Shown one piece after another: positions 1-64,000 of a DNA stretch of 64,000 nt. The position numbers and the translations under genes are program-made. Under the pieces are notes generated by a model that was not told where the DNA came from, did not search any database, and worked only from the letters and a program-made list of their open reading frames with translations. Origin of the DNA: Malus domestica (taxonomy: Eukaryota > Streptophyta > Magnoliopsida > Rosales > Rosaceae). The DNA is taken from NCBI RefSeq assembly GCF_042453785.1, contig NC_091665.1, positions 4,041,501-4,105,500 of the forward strand, in the 5' to 3' direction. Numbering within the stretch: position 1 is the first letter of the stretch; each line of letters opens with the position of its first letter.

Positions 1-1571
1 ATGCAATTGAATTCTTGCAGGAGAGAAGTATTTCCAGTTGGAATTCTGTATGCCTCTCGAGAATCGCATTATTCAATATTTAAAGCGGCCAGAATGTATA
101 GAATGGAATGCGAAAAGATTGATTGTCTGATCTCTGGTGAGATTGATTGTGCGGATTTTAAAACTAAACTTCTTGCTCACCAGGATAAACCGGCCATCAT
201 CAACGTTAATATAGGTATGTGTAAGAGTTGAGACACACATTGACACAAATTGAACTCAACCGTATATATGCGCGCACATTTGTGACTCTGGTTTGTTTGT
301 TGGTTGATTTATTGGGTTGCTTGATGTGCAGGAACAACTGTCAAAGGAGCTGTTGACGACTTGGATCTTGTCATAAAGACCCTTGAAGAATGTGGCTTCA
401 AGCAAGATCGTTTCTACATCCATTGCGATGGAGCATTATTTGGACTTATGATGCCCTTTGTCAAACTTGTATGTCATCTCATTTCAACTCTTGTTGTTGT
501 TGTTGTAGATAGGAACATGTCTCTTATGCCTTATTCCCATTAATTCCTTTGGTTCCAAACTGTTTGGTGTTTCGTACATTGCAATTTTTGTTGGGGATGT
601 TTTGGTTGCTAATAATTTATGCTCGTGAAAGCCTGCTCATCCGATTGATCTGCTCTCAGCAATTGGGAATGAGAGCCTTGATTTGGCTCTAATAGTTGAT
701 CTTGACAGTTTATAATCCTTTTTCATGGTTTGGCTAGTTGATTGACACTGATATCTTTGATTGGATAGGATTAATTAATGTTTGCAGTCTACTTTTACTG
801 AATCGTCTTATGACTTCGAAGATGATTGTTTTTATAAGTTTGTTTCCAACTCGGTTAGTGTATGATGAGATTAGAGTCCGCTTGTATTCAAAAAGCTAGT
901 CTGATATAGCTGTAGTAATATTTTCTTTTGCTTCCTCATTATGATATGCGCATATTTTCTGTTCTGGATCAATGCTTCCCGTTTCTCATATGCTTGGTGA
1001 TGAGCAGGCACCAAAAGTTTCGTTCAAGAAGCCCATTGGAAGTGTCAGCGTTTCTGGTCACAAGTTGGTGGGATGTCCAATGCCTTGTGGTGTTCAGATA
1101 ACTAGGCTGGAGCACATTAATGCCCTTTCAAGGAATGTAGAATACCTAGCTTCGAGGGATGCGACAATCATGGGAAGCCGAAACGGTCATGCTCCTATTT
1201 TCTTATGGTACACGCTTAACAAAAAGGGTTACACAGGGTTCCAAAAAGAAGTTCAGAAGTGTCTTAGAAATGCTCACTACTTGAAGGGCCGCCTCCGTGA
1301 TGCTAGAATCAGTGCTATGCTGAATGAGCTAAGTAGCACAGTGGTGTTTGAGCGGCCTAAGGATGAAGAGTTTGTTCGTAAGTGGCAGTTGGCTTGCCAA
1401 GGAAATATTGCACATGTTGTGGTGATGCCGAGTGTCAGTATCGAAAAGTTGGACAATTTCTTAAATGAACTAGTTGAAAAGCGCTCAACTTGGTACGACG
1501 AGAATGTTCAGCCTCCATGTCTTGCAGCTGATGTAGGAACTGAGAATTGTTCCTGCAGGCAGCACAAGTGA
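1..1571 (+). CDS. SDC: Serine decarboxylase, C-terminal part (5' end outside window)
   Basis: PLP-dependent enzyme that decarboxylates serine to ethanolamine, the entry to choline and phosphatidylethanolamine synthesis; probably cytosolic. Three exons are visible: 1-214, 332-468 and 1008-1571. Both introns are GT-AG and the joins keep frame, giving 304 codons and a TGA stop. The family is about 480 residues, so roughly the first third lies upstream of the window. Exon 2 contains FYIHCDGAL, with the cofactor-binding Asp of group II decarboxylases. Exon 3 begins [19 protein letters not shown], whose final Lys (codon 1062-1064) is the expected Schiff-base residue. The C-terminus is Cys-rich (NCSCRQHK). 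No frame breaks are seen. A histidine decarboxylase name is often given to these plant proteins, but serine is the established substrate of the plant family. Confidence 0.9.
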
Positions 1572-2011
1572 TTAAAGTCTTTGCATTGAGCTATTGTATT
1601 GTAGTTTTGATTGAACTTCTGGATCTTGTAGATTGTAGTGTTTTGTTTCAAAGGGGTTCCTCCCCTGGCTCGTAGAACGCTTTACTAGTCATAGCGGATA
1701 TGAAAATGAAATCCCTGTATCAGGGCATTGCTTTTTATGTTATTCAACAGTTACTTGACGCGTTAAGCAAGTGCTTTTTGTTGTGAAACCACTTTTTAAG
1801 GCACTAAAAAGAACTTTGGCATCTTTCCTCTGCTACACGTTGCATATAGTTCTTCAAGCTGGCTACAGATTGGTTTCATGTTCTTTACTTGGGTTTGACA
1901 GATTATCTTGCAGCATCAAATCTTATGGTAAGAAACAAAAGGCTGAGACTGCTGCATCAGTGTTTGCGTTTGCCTTTGCAGTGGGGCGCTGCGCTGATCC
2001 CACTTCCAATA
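1572..2011. other. 3' flank of SDC, no gene seen
   Basis: AT-rich transcribed flank and spacer of the decarboxylase gene. No coding potential or repeat was recognised. The decayed TNL copy begins near its right end. Confidence 0.5.
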
Positions 2012-3288
2012 GCTTCAAGGAAATACGATGTCTTTTTAAGTTTTAGGGGTGAAGACACCACGAGGGTTTCGTACAGCGTTTATACCACAAATTGGACTGG
2101 CAATCATTTAATGTCTTCAAAGACAGACCATGAACCCGAAAGAGGAATCACCATTTCGAAAAAGCTCTTGAGTGCAATCGAAGAATCGAGGATGACTGTC
2201 ATTTTTTGCCAAATTATGCTGCTTCCACTTGGTGCTTGGATGAAATTTGAAAGATTCTTGAATGCATGGAAGCCGGAAACACAATTTTACCAGTTTTTTT
2301 ATGGCCTGGATCCTCCCGATATCCGAAGGCAATTATCAAGTTTTGAGGAAGCCCTCAACAAGCATGAAGAAAGGTTTAAAGAAGACCTAACAAAAGTATA
2401 ACTTTGGAGAGATGCTTTAACAAATTGGCAAATTTTGTCGGGCGGACTCTCAAGGATATGAGTGAAGTCGAGCTTATAAGGAAAATTGCCCACAGAGACT
2501 ACCATTGCTAAGGTCGTCGACAAGCTTTCTTCCGAATGTTAGATATGTTACTAAAACAAACGGGCTCTTTTATGTGCAGAAGCCACTTCTCTCCCCAATC
2601 TTGAAGCGGAATTATGAAGTTTATGATGATGATCAAGGAACCGATATGATAAAGAAATTTTTTCACTGGAAGAAGGTTTTTCTCGTTCTCGATGATGTGA
2701 GTGAATCAATCCAACAAGAAATGTTGGCTAGAAACAAAGGCAGGTTTGGTTCGGGGAGTAAAATCGTCATTAAAACTAGAGGTCAACAACTGCTCATCAG
2801 ACATGATGTTGACATTCTACATTTGATCTGAGAACAAAGATCCGCGATATCACTGTATCTGTCTTATCAAAAAAGCCTTCAAAAACGATGGAACTTGAAG
2901 AAGATTACTTGGAACTATCTAAACTTTTCGTCAAGTATTGCCTTGGTCATCCGTTAGCTCTTTAATTTTGGGTTCCTTTATGTATTATAAAAGCCGGAAT
3001 ACATGTTATGATGGACTGACTGAGATGGAGAAGAGAGTTTTCCTTGACATTGCATGTTTCTTTAAGGAAGAGTACAGGGAGCGAGTGGTTGAAATACTAG
3101 GGTGCTATTTTTTCGACGCTCGTAACCTGGTAGATGCTCTGGTTGAGAAATCTTTTTTAACTAATACCAATTACAACTACGCCGAGATGCATGATTTGAT
3201 GCAAGATATGGGAAGGGAAAATTGTTCGTCAAGAGTCTCATTTCATTGGTGGAGATGTGCAGTCTGTTTTGGCGTCAGGAGGACATAA
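2012..3288 (+). pseudogene. Degenerate TIR-NBS-LRR fragment (TNL0)
   Basis: Broken relative of the TNL genes at 31.5-55 kb. A TIR start, KYDVFLSFRGEDT, is readable at about 2026-2064. The frame then shifts around the conserved SPNYAASTWCL block and stops at 2399-2401. Part of the TIR/NBS linker survives in broken frames. From 2505 the NBS resumes with kinase-2 VFLVLDDV and an RNBS-B-like GSGSKIVIKTR block. The P-loop segment between them is missing. A further frame break follows, then DGLTEMEKRVFLDIACFF and MHDLMQDMGRE (the MHD region) up to about 3240. No LRR exons follow. Several frameshifts, a deleted P-loop and the missing LRR make it non-functional as an NLR. It shows that TNL duplication in this region is older than the intact pair. 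Confidence 0.85.
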
Positions 3289-3701
3289 TTTTACCATTTT
3301 ATGTAGTATTTTTGTACAGTACTTGTAGCATATCAGATTATTCTAGTGTTGCGCCCAATGGCCTAATGTGCCTCCATATTACTCAATGTATTGTCTACGT
3401 ATTTGGCTCGAGTGACGTAACAAGTGAAAATGAAACCTTGCATCAGTCTTTGAAAGGTCTTGGGCCTCTCTACCCATTACAAATTTATTTCGGATTGTAT
3501 GCTCACATTCTAACGTGATACAACATTACCCGGCTCATGCCGTGCACCATTTAAAAGCCAAAAGGAAAATATTTGAAATGGATGAACTAATCAACCAGAA
3601 CAGCTTCTGGATATTGAAAATTTGAGGCATTATTGCATAACACAGCTAGCTAGGACTAATATAACGATTACTATTGTAATCGGTGCCTTGGGATCCACGT
3701 T
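3289..3701. other. Spacer, no gene seen
   Basis: AT-rich spacer between the TNL0 remnant and the 3' end of the minus-strand P450 gene. No open frame or repeat was recognised. Confidence 0.4.
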
Positions 3702-6700
3702 TTAAAGTCGCTCAGCTACAATTGGATACTTGTTTTTTGGCATCCTTACAAGTGTTGGCTGGACTGAATCATCCTTCTCCAGAGGACTCCACCTGCATTG
3801 GATAAATATATTGTTATCCTATGCATCTTACTAATTAGATATAAAAAAAAAATGAGTGGTGATATTCCCATCCTGATGTCTTATTTCCCCACCCACCTTT
3901 TTATGAATTTTTTAATTACAAATTTATCCATTTGTAAAATGACTAATAGGGACCTTACTTACTCCTTTTTGCATTAATTTTTTTTTTATAAAAAAAGAAA
4001 AGTTTAGAAAATTTGTCTCCCATAAACCCTAACTCATCCTTTTCATCCCCTTTCATTCAGAGAAAGCAAAAAGAATGAATTTAGAAGATGACATTTCTAT
4101 GGAACAAGTAGATGACTATGTTTCTGTCGAACAGGTAAAAGATAATTTTATGTGGACCATCTTGATTTGTCAACATGAATAATTGAAGCATAGCTTTGTG
4201 ACTTTTTATTTGAATTTGCATTAGGTTAGGGTACAATTTGTTTCATGTTTTCCTATGAGAATTCCTAGAATTCGTTGGAATTGTTTTAATTAGGTTAGGG
4301 AAAATTTGGAAATGACACTCAAATTGGTATGCATCTCGAAAAGGACACTCAAATTGGAATTTGGAAGGAAACATGGTTTTTTTTTTCTTTTCTTTTTTTC
4401 CTATTTTTAGAAGGTTTGTTTATTTATTTATTTTTTTTAAAGAAATTTGGAAATGACACTCAAATTGGTATGCATCTCGAAAAGGACACTCAAATTGGAA
4501 TTTGGAAGGAAACATGGTTTTTTTTTTCTTTTCTTTTTTTCCTATTTTTAGAAGGTTTGTTTATTTATTTATTTTTTTTAAAGAAATTTATCTCTAATTA
4601 TATATAGGGTTATTTTAGGAATAATAGTGGGTGGGAAAATAACATTTTAATTTTTTAACTTTTTATAGTGGGTGTAAATATAATGTGGGTGGTGAAATAA
4701 GACAACGGGTGGGTTTAGCAGTCCTCAAAAAAATTTGTGCTTCTTACTTGTATCTGCACACCAGATGATGAATGAACACTGAGATTTCAAGCTTTGCCAG
4801 GTTGAGTCCGGGGCACATACGCTGTCCACTACCGAATCCAAGAAAGCTAAAAGGCTTCAGGGGTTGCTGCATTTTGTTCAAAAATTATTTAGCAATGTAA
4901 TAGTTTCAGGAAGTTATCTATATCAACTACTGATTGGTTATATGGGGACGGACTTACATCAAACCGCGAGGGATCAAACTTTTGAGGATTGGGGAAGACT
5001 TCTGGGTCATGGTGAATGGAGACGACGTCCAAATTGACAGACCAGCCTTTCTCTATTTTGTATCCTGTAATGTGGATTCATGATTTAGAGCCACATATTC
5101 AAACTTGTATAGAGAACAATATGGCTGCTTTTGTAATCTGGTTTTTTGGAGTCAAAGTGTTGTACCATCAATCTCGAAATTCTGGGCAGCTTTTCTTGAA
5201 TACCAAGGCAAAATAGTAGCTCTCCGAAGAGTTTCGCTGATTACTTTCGCAGTGTAAGGCATGTTGTTAACTTCATCCCATGTTAGATTTGCTCCACTGT
5301 CTCGGTTTGCTTCGATTTTTTTGTGCTCATCCTGCAAATTTGACAACATTTAGTTTTTAGTCTTCGGCGGAAATCAAATATCAATCAAACGATGCCTAGA
5401 TGGCAAAGATACATTACCCTTAGTTGTTCCAGAACAGTAGGATTTTCTCCGAGGAATTTAATAAGCCATGTGAGCCCAGCAGTTGTAGTATCATGGCCTG
5501 CAACCAGCAGAGTTAATATGTTGTCCTTCAGTTGTTGATCAGTGAGTTTATCTTTATTATCTTCATCCCCTTCTCCTTTGCTATGTTTCATAATCAGCGA
5601 TTCTAAAAAATCTTGCTGAAAGCCACCTCTTCCACTTCTTCTTTTAGAAATGGTCGAGTCTAACATCGCATACATCCTATCCCGTGCCTGATAAAAGAGA
5701 ACAATGTATTCGAGATGAATCCAAAAATTTCCTTCCATCTTTGACAGTTACAAGTTGTAAAAAACTACATAAGAACTGATACCTGAATGCCGCTATGGAA
5801 CGCTGTCCCAGGGATCTTAAATGGCAAGGATGCAAAGGAGGAAGAGATGAGTTTAAAATTTGACCGAAATTGCTCCTGCTCCTCACCAGCAGGCTCCAGA
5901 CTCATGATCATGTTGCCAATCACTTTGAGAGTGAACTGCAAAAACATAAAAGATGAAATGATTATCAATCGGGCCTGAAGTCAAGAGTGTAGAAAAGAAA
6001 ATTTTGCTTGTTCACTTGGTAACTCGATACTGAACTGTAGAAGCCTCTTCAAGAACCAGTACAGTTCGTCCAGGCCACTGTTCTAGTGTTTCAATTGCCA
6101 GAGTATTGATGAACTGGAAATATTTTTTGAGGCCATCAACCGATAGGGGCTCTGCAATCAACCGCCTAAGGCGCTTGTGTTCTTCGCCGGTTGTTTGGAG
6201 CAAGCTGGTAGGCCCTAGCACCTGCTGCCCGGTGTAGAATAGGTTTAAGCTAACCATCCCATCTCTTCCTGCTAACAAAATCTTACTGGCTTCCCTCCCA
6301 GTCATGAACACTGTAAATCTCCCCAACACAAAACTCTTGAAAACTTTTCCATACCTACATAAAAACCAAGCTTAGTACTTACTGAAATATCACATATAGA
6401 TTTCTTTCGGATATTTTGGAAAGAGCAAGTGATTTTCACACTCGTGTTTTCTCCTTTTGAATTCTCTCCTTGTTTCTGTCCCTTGATTCCCAAGGAAGCA
6501 AAGAGAGTGAAAATCACTTCCCTTTCGGAAATTCATTTTCTCGTTACAGAATTCAAAAAATGTAATCGATTTACCTCTGCTGCCTCTTGTTCATGAAGCT
6601 GTATATACCAGATGGACTTGAAAACTCCGAAATAAATGAGAAGCTCTCTCCCACAATAGGCCAACCCAAGCTGCCCGGGATATCCTCCATGCTTTTCGGT

Positions 6701-6786
6701 GACGAGGTCCAAGATTGCAGCACGAAAAAAGCAGAAAAAACAAAAATGGACAGCAATGCCAGGATGATCAAGATGAAGAGCGCCAT
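3702..6786 (-). CDS. CYP722A1: Cytochrome P450, CYP722A1-like (CYP85 clan)
   Basis: Haem monooxygenase, ER-anchored by an N-terminal hydrophobic helix ([17 protein letters not shown]) and a Pro/Gly hinge. Eight exons on the minus strand: 6575-6786, 6036-6354, 5783-5935, 5418-5687, 5166-5331, 4958-5064, 4748-4866 and 3702-3792. All introns are GT-AG and every join keeps frame, giving 478 residues, normal for a P450. Motifs in order: I-helix AGHDTT (exon 4), K-helix ETLR (exon 5), PSRF (exon 6) and haem loop [10 protein letters not shown] with the ligand Cys (exon 7). The last exon, 30 codons ending VAERL, lies beyond an 875-bp transposon in the final intron and is easy to miss. Overall sequence resembles my memory of Arabidopsis CYP722A1; CYP707A and CYP716 fit less well. 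The substrate is not established here. No damage is seen in the coding exons. Confidence 0.85.
3853..4727. mobile_element. Inverted-repeat DNA transposon derivative in the last P450 intron
   Basis: The two ends are imperfect inverted repeats over about 45 bp. Both begin TGAG and share TGTCTTATTT and CCACCCAC. Short GTGGGT motifs cluster near both ends. Runs of A flank both sides, which could hide the target duplication. Inside, 4024-4134 looks like a 5' leader, an ATG at 4075, about 20 codons ([19 protein letters not shown]) and a GT donor, as if the first exon of a transposase or host gene survives. This suggests a deletion derivative of a larger Mutator- or hAT-type element. The superfamily is not certain. 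It sits 20 bp inside the P450 intron donor at 4747. Confidence 0.65.
4302..4583. repeat. Perfect 141-bp tandem duplication
   Basis: Two adjacent 141-bp copies (4302-4442 and 4443-4583) read identically, including poly-T and TTTA runs. The unit is divisible by three, so an open frame simply repeats. It lies inside the transposon in the P450 intron and must be recent. Confidence 0.9.
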
Positions 6787-7264
6787 TGCAAGTTTTGGCT
6801 AATCGAAAGATTATCAGATGATCGTCTGTCTTTTGACTCTAATTACACTCTTAAATCATATTTTGCAATGAAGGATACTTTAACATGGCTCCCATTACTT
6901 GTAATTAGCGCCAGCAATTAAGTAAACGTTAGATGTTTGATGAGCTCTTGTTTTAGCGTTTTTGTTTCTTCCTTAATTGGTACTTTGGGGAGGCCATTGT
7001 TTTTCTTCTTGTTCTTCTATTTTTCTATAGTAGGCTGATTATTATTTTTTTAATCAGGCTTCGTGCTAATCTATTTCTTAATTTAATCACTAATCCGTGA
7101 CAATGGGACATAAAAAGAATCGGAAGTTTAATTTGTCTTCATTTGTGAGTGATAGTGAAAATTACAATGCCGGCCCTTGCTAGCTTATATGTATTATTCT
7201 TACAAAATCTCCATATTTTATTAAGACAATTATTGTATATTAGCACTTGTATTTTGGTTCAGCA

Positions 7265-7905
7265 TTAAGAGTATAAATTTCGCATCGGAGAAAGAAATGA
7301 CTTTGCATGCGTTATGAGTAATTGGGCTACTTCTCATATTGCCAATTGGTTTTATAGTGAAACCTCAACTTTCTTCATGACATTAGAGCAGATTGTCCCA
7401 CGTGTGAAGCTCAACGGCTGCACATGCTCCACGGTACACAATTTGTGTTGTCTACGTGTTAGGTTTGAAATATATCACTCGTGAAAGAGTGTGTTGAGAG
7501 TATGAATCCCACATCTGAGAAAGAAGGAATCTTACTTGTGCTTATGAGTAATTTGGCTACTTTTCATATTGACAATTGATTTTAGGGAGTTTTAACAAAA
7601 CACTCTCGGTATTGTTCACTTTTAACGAAAAACCACATTTTACCTTTTCCTGGTACTATTCACTACACTTTTATTTGTCATTTTTTGTTAAAACAAAAGT
7701 TTTTTTTGAACTTTTCGTCAGTTTTCCTTTGATTTTATGGTGAATCTCAATTTCCTTCATGGTACTAGAGTAAGTTGTCATGCATGTGAAGTCTAACGGT
7801 CACACGTGCTCTACGTCACCCAACTTGTGTTGTCTACATGTTAGGCTTAAAAATTCGCCAATTGATTTTACGGTAAAACCTTCACTGAGGTAATGAAGAA
7901 CGAAA
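7265..7905. repeat. Diverged repeat present in two copies
   Basis: Two related blocks, near 7265-7490 and 7490-7905, share the order GTAT(A/G)AAT..CGCATC/CACATC..GAGAAAGAA, then ..TTATGAGTAATT.GGCTACTT, then ..TTGTGTTGTCTACGTGTTAGG. The second copy is split by the MITE-like insertion at 7575-7735. The blocks look like remnants of an LTR or other dispersed repeat; the family was not identified. Confidence 0.5.
7575..7735. mobile_element. Short MITE-like insertion
   Basis: AT-rich block beginning GGGAGTTTTAACAAAAC and ending near TCGTCAGTTTTCCTTTG, with GTTAAAAC and TTTTAACGAAAA elements in both orientations. I associate this type with abundant small elements of apple and pear genomes (memory, not checked). 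It interrupts the second copy of the surrounding repeat. Confidence 0.45.
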
Positions 7906-9489
7906 AATTGGCAATTGATTTTATAGTGGAACCTCCACTGAGGCAATTGATTTGCTGTCATGTTTGATTAGTAATTTAATTTGCATATTAATTTAGACAT
8001 AATAGATTAACGACTCAAAAATAAAGAGTCTGTTCTCGGTGACAACCATCGGATATGTTAATATGGGGCTTAGAAATTGGATTGCATCGGATTGGAGAGC
8101 ATAGCACTAATCCAATGGTTGAATAATTTAAAAAAAAAACTAATCCAATGGTTCAATTAAATCACAAGTCTTGGTGTCGAGCAACATATCCGGTTAACTT
8201 GCGTCGGGTCACGAATCAAGCTCCCGATCTAGGTCTTGTGCCCATTTCACTACGTGTCGGAGTTTCTGAGTTGGACCGATGTCTCCATTCAGTTCCCCGA
8301 CATCAATAGTTCTCTAACCAGGTCTTTTGATTTCGATGTCCCTAGTCCAAGTCTACAAGTGTCAAGTTCTCTAGGCTAGGTACCGAGCCCCGGAAGTTCC
8401 AGTCTGTGTCTCAGGTGTCCAAGTTCCCTGTTCGAGTCCTGAACCTCCAAGTTCTTGACCCCAGTCAAGCTCAACCCTAAGATCTCTAATAGTCGAGTTC
8501 CATGGTCTGGGTCCTAGGCGTCTATGTTACTGCGTCGCGACCTAAAGAGTTGGGATTCCTGGGCCTTGACTCGGCGATCAGGGTTCTAGTCTACGTCTAG
8601 GGCGTATGTCCAGTCCCGCACATTGAGCCACTGAGCCGAAACCTGTTCACCAACTACAAGTTATCTCAATTGTTTTGAATGGATTAGTTTTCCTAGGTAA
8701 ACACAAATTCTCTTCACTTTTGAGTACCAAATATCGGATTGATTTAACACTTATCCTACCTACCAAACAAAGCCAAAAGAAGTAGAATGCCGGTCACAAT
8801 AAGCCATGATAGATTCCCACTGATACTTCTACGTTCATTCTTCTTTCCCCCACTTTCTTGTCCTTTTGAGATTTGTACACAAGGTAAGTGCTGTACCTGG
8901 TCACTGCCACCTATGTTCTATATTATATAAGAAAAATGACTTGGATATATATGCTTTGATGAATCGAGATCCGGCAATCCGAAGCCAAAGGATCGAGTAA
9001 TCTTGACCGCTCATTTCAGATCTTACGGCCCCCATCAGTCCATCACACTACGTCAATTCATCCTTTGACATTCCTTAGATTGTGGGTAGTGAAAGAGTAA
9101 AACTAAAAGGTTACCTTCAAAAAAGAGGAAAACTAAAAGAATAAGGACACTAAGCAAAAAAACAGCAGCAGCAGCAGATCCAATTACTATATACCAAACG
9201 ACATAGACTACTTTCCCAAATTCCCAATTGAGAGAGTTCTTACGCATGTCAGACACATAGGTTACTCCAAAGTTATTCACGCAATGCATGCATTATATAA
9301 AAATGATATCATTGTGATGGTAATCAAGTGGCTAAACAATTTCCAAATTTACTAACACACCGCAAATTTACAAACCATGCCCTGGTCTGTGCTGTATAGC
9401 ATTTTGCTAACCATGTACTTACTGAAGCTAAAGCATTTAGATAGAACAAAGTACCTTTCACAGACTTACATATCTTTTTAGCTGCTGCC

Positions 9490-9850
9490 TGCGACTTGCT
9501 TCTCTTCATCCCAAATTTGTGAATACCTTCCACATAATTAGCCCCTTCACCTTCTCAAGAACCCAAGAACCTGCGGTTCACCACCGTCTATTATTTTACA
9601 AACTACTGCACAAAGATGTTGGTAAATGACCCTTTTGCTCAATAATCGTCAAAATCTTTTGTATCACTTTCATATCTCCCTTCTCTTTCAAGTACTCCAG
9701 AAATGCAGCCAAAGAAGAAAAATTATTCAACTTCCAGCAGGGTTCACATGTAAAGTTGGCTGCCTTTTTCATTGATTCCTCTCCTGTCTGACCATCTGTA
9801 CGGTAACCATTGCCAAAAAACCTACTGCACCTGCATAACCTTTCCACTTT
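9490..9850 (-). pseudogene. PPR gene fragment (3' end only)
   Basis: Minus-strand remnant matching the last ~80 codons of the intact PPR gene at 11.4-12.9 kb. Readable blocks are DGQTGEESMKKAANFTCEP, LEYLKEKGDMKVIQKIL and KGHLPTSLC, aligned to its final repeats. The region coding for all earlier repeats is absent, the frame stops early, and similarity continues into the 3' flank. It is the decayed third member of a tandem PPR cluster, all on the same strand. Confidence 0.8.
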
Positions 9851-10285
9851 TCAATTTCCATGGCTGTGTATGCCTTCCACATCCGTTGTTAGTATAAAAC
9901 GCAGCATCTAAGTATCTTATACATTTTAATGTTGAAGTGTTCACAGTTGTACATAATGATTAAATTGGAAAAGATCTTGAAGTTCTTTCTACTTGTTCAG
10001 CTGGTAAAAAGAAGAGCACTTTCACAAAGGTTTAATGAATTTTTACTAAAGATATTTTTGTGAACATCATGTGAAAAATGTGACTAAGTTGTCAGCTTGT
10101 TTAGTCAATTAAAACATAAAAATTAACATATCGGGAAAAAATAAACCTCTACTCTGCATGTGTGAGACTGAAACTTTCGGAAGTCTAAACATCACTTCCT
10201 GGTTTAACACGTGGTTTAAGGGTGATTTTGGACTGCCAAAATCATCGCTTTTGCTATCGCATGTAAGTTGTAACTAGCACCTACC
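9851..10285. other. Spacer, nothing recognised
   Basis: AT-rich spacer between the PPR fragment and the 5S-containing insertion. It ends with the left copy of that insertion's 18-bp target duplication (10286-10303). Confidence 0.5.
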
Positions 10286-10303
10286 AAGATTTTAACTGCA
10301 GTA

Positions 10304-10580
10304 ACAACACAACAAAGCCTTTTCCCACCAAGTGGGGTCGGCTGTGGGGGATGCAACACGAGGACTTCCCAGGCGGTCACCCATCCTAGTACTATTCTCG
10401 CCCAAACTCGTTTAACTTCGGAGTTCGGATGGGATCCGGTGCATGTGAGCTGGTATGATCGCATCCCAAGGATTCGACGTAATCTAGGAGTGCCGGCTGT
10501 CGACTACCTGACGCCCTCCCCCTCCTCTTTTATCCGGGCTTGGGACCGGCAATGTAAGATAAACTTACACAGGCGGAGTT
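10304..10580 (-). mobile_element. Chimeric LINE (RTE-like)/5S rRNA retro-insertion
   Basis: A 277-bp minus-strand insertion flanked by identical 18-bp direct repeats, AAGATTTTAACTGCAGTA, at 10286-10303 and 10581-10598. Such long target duplications are typical of LINE-driven insertion. Read on the minus strand it has three parts. First is about 113 bp resembling plant RTE 5' leader sequence (AACTCCGCCTGTGTAAG..., GGTCCCAAGCCCGG). Next is a full-length 5S rRNA sequence. Last is about 44 bp matching the 3' end of the LINE at 56.2 kb (AGCCGACCCCACTT.GTG, AAAAGGCTTTGTTGT) with a TTG-type tail. Template switching of LINE reverse transcriptase onto 5S RNA and back would explain it. A small repeated family (SINE-like) is the alternative. 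Confidence 0.8.
10348..10467 (-). rRNA. 5S rRNA sequence (retro-inserted copy)
   Basis: 120 bp on the minus strand, starting GGGATGCGATCATACCAGC and ending GTGTTGCATCCC, colinear with plant 5S rRNA over its whole length. Pol III internal control elements are recognisable: a diverged box A (AGTTAAACGAGT), an intermediate element GATGGGTGACC and box C (AAGTCCTCGTGTTGC). A few substitutions are seen relative to the plant consensus I remember. Because it is embedded in a LINE-like insertion rather than a tandem 5S array, it is most likely a processed pseudogene, though it may keep promoter activity. Confidence 0.85.
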
Positions 10581-10598
10581 AAGATTTTAACTGCAGTA

Positions 10599-11441
10599 CA
10601 CTATCAAAATGTAAAGTGAAACCAAATAAGAAGAGACTATCATGGGCTGATATAACAACCAGGAGCAAGGGTAATATTGGGGGTTGAAGGTTGAATAGAG
10701 CATAAACTGCAGAAGCATAGTATGCAGTTTCTATCTTTCCAAATATAACGAACAGAACACCAAACATAGTATCAAAGATTGTGCGACTAAGAAAAAGCAT
10801 ACAAAGAAACAAGCTGAGACATGACACAGAATTTCCTACACCACCATATTTGAGCATCGCATAAGAGCACTCAAAGAACAGGAGATCTACGGATTCTTGA
10901 CATCCATGGAAAAGCACACCCATAAATAAGGAGAATTGACCAATTTCAATCTGTTGGCAAAAGCAACAACCAGATATACATGCAGCAAAAACAACAGCAG
11001 CCCCGAACCACACAAACAAGAAACAGAACTTAGCCATTGTTAGCAAATAAGACTCTTACTACCAAGTTTTTTCAGCTTTTGCATTTGTGTTTTTTTTTTT
11101 TTTTTTTCCAAAAATGAGATCTCCACATTGTTTTTCAAGATATTGCAGTGGTAGATTTCAATCTAACATCATAAACGATGCCCTGATAACCTGTCGTTCT
11201 TTATGTCACTTTTCTCAAGAAAATGTGTAATTTGAAGCTACCAATTACAGAGTCATCTGGAGCATTAAGAAGATGATAAAACCATTGTAAAAAGATGCTA
11301 TACTACAGATAAATACCTCTTCACAATGTTAGATAAATATTTGTCTTCCACCCTTGTCGTTGACTTGTACTGTCCGTCTATTGCATGCATCCCTCCATCC
11401 TGAACTTTATGAATTCGTTCCATACGATATCCCCCTTCACC
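10599..11441. other. 3' flank of the PPR gene, no separate gene
   Basis: Contains a poly-T run near 11091-11108. Just 3' of the PPR stop (about 11350-11440), MERIHKVQDGGM can still be read on the minus strand. This matches the C-terminal tail of the neighbouring PPR copy, so the ancestral frame was longer and the stop at 11442-11444 is derived. A hydrophobic minus-strand frame at 10579-11046 shows no family features. Confidence 0.5.
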
Positions 11442-12887
11442 TTACTCCAGAACAGCGAGGTCACCACCATCAATATAATTTTCAACCCTATCACACAAAT
11501 CTGTTGGAAGATGACCCCTTTCTCTCAATAACCCCAATATCTTATGTGCCACTTCCACATCTCCCTTCTCTTTCAAGTACTCAAAACATGCAGCCAAAGT
11601 TAAATTATGGAACTTCCACCCTGGTTGACATGCCATGTTTGCTGCCGTTTTCAATGATTCCACTGCCTCTGCCATCTGACCATTCGTACAGTATCCAGTA
11701 GCCAAAAGGGACCATGTTCTACAATCCTCCTTTCCTCCATCTGAAAGCTTGTTTGCCCATGATTTGGCCTTCTCCAACAGACCTTTCCCGCAGTAAGCAT
11801 TGATCAGCAAGTTTGGTATTTGGATGTCAAAGGATTGGTTCCCTGATTCCCATTCCTCCAGAATCTTCTCGGCACCATCAAAGTCATCCATCTTCATCAA
11901 CGAACTTAACATACACCGATACCCATTATTGTAGAATCCTACAATACTTTTGTACAATCCCCAAATTCGATAAACCTCATCCTTATTACCTATAGCAGCA
12001 TATGAAGTCATCAGGTATTCATATGCAATTTTCCTCGTTTTAATGTTGATGCGTTGCTCTGCTCTCCACAGCAATGTCGATGTCTTCTCCAATAGTCCAA
12101 CCTTCAAGAATGCTTCGGCTGCACTAACATAACCATGCCAGTCGACAGACACCAGAGGATCAGCTTCCATCTTCATCAAAAGCTTCTCCATTCGATTGAT
12201 ATCAGAAGTGGCGGCATAAGAAAATAACCGAATGTTCAACGTGTGAATGTTATAATCAACGCCTCTCTTTTCCATGTCTTTAACTAGAATATCTACCATT
12301 CCATGTTTACCCATTCGAGAATAAAGTGTCAGCATTGTATTATACGGCAATGGCCCTCTTATACCCGAATGCTTCATCTTTTCGAAAAGAGCCTCGGCCT
12401 TTTCCAAGCAATTATGCTCTGCATAGCAGGACAAGAGAGCACCACACACCTGAACCACTCTCAATAACTCCGGGATGCTATAGAAATACTTCTCCGCTTC
12501 TTCGAGGCCGCGGACCTTCGAAATCAACTCCAACCGAATTGCAATGTCTCCGGGATGCAGATCATGGTTCAGCTCATCGCTCATCCACTCTGAAATCTGC
12601 AGGGCTTGGGTGTAGCGACGGAATTTTCGGAGCTGCTTGATGAAATCTTGGAGTTCTGATCGCTCAACGTTTCTCCCTTCTTCCAGCCACTGATGGAGCA
12701 CCGGCAGAATGGAAACCCTAGGGTTTCCGGACCGCAAAATCCTACGGCGCAGAGGCACAAATGGGTGTGGTGCGGAGGCAAAGACGGAGGCGGAAGCGGT
12801 GGCCAGAGCCTCAGTTGAGTTGAATAGCGTGCCGAAAACCCTAGAAATGGCATTGCCACGCCATGGATTCGAACCAATAAGCTTCAT
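11442..12887 (-). CDS. P-class PPR protein, mitochondrial (At2g20710/At4g21705-like)
   Basis: Intronless gene of 481 codons. The ATG at 12885-12887 opens a basic, Ser/Arg-rich leader (MKLIGSNPWRGNAISRVF) expected to direct import into mitochondria. LHQWLEEGRNVERSELQ follows, the start block typical of this short P-class group. About ten degenerate 35-residue PPR motifs follow, for example CLEKAEALFEKMKHSGI, LPYNTMLTLYSRMGKHGM and NLLINAYCGKGLLEKAKSW. There is no E, DYW or SMR domain. PPR tracts bind organellar RNA, so a role in transcript stability or splicing is likely, but the RNA target cannot be read here. It is the only intact member of a three-copy same-strand cluster (fragment at 9.5 kb, broken copy at 15.1 kb). 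Confidence 0.9.
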   Translation of the reverse strand: MKLIGSNPWRGNAISRVFGTLFNSTEALATASASVFASAPHPFVPLRRRILRSGNPRVSILPVLHQWLEEGRNVERSELQDFIKQLRKFRRYTQALQISEWMSDELNHDLHPGDIAIRLELISKVRGLEEAEKYFYSIPELLRVVQVCGALLSCYAEHNCLEKAEALFEKMKHSGIRGPLPYNTMLTLYSRMGKHGMVDILVKDMEKRGVDYNIHTLNIRLFSYAATSDINRMEKLLMKMEADPLVSVDWHGYVSAAEAFLKVGLLEKTSTLLWRAEQRINIKTRKIAYEYLMTSYAAIGNKDEVYRIWGLYKSIVGFYNNGYRCMLSSLMKMDDFDGAEKILEEWESGNQSFDIQIPNLLINAYCGKGLLEKAKSWANKLSDGGKEDCRTWSLLATGYCTNGQMAEAVESLKTAANMACQPGWKFHNLTLAACFEYLKEKGDVEVAHKILGLLRERGHLPTDLCDRVENYIDGGDLAVLE

Positions 12888-13166
12888 CTTTCAACCCTAA
12901 TTAATTTCACAGAGAACCGTAGATAAATTTTGGGGTTCGACGCTTTTTTGTTCGAGGGGAGTGAACTTGAACGATAATTTAGGGTTTAGGGTTTTGAATT
13001 TCTTTCCATTTTCTTCTTTTAGTTCTGAAGGAATTTTCATTGGAGCCCAAAAAATGGAACAAAGTAAAGTGATCCATAATATATTGGCAGCCCATTCACA
13101 AAGAACACACGAGAGAAAATGCGCTTTTGATTTCTAATTTTGGCTTCTTTTTTTTTTTTTTTTTTT

Positions 13167-14222
13167 CCATGACACTTATTTTTCACCAAATTTTACTTTA
13201 TCTCCTTTACTCTATTGGCTTGTTTGAAAATGCCTTCAAAAAGACCAAAAGCGTTTTTGATGAAACTAATTTTGGGTTTCAAAAGCACTTTAAATGCTTT
13301 TTGGAAGAAACATCAAATATGTGCAAATGCCTTTTGGAAATGCTTCTTGCGGAAGGCACCAAATATGTGCTTCTTGCGGAAAGCACTTAGAGTGTTTTTT
13401 CATGATTTATTTAGATTTTTTCTATGGACTGGTTTAAAAAACATTTCCACCAAAATTACTTTCAATCATTTTAAAAATAGTTCCAAACAAGTCTCATATT
13501 TACTCACTTTACTGTGTACACTCTTCCTCCATGTTCCACTTTACCTCCTACACTCTATATTGTCTCACTTTAACACCTCTATTCTTTCTCAATGTCTCAC
13601 TTTACCCTATTTCTTCAAATTAGTTAAAAATAGCCGTTAATTATGCTAATGTGGCATGAATAATTTAGTAATTTCAACTGTGTTAGTAAGACCCATGATT
13701 GCAAGGATGTGGGTTAAACTCACACCAGTATGTGATTTCTCCGAACTAATAAAAAATAAAGAAGAGGAAAGCGATAAAGGTAGACATTCTCATAATAGAA
13801 CCCTAAGAATCTTTGCAAAAGGATTCGAAAACATTGAAATTAATTCGTGAATCTTGAAATTCAACCTTCTTTTCTTATATATGTTTTTTCTTTTAATATG
13901 GAGGAATCAAATCCTAGTTTGAATTTAACTCACCTCCCATACCCATGAGTTACAGTAACATGCCATGTCACATGCCACAAAACCAACATGGTTGAAAAGA
14001 CTAAATTGTCCATTCCATATAAGCACAATGAACAATTGTCTTAACTTATACGACGACATAGGGTAAACTGAGATATTGATAAAGAGTACATGTGTTAAAG
14101 TGAGACAATATAAAGTGAAGTAGGTAGAGTGGGACACGAAAGAAGAGTGTAGGTGGTAAAATGAGACAAAATAAAGAGGAAGAAGTAAAGTGAGATTTGG
14201 TGAAGGGTACAAGTGCCATAAC
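13167..14222. mobile_element. Fold-back transposon with long inverted arms, carrying a nested MITE
   Basis: Arms of roughly 170 bp are inverted copies: plus strand 13167-13216 with 13496-13612, against the complement of about 14050-14222. Both arms are built of TCTCACTTTAC-type repeats (TTGTCTCACTTTAACAC in both) and begin with (C/T)AT(G/-)ACACTT-like ends. The left arm is split by the MITE at 13217-13495. The centre (13613-14050) has no recognised gene. The superfamily is unknown. Confidence 0.65.
13217..13495. mobile_element. Nested MITE (hAT-like)
   Basis: About 280 bp with short inverted ends CTTGTTTG.AA and TTCCAAACAAG. It has internal AAAAGC(A/G)CTT-type motifs, including TTTGGAAGAA and TGCTTCTTGCGGAAAGC. 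This architecture is common for small hAT-like elements in Rosaceae (memory). It interrupts the left arm of the fold-back element. Confidence 0.6.
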
Positions 14223-14284
14223 AAAAAATAAGCCTTTTATTTTTTTAAGATAATACTTCCTCATTTTCTTTTTCCCTCTACTTG

Positions 14285-14403
14285 TCACTTTTCCTTTTAC
14301 AAACAATAAAATATCTATATTAAACTACAGAGGGGGGGGGGGATTCAAACAGAAGACCTCGATTTTAAAAGTGAATATGCTTAATAAATTGAGCTATAAG
14401 CCA
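14285..14403 (-). repeat. Possible tRNA-derived SINE
   Basis: On the minus strand, TAGCTCAATTTATTAAG resembles a tRNA box A. TGTTTGAATCC resembles box B about 45 bp downstream. A C-run and a TAATATAGATATTTTATTG tail follow. This spacing suits a Pol III promoter of a tRNA-derived SINE. Its ends were not defined. Confidence 0.4.
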
Positions 14404-15146
14404 CTTGCCTTCTATTTGTCACTTTACTTTATCGTGCAAAATTGTAAATATCATAATTAGAACTGATTATATTTTTTGTTATCATCTCTAAAAAAAAATC
14501 CGCTGTCATAATAACAAGTTACAACATCACAATGAATCATCAAATTTCTTTTAATTAATTGAAATTTCAAGAATGAGTTTCCAACGCTTCAAAACTCATG
14601 CAAGTTACATCGTCATACGCTGGTTACGTGACTGTTGTAAAGGTTGAACAAAATACAGTGGCAAAATGAAACCTCCGGTTCCAGCTCTATCTTATTATCC
14701 ATCGGCCTTCTCGGTGTGAGGCTCTTCGACACTCTGGCATAACTTCCTCAAAAACTCTTGTCGGGATCATAAAACTATCGCTCGAGAAGTAAGCAAGCTG
14801 CGCCTTGTTAGGTCATAAGGAATCGAATACAATCCTTAAGTAATATAAGAGGCTCGTGTGAATTTCGTGCTCCTATTTTCGCATCAATAAACATTACTGC
14901 CAGTGCAAAACAGAACTACGAAACATTTACGTTAAGTGCATATGGAAGGTAATAAACACAAAACTGTCAATGCATAAAGTGAAACCACGAAAGCAGATAT
15001 AGAAGCACAACTTTTAAGCTTACTCACAATAGCTAGAGCATAATCTGCAGCTGGTAGCCCTCACACAGTGCAGCCGCGACACCACCAAAACAAGACACAC
15101 TACCCTTCAGACGTAACACATATTTGGCTGCTACCACATTGTTGAG
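14404..15146. other. 3' flank of the broken PPR copy, nothing else seen
   Basis: No open frame or repeat was recognised. Probably ancestral 3' UTR and spacer. Confidence 0.4.
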
Positions 15147-16604
15147 CTAAACTGTCGAATCCATCCCGCGATCCTGAACTTTATCAATCCTTTCCATAGG
15201 AGGTTCACCACCATCAATATAACTTCCAATTTTATCAAACAAATCTGTTGGAAGATGACCCATTTCTCTGAATAATCTCAACAATTCATGTGCTGCTTCC
15301 ACATCCCCCTTCTCTCTCAAGTAATCAAAGCATGCAGACACAGTTGAACGATCAAACTTCCACCCTGGTCGACATGCCAAGCTTGCTGCCGTTTTCAATG
15401 TTTCCACTGCCTCTGCCATCTGACCATTCATATGATATCCAGTAGCCAATATGCCCCAAGTTCTACAATCCTCCTTCCCACCCTCTGAAAACTTCTCTGC
15501 GTATGATCTGGCCTTCTCCAAAAGACCTTTCTTGCAGTAAGCATTGATCAACAAGTTGGGTGTTTGAATGTCGAATAGTTTGTTTCCACATTCCCATTCC
15601 TCCACAATTTTTTCAGCACCTTCAATGTCATCCAATTTCACCAACGAACTTATCATACAGCGATACCCACTATTGTAGAATCCTACGACATCTTTGTACA
15701 ATTCCCAAATTCGATCAACCTCGTGCTTATTACCAACAGCAGCATGTGAAGTCATCAAAAATTCGTAACCAGACTTTCTTGTTTTACTTGTAATGAGTCG
15801 CTCCGATTTCCTCAGCAATGCCGATGTCTTCTCCAATTCTCCAGCCTTCAAGAAAGCGTCTGCTGCAACAGCATAAGCATGCCAGTCCACAATAACCGTC
15901 GGATCAGCTTCCATCTTCATCAAAAGCTTCTCCATTCGGCCTACATCCGAAGTGGCTGCATACGAATGCAGCCGGTTGTTCAACGTCCTAATATCTCAAT
16001 GCCCTTCTCCTCCATCTCGTTCACTAAGATATCAACCTTTCCATATTTTCCCACCTCAGTATACAGATTCATCATTACATTATAAGTAAATGGCCCTTTC
16101 ACAAACTCCAAATCCTTCATCTTTTCGAAAAGAGCTTCGGCTTTTTCCAAACATTTATGCTCTACATAGGATAACAAGAGAGAAACATACACTTAATTCA
16201 TTGGGAATGCAATCGAAATACCTCTCAGCTCGTTTGTTTCCGTGGACTCTCGAGATCAAATCCAGCCGAATCGCAATGTCTCCAGGGTGCAAATCGAAAT
16301 TCATTTCGTCGCCCATCCACTCTGAGATCTCCAGGGCGAGGTTGTAGCAGCGGGACCGACGGAGTTTAATGATGAAATCTCGGAGCTCTGACTGCTCCAC
16401 GTCTCTCCCTTCTTTCAGCCATTGATGGAGTACAGGGAGAACGGAAACCCTCGGGCCTTTATAGAACAGAATCCTATGGTGCAGAGACTGAAATGTGGGA
16501 GATGTGGTGGAGGAGGAGGCCAGAGTATTGGTTGAGTAGTTCAGGGAACCAAAAACCCTAGAAATGGCAGTGCCACGGCATGGATTTGAACGGAGAAGCT
16601 TCAT
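15147..16604 (-). pseudogene. Broken P-class PPR gene, paralogue of the gene at 11.4-12.9 kb
   Basis: ATG at 16602-16604, then MKLLRSNPCRGTAISRVF, an import leader like the paralogue's. The protein aligns along its whole length with the intact copy but is broken twice. Near 16190 a short deletion shifts frame after CIPNELS. Near 15985-16005 a 4-nt deletion shifts it again after EMEEKGIE. Between and after the breaks the PPR sequence remains readable (CLEKAEALFEKMKDLEF; NLLINAYCKKGLLEKARSY; HLPTDLFDKIGSYIDGGE). It ends MERIDKVQDRGM before a stop at 15147-15149. Tiny introns do not fit the breakpoints, so decay after tandem duplication is the simplest reading. A shortened product of about 279 residues from the last frame is conceivable but unlikely. 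Confidence 0.85.
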
Positions 16605-16632
16605 CGCCGAACGCTAATTGATTGCAGGTAGA

Positions 16633-16970
16633 ATTAAACGGAAATGTTTAGGATTCAAAACTTTTCTTATTTTATTTTGAGAAATTAAAAAAAAAAATTG
16701 AAGAAATTATAATCATTTTGGTGATTTGAAGATGATTTTCCTAGAAGCCCAAAGAACTGCACAATTCAAGTAAAATATGGCCCGTAACAAATTGAGAGAT
16801 GAAAAACGGTAAGAAATGTTTAGGATTCAAAACTGTTCTTATTTTATATTGAGAACTTCAAAAAAAAATTTTTTGAAGAAAATTATAATCTTTTTGGGGA
16901 TTCGAAGATGATTTCCTAGAAGCCCAAAAGAACTGCACAAAACAATTAAAATATGGCCCATAACAATAAT
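16633..16970. repeat. Tandem duplication of ~172 bp upstream of the PPR copy
   Basis: The block starting GAAATGTTTAGGATTCAAAAC at 16641 recurs at 16813. Both copies run through a poly-A/T patch, GAAGATGAT(T)TTCCTAGAAGCCCAAA, and TATGGCCC(A/G)TAACAA. Divergence is a few percent with small indels. It covers what would be the promoter and 5' UTR of the broken PPR gene. Confidence 0.8.
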
Positions 16971-19872
16971 TTAGAGGAGTTGCTTTGAATTCGAAACATA
17001 TTAGTAAAAATTCAACGTCCTATTCATTAGAATATTAAATCACATGTAAAATTTAATAAAGTAAAAAGGAATGATTGAGCAAAAATATGATGAGGTGCAA
17101 AAGAAAAGAGTGAGAATGTGAGAATCACTACCAATCCGTAAAACACAAGCAAACCAGAATGATCGTAAAAATAATGTTGAACTATGCAAAACTTGTTAAT
17201 TTGGTCTTCCAATCTCAAAATCGCTTCATGCCATCCTCGTTTCTTGTACTACACATTCCGCTCCATTGTGCAGAAAAGTTGATAGATGGCCACTAATGTC
17301 AATTTTGCAAGTTTTTGCGTGAGCATTGAGATTTTAAAATGGCAGGACCACATCAACAATGATGTGCGTTTGAAAAAAAAAAAATTGGTAACATGTCACA
17401 CACCTTATCAATTTTGACAAAGTTCAGTACAATGCTGACATTAGAAACCACATTGAGAACGAGGATAATATTGAGGTCCCATTAGATTATGTGACAAAAT
17501 TGAGAAAGAAACTTGGACATAATATTTCAAAATTGATATTTTCAATTCTTGATATGATAAATTTCCAGGAAATTTTTTTTGAATGTGATGTTATTGCAGG
17601 TATATTGAATTTCCCCCTTTTTCCAACACTAATTAGTATTTATTACATATCTTTTCTTTTACTTACTAAATACGAGAAAGAAATTGATTTCTCATTTTTA
17701 AGCTCATTTTTGCCCTGGTAATACGATTTTCAGTTCACCAAAAATAAATAAATAAAATAAATAAAACCAGCCCCGGTGTCTTTAAAATTTGAGGGATTAA
17801 ATTGTTATTTTATGGGGCACTACTGTGAAAAATCCTTAATTGAACTCAACCCAAATCCAACTGGTAACAAACTGCATGGTTGGTTACCTAAACTGATGGA
17901 GCTAGGTTTAAATACTCTTAGCTCGCACCATGGCTTAAAAGGATTGAACTTGCAAAAATGTGCATGAGCATGATTATTTTTTGACACTGTGGTAAAATGT
18001 CACCAGATTTAAAGAATTAGTGCACCGTTCAAAATAACATAACAACATTCCTTTGGAAACAAAAATGAAGAATTTATTCGAAGGGGAAATGAGAGATATT
18101 TTGTTCCACCACAAAGAATTATTTTAATTTTGCATTTAAAAGAATTTGCATGATACATCAGTACAATCATTTTTAGGATTCCTAAGAGTGCATTTATCCT
18201 TTATGTATGAAAAATAAATAAATAAAAGAAAGTGCTAGAATCTACATCTACACATTGATTCTTTTTATTTTTCGTGATTTTTGTTGAACCGTATGCATCA
18301 AAAGGTGCATGTACGGTTTCTAAGGGATAAAACTTTATCTCAATCAACCGACTTTATCGAGAAAGATTACTTGAATCAACTTATGGTATATCTCATTATA
18401 GAGGATGAAATAAATAAAAAAAAATGAATTTTTGTTCAAGAAAGAAATCTTATTGGAACTGTCCATATCCAATTCATTCCTTCGGAACCATATCACATGC
18501 ATATTACATATTATCTAGTCTCTATTTATTGTGCAAAATTTTTGTCAATATAAGCGGCATTTTAACCACTAGAGCAATTCACCACTTGCTTTTTATTTTA
18601 AGTTATGCAAAGGATAGTGTGTGGAAAGAAATCAAATCTAGAACCTCGGTTGAGAGGAACATAACTAGTACTATATTATATACGATAACATAATGAGTGA
18701 CTAATCTACATATGATTTTTGTATATAATAATAGTAATAATTGTTTTCTTGTCTAGTAATTTGCGTACATTATACAATATACTAAGTTATATAATTGGAA
18801 TTTTGTTAATGAAATATAGAAGAAGGTACCCTTACCTAACTTGCATGTGATATTTCTCCTTCTCCATCATTATTAATGGACTTAGTACATATGATAACGA
18901 CACAAATCATTCCTTAGCCATCAACTAACACCAAATAATTTCTTTCTTTGACAAGAAGCACAATTATTGTTATCCTTTTATCACACAACAAATTGCCCTT
19001 ATTTTCTACCCTCCACTCATACATGGAGAAATTCTCAGGTCCGACAGTCAAGACTCTGCCAGCAATACAACCAAACCCAAAACCCTCCATCGGCGTTTAT
19101 GGCCCACCCGCCCCACCCTTCGATCCCACCGCCACTCTCGGAGGCAGTCCACCCGGGCGAAGAGAAGGATTGCTCCATAAATAAGGTGTTTTTGTTCCAT
19201 CCCGACCCGGGATATGACAGTGGCGGTATCCAAACGAATTATACGTCATAATGTAGTAGGCTTGGATACGGCAACCGTGGCACCCCATGTACAAGAAATG
19301 TTTTCTAAAGAGGCGACGAAATGAGATAAGACTCGCCACTTGTAAGCATATCTTGCAGTGATGACAACCTTAAAAAGTGGAAATGTGAAAAACCACAAAA
19401 AAAGAGAAGAAAATAAAATCAATAAACAATTTCAGAATCAACCATAACAGACGGAAGACAGATTGGAATTGCTTAGCAAAGGGGACCAACACAACATTTG
19501 GTGTTATAAACTTATAAGCAATGCATAGCCAACCGTTTAAACCCTGGAGGTTGCTTGTTCGATAAGTACAACGACGGTAAAAAGGTGATCCGGTAAGTTT
19601 TGGACTCTAAGATGATATTCTAATCCGCTAGAAATAATAACATAAGAGTAGATCTGTAGTTTTTAATTAACTGATACAGGGTACTGTGGGGTTCTGTGTG
19701 TACTGGTGAGCAGCAATCTTCACAGCCTTCAGTCCTGTACCACATACATATACATTACCTGTATGTATGTAGTCTGTACAAGAAGCTATCTGATGAGATT
19801 TACTACCCTCTTCTAATTCAAAAAAACATTATGAAATACCTAAACTGTGGTTAATGACTTCTTCGAGAGTTT
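16971..19872. other. Long AT-rich spacer
   Basis: No convincing gene on either strand. The only recognised item is the plastid-derived scrap near 18250-18405. A tRNA-like box A (GCTCTAGTGGTTA, minus strand near 18555-18575) hints at a decayed SINE. Short frames at 18948-19339 lie in a GC-richer patch but match no family I know. Confidence 0.4.
18252..18405 (+). pseudogene. clpP: Plastid DNA insertion (NUPT): clpP intron end plus exon 2 scrap
   Basis: GAACCGTATGCATC...GATGCATGTACGGTTT-type sequence at 18296-18319 is a group II intron domain V hairpin. It is followed, as in plastid clpP, by exon 2 sequence CAATCAACCGACTTTATCGA and GAAAGATTAC (coding NRLYRERL). The exon then jumps to GAATCAACTTA and TGGTATATCTCA.TATAGAGGATGA. 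Two short internal deletions relative to plastid clpP make it non-coding. Recognised from memory of plastid clpP, so a direct alignment should confirm. Confidence 0.7.
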
Positions 19873-22800
19873 CTATGCCCTCCCGTTGAAGTCCATAAAG
19901 CTCGGGTGAGCCTGCCCATTGGTGACATTCTGGTTGTGATGCTGCTGGTGCTGGTTCTGCTGGTTGTGGTTCTGGTGGTGCTGGGTCTGACCATATTGAG
20001 GGGGAAGCCCTCGGTAGAAAGGGTTTCCATTCCCAGCCCCGGGTGGGATTTGGTTGGTTTCAATCTTAAGCCGCTGCACTTCCTCCTTAAGTTTCTCATT
20101 CAAAGCTGTAGGTGTAAAATAAAGCAAACGGAAACTATAACATAATTTTAAAAGAACTGATGGTTAAAATTTAGCACAATCTTATGAAATGAAATTTATA
20201 CCATCTCTAAGCTGTGCTTGTTGCTCCAGAGCCTGTAGGCGAAGTTTGAGCTCCTTATTCTCAGCAGTTATGACAGTAGTGTCTCTCTGCACAATAGATA
20301 AGTTGTATAAGCACAACAAGAACGTTTTGTATTGTGATTGTAACCTTTGCTTTATTTACCTTTCTAGTTAATTTTTTGTGTCGACTCCAACATCCAACTA
20401 ACATAATAATTTGGGAAGACACAACATGAAAAACTCTGGTTTTAAGGTTGTACAGGTAAACTACTAAAGCTCGTGAAGAAATCAAATCACTTATGACTAT
20501 GACTATTTACAGAAACAAGAGCTGAAGTAGGAATACAATAAGAGGCTATTACCAGAAACATTGAACATCTAACATTAACAACCAACCAATTATTAAAGGG
20601 CAGAGACATGAAATATGCAGTCATGTGGCACGTCCAAAGTGTTTGCAAATCAAAGTAGATATGAATAGTTCCCGTAACCAAAGAATACAGCACATGTAAA
20701 TACTAAATAATAGAGACGACGTAAAATGCAAGATTACCTACTTTTCTACACATGGAAAACTGAGCAATAACAGATACAAATTTCCATCATTTAGACAGCC
20801 GCACAAACACGCATATCATTTACTGCATCTTCAGGAACCATGGTGGCAATGGCTAATTTGTTGAAGAATACATAATTCAAGAAAATGTCAAATTTGACCA
20901 TCTTGGTTAGTACCCTTTCTCCCTGCTAAATCGACCAATAAGGATGCCGAGATATTGTTAGGTGTTAAACTAAAAACATTCACCTGTATTTAGGGAAAAA
21001 GAAAAAAAAAATCACTTTGATATCGGATCTGACACTCCGACAAAAATCCTAAACTGAAGACATCTGAATTACCTGAACTATGTGCTATACAAACTTGCTG
21101 TGTGTTACAAGGTCACACAACAAAGTCCCTTTAAAAACTGCTTAGTTTTAAACTCTGCCATAAAGCAAGGGTCCAAAACCAGACAACGACCCTTAAAATG
21201 CTGTTGAACTGTGGCAAACTTGTTTGCTTTCTTCCCATTCAAACAAATTAAGAAAAACATCCCAAGACATCTACGAGGGCTCAAGTGTGATTGTAACTTA
21301 TGACTTTTCAAGTCTCCTCGGCTAGTATGCATCTATTACTGCATTCATGGTTCAATACCATGCCATTGGTGACAAAGTTTCTTATGTTCCTGGAACCTAC
21401 GTTCTAATATTAAGCTTTGAATCATTTAAGAAACCTACCAAGGAAGCCTGCATCATCTAATATAGAGGCCTGTTAGGTCTGGATATGAGTTGGATACAGC
21501 TCACTAGTTGAAAAGACTTGCAGAGAGAACAGGCCAATGCACTAACCTTATTCCCAACTTGACTAATGAACCACAAGAACTCAGGTTTCCGGTAACTAAA
21601 GATGTTTAACATCCTTCAACAGAAAAGTGAATCCTGGTTTAAACTTTAAAGTAAAGTACTTGTTGTAGGTTATAACACCGTTTTCCCTTAATAATGTCTC
21701 CCTATTTACATCCTTCTAAATATGTAGCCGGTTCCATTTTGGATACACCAAAATATAATGCAATCAGAAGCAGACACCCAAAAAGAGAGAAAACACAAAA
21801 AAATTAACAACCGCAGCAACGGCATACGCAAATAGTTAGCATGTAATGGTGGTTCTTGTAGGTGATTATTCGCACCATGAACACATGATTAAAAAATAAG
21901 TTTCTTTGCATGTTAGGATTAAGCATGTCAAGCTTAGGGTTTATTGGAAAGATAATTACATGGCAGCATGCAATGACGTAGATTTTAACATAAGCAACTT
22001 ACCACCACTGAAACTCAATGATCACACATTATTAAAGTGCACAGTGTACCTTTCCTTCTTGGGTTGTCAATGTAAGTTCAAAATCATACCAAAATAAGGA
22101 TTGATCAAAGTTAAACTATCACTTAAACAAATCACATTCTAAAAACAAGAACGGCACATTTTTGTATCCTGGATCATTCCAAAATCACACCAAAACATTA
22201 TCAAATCAACCATGCACCCAAACCAAACCAGACACAAATAAACAATGAAAATAACTTCATGGCAAAAATAGCAAAGCAGAAAATACCATTTTTGCAACGA
22301 CCATGCGTAAAATATCCGTTTCATAACAAGCCAAGCTGTGGGATCCATTGTTTTAGCATGTAGTACCGAAAAAGTCTTGCCCAAATGATACTTCTCATAC
22401 TACAAAGCTACAAAAGTCAAGGTCTTAGGCATTATACCTGTAACAGAGTGACCTGTGCTGAGAGGGTGGTTGCTTCCGTCTGAAGCGTCTGCACCTTCCT
22501 CTCCAGCTCATTCGTATACCTCACCTTCCTCTCCTTTGACCTCGCAGCCGATTGCCTATTAGCTAATATCCTACAAAACCAAATAATTATAAAGCATCAA
22601 TTTCTCATTTAATTAAATAATATCCACAAAAATAGCCCAAAAATTCTACAAACACACACAAATAAAAATAAAACTTGAAAAATCTTTCCTTTCCCAACAC
22701 AAACTTCAACCACAAAATTTAAGCAAATGTAATTTCTAACAAAAAAATTTGGAGAATAGAAATACCAATTTATTTACGATAATTACAAAATAATTCAATT

Positions 22801-23481
22801 GCAAGCAATTTGATCGAAATTTGAAGAGTAAAAAACCCTAAAAAAAACAGCAGAAAGCAAAAACATGATCCAGTAGAGGAAAAGGGGCAACCTTTTGGCT
22901 CTCTTAGGGTCAATCAGAGAGAGCTCAGCAAGTCTCTCAGGAGCAACGGACTTCTTGAAGCCGTTCAGCGTCATCACCGACGAGTCCGCATCGAAAGACG
23001 AGCCGTCCATCGAGCTGCTGTGCCTGTGGTGGGACCCAGACCTCTGCCCCCCGCTCACTTCCCTGCCGGAATCCCCCAGGCCCAGGCCGTCGAAGAAGTC
23101 GGAATCGACGGAGAGGCTCCGGAGGTGGGCAGCGGTGGCCGTGGAGCCGGAGGAAGCGGCAGGCTTGGGGGTGGAGGAGAAGGGGTTGGGTGGTTGGCCC
23201 TCCGAGGAGTCGTCGGAGTCGAGGGACATGGGGATGTTGTTGTTGCTGCTGTTGCCGCCACGTGGCAGGAGGGTTGGGGAGGGGAGGCAGGAGAGGTCGA
23301 GGTCGGAAGGGTCGAAGAGGAGGAGGTCGTCGAAGTTGGGGATGCGGAAGGAGGTGTCGGAGTGGGCCCGGCGGTGGTGGGACCCGCGCTGAGGGGTCTC
23401 CGACATCTGCTCCATGTCAGTCGATGATGTCGGGGACGGTCTGGAAGCAGCGCCGAAGTTGTTGATGTTGTTGGAATCCAT
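19873..23481 (-). CDS. VIP1: Group I bZIP transcription factor, VIP1-like
   Basis: Nuclear DNA-binding regulator of the VIP1/RF2a group; family members act in osmotic, touch and MAPK signalling. Four exons (22892-23481, 22438-22570, 20202-20286, 19873-20105) with GT-AG introns and frame-true joins give 346 residues; VIP1 is about 340. Exon 1 has [48 protein letters not shown] and [13 protein letters not shown]. These are family landmarks with RxxS-type 14-3-3 sites and a Ser-Pro-poor MAPK-like segment. The basic region starts DPKRAKR at the exon 1/2 border and continues [18 protein letters not shown]; a leucine zipper follows through exons 2-4. The C-terminus is Gln/His-rich and ends FMDFNGRA. 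An in-frame ATG at 23706 exists, but a TATA box at 23715-23722 places transcription start inside that extension, so 23481 is chosen. Intron 3 is 2.15 kb. Confidence 0.85.
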
Positions 23482-23714
23482 TTTTTTGTCTTTTGGTCCT
23501 TTTTTTCGGTTTGAGGTGGCGAGTGGTGGCGGAGGGCGGTGGCCGGAGTTAAGGTTGTTGAAAGCAAAGGAGGAGAAGGGAGAAGGTTGGTAAAAGTGAG
23601 AAAAGTGCTTTTGGTTTTGGTTTTGGTTTTGGGTGGTAGGGTGGACCTGGAGAAGCTGCAGCTGCTGAGTAGTGAGTGAGTAGCAAGTGGAGAGAAGGGG
23701 GGCCATTTTAGTTG

Positions 23715-23722
23715 TATTTATA
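23715..23722 (-). promoter_or_regulatory. TATA box of the bZIP gene
   Basis: TATAAATA on the minus strand. Transcription would start about 30 bp downstream, near 23690. That leaves a CT-rich 5' leader of roughly 200 bp before the ATG at 23481 and excludes the ATG at 23706. Confidence 0.6.
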
Positions 23723-23739
23723 TCACAAACGCGATGCCT

Positions 23740-26100
23740 GTGGTGTAGGTTGAGAAAGAAGTTGAAGTTGTGTACTTGAACTGCAAATATTTGTAACTTT
23801 TTTTGTGTGATTTATTTTTATTTTTTTTTACCATTATTATTCTCATTAGGCAAAGGAGTGCTCTCTTGATAATAAATTAACTATATTCTACTTCAAACTA
23901 ATTTAAATTTCATGAAAGAAGAATTTAGAGTCTTAGACGCAGAAAAACTACATCTGTTATAATAAATGTAACTACGTTTACGTGTGCAATATTTGTTGAG
24001 TTACATACTAACATTTGAATGCAACAAAAAACTACATTTTAAGATAAATGTGTTACATTCATCAAATTGATAAATAGAGACATCGTACAAGATACAAATA
24101 ATTGAATGTAACCACGTGAAGTGAGCAATGCATAATCCTTTAATTAACACTATTTGTTGAGCGGTAAGTTAAACTCTATCCTTTTAAGAGAAATGTGTTA
24201 TATTTATCAAATTGATAAAAAAAAAAAAAAAAAAAGACATCGTACAAGATACAAATAATGGGTTTGGGTATAAAAACTTGTCGGATCTTTCAACCCAATC
24301 TATAACAGAAGGAGAAAAAAAAAACATCATACACCAAAACTAAGCACGAGAGTTATCCTATAAAAGTAAATCCTCGATCAATTGGGTGGTTTTTCAAATC
24401 CATGTTAACGGCAAGGATCAATGCTGCAAGTTTTATTAACTTCAGGGATCTTGATTGACAAGCTTTTGATTGAGGAACCAATTCCAGGCTAGAGTAAAAA
24501 TTGAGGGACTAAATCTAAATTTTTCTTCCATGAAATGAATGTTAGGTTAGAAGCATCCTAGTGTAGATATGCATTCCATAAAAAATCTCCCTTGAATAGC
24601 TTTCCACTCTTGCATAATTACTTTCTCAATAACTTCCAAACTCTTTTCCATTAGGGATTTGGGTTGAATAACTTTCCATTCTTTTAAAATTACTCTTAAT
24701 AAATTCCAAACTCTTCCCATAAGGGATTTGTGTTGAATAGATTTCCCTTCTTGGAATAATCCTACTTGATTAGGTTATAATTGCTTATTGGGACTAACTT
24801 TCCATCCTTGAAGATAAATTAAGAACTTATATTACAAGCTACTTAAGAACATCATGGAAACAACAATCCTTACTTAAAATATCACAATTATTTAATTATT
24901 GGCCAAAGGGACACAAATCAATAAATGGACAATTTTAAGCCCAAATGCATAGAATCCAACCATTAAAATTTTCAGTCCATACGCTTACTCAACCCAAAAG
25001 ACATGCAAAATAAATAAAAATGATTCTACTAAAATATCAGCCGAAACATCTAATCAGAAAACGAATAAATTGTTTACACAATAATTTATTTCATTTTGGA
25101 TTGTAAGGCCTTTAACTAAATTATAATTTATTTGTTAGGTTTTGGTTGCATGCAATTTGAGTAGTTTGCTAGTATAGTAATTTGTTATCCTAAATTTCTA
25201 CTGATAATGAACTCTAACTCGTGCCAATTTTAGGAAGCAAGGTGGTAAACACCTATCCGGATATCCAGGAGGATACCGAAAATTGAAGCGTGCTAACCGA
25301 CGCCTGAAAATTAACGAAGCTATAAATGATAAATTATGTTTAAAAAGTATGAATAAATATTTAAAACCAAAGTTTAATACTAATTAAAACTAATAGTGAG
25401 AGTGCGCGCAGTGCGGATGAACCCGTATTATAGAGTATGTAATGTCAGAGCACAATGCAAGTGTAGTAAAAGTGAGTATTCACATCCTAGGTAAAATGGA
25501 TAATGCTACAAACTATAGGAATAAGAATTCCTACATTGATTGGCTGGAGAACCCTCACTCGCCACATAAATCCAGCCATAGGGGCATAAAATAGAAAGTT
25601 GTGAGTGGGTAAAAAAAGGTTTAATAAAACTTTTGTCTTCCATAAAATACTAATCTCTTGATGTAAGGCCATCTCCAACCGATGGCTGGCTAGAGGGCTC
25701 GTTTTAGCCCTCTGGCCTTCCAAAATTCTCCAAGATATTAATATTTTAATGAACAGTACATGACCATATTTGCCTCCGTCTCCAATCGAGGGCCAAATGG
25801 CTCGTTTTAGCCCTTTCACAAAAAACCGTTTCCAACCGAGGGCCAAACATAATTTATTATTTATAAACTACAACTTAAATTCAAAGGAAATTATTGAAAA
25901 AATATTGAAGGAAATTATTGAAAAATTGAAACAAATATTATAGATGAAGGAAATATTGGAAAATATATTGAAGGAAATATTGAGAAATATATTGAAGGAA
26001 ATATTGAAGAAGGAAATATTGCAAATGAAGTGAAGAATTGAAAGAACTTCACCATATTTATAGAAGAAAAGAAATGTTTAAATTAAAAAAAAAAAAAAAA
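23740..26100. other. AT-rich spacer with small degenerate repeats
   Basis: No gene seen. Small repeats: TTATCAAATTGATAAA plus GACATCGTACAAGATACAAATAA occurs twice, near 24050-24110 and 24190-24260. A ~70-bp unit with TTGAATA(G/A)CTTTCCA and TTCCAAACTCTT occurs about 2.3 times at 24593-24760. A TCTCCAA(C/T)CGA.GG motif occurs three times at 25669-25850. A short A-rich minisatellite built of GAAGGAAATATTGA lies at 25880-26035. Confidence 0.5.
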
Positions 26101-26102
26101 CC

Positions 26103-26129
26103 CAACGGCTAGCTGCAACAGCTAGCCGT
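26103..26129. repeat. Short perfect hairpin
   Basis: AACGGCTAGCT and AGCTAGCCGTT are exact reverse complements around a short loop. It abuts the LTR that begins at 26136 and probably belongs to an older inserted element. Confidence 0.6.
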
Positions 26130-26135
26130 TATATT

Positions 26136-26755
26136 TGTTTGTACCATACTTGACTAATCCCGAAACTACTGAGCACTGGTCAATGTTATACCGTCAAGGA
26201 CCCAGAAGAGTTTCCTTCCAACCAGGAGGCCAATCACAACACGACACATGTCGACATCAGAAGCCAATCATAACACGACAAGTGATAACATCAGAAGCCA
26301 ATCACAACACGACACGTGTCAATGTCAGAATGAAACTAGAAACTCTCTTCTATAAATAGAGATCATTCTCTCACAATATTTCCTAATGTCATTTGTACTA
26401 AATCATTCACTTGTACTCATTAAAGGAGAGCTTGAACCTATGTACTTGTGTAAACCCTTCACAATTAATGAGAACTCCTCTACTTCGTGGACGTAGCCAA
26501 TATGGGTGAACCACGTACATCTTGTGTTTGTTTCCCTATCTCTATCCATTTACATACTTATCCATACTAGTGACTGGAGCAATCTAGCGAAGGTCACAAA
26601 CTTAACACTTTCTATTATACCAAAGTCCCCTCCGATTTTATGCATCAACATTTGGCGCCGTATGTGGGAACAACACTTATTCTCAGTCTCTTCAGCTTTG
26701 CTAAGTTGGTTTCCACCATTCGTACACTCTCTTTTGACCAGGCATCCTTCTCCAA
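26136..26755 (+). mobile_element. LTR plus leader of a truncated Tat-type retrotransposon
   Basis: A 515-bp LTR (26136-26650) starting TGTTTGTACC and ending GCATCAACA, same family as the E1 and E2 LTRs. It has a TATA box (TATAAATA near 26353) and three CCAAT/ACGTGTC-type modules. A primer-binding site, TGGCGCCGTATGTGGGA, begins two bases after the LTR. The leader runs on to about 26755, just short of where gag would start. There it is cut and joined to a TIR gene fragment on the other strand. No gag, pol or second LTR is present here. Confidence 0.85.
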
Positions 26756-27030
26756 CGATAGCATACTGAGATTCTTCGATTGCACTATGAAGCTCAGGAG
26801 AGATAAATGTAAATGTCCCTCTTTCAAGTCCTTGGTCGTCCTTGAAAGTTTTGATTGCACGCCACTGTAATTTATCATAGAGATGGTCTGTGAAACCCTT
26901 GCGGATGCCTTCACCCCTGAAACTCAGAAACACATCATATTTCCATTGACGAACTGAAGGAACATTTATCCTCCTTTGAAAAGGGAACCAATACCTCTCC
27001 TCCATCTTCTCCTCCCCCAAGAAGTTCATT
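26756..27030 (-). pseudogene. TIR-exon fragment of a TNL gene
   Basis: Minus-strand first exon piece starting MNFLGEEKMEERYW near 27029, then KYDVFLSFRGEGIRKGFTDH, GLERGTF and SPELHSAIEESQYAIV. It breaks off where the retrotransposon leader begins. It is very close to exon 1 of TNL2 at 35.8 kb. Upstream sequence to about 27540 resembles the TNL2 promoter in inverted orientation, so a promoter-plus-TIR piece was duplicated. A two-residue insertion (TF) and loss of all NBS and LRR sequence make it a relic. Confidence 0.85.
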
Positions 27031-27044
27031 AGGGTTTAGGGTTA

Positions 27045-27215
27045 AAACGTATCCGAAAGGTAGGATACTCATATCTCAACAGTAAGGTACGCGTATCCCA
27101 TCAGTCAACAACGTGTCTGTTGACTCGGATACGTATCGATCGTGTATCCGCATGTATCACCCTGTGTATCCGTATCTCTGCGTGTCAGATACGGGATACG
27201 TTGGTCTTCTCCCGT
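27045..27215. repeat. GTATCC/GGATAC-rich insertion
   Basis: Within about 170 bp the words GTATCC, GGATAC and GATACG recur on both strands (more than ten hits, e.g. GGATACGTATC and GATACGGGATACG). It lies between the TIR fragment and its homologous upstream region, so it was probably inserted. Family unknown. Confidence 0.5.
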
Positions 27216-27876
27216 GTACATGCATTGTAGTCTACAAGCAGTTTTCCACTTTCTTCCTTTTTTTTTTTTAATTTTTTTTAAGCGAAAAATCCAAACCAAT
27301 CAACAAAAGAATAGAGATTAATGCAGGAGTTAATAGAACAAGGGAAATTCCATTTTGTCTTTGGTGTGTAAGGTGAAACTGAAATAGGAGAGAAGACTTT
27401 TGTCAGTCAGATTAAACAGATTCAACGCTGCACATGCAGCCAAAATTTTTATTTATTTTCTATTTTTTGGGGAAAGTTCACTTCTTTTAGTTGAACAGAT
27501 TCATTGTTATCAATGAAAAATAAAAGAAGGCCACTGTCTCACACTACAGCAAACTAGTCAAACATTATTGACCGTACATAATATAAAACATGTTTGGGTT
27601 ATAAATGAAAATAAAGCCTGCTATGGGCATTATTTATTTTTATTTACAGAAAAGTTACATAACTTCGGTCAGTGGCGAAGTTAGGAGTTGGCGAGGGAAG
27701 GGGTGGATTTAAAAGGGTACAAGGTTAAAAAATAATCGAGTACATACATGTGCTTTGGTCAATTATACATATGTAATGGGTGCATAGATAAGTCGAATAT
27801 GTAAAAGTGTAACCATATTGATGATGTGCAATTGTTTAAAATTGAGACACATAATAGGTTGAGGAAAAAAAAAAGG
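27216..27876 (-). other. TNL-like upstream region and spacer
   Basis: Part of 27300-27540 reads, on the minus strand, like the TNL2 upstream region (around ATTCATTGATAACAATGAAT and CTGTTCAAC). The remainder is AT-rich spacer with no gene. Confidence 0.45.
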
Positions 27877-28073
27877 AGGTAGATTCTCTACCCTCCCACT
27901 TCCCGTGCCCTCCTGTTTTGTGTGGTCACAGTTAAGCCACGTCAACATTTTATATTATTATTTTTATAGAGATAATAAAACAAAAATGAATAGTAATATA
28001 AAATGTTGATGTGGCTTAACCGTGACCACACAAATAGGAGGGCACAGGAAGTGAGAGGGCAGAGAATGTGCCT
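27877..28073. mobile_element. Fold-back MITE with ~85-bp arms
   Basis: Left arm (27877-27957) and right arm (27985-28073) are near-complete inverted copies: ATTCTCT.CCCTC, ACTTCC.GTGCCCTCCT, TGTGTGGTCAC.GTTAAGCC and ATCAACATTTTATATTA. The loop is about 30 bp. A-runs flank it. RNA across it would form a long hairpin. Confidence 0.8.
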
Positions 28074-28497
28074 AAAAAAAAAAACACTATCTACCAAAGC
28101 CTATACTAATATTTAACTAGCTAGCATACATAAAGAAAAGAAGACTGCATGCACTAATTAATAATTAATTAACCTTTCTTATTATCTTTGTATGTCTCAG
28201 CTTCAACAGAGGAGGAGATGAGAACAACAGAGCCAAACATAAGCCCTTGAAAAATCAAAGCCTTGAAAGTTGAAACCTTTCATAATTCTCTACTCTTGGG
28301 TTAACTGTCAGTTTCGATTCTAAAATGCTAGCATGAGTTAGAGAATCATAAAAATAAAAAAAAAGTTTAGAATGAAATCAGTTACGACTCAAAAGAAAAA
28401 TCAAAGCCTTGAAATCAGCTCCTATTCCATATCGAAATTATTAGGAAAATTCCAGCCTTGAAATCTTTAAAAAAATCCCACGAGAAAGAAGACTAGA

Positions 28498-28857
28498 AGG
28501 ATGTGAATGATAAGATTTCGACAATCACGTGCTACTAAATGACAAACAAAGCATGATCTCTTGCTATCAGTTTCTACTTAAAACAATTCCTTTGTCTAAA
28601 ACGACGTCGTTTGGCCTGGGTTTGAAAAATTGAAAACAGAAACATAGCAGCACTGGGCTCTGCTGCATAGCACTGAAAGGATGTGAATGATAAGACTTCG
28701 ACAATCACGTGCTACTAAATGACAAACAAAGCATGGTCTCTTGCTATCAGTTTCTACTTAAAACAATTCCTTTGTCTAAAACGACGTCGTTTGGCCTGGG
28801 TTTGAAAAATTGAAAACAGAAACATAGCAGCACTGGGCTCTGCTGCATAGCACTAAA
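28498..28857. repeat. 180-bp tandem duplication
   Basis: Two head-to-tail copies of 180 bp (28498-28677, 28678-28857) differ by about two substitutions. The unit carries the palindromic AAACGACGTCGTTT. No coding content. Recent local duplication. Confidence 0.85.
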
Positions 28858-31440
28858 AACTAGAGAACTAGACGGGATTGCTCACTTTCGAGTTCCGACG
28901 GGACCAGAGGGGGTAACCACCGCTTCTGAGCTTGACTTTCGATGAGATGAGGGGCCGCCCCTCCTTGCCCCTCTGTAGTTTCGCCCTTGACTTCGGTCCA
29001 CCAACTTCTAAATCAAAACTACGTTCAGACGACCATTTCATTTCGCTCCAACTTGTCTGAGGCATTGGACAGAAATCCCTCAGAAGCGTGTTTGTGAGGC
29101 AAACGACCAAAGACTGGAATATCTTGTCCACTTAAATGCATACGTACGCGTTATCTGACACGCTAAGGTCAATACCGCGATCGTCTAACTGCTTCAAGAC
29201 ATAGTTGAAGGCCACCTACCAGGAATTACAGTCATTGTTAGCACCACATGAACGATCTACCCATGTTTCAACTTAGCGATATGATCGAGGTTGCTCCTTC
29301 ACCATTGCCTATAAATAGAACCAGGGACTTTCAAGTTGAGGACATTCGTCAAATTCAATCTCTACGATTACACAATACCTTGAATGATTCTTCAATCAAC
29401 CAAATTTCTTTTTAGCACCCAATTGCTCTTTAGCAAAACTCTCGTAGCTCTTTAGCTACAACCTTAAAGCCTTCTTTTGAAGCAAACATTGCATACAATC
29501 CATGAGATCTTAAAATTTTACCGCTTTGCCACTTTGTGGTATAATTCGTTTGATGTGCAATTCCAACTACTCTGATTTCCTTGAGGTGTGTGTTGTGCAC
29601 TAAGTCCAATCTAACACCAGTGGTCTCAATGGACTCTTCTACCATTATTTTTCCCTTCATGACTTGAATCTTGTTAGAGTTTTACTGATTTCTTTACATT
29701 TCCAATCACTTTACATTTCAAGTTATGTAGCTCAGCCCATCGGCCTAGATTTTACTTTTGTGAACATTTGTAACTTGACTCCTTCAAGAAATAATTACAT
29801 TCTGTTTCTCGTTTAAATTTCTATTTCATTTTTATTTACTTTATAGGCAAACATACACTACATTGAATATTAAGTCATCGTTTGTTCGAGGCACAAAAAG
29901 AACTTAATAGAACCAGCGTCCCCCACTCAATGCACAATATTTTGGTTTAGAAGTCATATTAACATGCAGCCTTTGTACATATTCAAACACAAATACTGTT
30001 TGTTGGCAACCTCCAGCAGTGGCGTGCCTATTATCTCTTTCTCTCGAGCCATCTCGTGGCACTGAAACTAAAAACAAAACTCAAGGAATATGCATGTTGA
30101 ACACTGTGCCTAAGCTCCGTTAGAGTTTTGGCACCAGCAATAGAATCCCATTATGTTGAAGTTGTAGGAGAAGGAAAAAAAAACAAACTCAAAACTAATG
30201 ACGAATAAGTCTCACCTTGCAAAATCCAGAGTTAATGACATTATTAGTCAAACTTAAAACTGATCATGAATAAGTTGAATATCAGAGTGTGCGACGAACA
30301 AAACTACAAAATAATAAGAATATAATAAATAAACAAGATGCCGAGACAGCTACATAACCCAAAGAAACTACTCAAGACTAACTTATTCTTCTATAGAGTT
30401 ACAAGGTGTCATATATATAGAAAATTGGCATAACCCTAATAGGCTCGGAAACAAAACTCTAATAGTAAAGGGTTAGGCCCAAAAGACCAAACATTAAAAT
30501 AAACCTAAGACTAATATTTTCCAACACACCCACTCATGGCGGTACATGATATGAGTTTGCCACTAGATGTGGATGCAAGCTCCGTTATGCTAATTTCTAT
30601 TGCCAACTCCAATACGAAATTCCATTGATGCAATGCAAGTGCAAGATGCTAGTGCCAATGCAAGATTCCAATATTAATACTAGTGTAAAATTCCAATGCT
30701 AGCCAATGCAAAATTCCAATACCAGTACCAATGCAAAATTTCAATTCGAATTGGTGGCAACTAAGGTTGTCAATGTCAGCTAAGGTTGTCAATGTCGAAC
30801 TTTGTCTTAATTTATACCTCATTTCCTTGAACATGCACTTACAATATAGAAAGAAACAAATTGGTGGCAACTAGCAACTAGCAACTGCAACAGTACAAAA
30901 CTGAATAGATAGGAAGATGTTAGTGTTAAAACGAATTTTAACCTTCCATGCGAGCTGTGACTCACAGGTACGTTCTGTATTATGGAATAAAAACTGTTTA
31001 CACCAATGAAGAAGATGATGCAATGAGAGAAAGAGATGAAGAATGCAGAGAATATGACTCTGCAAATGATTTTACTATTTCATTCCACCGAGAGTGAGTG
31101 AGGAAAAAATCCCACTCCTCTTAATTGCAATTACAATTTAAACTTGGCAGTATTCAAATAACATCCAACCAATCCTAGCGATTCATCTTACATCCTATGA
31201 GATGAAGACACATATACACTCACTTGTTTAAGACCTATGACACTTAATACGAAAGCATACACACAATCTTAGCAATATGAGCTAGAAACCAACTGCCACA
31301 TCAGATCACAATTTACACACTAACAGGAGGAGAGACAAAGTAATTCCCAGGTGGTAAGATAGTAGGAAATTCATTGAAAGAAACGCGTAAAAAACTGTAA
31401 GTTGTCAACTTGTCAGGATTATCAAGATTATCTCACTCTC
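28858..31440. other. Transposon-derived spacer upstream of TNL1
   Basis: No gene recognised. A plant-type TATA (CTATAAATAGAA near 29310-29322), leader-like sequence and a GAACCAGCGTC... junction near 29910 suggest an old LTR with its promoter. At 30600-30770 a degenerate ~16-bp unit (AATGCAA.ATTCCAAT) repeats about seven times. Short frames at 28868-29131 and 29430-29660 match no family I know. Confidence 0.4.
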
Positions 31441-31532
31441 ACCTCCATTTATCTCGTCTTCTCTCATTTTTCTTTCTTGATTGGTTTAGAGATTGAGAAA
31501 AGAAAAAAGAAGTGAAAAACTGCTTGTCATTA

Positions 31533-34500
31533 ATGACCTGCTTGGAGGAGTTGACCGTTGGAAGCGCCTCCGCATCTGCTCCGTCAGCTTGTCGATGGAA
31601 ATACGATGTGTTTTTGAGTTTCAGGGGCGAAGATACCCGCAAGGGTTTCACAGACCATCTCTACGATAAATTGAAGTGGCGTGCAATCAAAACTTTCAGG
31701 GACGACCCAGAACTTCAAAGAGGAACTAGTATTCATCCTGAGCTTCTTATGGCAATTCAACAATCACGATTTGCAATTGTTGTTATTTCGCCAAACTATG
31801 CTGCTTCCACATGGTGCTTGGTTGAACTGACAAAGATTCTTCAGTCCATGGACGAGAGTGAGACCATCCTGCCAGTTTTTTACGATGTTGATCCCTCGGA
31901 TGTCCGGCATCAAAAGGGGAGTTTCGCCGAGGCCTTCTTTAAACATGAGGAGAAGTTCAGGGAAGACATAGAGAAGGTGCAAGGTTGGAGAGATGCTTTA
32001 ACAAAAGTGGCTAATCTTGCAGGGTGGACGTCAAAGGATTACAGGTACGAAACGGAACTTATCAAAGAAATTGTGGAAGTAGTGTGGAACAAAGTTCATC
32101 CTACATTGACGCTGATAGATTCTTCGGAGATGTTAGTCGGAATTGAATTTAGATTAAAGGAAATATGTTTCCTTTTGGATATAGCGGAAAATCATGTTTG
32201 CTTTATAGGGATATGGGGGATGGGAGGGATTGGTAAGACAACCCTTGCTAGACTTGTTTATGAAAAATTCTCTCATAACTTTGAAGTTAGCATCTTTCTT
32301 GCTAACGTCAGAGAAATTTATGCAAAACATGGTTTAGTACATCTACAAAAGCAACTGCTTTCACAAATCTTGAAAGAGAAGGACGTACAAGTTTGGGATG
32401 TTTATAGCGGGATTACAATGGCAAAGAGTTTTTTGTGTAACAAAAAAGCTCTTCTCATTCTTGATGATGTAGACCAATTAAACCAACTAGAAAAGTTGGT
32501 TGGAGAAAAATACTGGTTCGGTTTAGGGAGCAGAATCATCGTGACCACTAGAGATAGACATTTGCTGGTCGCACATGGCATAGAGAAACAATATGAAGTT
32601 GTAGAATTAGATGAGGATGAAGCTTATCAGCTCTTTAATTGGAAAGCATTCAAAGAAGATGAGCCTCAGGAAAAATATTTGGAGCTCTCTAAGCAGTTCG
32701 TTAAGTATGCTAGAGGTCTTCCATTAGCTCTTAGAACTTTGGGGTCTTTTTTGTATAAAAGAGATCCATATGCATGGAGTAGTGCATTGAACAAACTGAA
32801 GCAAACTCCTAATAGAACAGTTTTTGAAATGCTAAAAATAAGTTATGATGGACTAGATGAGATGGAGAAGAGAATTTTCCTTGATATTGCTTGTTTCCAT
32901 AAGTGGTCTGACAAAGAGCGAGTAATTGAAGTACTAGACAGTTGTGGATTTTGCGCTCGTATTGTGATAGATGTTCTTGTTGAGAAGTCTCTCTTAACTA
33001 TTTCTGGCAAGAGTGTCTGTATGCACGATTTGATACAAGAAATGGCATGGGAGATTGTTCGAGGTGAGTCTTTTGAAGAGCCCGGTGCGCGAAGTCGTTT
33101 GTGGCTTCGTGATGACATATTTCATGTGCTCACAAAGAATACGGTAAGAAATTATTCGTAAATATCAAGTTTGGATAGCAGTATAAAACCTTAATGTTAC
33201 ACAGTACTATGAGACTTGTGGAATTAACTTTTCCTTCATTCCTGTTTATTAGGGAAAAAAAGCAATTGAAGGCATTGTCTTACGCTTGCGTGAATTTGAA
33301 GAGGCACACTGGAATCCTGAAGCCTTCTCTAAGATGTGTAATTTAAAGTTGCTTGACATTGATAATTTGAGACTTTCTGTTGGCCCCAAATATCTTCCTA
33401 ATGCCTTGAGATTTCTCAAATGGAGTTGGTATCCCTCCAAATTTCTGCCGCCAGGTTTTCAACCAAATGAACTGACTGAACTTAGTTTGCCCCATAGCAA
33501 AATTGATTACCTTTGGAATGGAATAAAGGTAAATATATGCATAGAATAGTATTCATTCAGCAATTTTTTCATCTTTTTGGTTAGAATACATTGCAAGGCT
33601 TTTTGGACGGTGATCTGATTTTCTAACTTTTTCATGTTTTGTGCAGTACTTCAGAAAGTTGAAATCTATCGATCTTAGCTACTCGCAGAACTTGACAAGG
33701 ACTCCAGATTTCACAGGTCTTCAAAATCTTGAGAGGCTAGTTCTTGAAGGCTGCACAAATTTAGTTGAGATTCATCCATCCATTGCATCTCTCAAATGTC
33801 TCAGAATTTTGAATTTTAGAAACTGCAAAAGTATTAAGATTCTCCCAAATGAAGTAAAGATGGAAACTCTTGAAGTATTTGATCTTTCTGGCTGCTCAAA
33901 AGTTAAGAAGATTCCAGAATTCGGTGGACAGATGAAAAATGTATCAAAGCTTTATTTAGGTGGGACTGCTGTTGAGGAGCTGCCTTTATCATTTAAAGGT
34001 TTGATTGAGAGTTTAGAAGAACTTGATTTAACGGGAATTTCTATAAGAGAGCCACTTTCCTCGATCGGTCCTATGAAAAATCTCGACCTATCATCCTTTC
34101 ATGGATGTAATGGTCCACCACCTCAGCCACGGTTCTCATTCCTCCCTTCTGGCTTATTCCCACGGAACAGTCTTAGCCCTGTGAATCTGGTGTTAGCTTC
34201 TTTAAAAGATTTCCGTTCTTTAAAGAAACTAGATCTAAGTGACTGCAACCTTTGTGACGGAGCCCTTCCCGAAGATATTGGCTGTTTGTCCTCTTTAAAA
34301 GAATTAAATCTTGGAGGAAACAATTTTGTTAGCCTTCCCACAAGCATTGGTTGTCTTTCTAAGCTTAGTTTTTTCAACTTGAACAACTGCAAAAGGCTTC
34401 AACAATTACCAGACCTTCCGTTAAACAACAGAATATATTTAAAAACGGACAATTGTACTTCCTTACAAATGTTGCCAGGTCCACCAGAGCTGTGCAGATT

Positions 34501-35226
34501 ACGCCGGTTTGTCTTCTCTTCTGTCAATTGCTTGAGACTAGTTGGTTATCAAGGTTCGAACAATATTATATATTCAATGCTAAAGCGATTCCTACAGGTA
34601 TTCTCTCTCTCTCTCTCTCTCTGCCTCTCTTTATCTTCCTCCATAGTTGTGTGATATAGTGGTTAATTTGAATCGTACAGGAAATCCCTCATTTTGTTGA
34701 CCGGTTTAGTATTATAATTCCTGGAAGTGAAATCCCTGAGTGGTTCACTAATCAAAGTGTTGGACACTCACTAACTGAAAAGCTACCTTTGCATGCTGGA
34801 AATAGCGAGTGGATGGGGTTTGCTTTATGTGCTGTTTTTGTATCTCACGAGAATCCAGCTGTTGTTCGTGAAGTAGATTATTTGCAAACTTATGCAAATG
34901 AAATTTGTTGTCAATGGAAAATTCCTGGTTCTCAGTTTGAGGGTGTGTCTTTTTATAATCGTTTAGACCACGTTGTATCAGATCACCTTTTGTTAGTCCT
35001 TTTGTCTAGGCAGCACTATAATTTTTTGGAGGAGAAACACTCTCAGATTAAGTTTGGTTTCAAAACCAGACGTGCTGTTGGAAACAAGAAATGTTTGAAG
35101 GTGAAGAAATGTGGAGTCCGTTCAGTGTACGAGCAAGATGTGGAAGACCTCAACAGAACAATGAACCTGTCCAACAACAACAATTCTCTTCATGAGGCTG
35201 TGCACATTCCACATTGTGATTTTTGA
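31533..35226 (+). CDS. TIR-NBS-LRR immune receptor (TNL1), intact
   Basis: Intracellular immune receptor; TIR domains of this class act as NADases after activation. Four exons (31533-33143, 33253-33528, 33647-34597, 34681-35226), GT-AG, in frame, 1127 residues. TIR from residue 23 (KYDVFLSFRGEDTRKGF) with the conserved Glu in STWCLVEL. P-loop GMGGIGKTT at 229-237, kinase-2 LLILDDV at 307-313, RNBS-B GSRIIVTTR, GLPLA and MHD at 497-499. LRRs fill exon 3; exon 4 encodes a C-terminal jelly-roll (C-JID) domain (IIPGSEIPEWF). The usual intron between TIR and NBS is absent: both lie in exon 1, joined exactly where TNL2 has its intron. About 46 LRR residues present in TNL2 are missing. TNL2 starts 616 bp downstream in the same orientation. 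A CT microsatellite sits in intron 3. No upstream ATG in frame was seen. Confidence 0.9.
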
Positions 35227-35842
35227 CGTATCAGCAAACATACAAACTGCCTCTGTTAAGTGAACATAAGAATCCAGGAACGAGGCAGGATCGAGCAGAA
35301 GTGGTAACTTCGACAAGGAAGGAAGCACTCCGGAAAAGATTAAAAGAAGGGACATGTCTCTGTATCCATTTGGAATCTTTTGTTCTTGTAACTTCGTATG
35401 TTATGATCCTATGGAGTGAATCATTCTTTCCCTGATGGCCATCTCGGAATCTCAGTGAACCTATTGCATTTTAGTTTTATCCTTGGATTGATGGTAAAAA
35501 TGTTAGAATTTGTATTCAACAAATTAAGTGCTAAAGAGTACACAGATTTTATTCATTGATAACAATGAATCTGTTCAACCAAACGAAGTCAACTATCCAA
35601 CAAAAATAAATAAATTAAAGAAGAAAAGATAATTGGCAGCATGTGATGTGCTTTGGAGCATTGAATCTGTCCAATCTGACTAAAAAAAGTCAAAAGAGCC
35701 TCTTTCTCTCCTAGACCAACTGGAAGTTCCCTTGTCTCTAACACGAAGCTAGCCTCTCTCCACCTTCCTGTTTTTTTTGTTGGTTGTTTTGGTGTTTCTT
35801 CGTTTAAAGAAAAACGAAAAAGAAGTTGTCAGTAACTCATCA
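35227..35842. other. TNL1-TNL2 spacer with the TNL2 promoter
   Basis: Carries the TNL1 3' flank and TNL2 upstream sequence, part of which recurs inverted near 27300-27540 beside the TIR fragment. No other gene. Confidence 0.5.
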
Positions 35843-36721
35843 ATGAATTTCTTGGAGGAGGAAAGAATGGAGAGGTGGGACCGGTCCCGAAGGGAGCTGC
35901 TCGATGGAAGCGCCTCCGCATCTGCTCCTACAGCTCGCAGATGGAAATATGATGTGTTTTTAAGTTTCAGGGGTGAAGACACCCGAAAGGGTTTCACAGA
36001 CCATCTCTATGATAAATTACAGTGGCGTGCAATCAAAACTTTCAAGGACGACCAAGGACTTGAAAGAGGGACATTTATCTCTCCTGAGCTTCATAGTGCA
36101 ATCAGAGAATCTCAGTTTGCTATTGTTGTTCTTTCGCCAAACTATGCCTCTTCAACTTGGTGCTTAAGTGAACTCGCAATGATTTTCCAATGCATGACAA
36201 AGAGGGGGACAATTCTGCCAATCTTTTACAATGTTGATCCCTCTGACGTACGACATCAAAGGGGGACTTTTGCTGAAGCTTTCACAAAGCATGAAAAAGA
36301 GCATAAGGAAAACATGCGGCTGGTGGATCGGTGGAGAGCTTCTTTAACGAACGTGAGTAATCTCGCAGGGTGGACTTCAAACGATCGGTAAGCAAAGTTG
36401 ACATAAACAATATATACTCGGATGTTGTGTTCCTTTTACCTTCTTTGGTGATTAGTTTATTTATTTACTTGAATTTCTTGTAGGTATGAAACAGAGCTTA
36501 TTAAAGAGGTAGTCGAAGCCATATGGAAAAAGGTGCATCCTACATACACACTCTCAGGTTCAACAGAGAACTTAGTCGGAATTGATTTTAGATTGAAATA
36601 TATAGATATGCTTTTATTTGTTCGTGCAAATGATGTTCGCTTTATAGGGATATGGGGGATGGGCGGGATGGGTAAGACAACCCTTGCTAGACTAGTTTAT
36701 GAGAGAATTTCGCATGAGTTT

Positions 36722-37233
36722 TGTTTGTACCATACTTGACCAATCCCGAAACTACCGAGCACCGGCCAACGCTATACTGTCAAGGACCCAGAAGAGTTCC
36801 CCTCCGACCAGGAGGCCAATCACTACTCGACATGTGTCAAGATTAGAAGCCAATCAGAGCGCAGCACGTGTCGACATCAAGAACCAATCATAACATGACA
36901 CATGTCAATGTGACAAAGCTACAAGTTTTTCTATAAATAGGGGTCATTCCCCCACAATATTGCCTAATGCCATTTGTGTTAAATCATTCACAAGAACTCA
37001 CTAAATTGAGAGTTTGATCCTTTGTACTTGTGTAAGCCCTTCACTACTAATAAGAACTCCTCTACTCCGTGGACGTAGCCAATCTGGGTGAACCACGTAC
37101 ATCCTGTGTTTGCTTCTCTGTCTCTATTCATTTACGTACTTATCCTCACTAGTGACCGAAGCAACCAAGCGAAGGTCACAAAACCTGACACTTTCTGTTG
37201 TACCAAAGTCTTCGCTGATTTTGTGCATCAACA
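36722..37233 (+). repeat. E1 5' LTR
   Basis: 512 bp. TATA box TATAAATA at 36932-36939. Upstream of it, three ~30-bp modules each combine CCAATCA with an ACATGTGTC/ACGTGTC-type E- or G-box. The end GTGCATCAACA is followed by the primer-binding site. Confidence 0.95.
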
Positions 37234-37340
37234 TTTGGCGCCGTCTGTGGGAAACGACACTTATTCCTACTCTCTTCAGCTGTGTCAAGCTGGTTTCTAT
37301 CATTCGTACACTTTCTTTTGATCAGGCATCCCTCTCCAGC

Positions 37341-40300
37341 ATGGGAAGCGAAGGAAGCCACAGCACACAGAATGACACCCCCCTTGCACATAGTGCGAAA
37401 CAACGAAAGAAGGAAGGAAAACGAGTTCTTCTTCAAGCTAAAGTCGATGAGTTGGAAGCTCAGAACAACAAGATAGCAATGAGGAATGAGGTCCTCCAGG
37501 AGCAATATGAGAAGCTCTTCGAGACACTTCACGAAGCTAGGCAAGCTCAGACACGCGAGCTTGTTGCCCCCGTGGAAGTCAACCATCAACTGGGTGCCCT
37601 CCAACATGGAGGGTCACATGCATTCGACATAGATATCCCTGATAGGGAACAAATTACCCCTCGATTTGATAATCAACATGAGGCTTCTCTTAACCCAGTT
37701 GCTTCGACCCGAACCATGAGAAGCGGAGGGAGACACCTCTTTGCTGAAGGGGCAGAAGGATCGAAAGCCGTCTTTCGCGATTGTCGGGATTTCCTGAAGC
37801 AACGTCGAGAGAATTCCATCCATATAAGCTCAAAGATCAATGACCCAAGGATTTCTGAGAGACTCGGTCCCCTGCCACGGCCCGAGCCGGCCACCAACTT
37901 GGGGAAGGTGCAACAAGTCCTAGAGAGACATGAGGGTACAGGGGACTCAGAGGTGTTCCGACAGACATACCCTGGAAGCCAGTACAGCGAGTCCAGGGAA
38001 AAATCACATGCCCTTGATCAAACCTTCCTAATTCCAAGAGGAGATGGAGATTTACGAAAGAAAGCTCCAGTGGCACATAACTCCGCTCAGGACCCCCTTG
38101 TCCTACAACTTCTTGAGGAAGTAAACAAGTTGAAGGTTGAACGTCAGGCTGAAATACCTGACTGGAACCAACCCAGGCCTGGCCCTCTTACAAGAAGGAT
38201 CCTCAACACCCCCCTTCAAGCAAAGACAAAGCAGAAGCTTGGCTTGCAACTTTATACTGGAAAAGAGGACCCGATTGAGCACCTTAACCTCTTTGAGTCC
38301 ACCATGGCATACCGGATGCACACCGACGAAGAGCGATGTCTTCTCTTCCCCTCCACCCTCTCTGGCGGAGCTCTAAATTGGTATTGTCGTCTTACACCTG
38401 AGACGGTAGACTCATTTGAGGAATTGAGGAAACTATTTGTTTCCCAACACATTTTCCAAACCGATCGCTTGCACTCTGCAGATGACCTGTACACTATCCG
38501 CCAGAAGCCAGACGAGTCATTACGTATGTATGCTGGCCGCTTCAGCCATGAATACTCCCGGTGTGCCGAGGCAGACGACAAGACTGCCCTCAAAGCCTTC
38601 ACGGCAGGCCTACGTGATTGTTTCTTTAAATACATGATCAATGCCAATACTTGGAAGACTTACTCTGAGGTGATGGCGCAGGCTTATAACCATGCCTCCG
38701 CCGAGGCAAAGACATATCAGGAGAAACCCCCTACAACCATCCTTTATCAACAAGTGGGAGGTGAAAGCCAGACTCACCTAAATGAGAAGACCTCGACTTT
38801 CCAAACAGCAGTGGCACCTTCCCATGCCTTGCATAATGCTTCGCCGAATCAACAGACATATCAATTTCAAGGCAAGAGGAAGGATTTCCATCCTCACCAC
38901 TCTCCTTTCAGTAAAAAGAGTAAGGGACACTATCCCGATAACCAAGGGTATCGCCACAATAACGCTCGCCCCCAGGCAGTCAATGCAGTGGGTCAAACCC
39001 GCGTCAAGACACCCCCTACCCCAAGGTATGAGACATACATGCCCTTGAATGCCACATGCGCGGCCATTTACCCCAGCATAGCACACATGATACCAAAGCC
39101 AAAGCCGAGGCACCCAGATTACACGCCCCCGAATAACGCGGGCATGTTTTGTTGCTACCATGAGCATAACGACCACGATAGCGAGAAATGTATCATCCTC
39201 CGTGATCGTATTGAAGCTTTGGCACGAGAAGGAAAAATTAATCAATTCCTCCTTCACCCTCAAAGGGATAACCGTAACCAACGCCAGGTGAATGTCATAT
39301 ATTCCATAAGCGGCGGCACACCCATATCTGAATCTTCCAATAGGGCCATGAAAAACAGTGAACGAATTCTGAGGCCTGGTCACCAAGTGTTTCACGTGGA
39401 AGACATCAGGGGAGGGAAGTATCAAAAGCCTAACTGGGATCCGATATGTTTCTACCCTGAGGAAGAAAGAGGCATCATCTACCCTCATAACGACCCATTG
39501 ATCGTGGAGGCTCACATAGCCAACTTTGATGTTCGACGAATCCTCGTAGACACAGGGGCTTCGGTCAATATCATGTTTGCCGAAGCTTTCAGGGCACTCA
39601 GTGTAGCTGAACACTTGCTCGATCGCTCGATTTCTCCTCTGATAAGCTTCTCCGGTGATATCGTGCAACCCTTAGGGAGCATACATTTACCCTTTACTAT
39701 TGGTACAGGCCCTTACACGGCTACCATTACCACTAACTTCCTAGTGGTTGACTGCCCAACGGCATACAATGTCATCTTTGGGCGCACAGGCATCAATGAT
39801 CTCAAGGCTATGGTATCCACGCATATGCTGTTGATGAAATTTCCAACCCCCCATGGCAACGGCTACATCAGAGGAGATCAGCTTACTGCACGATCATGTT
39901 ACAACACTTCAGTTAAGCAACAACACTTGCCCGGACCCAAGGAAACCCTGTCTGTACATGACCAAGTCACAAAGACCAGCCTAGATGCAGCGAACTTGGA
40001 TCTTCCTGATAGCAACAATCAACCCGATGATCCTCGAGATGACTCTTTCACCCAGCAAGCCCAACCTGCTGAAGAGTTGGAGAAGGTACCTATCTCAAGA
40101 GATTATCCAGATCGCATGGTGAAGATTGGCACCACATTGTCACCACCCTTTCGGTTAGCATTGATATCTTTTTTGAAAGAGAACACTGAAGTCTTCGCCT
40201 GGTCATACGAGGACATGCCAGGCATCTCTCCCGATGTCATCTGTCATCGTTTGAGTATTGACCCCAAGATCAAGCCGGTGAGACAGAAGCGAAGATCTTA

Positions 40301-43300
40301 TGACGCTGAACGATACGAGGCAATGAAAGCAGAAGTTGAAAAACTCAAAGGCATAGGCTTTGTCCGCGAAGTCAATTACCCGACATGGGTAGCAAATGTG
40401 GTCCTTGTTAGGAAAAATCCGACCAAAGAAAGTCTTTCGCTTCAAAATGTCTTGTGGAGGATGTGTGTTGACTACACCGACCTAAACAAAGGGTGTCCGA
40501 AAGATAGTTTCCCTCTTCCTCTTATTGACAGGCTTATAGACTCTACGGCAGGGTGTGAGCTCTTGAGCTTTATGGACGCTTATTCAGGATACAACCAAAT
40601 CCTCATGAACCCCTCAGACCAAGAACACACGGCCTTCACTACTGACAGGGGACTATATTGCTATAAAGTCATGCCTTTCGGCCTAAAGAATGCAGGAGCA
40701 ACTTATCAGAGACTGGTCAATTCAATGTTCGCCGAACAAATTGGGAAGAACATGGAAGTTTACGTTGATGATATGCTAGTCAAAAGCAAACATGCTGACC
40801 AACACATCACCAACCTATCTGAAACTTTCACCATTCTAAAGAGGTATCGAATGAGGTTGAACCCCAACAAATGTGCCTTCGGCGTGGGCTCTGGCAAATT
40901 CTTAGGCTTCATGATTAGCCAACGAGGCATTGAAGCTAACCCTGAAAAGATCAAAGCAATCCTCGACATGAAAGAGCCAATAACTTCAAAAGACATCCAA
41001 AGCCTTACTGGCAAGGTGGCAGCCTTAACCAGATTCATCTCTAAGGCCACAGACAGATGTGCTCCTTTCTTCAAAGCACTCAAGGGAAATAAGAAGTACA
41101 TTACATGGACGGAGGAATGTGCCAAGGCATTCAGGAACCTCAAAGAGTACATGAGTAAAGCCCCTCTGCTCTCCAAACCAGAAGTTGGTGACACTCTCAT
41201 CATCTATCTATCGGTTTCGGTTTCAGCAGTCAGTTCTGTTCTTATTCGAATGGACAGTGGTGTCGAACGGCCCGTCTACTACGCTAGCAAGGCCCTACAA
41301 GATGCGGAGACACGATACTCCAACATTGAGAAATTAGCTCTAGCATTGGTCATGTCTGCTCGGAAACTTCGCCCTTATTTCCAAGCACACGCCATCATCG
41401 TGCTTACCAATCACCCTCTTTGACAGATACTCCAGAGTCCTGACACGTCTGGACGAATGATCAAATGGGCGATAGCATTGGGTGAGTTTGACATCTCCTA
41501 CCAACCAAAACCAGCCGAAAAAGGTCAAGCAGTAGCAGATTTCATCGCCGACTTCACATATCCTGTTGACATTGCTTCTACACCTGAAGCAGTAGCTTCA
41601 TTACCATCAGAAGCTCAGAAGATAGAACCAACAACCCCAGCATGGAGTCTGTATGTTGATGGCTCATCCAACCAACAGGGCTGTGGAGCGGGACTAGTCT
41701 TGACTACGCCCGACAAAGTAGCAATGGAGTATGCTCTTCGTTTCAAATTCAAGGCATCAAACAATGAGGCCGAGTATGAAGCCCTTCTAGCAGGATTACG
41801 TTTGGCCAAACACCTCGGGGTTAAACAAATTGATATTTTCAGTGACTCCCAATTAGTGGTCAACCAGGTTACCAACAACTTTGATGCTAAGGACAGCTCC
41901 ATGGCAGCATATCTTGCGCAAACACAACTTTTGCTCAAACACTTCCACTACCAGATCACCCAAGTTCCTCGAGCGGCAAACAGTCATGCAGACGCCCTGG
42001 CTCGCCTCGCCTCAGCTGTGGAAGACAAGATTGGAAGAAAAATTCATGTCGAACTGTTGGCAACACCAAGCACCATGGCCGCAGAAGTATGCAACGTACA
42101 ACAGGGGGATAGTTGGATCACCCCGATCTATAATTTCCTTGCTCATGGCACCCTCCCAAATGATAAAGTCCAGGCTAAGCAAATTCGATACAAGTCTACC
42201 CGCTACCTGATCATCAATGATCAACTCTATAAGCGAGGTTTTAGCCTGCCATACTTAAGGTGTCTTACGCCTGCCGAGGTGGAAATCGTCCTTCGGGAAA
42301 TACATGAGGGAGTCTGTGGAGATCATGCTGGATCTCGGTCCCTAGCACACAAGACTTTTCGCCAAGGATATTACTGGCCAACACTCCACCAGGATGCCAT
42401 CAAAGTATCCCGCTCATGTGACAAATGTCAACGATATGCGACTATTCCTCATTCCCCTCCAGAGCCTCTTACTCCTATGATCAGCCCTTGGCCCTTCGCC
42501 CAGTGGGGACTTGATTTGATCGGCCCAATGCCGGCAGGGAAGGGCAAAGTCTGTTACGCAGTCGTTGCAGTGGACTACTTCACAAAGTGGGCCGAAGTAG
42601 AACCCTTGGCAACCATTACTGAGGCAAAGATAGAAGACTTCGTGTGGAAGAACATCCTTTGTAGATTCGGCATTCCCAATGCGATAGTCACTGACAATGG
42701 GCGACAGTTTGACAACAAGAAGTTCAGGTTGTTCTGCTCTAAGTTCAACATCAACTTATGCTTTGCCTCTCCAGCTCATCCCCAGTCTAATGGACAAGTT
42801 GAGGCCATCAACAAAATAATCAAGCGCACTTTGAAAACCAGCTTGGACAAAGCTAAAGGCTGTTGGCCAGAATTTGTACCCCAAGTTCTTTGGTCATATC
42901 GCACTTCATATCGGACTTCAACAGGAGAAACTCCATTCTCACTTGCCTTTGGCACAGAGGCGGTTGTCCCTGTTGAGCTCGAGCAAGCAACATTCCGAGT
43001 CCAGAACTACATTCAAAGTGAAAATGACAAACAACTCACCCTCAACTTGGATTTAGTCGAGGAACACAGAAACCAAGCTCACTTGAGGAATGTCGCCTAC
43101 AAGCAGCGCATCTCCAACTATTATGACTCTAGGGTCAAGCCTCGTTCTTTCAAAATAGGAGACTGGGTCTTAAAGAAAAGATTACTCTGCGACAGAGTCC
43201 CGAGTGAAGGCACACTTAGTCCAAACTGGGATGGACCGTATGAAGTCATTGGCATCAGTTGCCCTGGCTCTTACACACTTAGAAGCTCCGATGGCAAGAC

Positions 43301-43349
43301 CCTTGGCCATCCATGGAACGCTGATCACTTGAAGTACTACTACAAATAG
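37341..43349 (+). CDS. E1 gag-pol polyprotein with one internal stop
   Basis: ATG at 37341; one frame to the TAG at 43347-43349, interrupted only by TGA at 41421-41423. Order: gag (capsid-like block with [15 protein letters not shown] and LSGGALNWY), an atypical Cys/His knuckle ([14 protein letters not shown]), aspartic protease with DTGAS (Asp at residue 737), reverse transcriptase with YVDD at 1141-1144, and RNase H ([15 protein letters not shown]). The stop falls where relatives have LRQILQ, so CGA to TGA is likely. After the stop come a second, archaeal-type RNase H ([25 protein letters not shown]) and integrase with an HHCC zinc site ([18 protein letters not shown]) and a D-D-E core ([29 protein letters not shown]). 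This copy cannot make integrase without readthrough. Confidence 0.95.
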
Positions 43350-43750
43350 ACTCACGATGTACAAGTGTTGAGCTATAGCCGTTCGGCATCCTATGTAATG
43401 AAGGCCATTTGGCAATGAATTCAATAAAGAGGTAATTTAGCCAACTCAGCCCTCACTCTTTTACATTCCTAGCAATGGAACACTCAAGTGTTGAAACCTC
43501 AAAGCAGATATATCCAACACGAAACAAAATCTAAGTATGTGTCGACAAGACTATACAAAGAAAGGAACAACCAAACAAGGGCTTATATCCAAACAATAGA
43601 TCTATTCATACATAGCCAAACATGCATTAATAATAGTGCAAACACTCATAAACACCTAAAATCCAAAACTCTCAAGCTTATAACATGGGCACATGTTATA
43701 CACACATCAGACTACTACATCCAGAATACATGCAGATAGTAAAGACACTG

Positions 43751-46037
43751 CTATTCATTCTCATCTGAAGCCGAACCCCTGGCAGTATCACTCCGCGTCC
43801 TACCATCATCATCTGCATCCCCAAGATCCTCTTCACCATGCTGAGTCTGTGCATCAGCACTACCTTCATTATCAGACTCATCTTCGCTGCTAGGATCAAC
43901 AGCAAGGACAAATGTCTCGCCCTTTCGATGATGCTCATCTATATCTTCGTGGTATTTTCGAAGAATGCTCCCATCATCATAACGATCAAGGACGGCCATC
44001 CATTTCCTTTTTTCAAAGCGAGCTTCTTGAGCACAGTAGGGTTTAATAGCAAGGTGAAAGGTCGAAGAACTTAAGTATTCTTGCACAGCAGCCTCCCTTT
44101 CAGTTGGAATGCTCTTCTCCAGTTCAGAAATCTCAACTAAGGCACCATCCAATTCTCCCCTAACCTTGGATACCTCCAAGGTAGCCACCTCCAACTGTTT
44201 TTTAGTTGCCTCAAACAATTTCTTAAGCCTTAGGTTCTCACCATTTCACCTTTTCAAGCTCTCCATGGTTTCGTCCTTCAGTTGGAGAGCCTGAGTCAAA
44301 AGTCCCTTATTCCTTCGGGCCTCGTCCACAAGCTGCTTATTCTCCTTCAGTTTTGCCTTGTACCGCTCAACCTCTTGCAGTCTGTCGTGATACTTGGCCA
44401 TGACCTGCATGGCAAGACGATCATCACTACCTAAATAATGATAATAAAGAGGAAAAAGTAAGGAAATGACAAAGTAACACTCACATATGAAGACAGCTTC
44501 AACATCCGGTCGCAATCCGATTCATCCTTAGCTAAGGGCTCTCCGAGCTTATCGAAGGCGAATCGACGCCCTGCCAAGCAATTGTTGATATCCCCAAAAT
44601 CCTTTGGCCGCGTGGCAACCCTCAAGTCCTTCCATGGGACACTGCCAGCTCTTTCCTTGCCTTTCCCCTCATGGCGGGAACCAGGATCACTTTCCTGGAC
44701 AGTGTGCTCCATAGTAAGAGGAGGAGGCAACAGTCGGCTCCCTTCTCCTGCAACTACGGCAGCAGCATTTTCAACGGCCTCGACTCCAGTCTTCCTAAAG
44801 GCAGGCCCCTTAAGGACCCCATCGTGGGACTTAGGTCTAACGGATGGTTCCCCTCGGAACTTATGAATTTTCTTATGCGGTAGGATGTCTTCCGAAGGAA
44901 CTAACACTGGTGCTTTCCTTTTATTGGTGCTAGTCCCTGTTTTCTTGCTTACCTTCTCCACTGCATAAGGAAAATCAAAATAAGAAATACAACTTTCCAC
45001 ATAAAGTAAGGAATTGAGCTAAGTTTACATGAAGGATACAACTTACTCGATCGTCCCTGGCTCTCGGAAACTAAGGGTTGGAAACCGTACCGACGAAATA
45101 AGGGTCGTAGCTTGCTTAAGTGTCTATCCTCTTTGGGCACCCTCAACACCTTCTCTATGTCAGATAGCTCCTGCCCAAACAGTTGGATGGTGCCCCGCGT
45201 CACTACATGAAGCAAAGTGTTAGAAGCAAGAAAAGACCACAACAAATAGCAAATAGTACGAACGGTTGATACGTTACAACCTACAGTCTGGAAGTGAGTA
45301 AGCACACGTCGCTCAGGCGTGACACCCTTATCATACTCCCAATCATTATACAGAAAGCACCAACGGTTTTTCCATGTGTAGTATGCCTTTTTCTTACCAT
45401 ACACAATACGCTCTCTCTCACTCCGACATGCACACTCGGCATAACCAGTGCATGATTTTGCTGGGCGCATCTTGTAACAGTAAGGCCACTGATGGAAGGA
45501 AGGCTCACACAACCCACACTCCATCCAAATGATATAAAATCCAATCAAAGTATCCCAGAAACCAGGATTGAGTTGCCCAGGTGCATATCCGATCAAAGAT
45601 AACATCTTTTGCAACCACGGATGTAAAGGTAGTCTCACCCCTAAAGTCAGTAATATCTGGGTGTAGAACATAACATGACCCTGGGGAGGCTCAGAAGGCC
45701 ATTCTTCATCATGTACCAAACGTATCCCTACACTACGAGGGATATTACATGACTGCCTTAGCGCCTCAACCTGCTTCTCATTATTTAACAAGTTATTCTT
45801 TAGATGGTCTGCTGTGAACTCAGAGCGAACTATGGGTATGGCATAAAAAACAACCCCCTCACCCAACGCCATGGAGGAAGAACTAGCAATAGCTAAAGTT
45901 TGACGGTTGGGAAGATCATCCAATGTTTCTCTAGTACAGGACTCTAACAAAGACCCTGAAGACTCCGACATTGCAGACTCAGACTTAGAGCTAAAGCTAG
46001 AAAAGCCCTCATCACTAGAACTTCCAGGCTCTGACAT
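43751..46037 (-). pseudogene. E1 antisense gene aORF2 (putative gypsy-type transposon protein)
   Basis: Opposite strand to gag-pol. ATG at 46035-46037 opens a Ser-rich leader (MSEPGSSSDEGFSSF). Then comes a block with FYTQILLTLGVRLPLHPW and FYIIWMECGLCEPS. This resembles the plant 'putative gypsy type transposon' domain (PF04195/Transposase_28) by memory. Probable GT-AG introns separate later exons (RGTIQLFGQELSDIEKVL; KKTGTSTNKRKAPVL; coiled-coil AKYHDRLQEVERYKAKL). The tail is acidic (DPSSEDESDNEGSAD) and ends at 43751. An in-frame TGA at 44246-44248 between coiled-coil blocks breaks it. Function is unknown. Antisense genes are known in Tat elements such as Ogre-like and Grande-like families. 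Exact exon borders are not certain. Confidence 0.65.
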
Positions 46038-46199
46038 CTACAATAAGAAGAAACAAATTCTATCACTACATGCATGATCAAAACATAAGGAAGTTCCTAT
46101 ATTACCCACATGAAGATGGTGCAAAGCGATGCCGGAACCCTTCTCAATCAGAAAGCAATCCGTCTTCCACAGTCACTACAAAACAAGCAAATGAAGACC

Positions 46200-46210
46200 G
46201 TGTCAAGCGC

Positions 46211-46243
<33 letters not shown>

Positions 46244-46790
46244 AGCTTCATCCAAAAAGCTTCACCCGAAAAGCTTCACCTCCAAAACTTCACCCAAAAA
46301 GCTTCATCCAAAAAGTTTCACCCAAAAAGCTTCACCTAAAAAAGCTTCACCCAAAAAAAAAAAAAAAAAAAAAAAACTTCACCTCCAAAAAGCTTCACCC
46401 AAACAGCTTCACCCACAAAGCTTCACCTAAAAAGCTTCACCCACAAAGCTTCACCCAAAAAACTTCACCCGAAAAGCTTCACTTAAAAAAACTTCACCCA
46501 AACAGCTTCACCTAAAAAAGCTTCACCCACAAAGCTTCACCTAAAAAGCTTCACCCACAAAGCTTCATCCAAAAAACTTCACCCGAAAAGCTTCACTTAA
46601 AAAAGCTTCACCTACACAGCTTCACCTAAAAAAGCTTCACCTAGAAAGCTCCCTCTACATACTTTCACCATCAAAGCTTCACCTAGAAAGCTTCATCTAC
46701 AAAGCTTCATCTACAAAGCTTCACCATCAAAGCTTCACCTAGAAAGCTTCAACACCAAAGCTTCACCTACAAAGCTTCAACACAAAACCT
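46200..46790. repeat. Minisatellite of ~12-bp AAGCTTCACC units
   Basis: More than 35 units of the type AAAAAGCTTCACCC or ACAAAGCTTCACCT, with two long A-runs (46208-46240, 46355-46375). Each unit holds a HindIII site. It lies in the E1 region just upstream of the antisense gene start. Open frames here are products of the repeat. Confidence 0.9.
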
Positions 46791-47109
46791 TGCTCCAAAT
46801 AAACAAATTTTGTTCACAAAACCCAAGATGCCCTTGAACTTGTACAAAAACACAGGTCAACACAAACATTTGTTTTGTTCTACACCCACAACATCCCTGT
46901 CATAACCAAACAAGCAATTATGTATATGTTTCCAAACACATTATAATAAATCAAACAACAAGCCAAAATCCCAAGTTTAACTAGAAATCCAACCCAAGCA
47001 ACCTCTTTCCCTCTCTTCCTCTTCCGCCTCCTTTCATCTATCAAATTTCTGCAACCTTTGCTCTTCTCCAGTGGAGCTGAATTTTGGACACCCTATAGTT
47101 ATTGAACAG

Positions 47110-47875
47110 ATGAACAACTTTCAAGAAGGAATCGTTTCTGTTTGAGCGACGGAAATTAAAGTGTTGAGGCTCCAAACACAACAGTCGGATTCCCGCAAAT
47201 TTAAAGACTGCTGTGATGTTTCGAAGATCTGGAAATATTTAACCGTTAGTTCATTCTGAATTTTTGATATGTCATGAAAGAGATGATAAGGAACAACTTC
47301 GATGAAGAAAGTATTTTGATCTGAACAAGAGAAAATGGAGTTTCGAAGCTCACCACAAGTCTGACAGGTTGACAGAAAAATGATGAACAGTCACTCATCA
47401 TACCTGAATTTCTGGATTTGTACTGCTCCGAGGGATCTCAAATTTGGATATGTTGTAGTTCACAAGCTGAGGAACAACTTCAATGAAGAAAGCATGCTGA
47501 TCTGAGCAAGAGAAAATAGAGTTTCAAAGCTCACAACAAATCTGACGGGTTGACAGACAAATGATAAACAGTCACTCATCATACCTGGATTTCTGGAGTT
47601 ATACTGCTCCGAGGGACCTCAAATTTGGATATGTTGTAGTTCACAAGTTAAGGAACAACTTCGATGAAGAAAGTATGTTGAGATGAACAAGAAAAAATGG
47701 AGTTTAGAAGCTCACAACAAGTCTGACGGGTTAACAAAAAATTGATGAACAGTTACTCATCATACCTGAATTTCTGGAGTTGTACTACTCCGATGGATCT
47801 CAAATTTGGAGATGTTGTAGTTCACAAGATAAGGAACAACTTTCATGAAGACAACTTTGCGATCTGAGCTATAGA
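47110..47875. repeat. 181-bp tandem array, ~4 copies
   Basis: GAACAACTT(C/T) recurs at 47291, 47472, 47653 and 47834, exactly 181 bp apart, with a more diverged first unit at 47112. Each unit carries AAGCTCAC.ACAA, CTGACGGGTT, CAGT(C/T)ACTCATCATACCTG and TCAAATTTGGA(T/G)ATGTTGTAG. Non-coding; part of E1. Confidence 0.9.
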
Positions 47876-48465
47876 GAATGGTGTTATCTTGCATCCACTC
47901 AGGCTGATTAGTGGAAACGAAAAGCAATTCCACCAAAGAAAAGATGAAAAAGAGAGAAAAGCTACTAATTGCACTTGATCTTGTCTAGTCAATAGCATGC
48001 AGCATCAAACACACAAAAGTTGGAAATATTTTTAGACAAGGCATATGCGAATGTGTGACATCGAAACAAGGATTCGTTACTTTGACAAATTAGTAACAAG
48101 CGAGACACCTCATTCGGCAACTCTCTTCGCCTGAAGACTTGGGGGACTCCCACCATATGCTACTGCACCTTAATACTCGGCAGTCTCACAACCACTCAGT
48201 GACTTGGATTTTTCAAGTCTCCAACCGAGAAGTTTTCCTCACTCGGGAAATTAAGGGAACACTACCTCAAACTACATGCTTCACTCACAAAGCTTCAACA
48301 ATACAGGTTTCAACAAAAGCAAAAATTCAAAGAACTTTATGAAGAAGGCTTTGGTGTATTTAACACAATATATTGAAATGAAGCAAAGCTTATTTATTAA
48401 TATTTTCGATAAGCCACAAATATGTACATATACATGAGTCAAAATAAACAAACAAAAGGGAGCCT

Positions 48466-49140
48466 TCACAAAGGTTGCTTAGGGGAAGTCTCAGCAGTCG
48501 GTAGAGCCCCAGAAAGAGAAAGCACCGGAGGGTGGTTATCCGGAGCCTCAGTACTTGACAAAACCCCAGAAGGAGGAGGCATTGGAGGTTCATCATTTGA
48601 AGCTTCATTACCAGGTACAGCCCCAGAGGACGAAGGCAATAAATGCCTTTGGAACAAACCCACAAACCGCTGATGATCAAGTAAAACCTTACCATCAGAT
48701 TCCTTCATCTGGTCAAGCTTCCTCTTCATGTTTGTAGCATAGTCATGGGCGAGCCGGTGCAACTGCTTATTCTCATGCTTGAGCCCTCTAATCTCCTATT
48801 TGAGACTCATCACTTCAGCAGCCAATGATTCAACTTGGCGGGTTCTAGCAAATAGGCGTTGGGCCATATTAGACACAGAACCTGCACACTGAACACTAAG
48901 AGCCAGAGAGTCCTTAACAGCCAACTCATCAGACCGTTTGGAAAGTAGTCTGTTATCTTTGGGAGTGAGAAGGTTCCTGGCCACCACTGCAGCGGTCATA
49001 TCATTCTTCATCACAGAATCCCCAACGGTAAGAGGACCAGTAGGGGATATGAAGGATGGGCGCCATATGTTGTCTGGAGAAGGCGTGGCTGTCTCTTCTC
49101 CAAGGTTCAGGTCAAAACGACGGTCGGAGGGTCCAGACAT
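48466..49140 (-). pseudogene. E1 antisense gene aORF1 (coiled-coil, unknown function)
   Basis: ATG at 49138-49140; 225 codons with one internal TAG at 48796-48798. N-terminus MSGPSDRRFDLNLGEE, then NIWRPSF, VVARNLLTPKDNRLLSKRSD and QCAGSVSNMAQRLFARTRQV. Next come a coiled coil (KHENKQLHRLAHDYATNMK) and a Pro/Ser-rich tail. Clearly homologous to the intact frame at 60191-60898 in E2, where the TAG position is Gln, so CAG to TAG is likely. No known domain was recognised. Confidence 0.75.
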
Positions 49141-49280
49141 TTTCAAATGTGTTGAAGAAGGAAGAGGTTAGACAAATCAAGATCTTAGAAGTGCAAGAAA
49201 TGAGCTTCTACTGGTAGAGATTCAGGTGTGCTGTGGAACTTAATGCCAGCCTCTATAAAAATCTGCACTCGACGGAGCTT

Positions 49281-49500
49281 CAGAAATCAAAGAGGCGTTT
49301 GCTTTCTCAAAAGTTGGGCTGCTCAGAGACCACGAGGGCCGATCTCAGAAATCGAAGAGGCGTTTGCTTTCTCAAAAGCTGGGCTGCTCAGAGACCACGA
49401 GGGCCGATCTCAGAAATCGAAGAGGCGTTTGCTTTCTCAAAAGCTGGGCTGCTCAGAGACCACGAGGGCCGATCTCAGAAATCGAAGAAGCACCTGCTTT
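49281..49500. repeat. 65-bp tandem array, 3.3 copies
   Basis: CAGAAATC(A/G)AAGAGGCGT recurs at 49281, 49346 and 49411 with a partial fourth copy at 49476. The 65-bp unit is not a multiple of three and lacks stops in all frames. Overlapping open frames here are therefore artefacts. Part of the E1 3' region. Confidence 0.9.
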
Positions 49501-51381
49501 TTCAGCCTCGTCAGCACCTGTCACATGCACAATCAGCTTTGCGAAAATTACGGGCAATCTGTCGAAGATTTCTGGTGAAGTAAAAAGCACGTGAATCTTA
49601 CTGTTCAATCACCGCTCTCCATATGCACCATCAACTCCTCGGGTACCACATATAACTTTGTCAAAGATCTCTGACAAAGTTTAGGCACGAGAATTTCGAA
49701 GTTCCAGCTACCCTACTATTACCCATAAGGGTAAAGGAACAGCACCACTGCTTGACAACTGGAAAGTCCCTATGTGTGTCGACCTCCGTGTTTTACGGCA
49801 AGACAGGTTGGCAAGAACGTCCAACCTTTACTCACATTCGAGAAAAGACTCCCAACATAATTACTTTCTCAAAAACCGAAGTAGCACCGCTTTCCGAATC
49901 TCGAGAGTCAGATCCTCGACGGGATTGCTTGTTCGAAAACCGAAGAGGCACAACTCTCAGAACTTCGAGAGCCAGATTTCCTTAGATAAAGCTTGTCTGT
50001 AATCTTCACACGTAATATCAGCTTTCCAGATACCACATACCACTTTTTCAAAGTGCTCTGACAAAATTAAAACACGTGAAGCTGGCAACTACCACTACAT
50101 TGCTGTGACCAAGAAGGGTAAAGGAATAGCATTACTACTTGTTATTGGGAAATCCCTATATACATTGACCTCCCTCCTCAACGGACAGGCAAACCTGCAA
50201 AAATGCTCAACCCTTTCTCGCATTCGAAAAGGCACCCTCAACATAAACTCTCGAAATACTCAGCTTTATTTCCCCCCGATAATACCTCAGCAAATAAGCC
50301 ACACCAAGAACAAGAGTATCTCATATCATCAGGGTCGAAAGCAAGAGTATCCCATATCATGCTTTCTCCCTATCTTTGTCTTTGTCCTTGTCCACACCTG
50401 CAGGACAAGGAGAAAGAGAGCAGTCAGTCGGAACCTGAAATCAAACCTCCAATTTGGAACTGACTGCCTGGAGCCTTTGCCTGGTTGCTTACTTAGCATT
50501 GCTCTCGAGTACTCATCCTCAACTGCTGTCAAGGTCACGAATTCCACCGGCAAATACCTCATGACAGTTGATCAGATATTGGCTCTTTACACTGAAGCTG
50601 CCAAGCGTGGATGAGTCACTATGAAGGAATGTTCTGAAGGACCATTTAAATGCAAAGGTTGCACACCACTTCTGCCATGCAAAAGATTGAAGCAGAAGGT
50701 TCAACGGTGAGCTGAAACAGATCACTACAGCACGACACCTTTCCATACCACATTCATTATTCCGTCAACAGCAAAAGTATCCCATATCATCAAGGTCGAA
50801 CGTACTCTAGATTTGATGGACTTGTTTTGACCCTCAAATTTTTGAGTCGGCCTTATACTCTGAAGGGCACCAGAAAACCCTCCAGCACAGTTCAAGAATA
50901 AGCCTGTGGAAAGTTACTTCTTCAAAAGCAAAAGTATCTCATATCATCTCTTATCCATTTGCTTTTCCTTATCCTGGCAGTTGAATGAGAGACAAGGAGA
51001 AGGAGAACAATCAACCGGAAGCCGAAGTCAAACCTCTGATCCTGGGTTGCTTACTTGGAAGTTTGACTACTTACCTTGTCTGTCACCTCTTTCGGCAGAT
51101 CTCCTAGCTCGGCGACTTGGGGGACTCCTACTATAGGGTTTGTATCACACTTGACTAAGCCCGAAACTACAACTAAGCTTCAAGTGAAATTGATACATTA
51201 CCTTGTGCGTCAACATCAGCTAAATACACCATTCCCGGATGGAGGAAAGGTACTTCCAGAGAAGGGCAGATGAAGATCATACCACACTTCGGTACTTAGA
51301 AGTTTCGTGATTACTCAAGGGATTGGATCTTGCAAGTCCCCAACCGAGGAGTTTCCCTCACTCGGGAACTTAGGGGAGCAC
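49501..51381. other. E1 3' untranslated region
   Basis: No gene. It shares long stretches with E2 (inverted at about 57290-59700), including blocks around CATATCATG, TCGAGTACTCATCCTCAACTG and CCATTTAAA. It ends in the purine-rich tract before the 3' LTR. Confidence 0.7.
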
Positions 51382-51893
51382 TGTTTGTACCATACTTGAC
51401 CAATCCCGAAACTACCGAGCACCGGCCAACGCTATACTGTCAAGGACCCAGAAGAGTTCCCCTCCGACCAGGAGGCCAATCACTACTCGACATGTGTCAA
51501 GATTAGAAGCCAATCAGAGCGCAGCACGTGTCGACATCAAGAACCAATCATAACATGACACATGTCAATGTGACAAAGCTACAAGTTTTTCTATAAATAG
51601 GGGTCATTCCCCCACAATATTGCCTAATGCCATTTGTGTTAAATCATTCACAAGAACTCACTAAATTGAGAGCTTGATCCTTTGTACTTGTGTAAGCCCT
51701 TCACTACTAATAAGAACTCCTCTACTCCGTGGACGTAGCCAATCTGGGTGAACCACGTACATCCTGTGTTTGCTTCTCTGTCTCTATTCATTTACGTACT
51801 TATCCTCACTAGTGACCGAAGCAACCAAGCGAAGGTCACAAAACCTGACACTTTCTGTTGTACCAAAGTCTTCGCTGATTTTGTGCATCAACA
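51382..51893 (+). repeat. E1 3' LTR
   Basis: 512 bp, same as the 5' LTR but for one base. TATA box at 51592-51599. It points into the downstream NBS-LRR half of TNL2; its U5 is open in the TNL2 frame but without an ATG, so the first in-frame Met is near 52034 in the NBS. Confidence 0.95.
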
Positions 51894-54800
51894 AGTTTCA
51901 AGTTATTAGCTTTCTTGCTAATATCAGAGAGCGTTCTTCGAAATCTGGTTTAGCTCATCTACAAGATCAACTTCTTTCCCTGATTTTGAAGGAAAAAACT
52001 ACACAAGTTTGGGATGTTTATAGTGGAAGTGCTATGACAAAGAACCTTTTATCTAACAAAAAGGTTCTTCTCATTCTTGATGATGTTGATGAACTAAACC
52101 AACTAGAAATATTGGCGGGAAAGACGGATTGGTTTGGTCCAGGAAGCAGAATCATTGTTACAACAAGAAATGAGCGTTTGTTAATCGAGCATGGTATAGA
52201 TAAAAGATATGAGGTTTTGGGACTAAATGATGATCAATCTCTTCATCTCTTTAGTTTGAAAGCCTTCAAAACAGATCAGCCAGATGATGATTATGTGGAA
52301 CTATCGAAGTGTTTTGTAGATTATGCTGGAGGCCATCCATTAGCACTTAAGATTTTGGGATCTTCTTTGTATAAAAGAGGCCAAGATGCTTGGAATAGTG
52401 CGTTGGATAAAGTAAAGAAAGCTCCTAACGCAGTAATTTTTGAGACTCTGAAAATAAGCTATGATGGCCTTGATGAGATGGAGAAGAAAGTTTTTCTTGA
52501 TGTTGCATGTTTTGATACTGGGAATGACAAGGAGCGAGTAATTGAAATACTGGAAAATTGTGGCTTTTGTGCTCGTATTGTGATAGATGTTCTCATTGAG
52601 AAATCTCTTTTAAGTATTTTGGACGGGTATGTGATGATGCATGATTTGACACAAGAAATGGGATGGGAAATTGTTCGACAAGAATCGTATCAAGAGCCTG
52701 GTCGACGTAGTAGGTTGTGGCTTCATAATGAAATCTTTCACATATTCATGAAGGATACGGTAAGTAAGAGAAATATGCGTTCTGTATAGCAGCCAAATTA
52801 ATTTGAATATGTATAAAACTTGCTTATGAAATTAACATTTCTTCTTGTTTATTAGGGAACAGAAGCAATCGAAGGCATTGCCTTACGCTTGCCTGAATTA
52901 GAACAGGCTCAGTGGAATCCTGAAAGCTTTTCTAAGATATGTAATCTAAAGTTTCTCCAACTTCATAATTTGAGCCTTTCTGTCGGCCCCAAATATCTTT
53001 CCAACGCCTTGAGATTTATCGACTGGAGTTGGTATCCTTCAGAATCTCTCCCTCAAAATTTTCAACCGGACGAACTTTCTGAACTTAGTTTGCATCATAG
53101 CAAAATTGATCGGCTTTGGAGTGGAATGAAGGTTAGAGAATTGAATAAAAGACGTTATACATTTTATGTTTTTTGTTTATTTATATACATCTTGCCGGCT
53201 AATGATTGTGTCATTTTTTATATTTTCTACAGAACATGTCCTGCTTGAAAAATATCGATCTTAGTCACTCTCAAAACTTGACCGCGACCCCAGATTTTAC
53301 AGGTATTCAGAATCTTGAGAGGCTGGTGCTTGAATCTTGTACGAATTTAGTTGAGATTCACCCATCCATTGCAGTTCTTAAAAGGCTTAAAATTTTGAAT
53401 TTTAGAAACTGTAATGGTATTAAGAGTCTTCCAAGTGCTCTAGAAATGGAATCTCTTGAAGTTCTTGTTCTTTCTGGCTGCTCAAAACTGAAAAGGGTTC
53501 CTGAATTTGTGGGAAACATGAAAAAGTTATCAACTCTTTCTTTAGATGGGACTGCTATTCAGGATGTACCTTCTTCGATTGATCATCTAATTGGGCTGAT
53601 TTCGTTGGATCTCAAAGATTGTAAAAGTCTGTTATGTCTTCCTACTGTCATTTGTAGTCTGAAGTCTCTTAAAATTCTCAACTTGTCCGGATGCTCAAAA
53701 CTTGAGACAATTCCGGAAAACTGGGAGAAAATTGAGTGTTTGGAGGAGCTTGATTTGAGTGGAACTGCAATAAGAGATTCACCGTCATCTCTCTTTCTTA
53801 TGAAGAGTCTCAAAGTACTATCTCTACGTGGATGTAAAGGTCCACCGCTTAAATCATGGCATTCGTTCCTCCATTTTGGCTTATTTCCAACAAAAAACCC
53901 TGACCCCATGGGCTTCGTTTTGACTTCTTTAGATTATTTGTATTCTTTGAGTAAATTAGATCTAAGTGACTGCAATCTTTGTGAAGGAGCAATCCCAGAT
54001 GACATCGGTTGTTTGCCCTCTTTAGAGGACTTGGTTCTTCGGGGTAATGACTTCGTTAGCCTTCCTGCAAGCATTAGGTGGCTTGATAGTCTCAAGTTTT
54101 TGAACTTAGGCAGTTGCAAAAGTCTTCAAGAATTACCAGACCTCCCATCAAATGAAGAATTAACTGTAACAACTGAAGATTGTACTTGCTTAAAAGTGCT
54201 GCCGCATCCACCAAATATAAGTAGATTAAGGTGGTTTTTTTTCAGAGCAGTTAATTGCTACAGATTGGTTGGCAATGAAGCGAGGAATAACATGATATTT
54301 TAGATGTTACAGCAATTCCTTCAGGTACTGTCTCGCTCGCTCGCTCTCCATTTATCTTTCTAAAAGTTGTTTTTCCTGATATAATTGTTCCTATATATGC
54401 TACAGGGAACCCCTCCTTTGGTCATTCACAGTTTCAATATTGTGACTCCTGGAAGTGAAATGCCAGAGTGGTTCAATATTCAAAGAGCGGGAGATTCAAT
54501 AGTTGTGACGCTGCCTGATGATGTACATCCAACTAGAAGCAAGTTGAAGGGATTTGCTTTATGTGCTGTTTTTGCACCACAAGAAAGCCCAGCTGCCCTT
54601 GAAATTGATTCTTTAGAATGTCATGCATGTGGAATTAAATGTCTTTCGACAGTAACTGGATCGATGAGTGGCAAAACGTCTTTGCTTGTGAAAGGGGTTT
54701 ATTATCATAAAGCCGGCCAAATTCAGTCAGATCACCTTTGGTTACTCTATCTTTCTTTTAAAGGCTACGATCCTAGGAATTATTGGAAGGGAGGTTTCCA

Positions 54801-55095
54801 TCAAATTGAGTTTTCATTCAAGACCTTTTGTTCGGGGCCAGAAACCAACAAATGCTTGAAGCTGAAGAAGTGTGGGGTGCGCTTGGTGAAAGCAGAAGAC
54901 CACAACAACTCCAACAATAGCATTTCTCTTTATGAGCCTATGGAAGACCCTCATTGTGCTCTCCCCGAATCAGCAAATGCAGAGAGTGCCATCCATATGA
55001 AGCAAACAACCGAACATTTTGATGGTGCGGGATCAAGTGGAAGCTCATCAATCTCTACTAAGGAATCGGTTTACAAAAGATTGAAATATGACTGA

Positions 55096-55989
55096 TCGTC
55101 TTGTGCCTATTAAATCATCTGGTTTCTTCAAACAGTGCTTGGAAGGGTAAAATGCTTTTCTCGGAATTCATTTCAGTAAACCATTATCTCACTCCTCGTT
55201 GCAGATAATTAGTACTGTACTGAATTTCCTGATTTTTAAATTTCAAAATTCATTTTCTGATTTCACAAGGTGATTTGTTACTCGCCCATTGGGGGCTAGG
55301 CAATATATAATTTCATTGTAACCTAAGTAGTATTTAGTAGCCATATCTTCATGTAATTCAAATGCACAACCACACCTTTTCTCCCTCTACCTAATTGCTT
55401 GTTGACTTGCTCTGGTGCCCAAAATAAAGCAGCTTCCTTTAACAAACATAATTTCATTGAAAGAATCCCTAAGCAGTACCATTGGATCATGAAACTAAAA
55501 CCACTGGTAGAGAAAATCATCTATGTTGTTAATGTATGCGAAACAATGTAGAAAATATGACTTCTAGAGTTTCGGAATTAGATAAAACTAAAATATGTGT
55601 GTGGCGTTGTACAAAACCTGTGTCGTAACTTTGAATGACTTCAAAACAATTTGCTCAAGTCTTGGGGAAGAAATCAAAGATCATCCGTATCTTCTCCTTG
55701 AGCTCTTGGAAATATGATGGGTTCATGGTGTTTTCGAGCCTTAGCATATTTCTCGGTGGAGACTGTAAATGTTTATGTTTGGTCACAACTTTTTCTGTCA
55801 ATGCTCAAGTTCAACCATTTTCGATGTTGCAGTTCGCGGAAATGAAGTAACTAAGTGCATTATAGAACAGTTCTACTTGGAACCTGCAACATATTAATGT
55901 ATGGCCTAGTCCTTTCAATTTTGCCACATTTTTCTTCTTTCCCTCTAGAATTCTCATCTCATGGATGGATATATTGGACCCTAATTTCT

Positions 55990-56026
<37 letters not shown>

Positions 56027-56157
56027 TGAAATGTGAGTAGGAATTTAGATTAGGGTTTGGAGGAAGATCTTGCTTGCTGTTCGGTTGAATTTGTAGAGCT
56101 GTTATTCGTTACACATTCTCAGTCCCTGTCGTCGTCTTATTGTTCCTTCTTGTTAAG
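55096..56157. other. 3' flank of TNL2 and spacer
   Basis: No gene seen. A ~35-bp T-run lies at 55990-56025. Otherwise ordinary AT-rich spacer. Confidence 0.5.
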
Positions 56158-56846
56158 CATTCCAACAACAACAACAACAACAAAGCCTTTTCTCACTAAG
56201 TGGGGTCGGCTATGTGAATCTTAGAACGTCATTGCGCTCGGTTTTGTGTCATGTCCTCCGTTAGATTCAAGTACTCTAAGTCTTTTCTTAAGGTTTCTTC
56301 CAAAGTTTTCTTAGGTCTTCCTCTACCCCTTCGGCCCTGAACCTCTGTCCCGTAGTCACATCTTCGAACTGGAGCGTCAGTAGGCCTTCTTTGGACATGT
56401 CCAACCCACTCATTCCTAATCTTATCCTTTCTCGTGAGCCCACACCTCCAACGAATCATCCTCATCTCCGCTACACCCATTTTGTGTACATGTTGATGCT
56501 TCACTGCCCAACATTCTGTGCCATACAGCATCGCCGACCTTATTGCCGTCCTATAAAAATTTCCCTTGAGCTTCAGTGGCATACGACGGTCACATAACAC
56601 GCTGGATGCACTCTTCCACTTCATCCATCCCGCTTGTATTCCATATATTCTGTCTTTGATCGGCTTAGGCGAAGACCTTTAGATTCCAACACTTCTCTCC
56701 AAAGGTTAAGTTTCGCATTTACCCCTTCCTGAGTTTCATCTATCAACCCTATATTGTTTGCGTAAAGCATACACCAAGGAATAACATCTTGAATATGTCC
56801 TGTTAACTCATCTATTACCAATGCAAAAAGGTAAGGACTTAAGGAT
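56158..56846 (-). mobile_element. RTE-type LINE, 3' part, truncated by E2
   Basis: Minus-strand end of a non-LTR retrotransposon. Readable pieces: [40 protein letters not shown] and SRSKTEY of the reverse transcriptase; then MLYGTECWAVKHQHV, MIRWRCGLTRKDKI and GRGRPKKTLEETL of the C-terminal region. The catalytic FADD/YADD box reads YANN, so it is inactive. There is a small frame break near 56622. It ends AGCCGACCCCACTTAGTGAG, then AAAAGGCTTTG(TTG)n, the same tail as the 5S chimera at 10.3 kb. Its 5' part is cut off by the LTR at 56847 and may lie beyond the window. Confidence 0.85.
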
Positions 56847-57725
56847 TGTTGATGCACAAAATCAGTGAGGACTTTGGTACAACAAAAAGTATTAAGTTTG
56901 TGACCTTCGCTAGATTGCTCCGGTCATTAGTGTGGATAAGTATGTAAAAGGATAGAGACAAGAGAGCAAACACAAGATGTACGTTGTTCACCCAGATTGG
57001 CTACGTCCACGAAGTAGAGGAGTTCTCATTAATTGTGAAAGGTTTACATAAGTACATAGGTTCAAGCTCTCCTTTAGTGGGTACAAGTGAATGATTTAGT
57101 ACAAATGACATTAGGAAATATTTTGGGAGAATGATCTCTTTTTATAGAAGAGAGTTTCTAGCCTTGTTCTGACATTGACACGTATCGTGTTGTGATTGGC
57201 TTCCGATATTGACACGTGTCGCGCTATGATTGGCTTCTGATGTCGACACGTGTCGCTCTGTGATTGGCCTCCTGGTTGGAGGGGAAGCTCCTCGGTTGGG
57301 GACTTGCAAGATCCAAGCCGATGAGTAATCATGAAACTTCTAAGTACCGAAGTGTGGTATCGTCTTCACTTGCCTTATCTGTCTTATAGGTAGATGTGGC
57401 ATCTTCTCTGGATGTACTCTTCCTCCGTCCAGGGGTGGTATCTTTAACTGGTGGAGATGCACAAGGTAATGTATCAATTTCACTTGAAACTTACTTGTAG
57501 TTTCAGGCTTGGTCAAGCGCAATACAAACCATGTAGTAGGAGTCCCCCAAGTTGTCGAGCTAGGGGATCTGCTGAAATAGGTGACAGACAAGGTAAGCAA
57601 TCAGAGCTCCAAGCAATCAGTCCAAGATCAAAAGTTTGATTTCGAGTTCTAGCTGATTGTTCTCATTCTCCTTATCTTGTAGGCAGCATGAAGGATAAAG
57701 AGAAGAAAAGGAGAATAGATGACAT

Positions 57726-58426
57726 TGTGAACACGGGATTTTCCTGCGATGAACGAGACAAGAAACACGTGTACAAAATAATATTTGTATTGATGATTTA
57801 GGGGTTACAATCTCTTCTACAAATTTAGCCTCTGATTCTATCTTTGCAATGGGTAGATTTGATGTTGTTGATCCAAAGGGCCGTCGGGGCTTGATCTTGG
57901 GATAAACAGTTGTGCAGATTTGTTGACGTCGTGGATCCAAAGAGCCGTCGGGGCTTGATCTAGGGATGAACGAATGATGAACGATGAACACTTTCTTCAA
58001 GGGCCGTCGGGGCTTGATCTTGAATCAGTGGAAGTTCTTCAAGGGCCGTTGGGGCTTGATCTTGAATGAGGATTTGACGAAGAACGAAGAGAGCTCTCTT
58101 GATCCTTCGGGATTTGCTTGGGAGCTTTTGAGTTTCAAAGCTTCAAGGTTTTGATATGAAGTGAATTGGTTATGAACTGGTGTCCCCCAAATGAATTCTT
58201 TGGCCTTCTATTTATAGAATTCCAAAACTTGATTTTTTGGATTTAAATAATTAGATGGAATAAATCATCTCTGCCAGGTGTTGACACGTGTCCTGTTTGA
58301 TGACTTTTCCGATTTATTTTGATTTTTCGTTTAGTCACATGCTATGTGTAAAATTTATGTGACACATAAACATTGAAATTTTAATTTTTGATCAACATTT
58401 ATTTTACCGAAATTTCGATGTCTACA
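57726..58426 (-). repeat. LTR of a second retrotransposon family, nested in E2
   Basis: Reading minus it begins TGTAGACATCGAAATTTC and ends CCCGTGTTCACA, about 701 bp. It has a TATA box (TATAAATA at 58209-58216, minus strand). A purine tract, GAAGTGGGGGCATT, abuts its start, so it is a 3' LTR with some internal sequence at 58427 to about 58650. The leader part carries several copies of a 20-bp motif also found beyond the LTR. A matching target duplication was not found. Confidence 0.65.
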
Positions 58427-60190
58427 AATGCCCCCACTTCAAGGCGCGTCGTATACATGTGCTTGTCACGTGTAGAAGATGCGTTTTGAAGTCCCTTATT
58501 GTAGATGTTGATCCAAGGGCCATTCGAGGCTTGATCTTGAATTGGGCTGGAGATTTCTTCAAGGGCCGTTGAGGCTTGTTCTTGAACTTTTGTTTGAAAT
58601 TTCTTCAAGGGCCGTCGAGGCTTGATCTTGAAGGTTGAAATTGGACCACAAGGAGCTTCATGTGGTAGATGATATTTTTCTTTGGTAGTGGGTGAATCGG
58701 CACGTATTTTGTTGCGCTTATTGACTTTCCACAGCTTTGATCTTGAACTGGTTCGGAGGATTTTTTTGGTTTCTTCCAATTGTTGACTTTCCACAGCTTT
58801 AATCTTGAACTGGTTCGGAGGACTTTTTTTTTTTTTTTTTTTTTGGTTTCCTCCAATTGTTGACTTTCCACAAGACAATTGCGCTTATTGACTTTCCACA
58901 GGCCATTAGTTCTTAAATTACCCGTAGGAAGTTCTTTAATACCTGGCAGCAGTGGCAGCAACCTTTTGCCTTTAAATGGTCCTTCAAAGCATCACTTTTC
59001 AGCCACTCATCCGTGGTTGGCAGCTTCAGTGTAAAGAGCCATCACCATATCAACTGTTTTGAAATATTTGCTGAGGAAACTCGAGATCCGTCAACAGTTG
59101 AAGATGAGTACCCGAGAGCAACGCTAGGTGAGCAACCAGGCAAAGGTTCCTGGCAATCAGTTCCTGATCGGACGTTTAATTTCAGGTTCCGACTGATTGC
59201 TTCCTTTCTCCTTGTTCTGCAAGCAAGAACAAGGGCAAAGGAAATGATAGGGAAAAAGCATGATATGAGATACCTTTGCTTTCAACCCCGATGATATGAG
59301 ATACTTTTGCTTTTGAAGAAGTAGCGGATGATCAACATATGTGTTTGTTGAGCTTGTCTCCACATGCTTCGATGCATCATTTTCATTCGCCTCTTCTGTT
59401 CTCCTGGCCGATGTGGTATCTTCTCTAGAAGTATAAGATGTTGAGATAATGGGTACTTCGAGAGCAGTGCTAGGTGAGCAATCAGGAAAGATTCCAAGCA
59501 GTCGGTTCCTTACCAGGAGCTTGAGTGGAGGTTCCGACATATTGCTTTCTTTATCCTTGTCATAGTAGTGAAGAGGGAGGACAAAGAAAAGGATAGGGTG
59601 AAAGCATGCTATGAGATACTCTTGCTTTCAACCCCAGTGATATGAGATACCTTTGCTTTGATGTGATTTGGCTGAGGAAGCGTTTCCAGGGAGGCAGAAA
59701 AATTGAGTTTTGGTTGCAGATGCCTTCGGCAAGGAAGAAGAGTCAGGGTGGATGTGTGTCTTGCTAGAGGATGAAACTCGAATTATATGGTGAGCTCCCA
59801 ACAGCAAGTGGCAGGGTGGATGTGCCTTGTCTCCCATGCTTTGTCGGCCAACAGTCGGGTAGATGAGTATGATGGACTCCACACGTTTTCAACCTTGTCA
59901 GTGATCTCTGGCAAAGTTGCACGTGATAGCCGAAAGCTGAAACTGCGTCTGAAAAGTGTTGATGGATTTTACGCAGGAAAATCCGGGTTTTGAAATTCGA
60001 AGAGTGGCGTTTCTTTAATTTTTTTTTTTTGAACAAGTAGTTGTGTTGCCTCTTCTTTTTTAAAGAGGTGTCAATCATTTTCAACCTGCACGTTTTGAAG
60101 ATTGCTCGCCTCTGAAAATCGTTCTTGCTGTATTTCTGAGATTTTTTTTTTTTTTCACTCCAACCCTTTTCTTTTAACATCTTTTTGGAA
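58427..60190. other. E2 internal non-coding region
   Basis: Contains the rest of the nested element, then E2 sequence matching E1 49.8-50.9 kb in reverse. A duplicated ~73-bp unit (TTGACTTTCCACAGCTTT, CTTGAACTGGTTCGGAGGA) is at 58723-58880, with a long T-run. No gene. Confidence 0.6.
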
Positions 60191-60898
60191 ATGGCTAACT
60201 CATCTAACATTTGTTTAGATTTGAGTCTTAGCAGTGGCGCAGGTGCACCGAGTCAGGGTAATATATGGCGCCCGTCCTTCTCATCTTTTAATGACCCCCT
60301 TACAGTTGACGACTCTATAATGAGGGATGCAGCAACAGCTACGGTTGTAGCTAGAAACCTTATCACTCCTGAAGATAATAGGATGCTTTCACGACGGTCC
60401 GATGAATTAGCTGTTCGAGAGTCCCATGCTCTCAGTGTTCAGTGTGCGAACTCTGTTTCCAACCTGGGCCAACTCTTACTTGTTCGAACTCGCCAGGTTG
60501 AATCATTGACAGCCGAGGCGGTAGTCCTTAATCAAGTGATCAGACAGCTGAAGTATGAGAATAGAGAATTGCAGGTGCTTGCAAATAATTATTCGACGAG
60601 CATGAAGAGGAAGTTTGATCAGTTGCTAGACTCCGGAGGTCGGATTCAAAGTGACAATCGGAGATTTGTGGATGTATTCCAGAGGGACCTTTTGCCTTCG
60701 TCATCTGAAGTTCGACCAAGTATTGAGGTTCCGAATAATCCATCCCCAACGCCTCCCTCTTCTAGGGTTCCGCCGAGTATTAAGGCTTCAAGTACCGAGG
60801 CTTCACATAAGTCGCCGAGTACCAAGGTTTCAAGTACTGAGGCTTCACATAAGTCGCCGAGTACTAAGGCTTCAAGTATTGAGGCTTCTCATGAGTGA
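60191..60898 (+). CDS. E2 antisense gene aORF1 (coiled-coil, unknown function), intact
   Basis: ATG at 60191, 235 residues, stop TGA at 60896-60898. Starts MANSSNICLDLSLSSG; the LDLSLSSG stretch recalls a short hydrophobic repressor-like motif (LxLxL), an inference only. Then NIWRPSF, VVARNLITPEDNRMLSRRSD and QCANSVSNLGQLLLVRTRQV. A predicted coiled coil follows (VIRQLKYENRELQVLANNY). The tail is a Ser/Thr/Pro-rich 14-residue repeat (SSTEASHKSPSTK, about 2.5 copies). It is the undamaged homologue of the E1 frame at 48466-49140, and both are antisense to their elements. Conservation of the frame in two elements suggests it is a real retrotransposon gene. No known domain recognised. Confidence 0.75.
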   Translation: MANSSNICLDLSLSSGAGAPSQGNIWRPSFSSFNDPLTVDDSIMRDAATATVVARNLITPEDNRMLSRRSDELAVRESHALSVQCANSVSNLGQLLLVRTRQVESLTAEAVVLNQVIRQLKYENRELQVLANNYSTSMKRKFDQLLDSGGRIQSDNRRFVDVFQRDLLPSSSEVRPSIEVPNNPSPTPPSSRVPPSIKASSTEASHKSPSTKVSSTEASHKSPSTKASSIEASHE

Positions 60899-61278
60899 CA
60901 TTCGTGTAAGGTTTTTTTTTTTTTTTTTTTTTTAATTTTATTTAGATGGTACTTGATGCGCACTATTCTTTTACTCCCTATTTTTAGACGGAAATTCGTC
61001 GTCTTCCCCATGCTTTCTTCCTTTCAATTATTCCGTCTCCATCACCTATTTCCTTTTTTCATAATTGCTAATAGTAGCATACACCATGACCTGTCTTTTC
61101 TTGCTTTTTATCATTTCCTTTGGATGGTGCCTGTCAATCACTTTCTTTCTTTGCTTTCGGTGGCTGGTCACCATTTGCAAACCCTTTTTTTTTTTTTTTT
61201 TTACACATACGGTCATATTTTCCCAATACACTTGGCATTTTCTTTCTTGTACACAATCATATTCCCAATGCACTGGCC

Positions 61279-61319
<41 letters not shown>

Positions 61320-61805
61320 TTACACAACCATATTTTCAATGCATTTGGCACTTTCTTTTTTTTGTACACAACCATATTTTCAATGCATTTCATATCACCT
61401 CTCATTTTGGTTTTTCTTTTCCAGGCATGGGTGGTCATTTGCACAATTTGCATAGTCACGGACCTGTGTTTTGAATAGCCACCGCATTTCGTTTGCTTCT
61501 CCTGGGACCTTTATATATATATATATGGGATTGCTCATTTGCTTGCACACTCATAACACAGTTTCAGCCACTGCATTGCTTGTTGTCTTGCATCACCACT
61601 GCACCATTGTCCAGCAATCCTGCGCTGCTGCTTTTACTTGGTGAGTCACTTGAGTATGTATATGTGTATATATATATATATACACATATATATACGGAAG
61701 ACTGCTGTTGTAGTTTGCCTTATCGCTGTTGCAGTTTGCTTTATCACCGTTGCAGTTTGCTTTATCACCGTGCATACCATTTCCATCTTTTGAGCCATGC
61801 ATATA

Positions 61806-61850
<45 letters not shown>

Positions 61851-62361
61851 CCCATCACCATCACCATTTGCGTCCTTATATATGTGGAGGTTGATCGTCT
61901 TGTCACCATCTCCATTTTGTGCACTTATCCCATCACCAAACCATGCACCCATATGTTTATATATATATATAACGCACAATGTGTGTGTCCCCATTGATGG
62001 ATTTCTTTGTTTGTAATGTCAGGAATTTTATTTTTTATTTATTTATTTTTTTTAATCTTGAGAAGACAGAGCTTGACGCCAGGATCTTAGCAAAGCTTTT
62101 AGAGCCGTGGTAACAAGCCGTGGGTGTGCTTGTGTAAAAGACTGCAACGAAGTTTCACTGTGTAGTGCCTTTGGACCACAGTTTTCCCTTGGTGGCGCGC
62201 TGTCGTGTGGTGCTAGAAACTGCTTGCGTAATCGCTGCGGGTTCGCGTAGTGCGATTGCGTAGCATTTTGGTTTCTTTTGCCACTGTAACGTGCCTTAAA
62301 GGACCATCCTGTAGCTGCCATCTTTGTCGTGCTGCTCAAGTTTTGTGGTTGATTTGTGGTC
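60899..62361. repeat. Microsatellite- and minisatellite-rich stretch of E2
   Basis: T-runs at 60911-60933, 61187-61202 and 61281-61319. A ~60-bp unit (ACACAACCATATTTTCAATGC...TGGCA) repeats about four times at 61200-61395. TA/GT dinucleotide runs lie at 61514-61530, 61665-61695, 61808-61847 and 61958-61972. An 18-21-bp unit (GTTGCAGTTTGCTTTATCACC) repeats three times near 61700-61770. Short open frames here are not credible genes. Confidence 0.75.
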
Positions 62362-64000
62362 ATGGTATTTTTTAAATGTTTTAGGAACAACACCATCACC
62401 ATTCTTGCAAAGGAAGGCGATTCACAAGATGAGGGAACAACGCTGAAGCTTTACCCGCCTCTAACTGGTCCTAGGGCGCTTGCTCTTCCCGTGAAAGACA
62501 ATTCCATGCATATTAAGTCATGGTCTTCTGAAGTATCTTGGGAGGTGGTAGACACTGTTCAACCAATTATGAAGAAAAAAGCGTGCACATTGAAGGTTCT
62601 TATTTTGAATCATTCACACCATGCTCGTGACCATCACCCGGCCTCGTTTAAGCTTCTTGGTGATCACATTCGCAGCGGGGCTATGGCTTGGAATGGTACC
62701 TTGTCGACTACTGGAGAAGCCGTCTTTGATGAGCTTTATTGGAAGTGGCTTGAAGATGTCTTAAGCCGGTCTAAAGATGTGCTTACTAAAGTGGGCCTTT
62801 ACCATGCTGTGTACGCATCTTTGTTTAGTTATGATTGTCATCCTTCCGTCCTTCGAGCGTTCTTTGAGCATTGGTGTTCAGGGACCAATACACTTCACAC
62901 GGCACAGGGGGAGATGTCAATTTCACTGTGGGATCTTCACAGGATAGGAGGCTTGCCGATCCATGGTAAGTTTTATGACGAGGTCGTTCCCAGCGCGGAG
63001 GAACTCTCTCTTTGCAATAGCCGAGGATTACCTGTGAGTTGCCGCTATTTGTTTTGGGCGTATCACAAGCTTTTCCAAGATGCTCAAGGTAAATCAGGCG
63101 TGAAGATTTCCTCATGGATCCAATTTTGGTACTGGGAGGCCATGAGGTATAAGAGGTCTTCAAAGAAAAGTTGTCGTAACAAGACCACTAGGCCAAATGG
63201 AGACTCAGACCCGTTCGGTGTTATTGGCTCAAATAGATGTCGCTCTTCTGATGAGTTGAGAGCGTTTGAGGATCTTGGCATAGTATCAGAGCATGTGGAT
63301 GAGTCTTACCTAGCTGCTTTTTTAACTTGTTGGCTTTGTAAGTTTGTTTTCCCGACAGGCGACGTTAACTTAGTTCGTCCTGGAGTTTTCAAAATTGCTA
63401 GTAAGATGGCTGCAGGTGAGTCTTTTAGCCTTGCTATTCCGATTTTAGCCAACATTTACAATGGCCTGAGCATTGTTTCGAACTCGGCAAACACTGAAGA
63501 TCGTGCTGCGGTGTTTCCTTACCACTATGTGTATGGTTGGTTGGGTGAATATTTTGGCACTCATTTTTCTTTGACGACTCTAGACAAGTCAAGGCCTTCT
63601 TCATCGACTGCAGCCAAGATGGGGCCTTTGATGACGAAGTATTCTGGTGTGCTCTCTACGAAAAGCCTTGAAGATTTGCAGGCACGAGCGCTATTTGAAA
63701 GTTGTGAAGGTTTGAGGATGGACCCCTTAGCGAGAGTTGGCTCGGCGCGGCGAGGCATCGTAAATAATTCGTATCTTCGCTCGTCAGACTTGTCTTATCT
63801 TATAAGTCTTCGTTCAGGGTTTGTTTCTTTGCGGCAAGAAAACCGGTGCATTGTTCATCCATATAGTCCTCACCGTTTCGGCAGGCAGTTTGGTTTTGTC
63901 CAAAACTTGCCAGGCAAGCTGAAGGAAAATAACCAATCAACATCTTTGCAAGCCGTGTATATGCATTGGGAGTCTTGTACCCGTGCACGTACAAATGCTG
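62362..64000 (+). CDS. Plant mobile domain (PMD) protein within E2, 3' end outside window
   Basis: One frame stays open from the ATG at 62362 through the window end (546 codons, no stop), and the protein continues. LYPPLTGPRALALP is followed by a core typical of the plant mobile domain (PF10536, the MAIN/MAIL family): AVFDELYWKWLEDVL, LRAFFEHWCSGTNTLH, GEMSISLWDLHRIGGLPIHG, VSCRYLFWAYHKLF, WIQFWYWEAMRY and FLTCWLCKFVFPTGDVNLVRP. FPYHYVYGWLGEYFGTHF follows. PMD proteins are linked to silencing and genome stability in plants, and one subgroup travels with transposons. Here the frame is antisense to a Tat-type element. A TTTTAG acceptor-like site at 62378-62383 leaves open a spliced upstream exon. 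Host gene or cargo cannot be settled without sequence beyond 64000. Confidence 0.75.
   Translation, partial: MVFFKCFRNNTITILAKEGDSQDEGTTLKLYPPLTGPRALALPVKDNSMHIKSWSSEVSWEVVDTVQPIMKKKACTLKVLILNHSHHARDHHPASFKLLGDHIRSGAMAWNGTLSTTGEAVFDELYWKWLEDVLSRSKDVLTKVGLYHAVYASLFSYDCHPSVLRAFFEHWCSGTNTLHTAQGEMSISLWDLHRIGGLPIHGKFYDEVVPSAEELSLCNSRGLPVSCRYLFWAYHKLFQDAQGKSGVKISSWIQFWYWEAMRYKRSSKKSCRNKTTRPNGDSDPFGVIGSNRCRSSDELRAFEDLGIVSEHVDESYLAAFLTCWLCKFVFPTGDVNLVRPGVFKIASKMAAGESFSLAIPILANIYNGLSIVSNSANTEDRAAVFPYHYVYGWLGEYFGTHFSLTTLDKSRPSSSTAAKMGPLMTKYSGVLSTKSLEDLQARALFESCEGLRMDPLARVGSARRGIVNNSYLRSSDLSYLISLRSGFVSLRQENRCIVHPYSPHRFGRQFGFVQNLPGKLKENNQSTSLQAVYMHWESCTRARTNA

Follow-up and report, generated by a model that had tools for sequence, protein, structure and literature searches.

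How does a complete 5S rRNA come to lie within a retroposon, with LINE sequence on both sides of it, and which part of such a composite accounts for its spread? These questions are raised by a 277-bp element at 10304-10580 of the window, that is, of the whole 64,000-nucleotide stretch of DNA analysed here (C5:4041501-4105500 of the source genome). A preliminary description had read it as an RTE composite with an internal 5S, implying two template switches or an evolved family, and had suggested that the 5S might serve as its own Pol III promoter. The junctions described below support the composite and the two switches that it implies.

Architecture of the element

The element lies on the minus strand with its 5' end at 10580 and is bounded by an 18-bp target site duplication (TSD), AAGATTTTAACTGCAGTA. 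The copies of this duplication at 10286-10303, adjoining the 3' end, and at 10581-10598, adjoining the 5' end, are identical at 18/18 positions, in agreement with the preliminary description, and no direct repeat besides the TSD was found in 10200-10700. Read along the minus strand from 10580, the element consists of a 113-nt leader (10468-10580), a single extra G that is common to the family (10467), a 5S rRNA (10348-10466) and a last segment running to 10304 (10304-10347), which joins a few bases of 5S trailer (CCAC) to an RTE 3' tail with a CCCAC/GTGGG hairpin and a TTGTGTTGT end. All parts share one orientation, as had been noted. The 5S matches model positions 1-120 of RF00001 (108.4 bits, E 7e-23) and comprises positions 1-119 by comparison with the host array; the copy is complete, as first described, and its length is 119 nt, not 120 bp.

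Both outer segments are those of an RTE LINE. The leader is 97.3% identical to the first 113 bases of a 3428-bp RTE copy of the source genome (L042), which bears out the earlier reading of it as LINE 5'-leader-like. In L042 the leader, a 5' UTR, is followed at base 114 by the ATG; this copy has the same first base and the same tail as the element and no clear target duplication (6 bp). A sister copy (L041) carries behind its leader an 810-codon frame with Exo_endo_phos (E 2.6e-8) and RVT_1 (E 1.4e-28) domains. The element holds LINE bases 1-113 and 3388-3428, and the approximately 3.27 kb between them are absent. As originally observed, its tail (10347-10304) also matches a LINE within the window, at 56171-56214, with 90.9% identity over 44 columns and both in minus orientation. 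This second LINE (56171-56846, minus strand) is a 5'-truncated, internally gapped RTE copy, identified as such by three blocks that match L042 bases 3428-3191, 3128-2893 and 2611-2398 at 91-95%; its C-terminal ORF piece (56229-56678) has no Pfam match. Two outcomes that had been named as telling against the composite did not materialize: both flanks match RTE ends, and the 5S junctions match no array spacer beyond about 5 nt of the 5S trailer.

The element is not an ordinary 5S rDNA unit, which would sit with its spacer in a tandem array. Its 5S is the only one in the window, and the host array, mostly of 323-bp units, is found on another contig (C4). Against a host consensus built from 15 units of that array, the family consensus differs only at position 40, which is C, A or T in family copies and A in the host, suggesting that the founding 5S was probably the host's own and identical to it. 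The window copy differs from the host 5S at positions 17, 40, 56, 72 and 93, of which 56 and 72 fall within what we take to be the limits of the internal control region. A comparison with an angiosperm 5S had given 10 differences, including a paired A-U to U-A swap; the swap was considered as a compensatory stem change indicative of structural constraint, and this argument was dropped because the host array carries the same pair. Separately, dispersed single 5S copies with trailer, near-identical to the host, occur outside the C4 array (L045, L046, L047 and L049) and are candidate Cassandra elements or 5S retrocopies.

A PPR-type ORF (11445-12890; Pfam PPR) lies on the same strand about 0.9 kb upstream of the element, which makes read-through transcription into it possible. 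The remainder of the window contains a TIR-NB-ARC resistance-type gene at 31497-33158 (Pfam TIR and NB-ARC), with other ORFs that look alike, and long frames at 37092-43349 that resemble, in our own reading of the ORFs, a Gypsy-type gag-pol polyprotein. The start of the ORF at 37092 repeats the start of another at 51752, which continues as a TNL-like gene. A repeat of about 111 bp recurs at 26490-26600, 37072-37183, 51732-51843 and 56897-57007, as well as at bases 2726-2836 of L042; the RTE copies L039-L041 are without it. At 18175-18357, models of a group II intron (E 0.0009) and of the plastid clpP intron (E 0.017) match below threshold, possibly marking organelle DNA in the nucleus.

A dispersed family in the source genome

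The source assembly (651 Mb in 19 contigs) was searched with the element, and copies were counted and junctions compared, as the preliminary description had proposed. The DNA search gave 73 matches, with the best 38 of 2110 candidates scored. Because such searches score only the best candidates, the copies counted are a minimum, and short 5'-truncated ones may escape notice. With 3 mismatches allowed, a 30-base pattern spanning the leader/5S junction occurs at 16 genome places, and its reversed control at none. In all, at least 21 dispersed places (L005-L022, L048, L098 and L163; the window copy is L005/L095) carry at least one of the two diagnostic junctions and form one family, so the second of the early suggestions, an evolved composite and not a one-off, also holds. 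The leader/5S junction is spanned in 19 of the 21, 16 of them by pattern and L008, L015 and L048 by alignment. The 5'-truncated L022 and L098 were assigned by their 5S/tail junction, which reads CCCAC in the main family, while L016, L048 and L163 are without an intact tail joint. By its own junction L023 falls outside the family, among the separate fusions considered below.

Clear TSDs of 15-22 bp, with 0 or 1 mismatch, accompany 10 of 20 copies tested (L005, L008-L011, L018, L020-L022 and L098), and some of these copies are 5'-truncated, as LINE copies often are; at the other ten no clear TSD was present (best 5-11 bp). In their 5S part the copies differ from the family consensus at between 4/118 and 14/119 sites. 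Derived changes are shared in groups, for instance T207G in six copies and A131G in seven, which suggests that the family went through several rounds of copying; the window copy is 99% identical to L006 over 249 bp. Counted over 20 copies (L023 included, L098 and L163 left out), substitutions from the consensus number 41/758 in the ribozyme, 60/775 in the linker, 154/2337 in the 5S and 43/602 in the tail. Divergence in the 5S is similar to that in the other parts, and no sequence constraint on it is seen in the family. Four copies (L014, L017, L019 and L048) end in (AGA)n or (GAA)n and not in (TTGTG)n, which might mean that they are moved through a second type of tail. L015 and L016 (C7:2314004-2314730) are neighbors on one strand, some 255 bp from each other.

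SIDEs without a 5S are present in the same genome, three of 206-212 bp and one of 296 bp. LINE bases 1-135 are joined to 3356 onward in L035, 1-136 to 3354 onward in L036, 1-145 to 3361 onward in L038 and 1-216 to 3348 onward in L037, with TSDs of 21 bp at L035, 20 bp at L036 and 17 bp at L038. These joints represent at least three different deletions; L035 and L036, whose joints are one or two bases apart, may share one. As a further observation, 26 places carry a 113-bp RTE leader that is identical throughout, a sign that the RTE was active very recently.

A twister motif at the 5' border

The preliminary description did not mention that the leader starts with a twister ribozyme motif. Positions 10585-10516 match the full RF03160 model (1-68) at 65.1 bits (E 1.1e-14, or 1.8e-12 for the whole window), a near-threshold match that falls 2.1 bits short of the Rfam gathering score of 67.2. 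The motif is of type P1, and its element part spans 10516-10580 on the minus strand. The 22-base conserved core, the U-A step and the loop segments GCC, GAGGG and UAA are intact; one P1 and one P2 pair are non-standard, the inner P2 pair being lost (G53A in the element). Twisters cut at the U-A step adjoining P1 (PMC6154101). Placed at RF03160 model positions 5^6, the predicted cut falls between 10581 and 10580 and coincides to the base with the border between TSD and element, positions 10585-10581 of the 5' TSD copy supplying the 5' strand of P1 together with the U that precedes the cut. The predicted cleavage would make the precise 5' end of the element.

How widely is the motif kept? In the source genome 15 of 62 scored places exceed the RF03160 gathering score, at 67.5-70.8 bits. 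A match with E<=0.001 was found in six of 11 loci with 5S that were scanned and in all nine SIDE or LINE-leader loci, and none of these 15 matches reaches the gathering score (best 63). No match was found in the other five 5S loci scanned (L008, L010, L013, L014 and L017), and T at -1 is confined to the window copy among the seven 5S copies beginning at base 1, the six others having A; many family copies may therefore not be cut. In public contigs the exact core 22-mer occurs in three viral and one bacterial, and Rfam twisters overlap three of the four loci, two of type P1 and one of type P5, with none in L002; the first DNA pattern used gave 0 matches in viral contigs. Three other leads were followed and set aside. 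A T at -1 in 40/40 of the top twister loci is a biased signal, because the covariance model with which they were picked rewards T. An HDV-like ribozyme was sought in the leader without an Rfam match, the twister being found instead, and the leader shows no excess folding stability (z -0.07) under a fold model without pseudoknots.

The parent LINE ends at the same base. Among the best 40 of 1440 candidates in a search with the RTE leader, all 99-100% identical, 38 further places were compared upstream, and in 38/38 the shared sequence stops at AACTCCGCC, beyond which the 40 upstream bases are unrelated (<=23/40 alike); since the query began at base 1, this locates the end of the element and not the frequency of truncated copies. 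The base at -1 in these 38 leaders is T in 18, A in nine, C in seven and G in four. By eye, an ATTTT-like run recurs at about -30 to -25 in the upstream flanks of L125-L162, near the likely start of the TSD, and perhaps reflects an endonuclease preference.

Origin of the composite

From the observed architecture, family, 5'-end positions and RTE source of leader and tail, we consider it likely, with a probability of about 0.75, that the element belongs to a non-autonomous, RTE-dependent SIDE family in which a 5S replaces the deleted coding region, which arose by template jumping and which spread as a twister-trimmed RNA. At its origin, the RTE reverse transcriptase would have copied the RTE 3' tail during target-primed reverse transcription, jumped to a 5S transcript still bearing some of its 3' trailer, and copied this to its first base. 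A second jump, to base 113 of an RTE RNA, would have allowed the 5' UTR to be copied to its end.

Further fusions bear on this scheme. In four more places (L023, L106, L113 and L116) the step from 5S to RTE tail falls elsewhere, after approximately CCCCACC in L023, CCCACCTT in L106, CCCACCTCGTT in L113 and CCCACCTCTTT in L116. In the one host array unit compared the 5S trailer reads CCCCACCTCTTTTTT, to which the GTT of L113 is not an exact fit. All five 5S-tail junctions, that of the main family included, lie within the short 5S trailer and 0/5 beyond its T-run, which is what a 5S transcript as template would give. This pattern suggests that the RTE made repeated template jumps onto 5S transcripts. 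Clear target duplications are present at L106 and L116 and absent at L113 and L023. All four additional fusions are truncated inside the 5S, upstream of which any leader would lie, and no second copy of the L106 type was found among the best 40 of 1084 candidates.

DNA recombination or repair might instead have joined a piece of a 5S gene into an RTE copy, with the later spread unchanged. The authors who described R2 SIDEs think this origin likelier for them than template jumps (PMC3414825). In the present case we regard it as unlikely: the 5S starts at its base 1 and its trailer junctions stop short of the T-run, both of which fit an RNA template better, and several separate 5S fusions exist.

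Mode of spread

Following its origin by template jumping, the family would have spread from a longer transcript, made by read-through or from RTE-like signals. The twister would cut this transcript at U^A to leave an RNA starting AACUCCGCC, and the RTE enzyme would recognise the tail and insert a copy, so that full-length insertions would begin at the cut base. The 5S would mainly be a passenger or structural cargo, not the promoter driving spread. A more active part for it can be imagined, in which the folded 5S domain serves as a docking module and not as a promoter, for example by binding 5S partners such as TFIIIA or ribosomal protein L5 that bring the RNA to the ribosomes making RTE protein. 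This role is improbable; if true, the repeated 5S-tail fusions would amount to repeated trials of the same trick.

The familiar alternative, which we find rather more doubtful, is a 5S-derived SINE of the SINE3 kind, transcribed by Pol III from the internal 5S promoter and with a leader that is an accidental 5' extension. Several features would suit such an element: the 5S is kept complete (RF00001 is above its gathering score in 11/11 family loci scanned, with 12 matches), its consensus departs from the host at a single site, no TTTT occurs within the element on the minus strand, the four other 5S-tail fusions have no visible leader (all being truncated inside the 5S), and L022 starts a few bases from 5S +1. 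Transcription from the 5S promoter, however, would begin at 5S +1 and leave the leader out. In the usable main-family set (n=20, L163 left out and L023 moved out), seven copies start at base 1, from which 5S +1 is 114 bases further on; none starts at 113-117, the stretch around 5S +1. This count places L022 at 111, where its TSD ends; its BLAST match starts at 117, which would make it the single copy near 5S +1. Moreover, the four other fusions include L106, which has no close second copy among the best 40 of 1084 candidates, and the 5S shows a divergence similar to that of the linker. Spread driven by Pol III from the 5S is thus not supported, and the family probably spread by way of a self-cutting RNA, to judge from where its copies begin.

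Uniform 5' ends alone cannot separate a cut site from a start site. It could accordingly be argued that an RTE Pol II promoter starting at the A of AACTCC sets the 5' ends and that the twister is used later or never, a view favored by six of the seven base-1 5S copies, in which A and not U precedes the cut. We hold this to be just as doubtful as Pol III spread, as the cut predicted from the ribozyme consensus agrees with the border to the exact nucleotide and RTE leaders conserve the ribozyme core well. It is very improbable that the 5S was derived from the transcript of a Cassandra TRIM and not from a 5S gene. Malus Cassandra does have a 5S-like stretch of >100 nt (PMC10853983), but the trailer matches the 3' flank of a host array unit and the founder 5S fits the host 5S. 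Finally, a one-off chimera or assembly artefact, which the odd make-up alone might bring to mind, is refuted by 21 dispersed places with shared junctions and derived changes, 10 of them with clear TSDs of their own.

Relation to known elements

By anatomy the element is SIDE-like, with LINE 5' and 3' ends and no coding region between them and with the TSDs, 5' truncations and shared tail of LINE-mediated insertion. With its cleavage predicted, its most fitting provisional label is that of a twister-led RTE SIDE with an internal 5S. It has the tail in common with its partner LINE, as a SINE3 element would. Since its 5S begins at element base 115, behind an RTE leader and not as a 5' head, the element is not a SINE3.

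SIDEs were defined for the R2 elements of Drosophila (PMC3414825). The R2 and R2/R1 SIDEs resemble the element in combining a 5' self-cleaving ribozyme, here a predicted one, with a 3' LINE end in a non-coding unit moved by a LINE. They differ in having an HDV-like ribozyme, a fixed rDNA target and no 5S. Template jumps of R2 to U12 and tRNA are described as well, and a subfamily may go back to one of them; in those cases the jumped RNAs lie at the R2 5' end (PMC3414825). The nearest precedent for internal sequence from an rRNA locus is the SIDE of D. immigrans, which contains a stretch 75% identical to rDNA ITS-1 (PMC3414825). As for the ribozyme, truncated but competent twisters are stated to be conserved at the 5' ends of RTE retrotransposons, in work then in preparation, and to be proposed for 5'-end processing, as here (PMC7761336). 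The passage in question concerns the RTE itself, with no SIDE or 5S in it, whereas the element described here is a SIDE with a 5S. No later full report of twisters at RTE 5' ends was found in the literature searched, and the available portions of PMC10085705 and PMC8216279 contain no treatment of RTE.

Among RTE derivatives, mammalian Bov-A2, RTESINE1, MAR4 and RTE1-N1_LA join an RTE 5' end to an RTE tail, as does the element, but lack a 5S and, as far as the source states, a ribozyme; the same source gives plant RTEs as having TTG ends (PMC3747384). Ped-1 of the springhare combines a 5S promoter with a BovB tail (PMC3747384) and so shares with the element a 5S and the tail of an RTE-clade LINE. 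In Ped-1 and SINE3, however, the 5S is head and promoter, and the text available states no LINE leader or ribozyme before it. Cassandra TRIMs are likewise plant retroelements with a 5S, but they are LTR elements that carry it inside their LTRs (PMC10853983, PMC10886601); an examination of the direct repeats in 10200-10700 revealed no pair of LTRs enclosing the 5S. SINE3, Cassandra, plant twisters and plant SINEs are covered by PMC10886601, PMC10853983, PMC10226581 and PMC8825457. Six sequence words had no match in paper text. A 5S within a ribozyme-led RTE derivative was not encountered in the literature searched, a body of work whose scope excludes most subscription papers and preprints. Within that scope, twisters at RTE 5' ends and ribozyme-led SIDEs are already in print, and no SIDE family was found that has a complete 5S inside it.

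Taken together, the element joins three things that have been known apart, namely the 5' twister of RTEs, internally deleted elements led by a ribozyme, and the jumping of LINEs onto small RNAs, and it suggests that the three together can found a spreading family in a plant. The habit of calling the 5S of a retroposon its promoter is open to question in such a case, since the 5' ends here point elsewhere. With several 5S junctions in one genome, 5S transcripts offer a possible natural assay for RTE template jumping.
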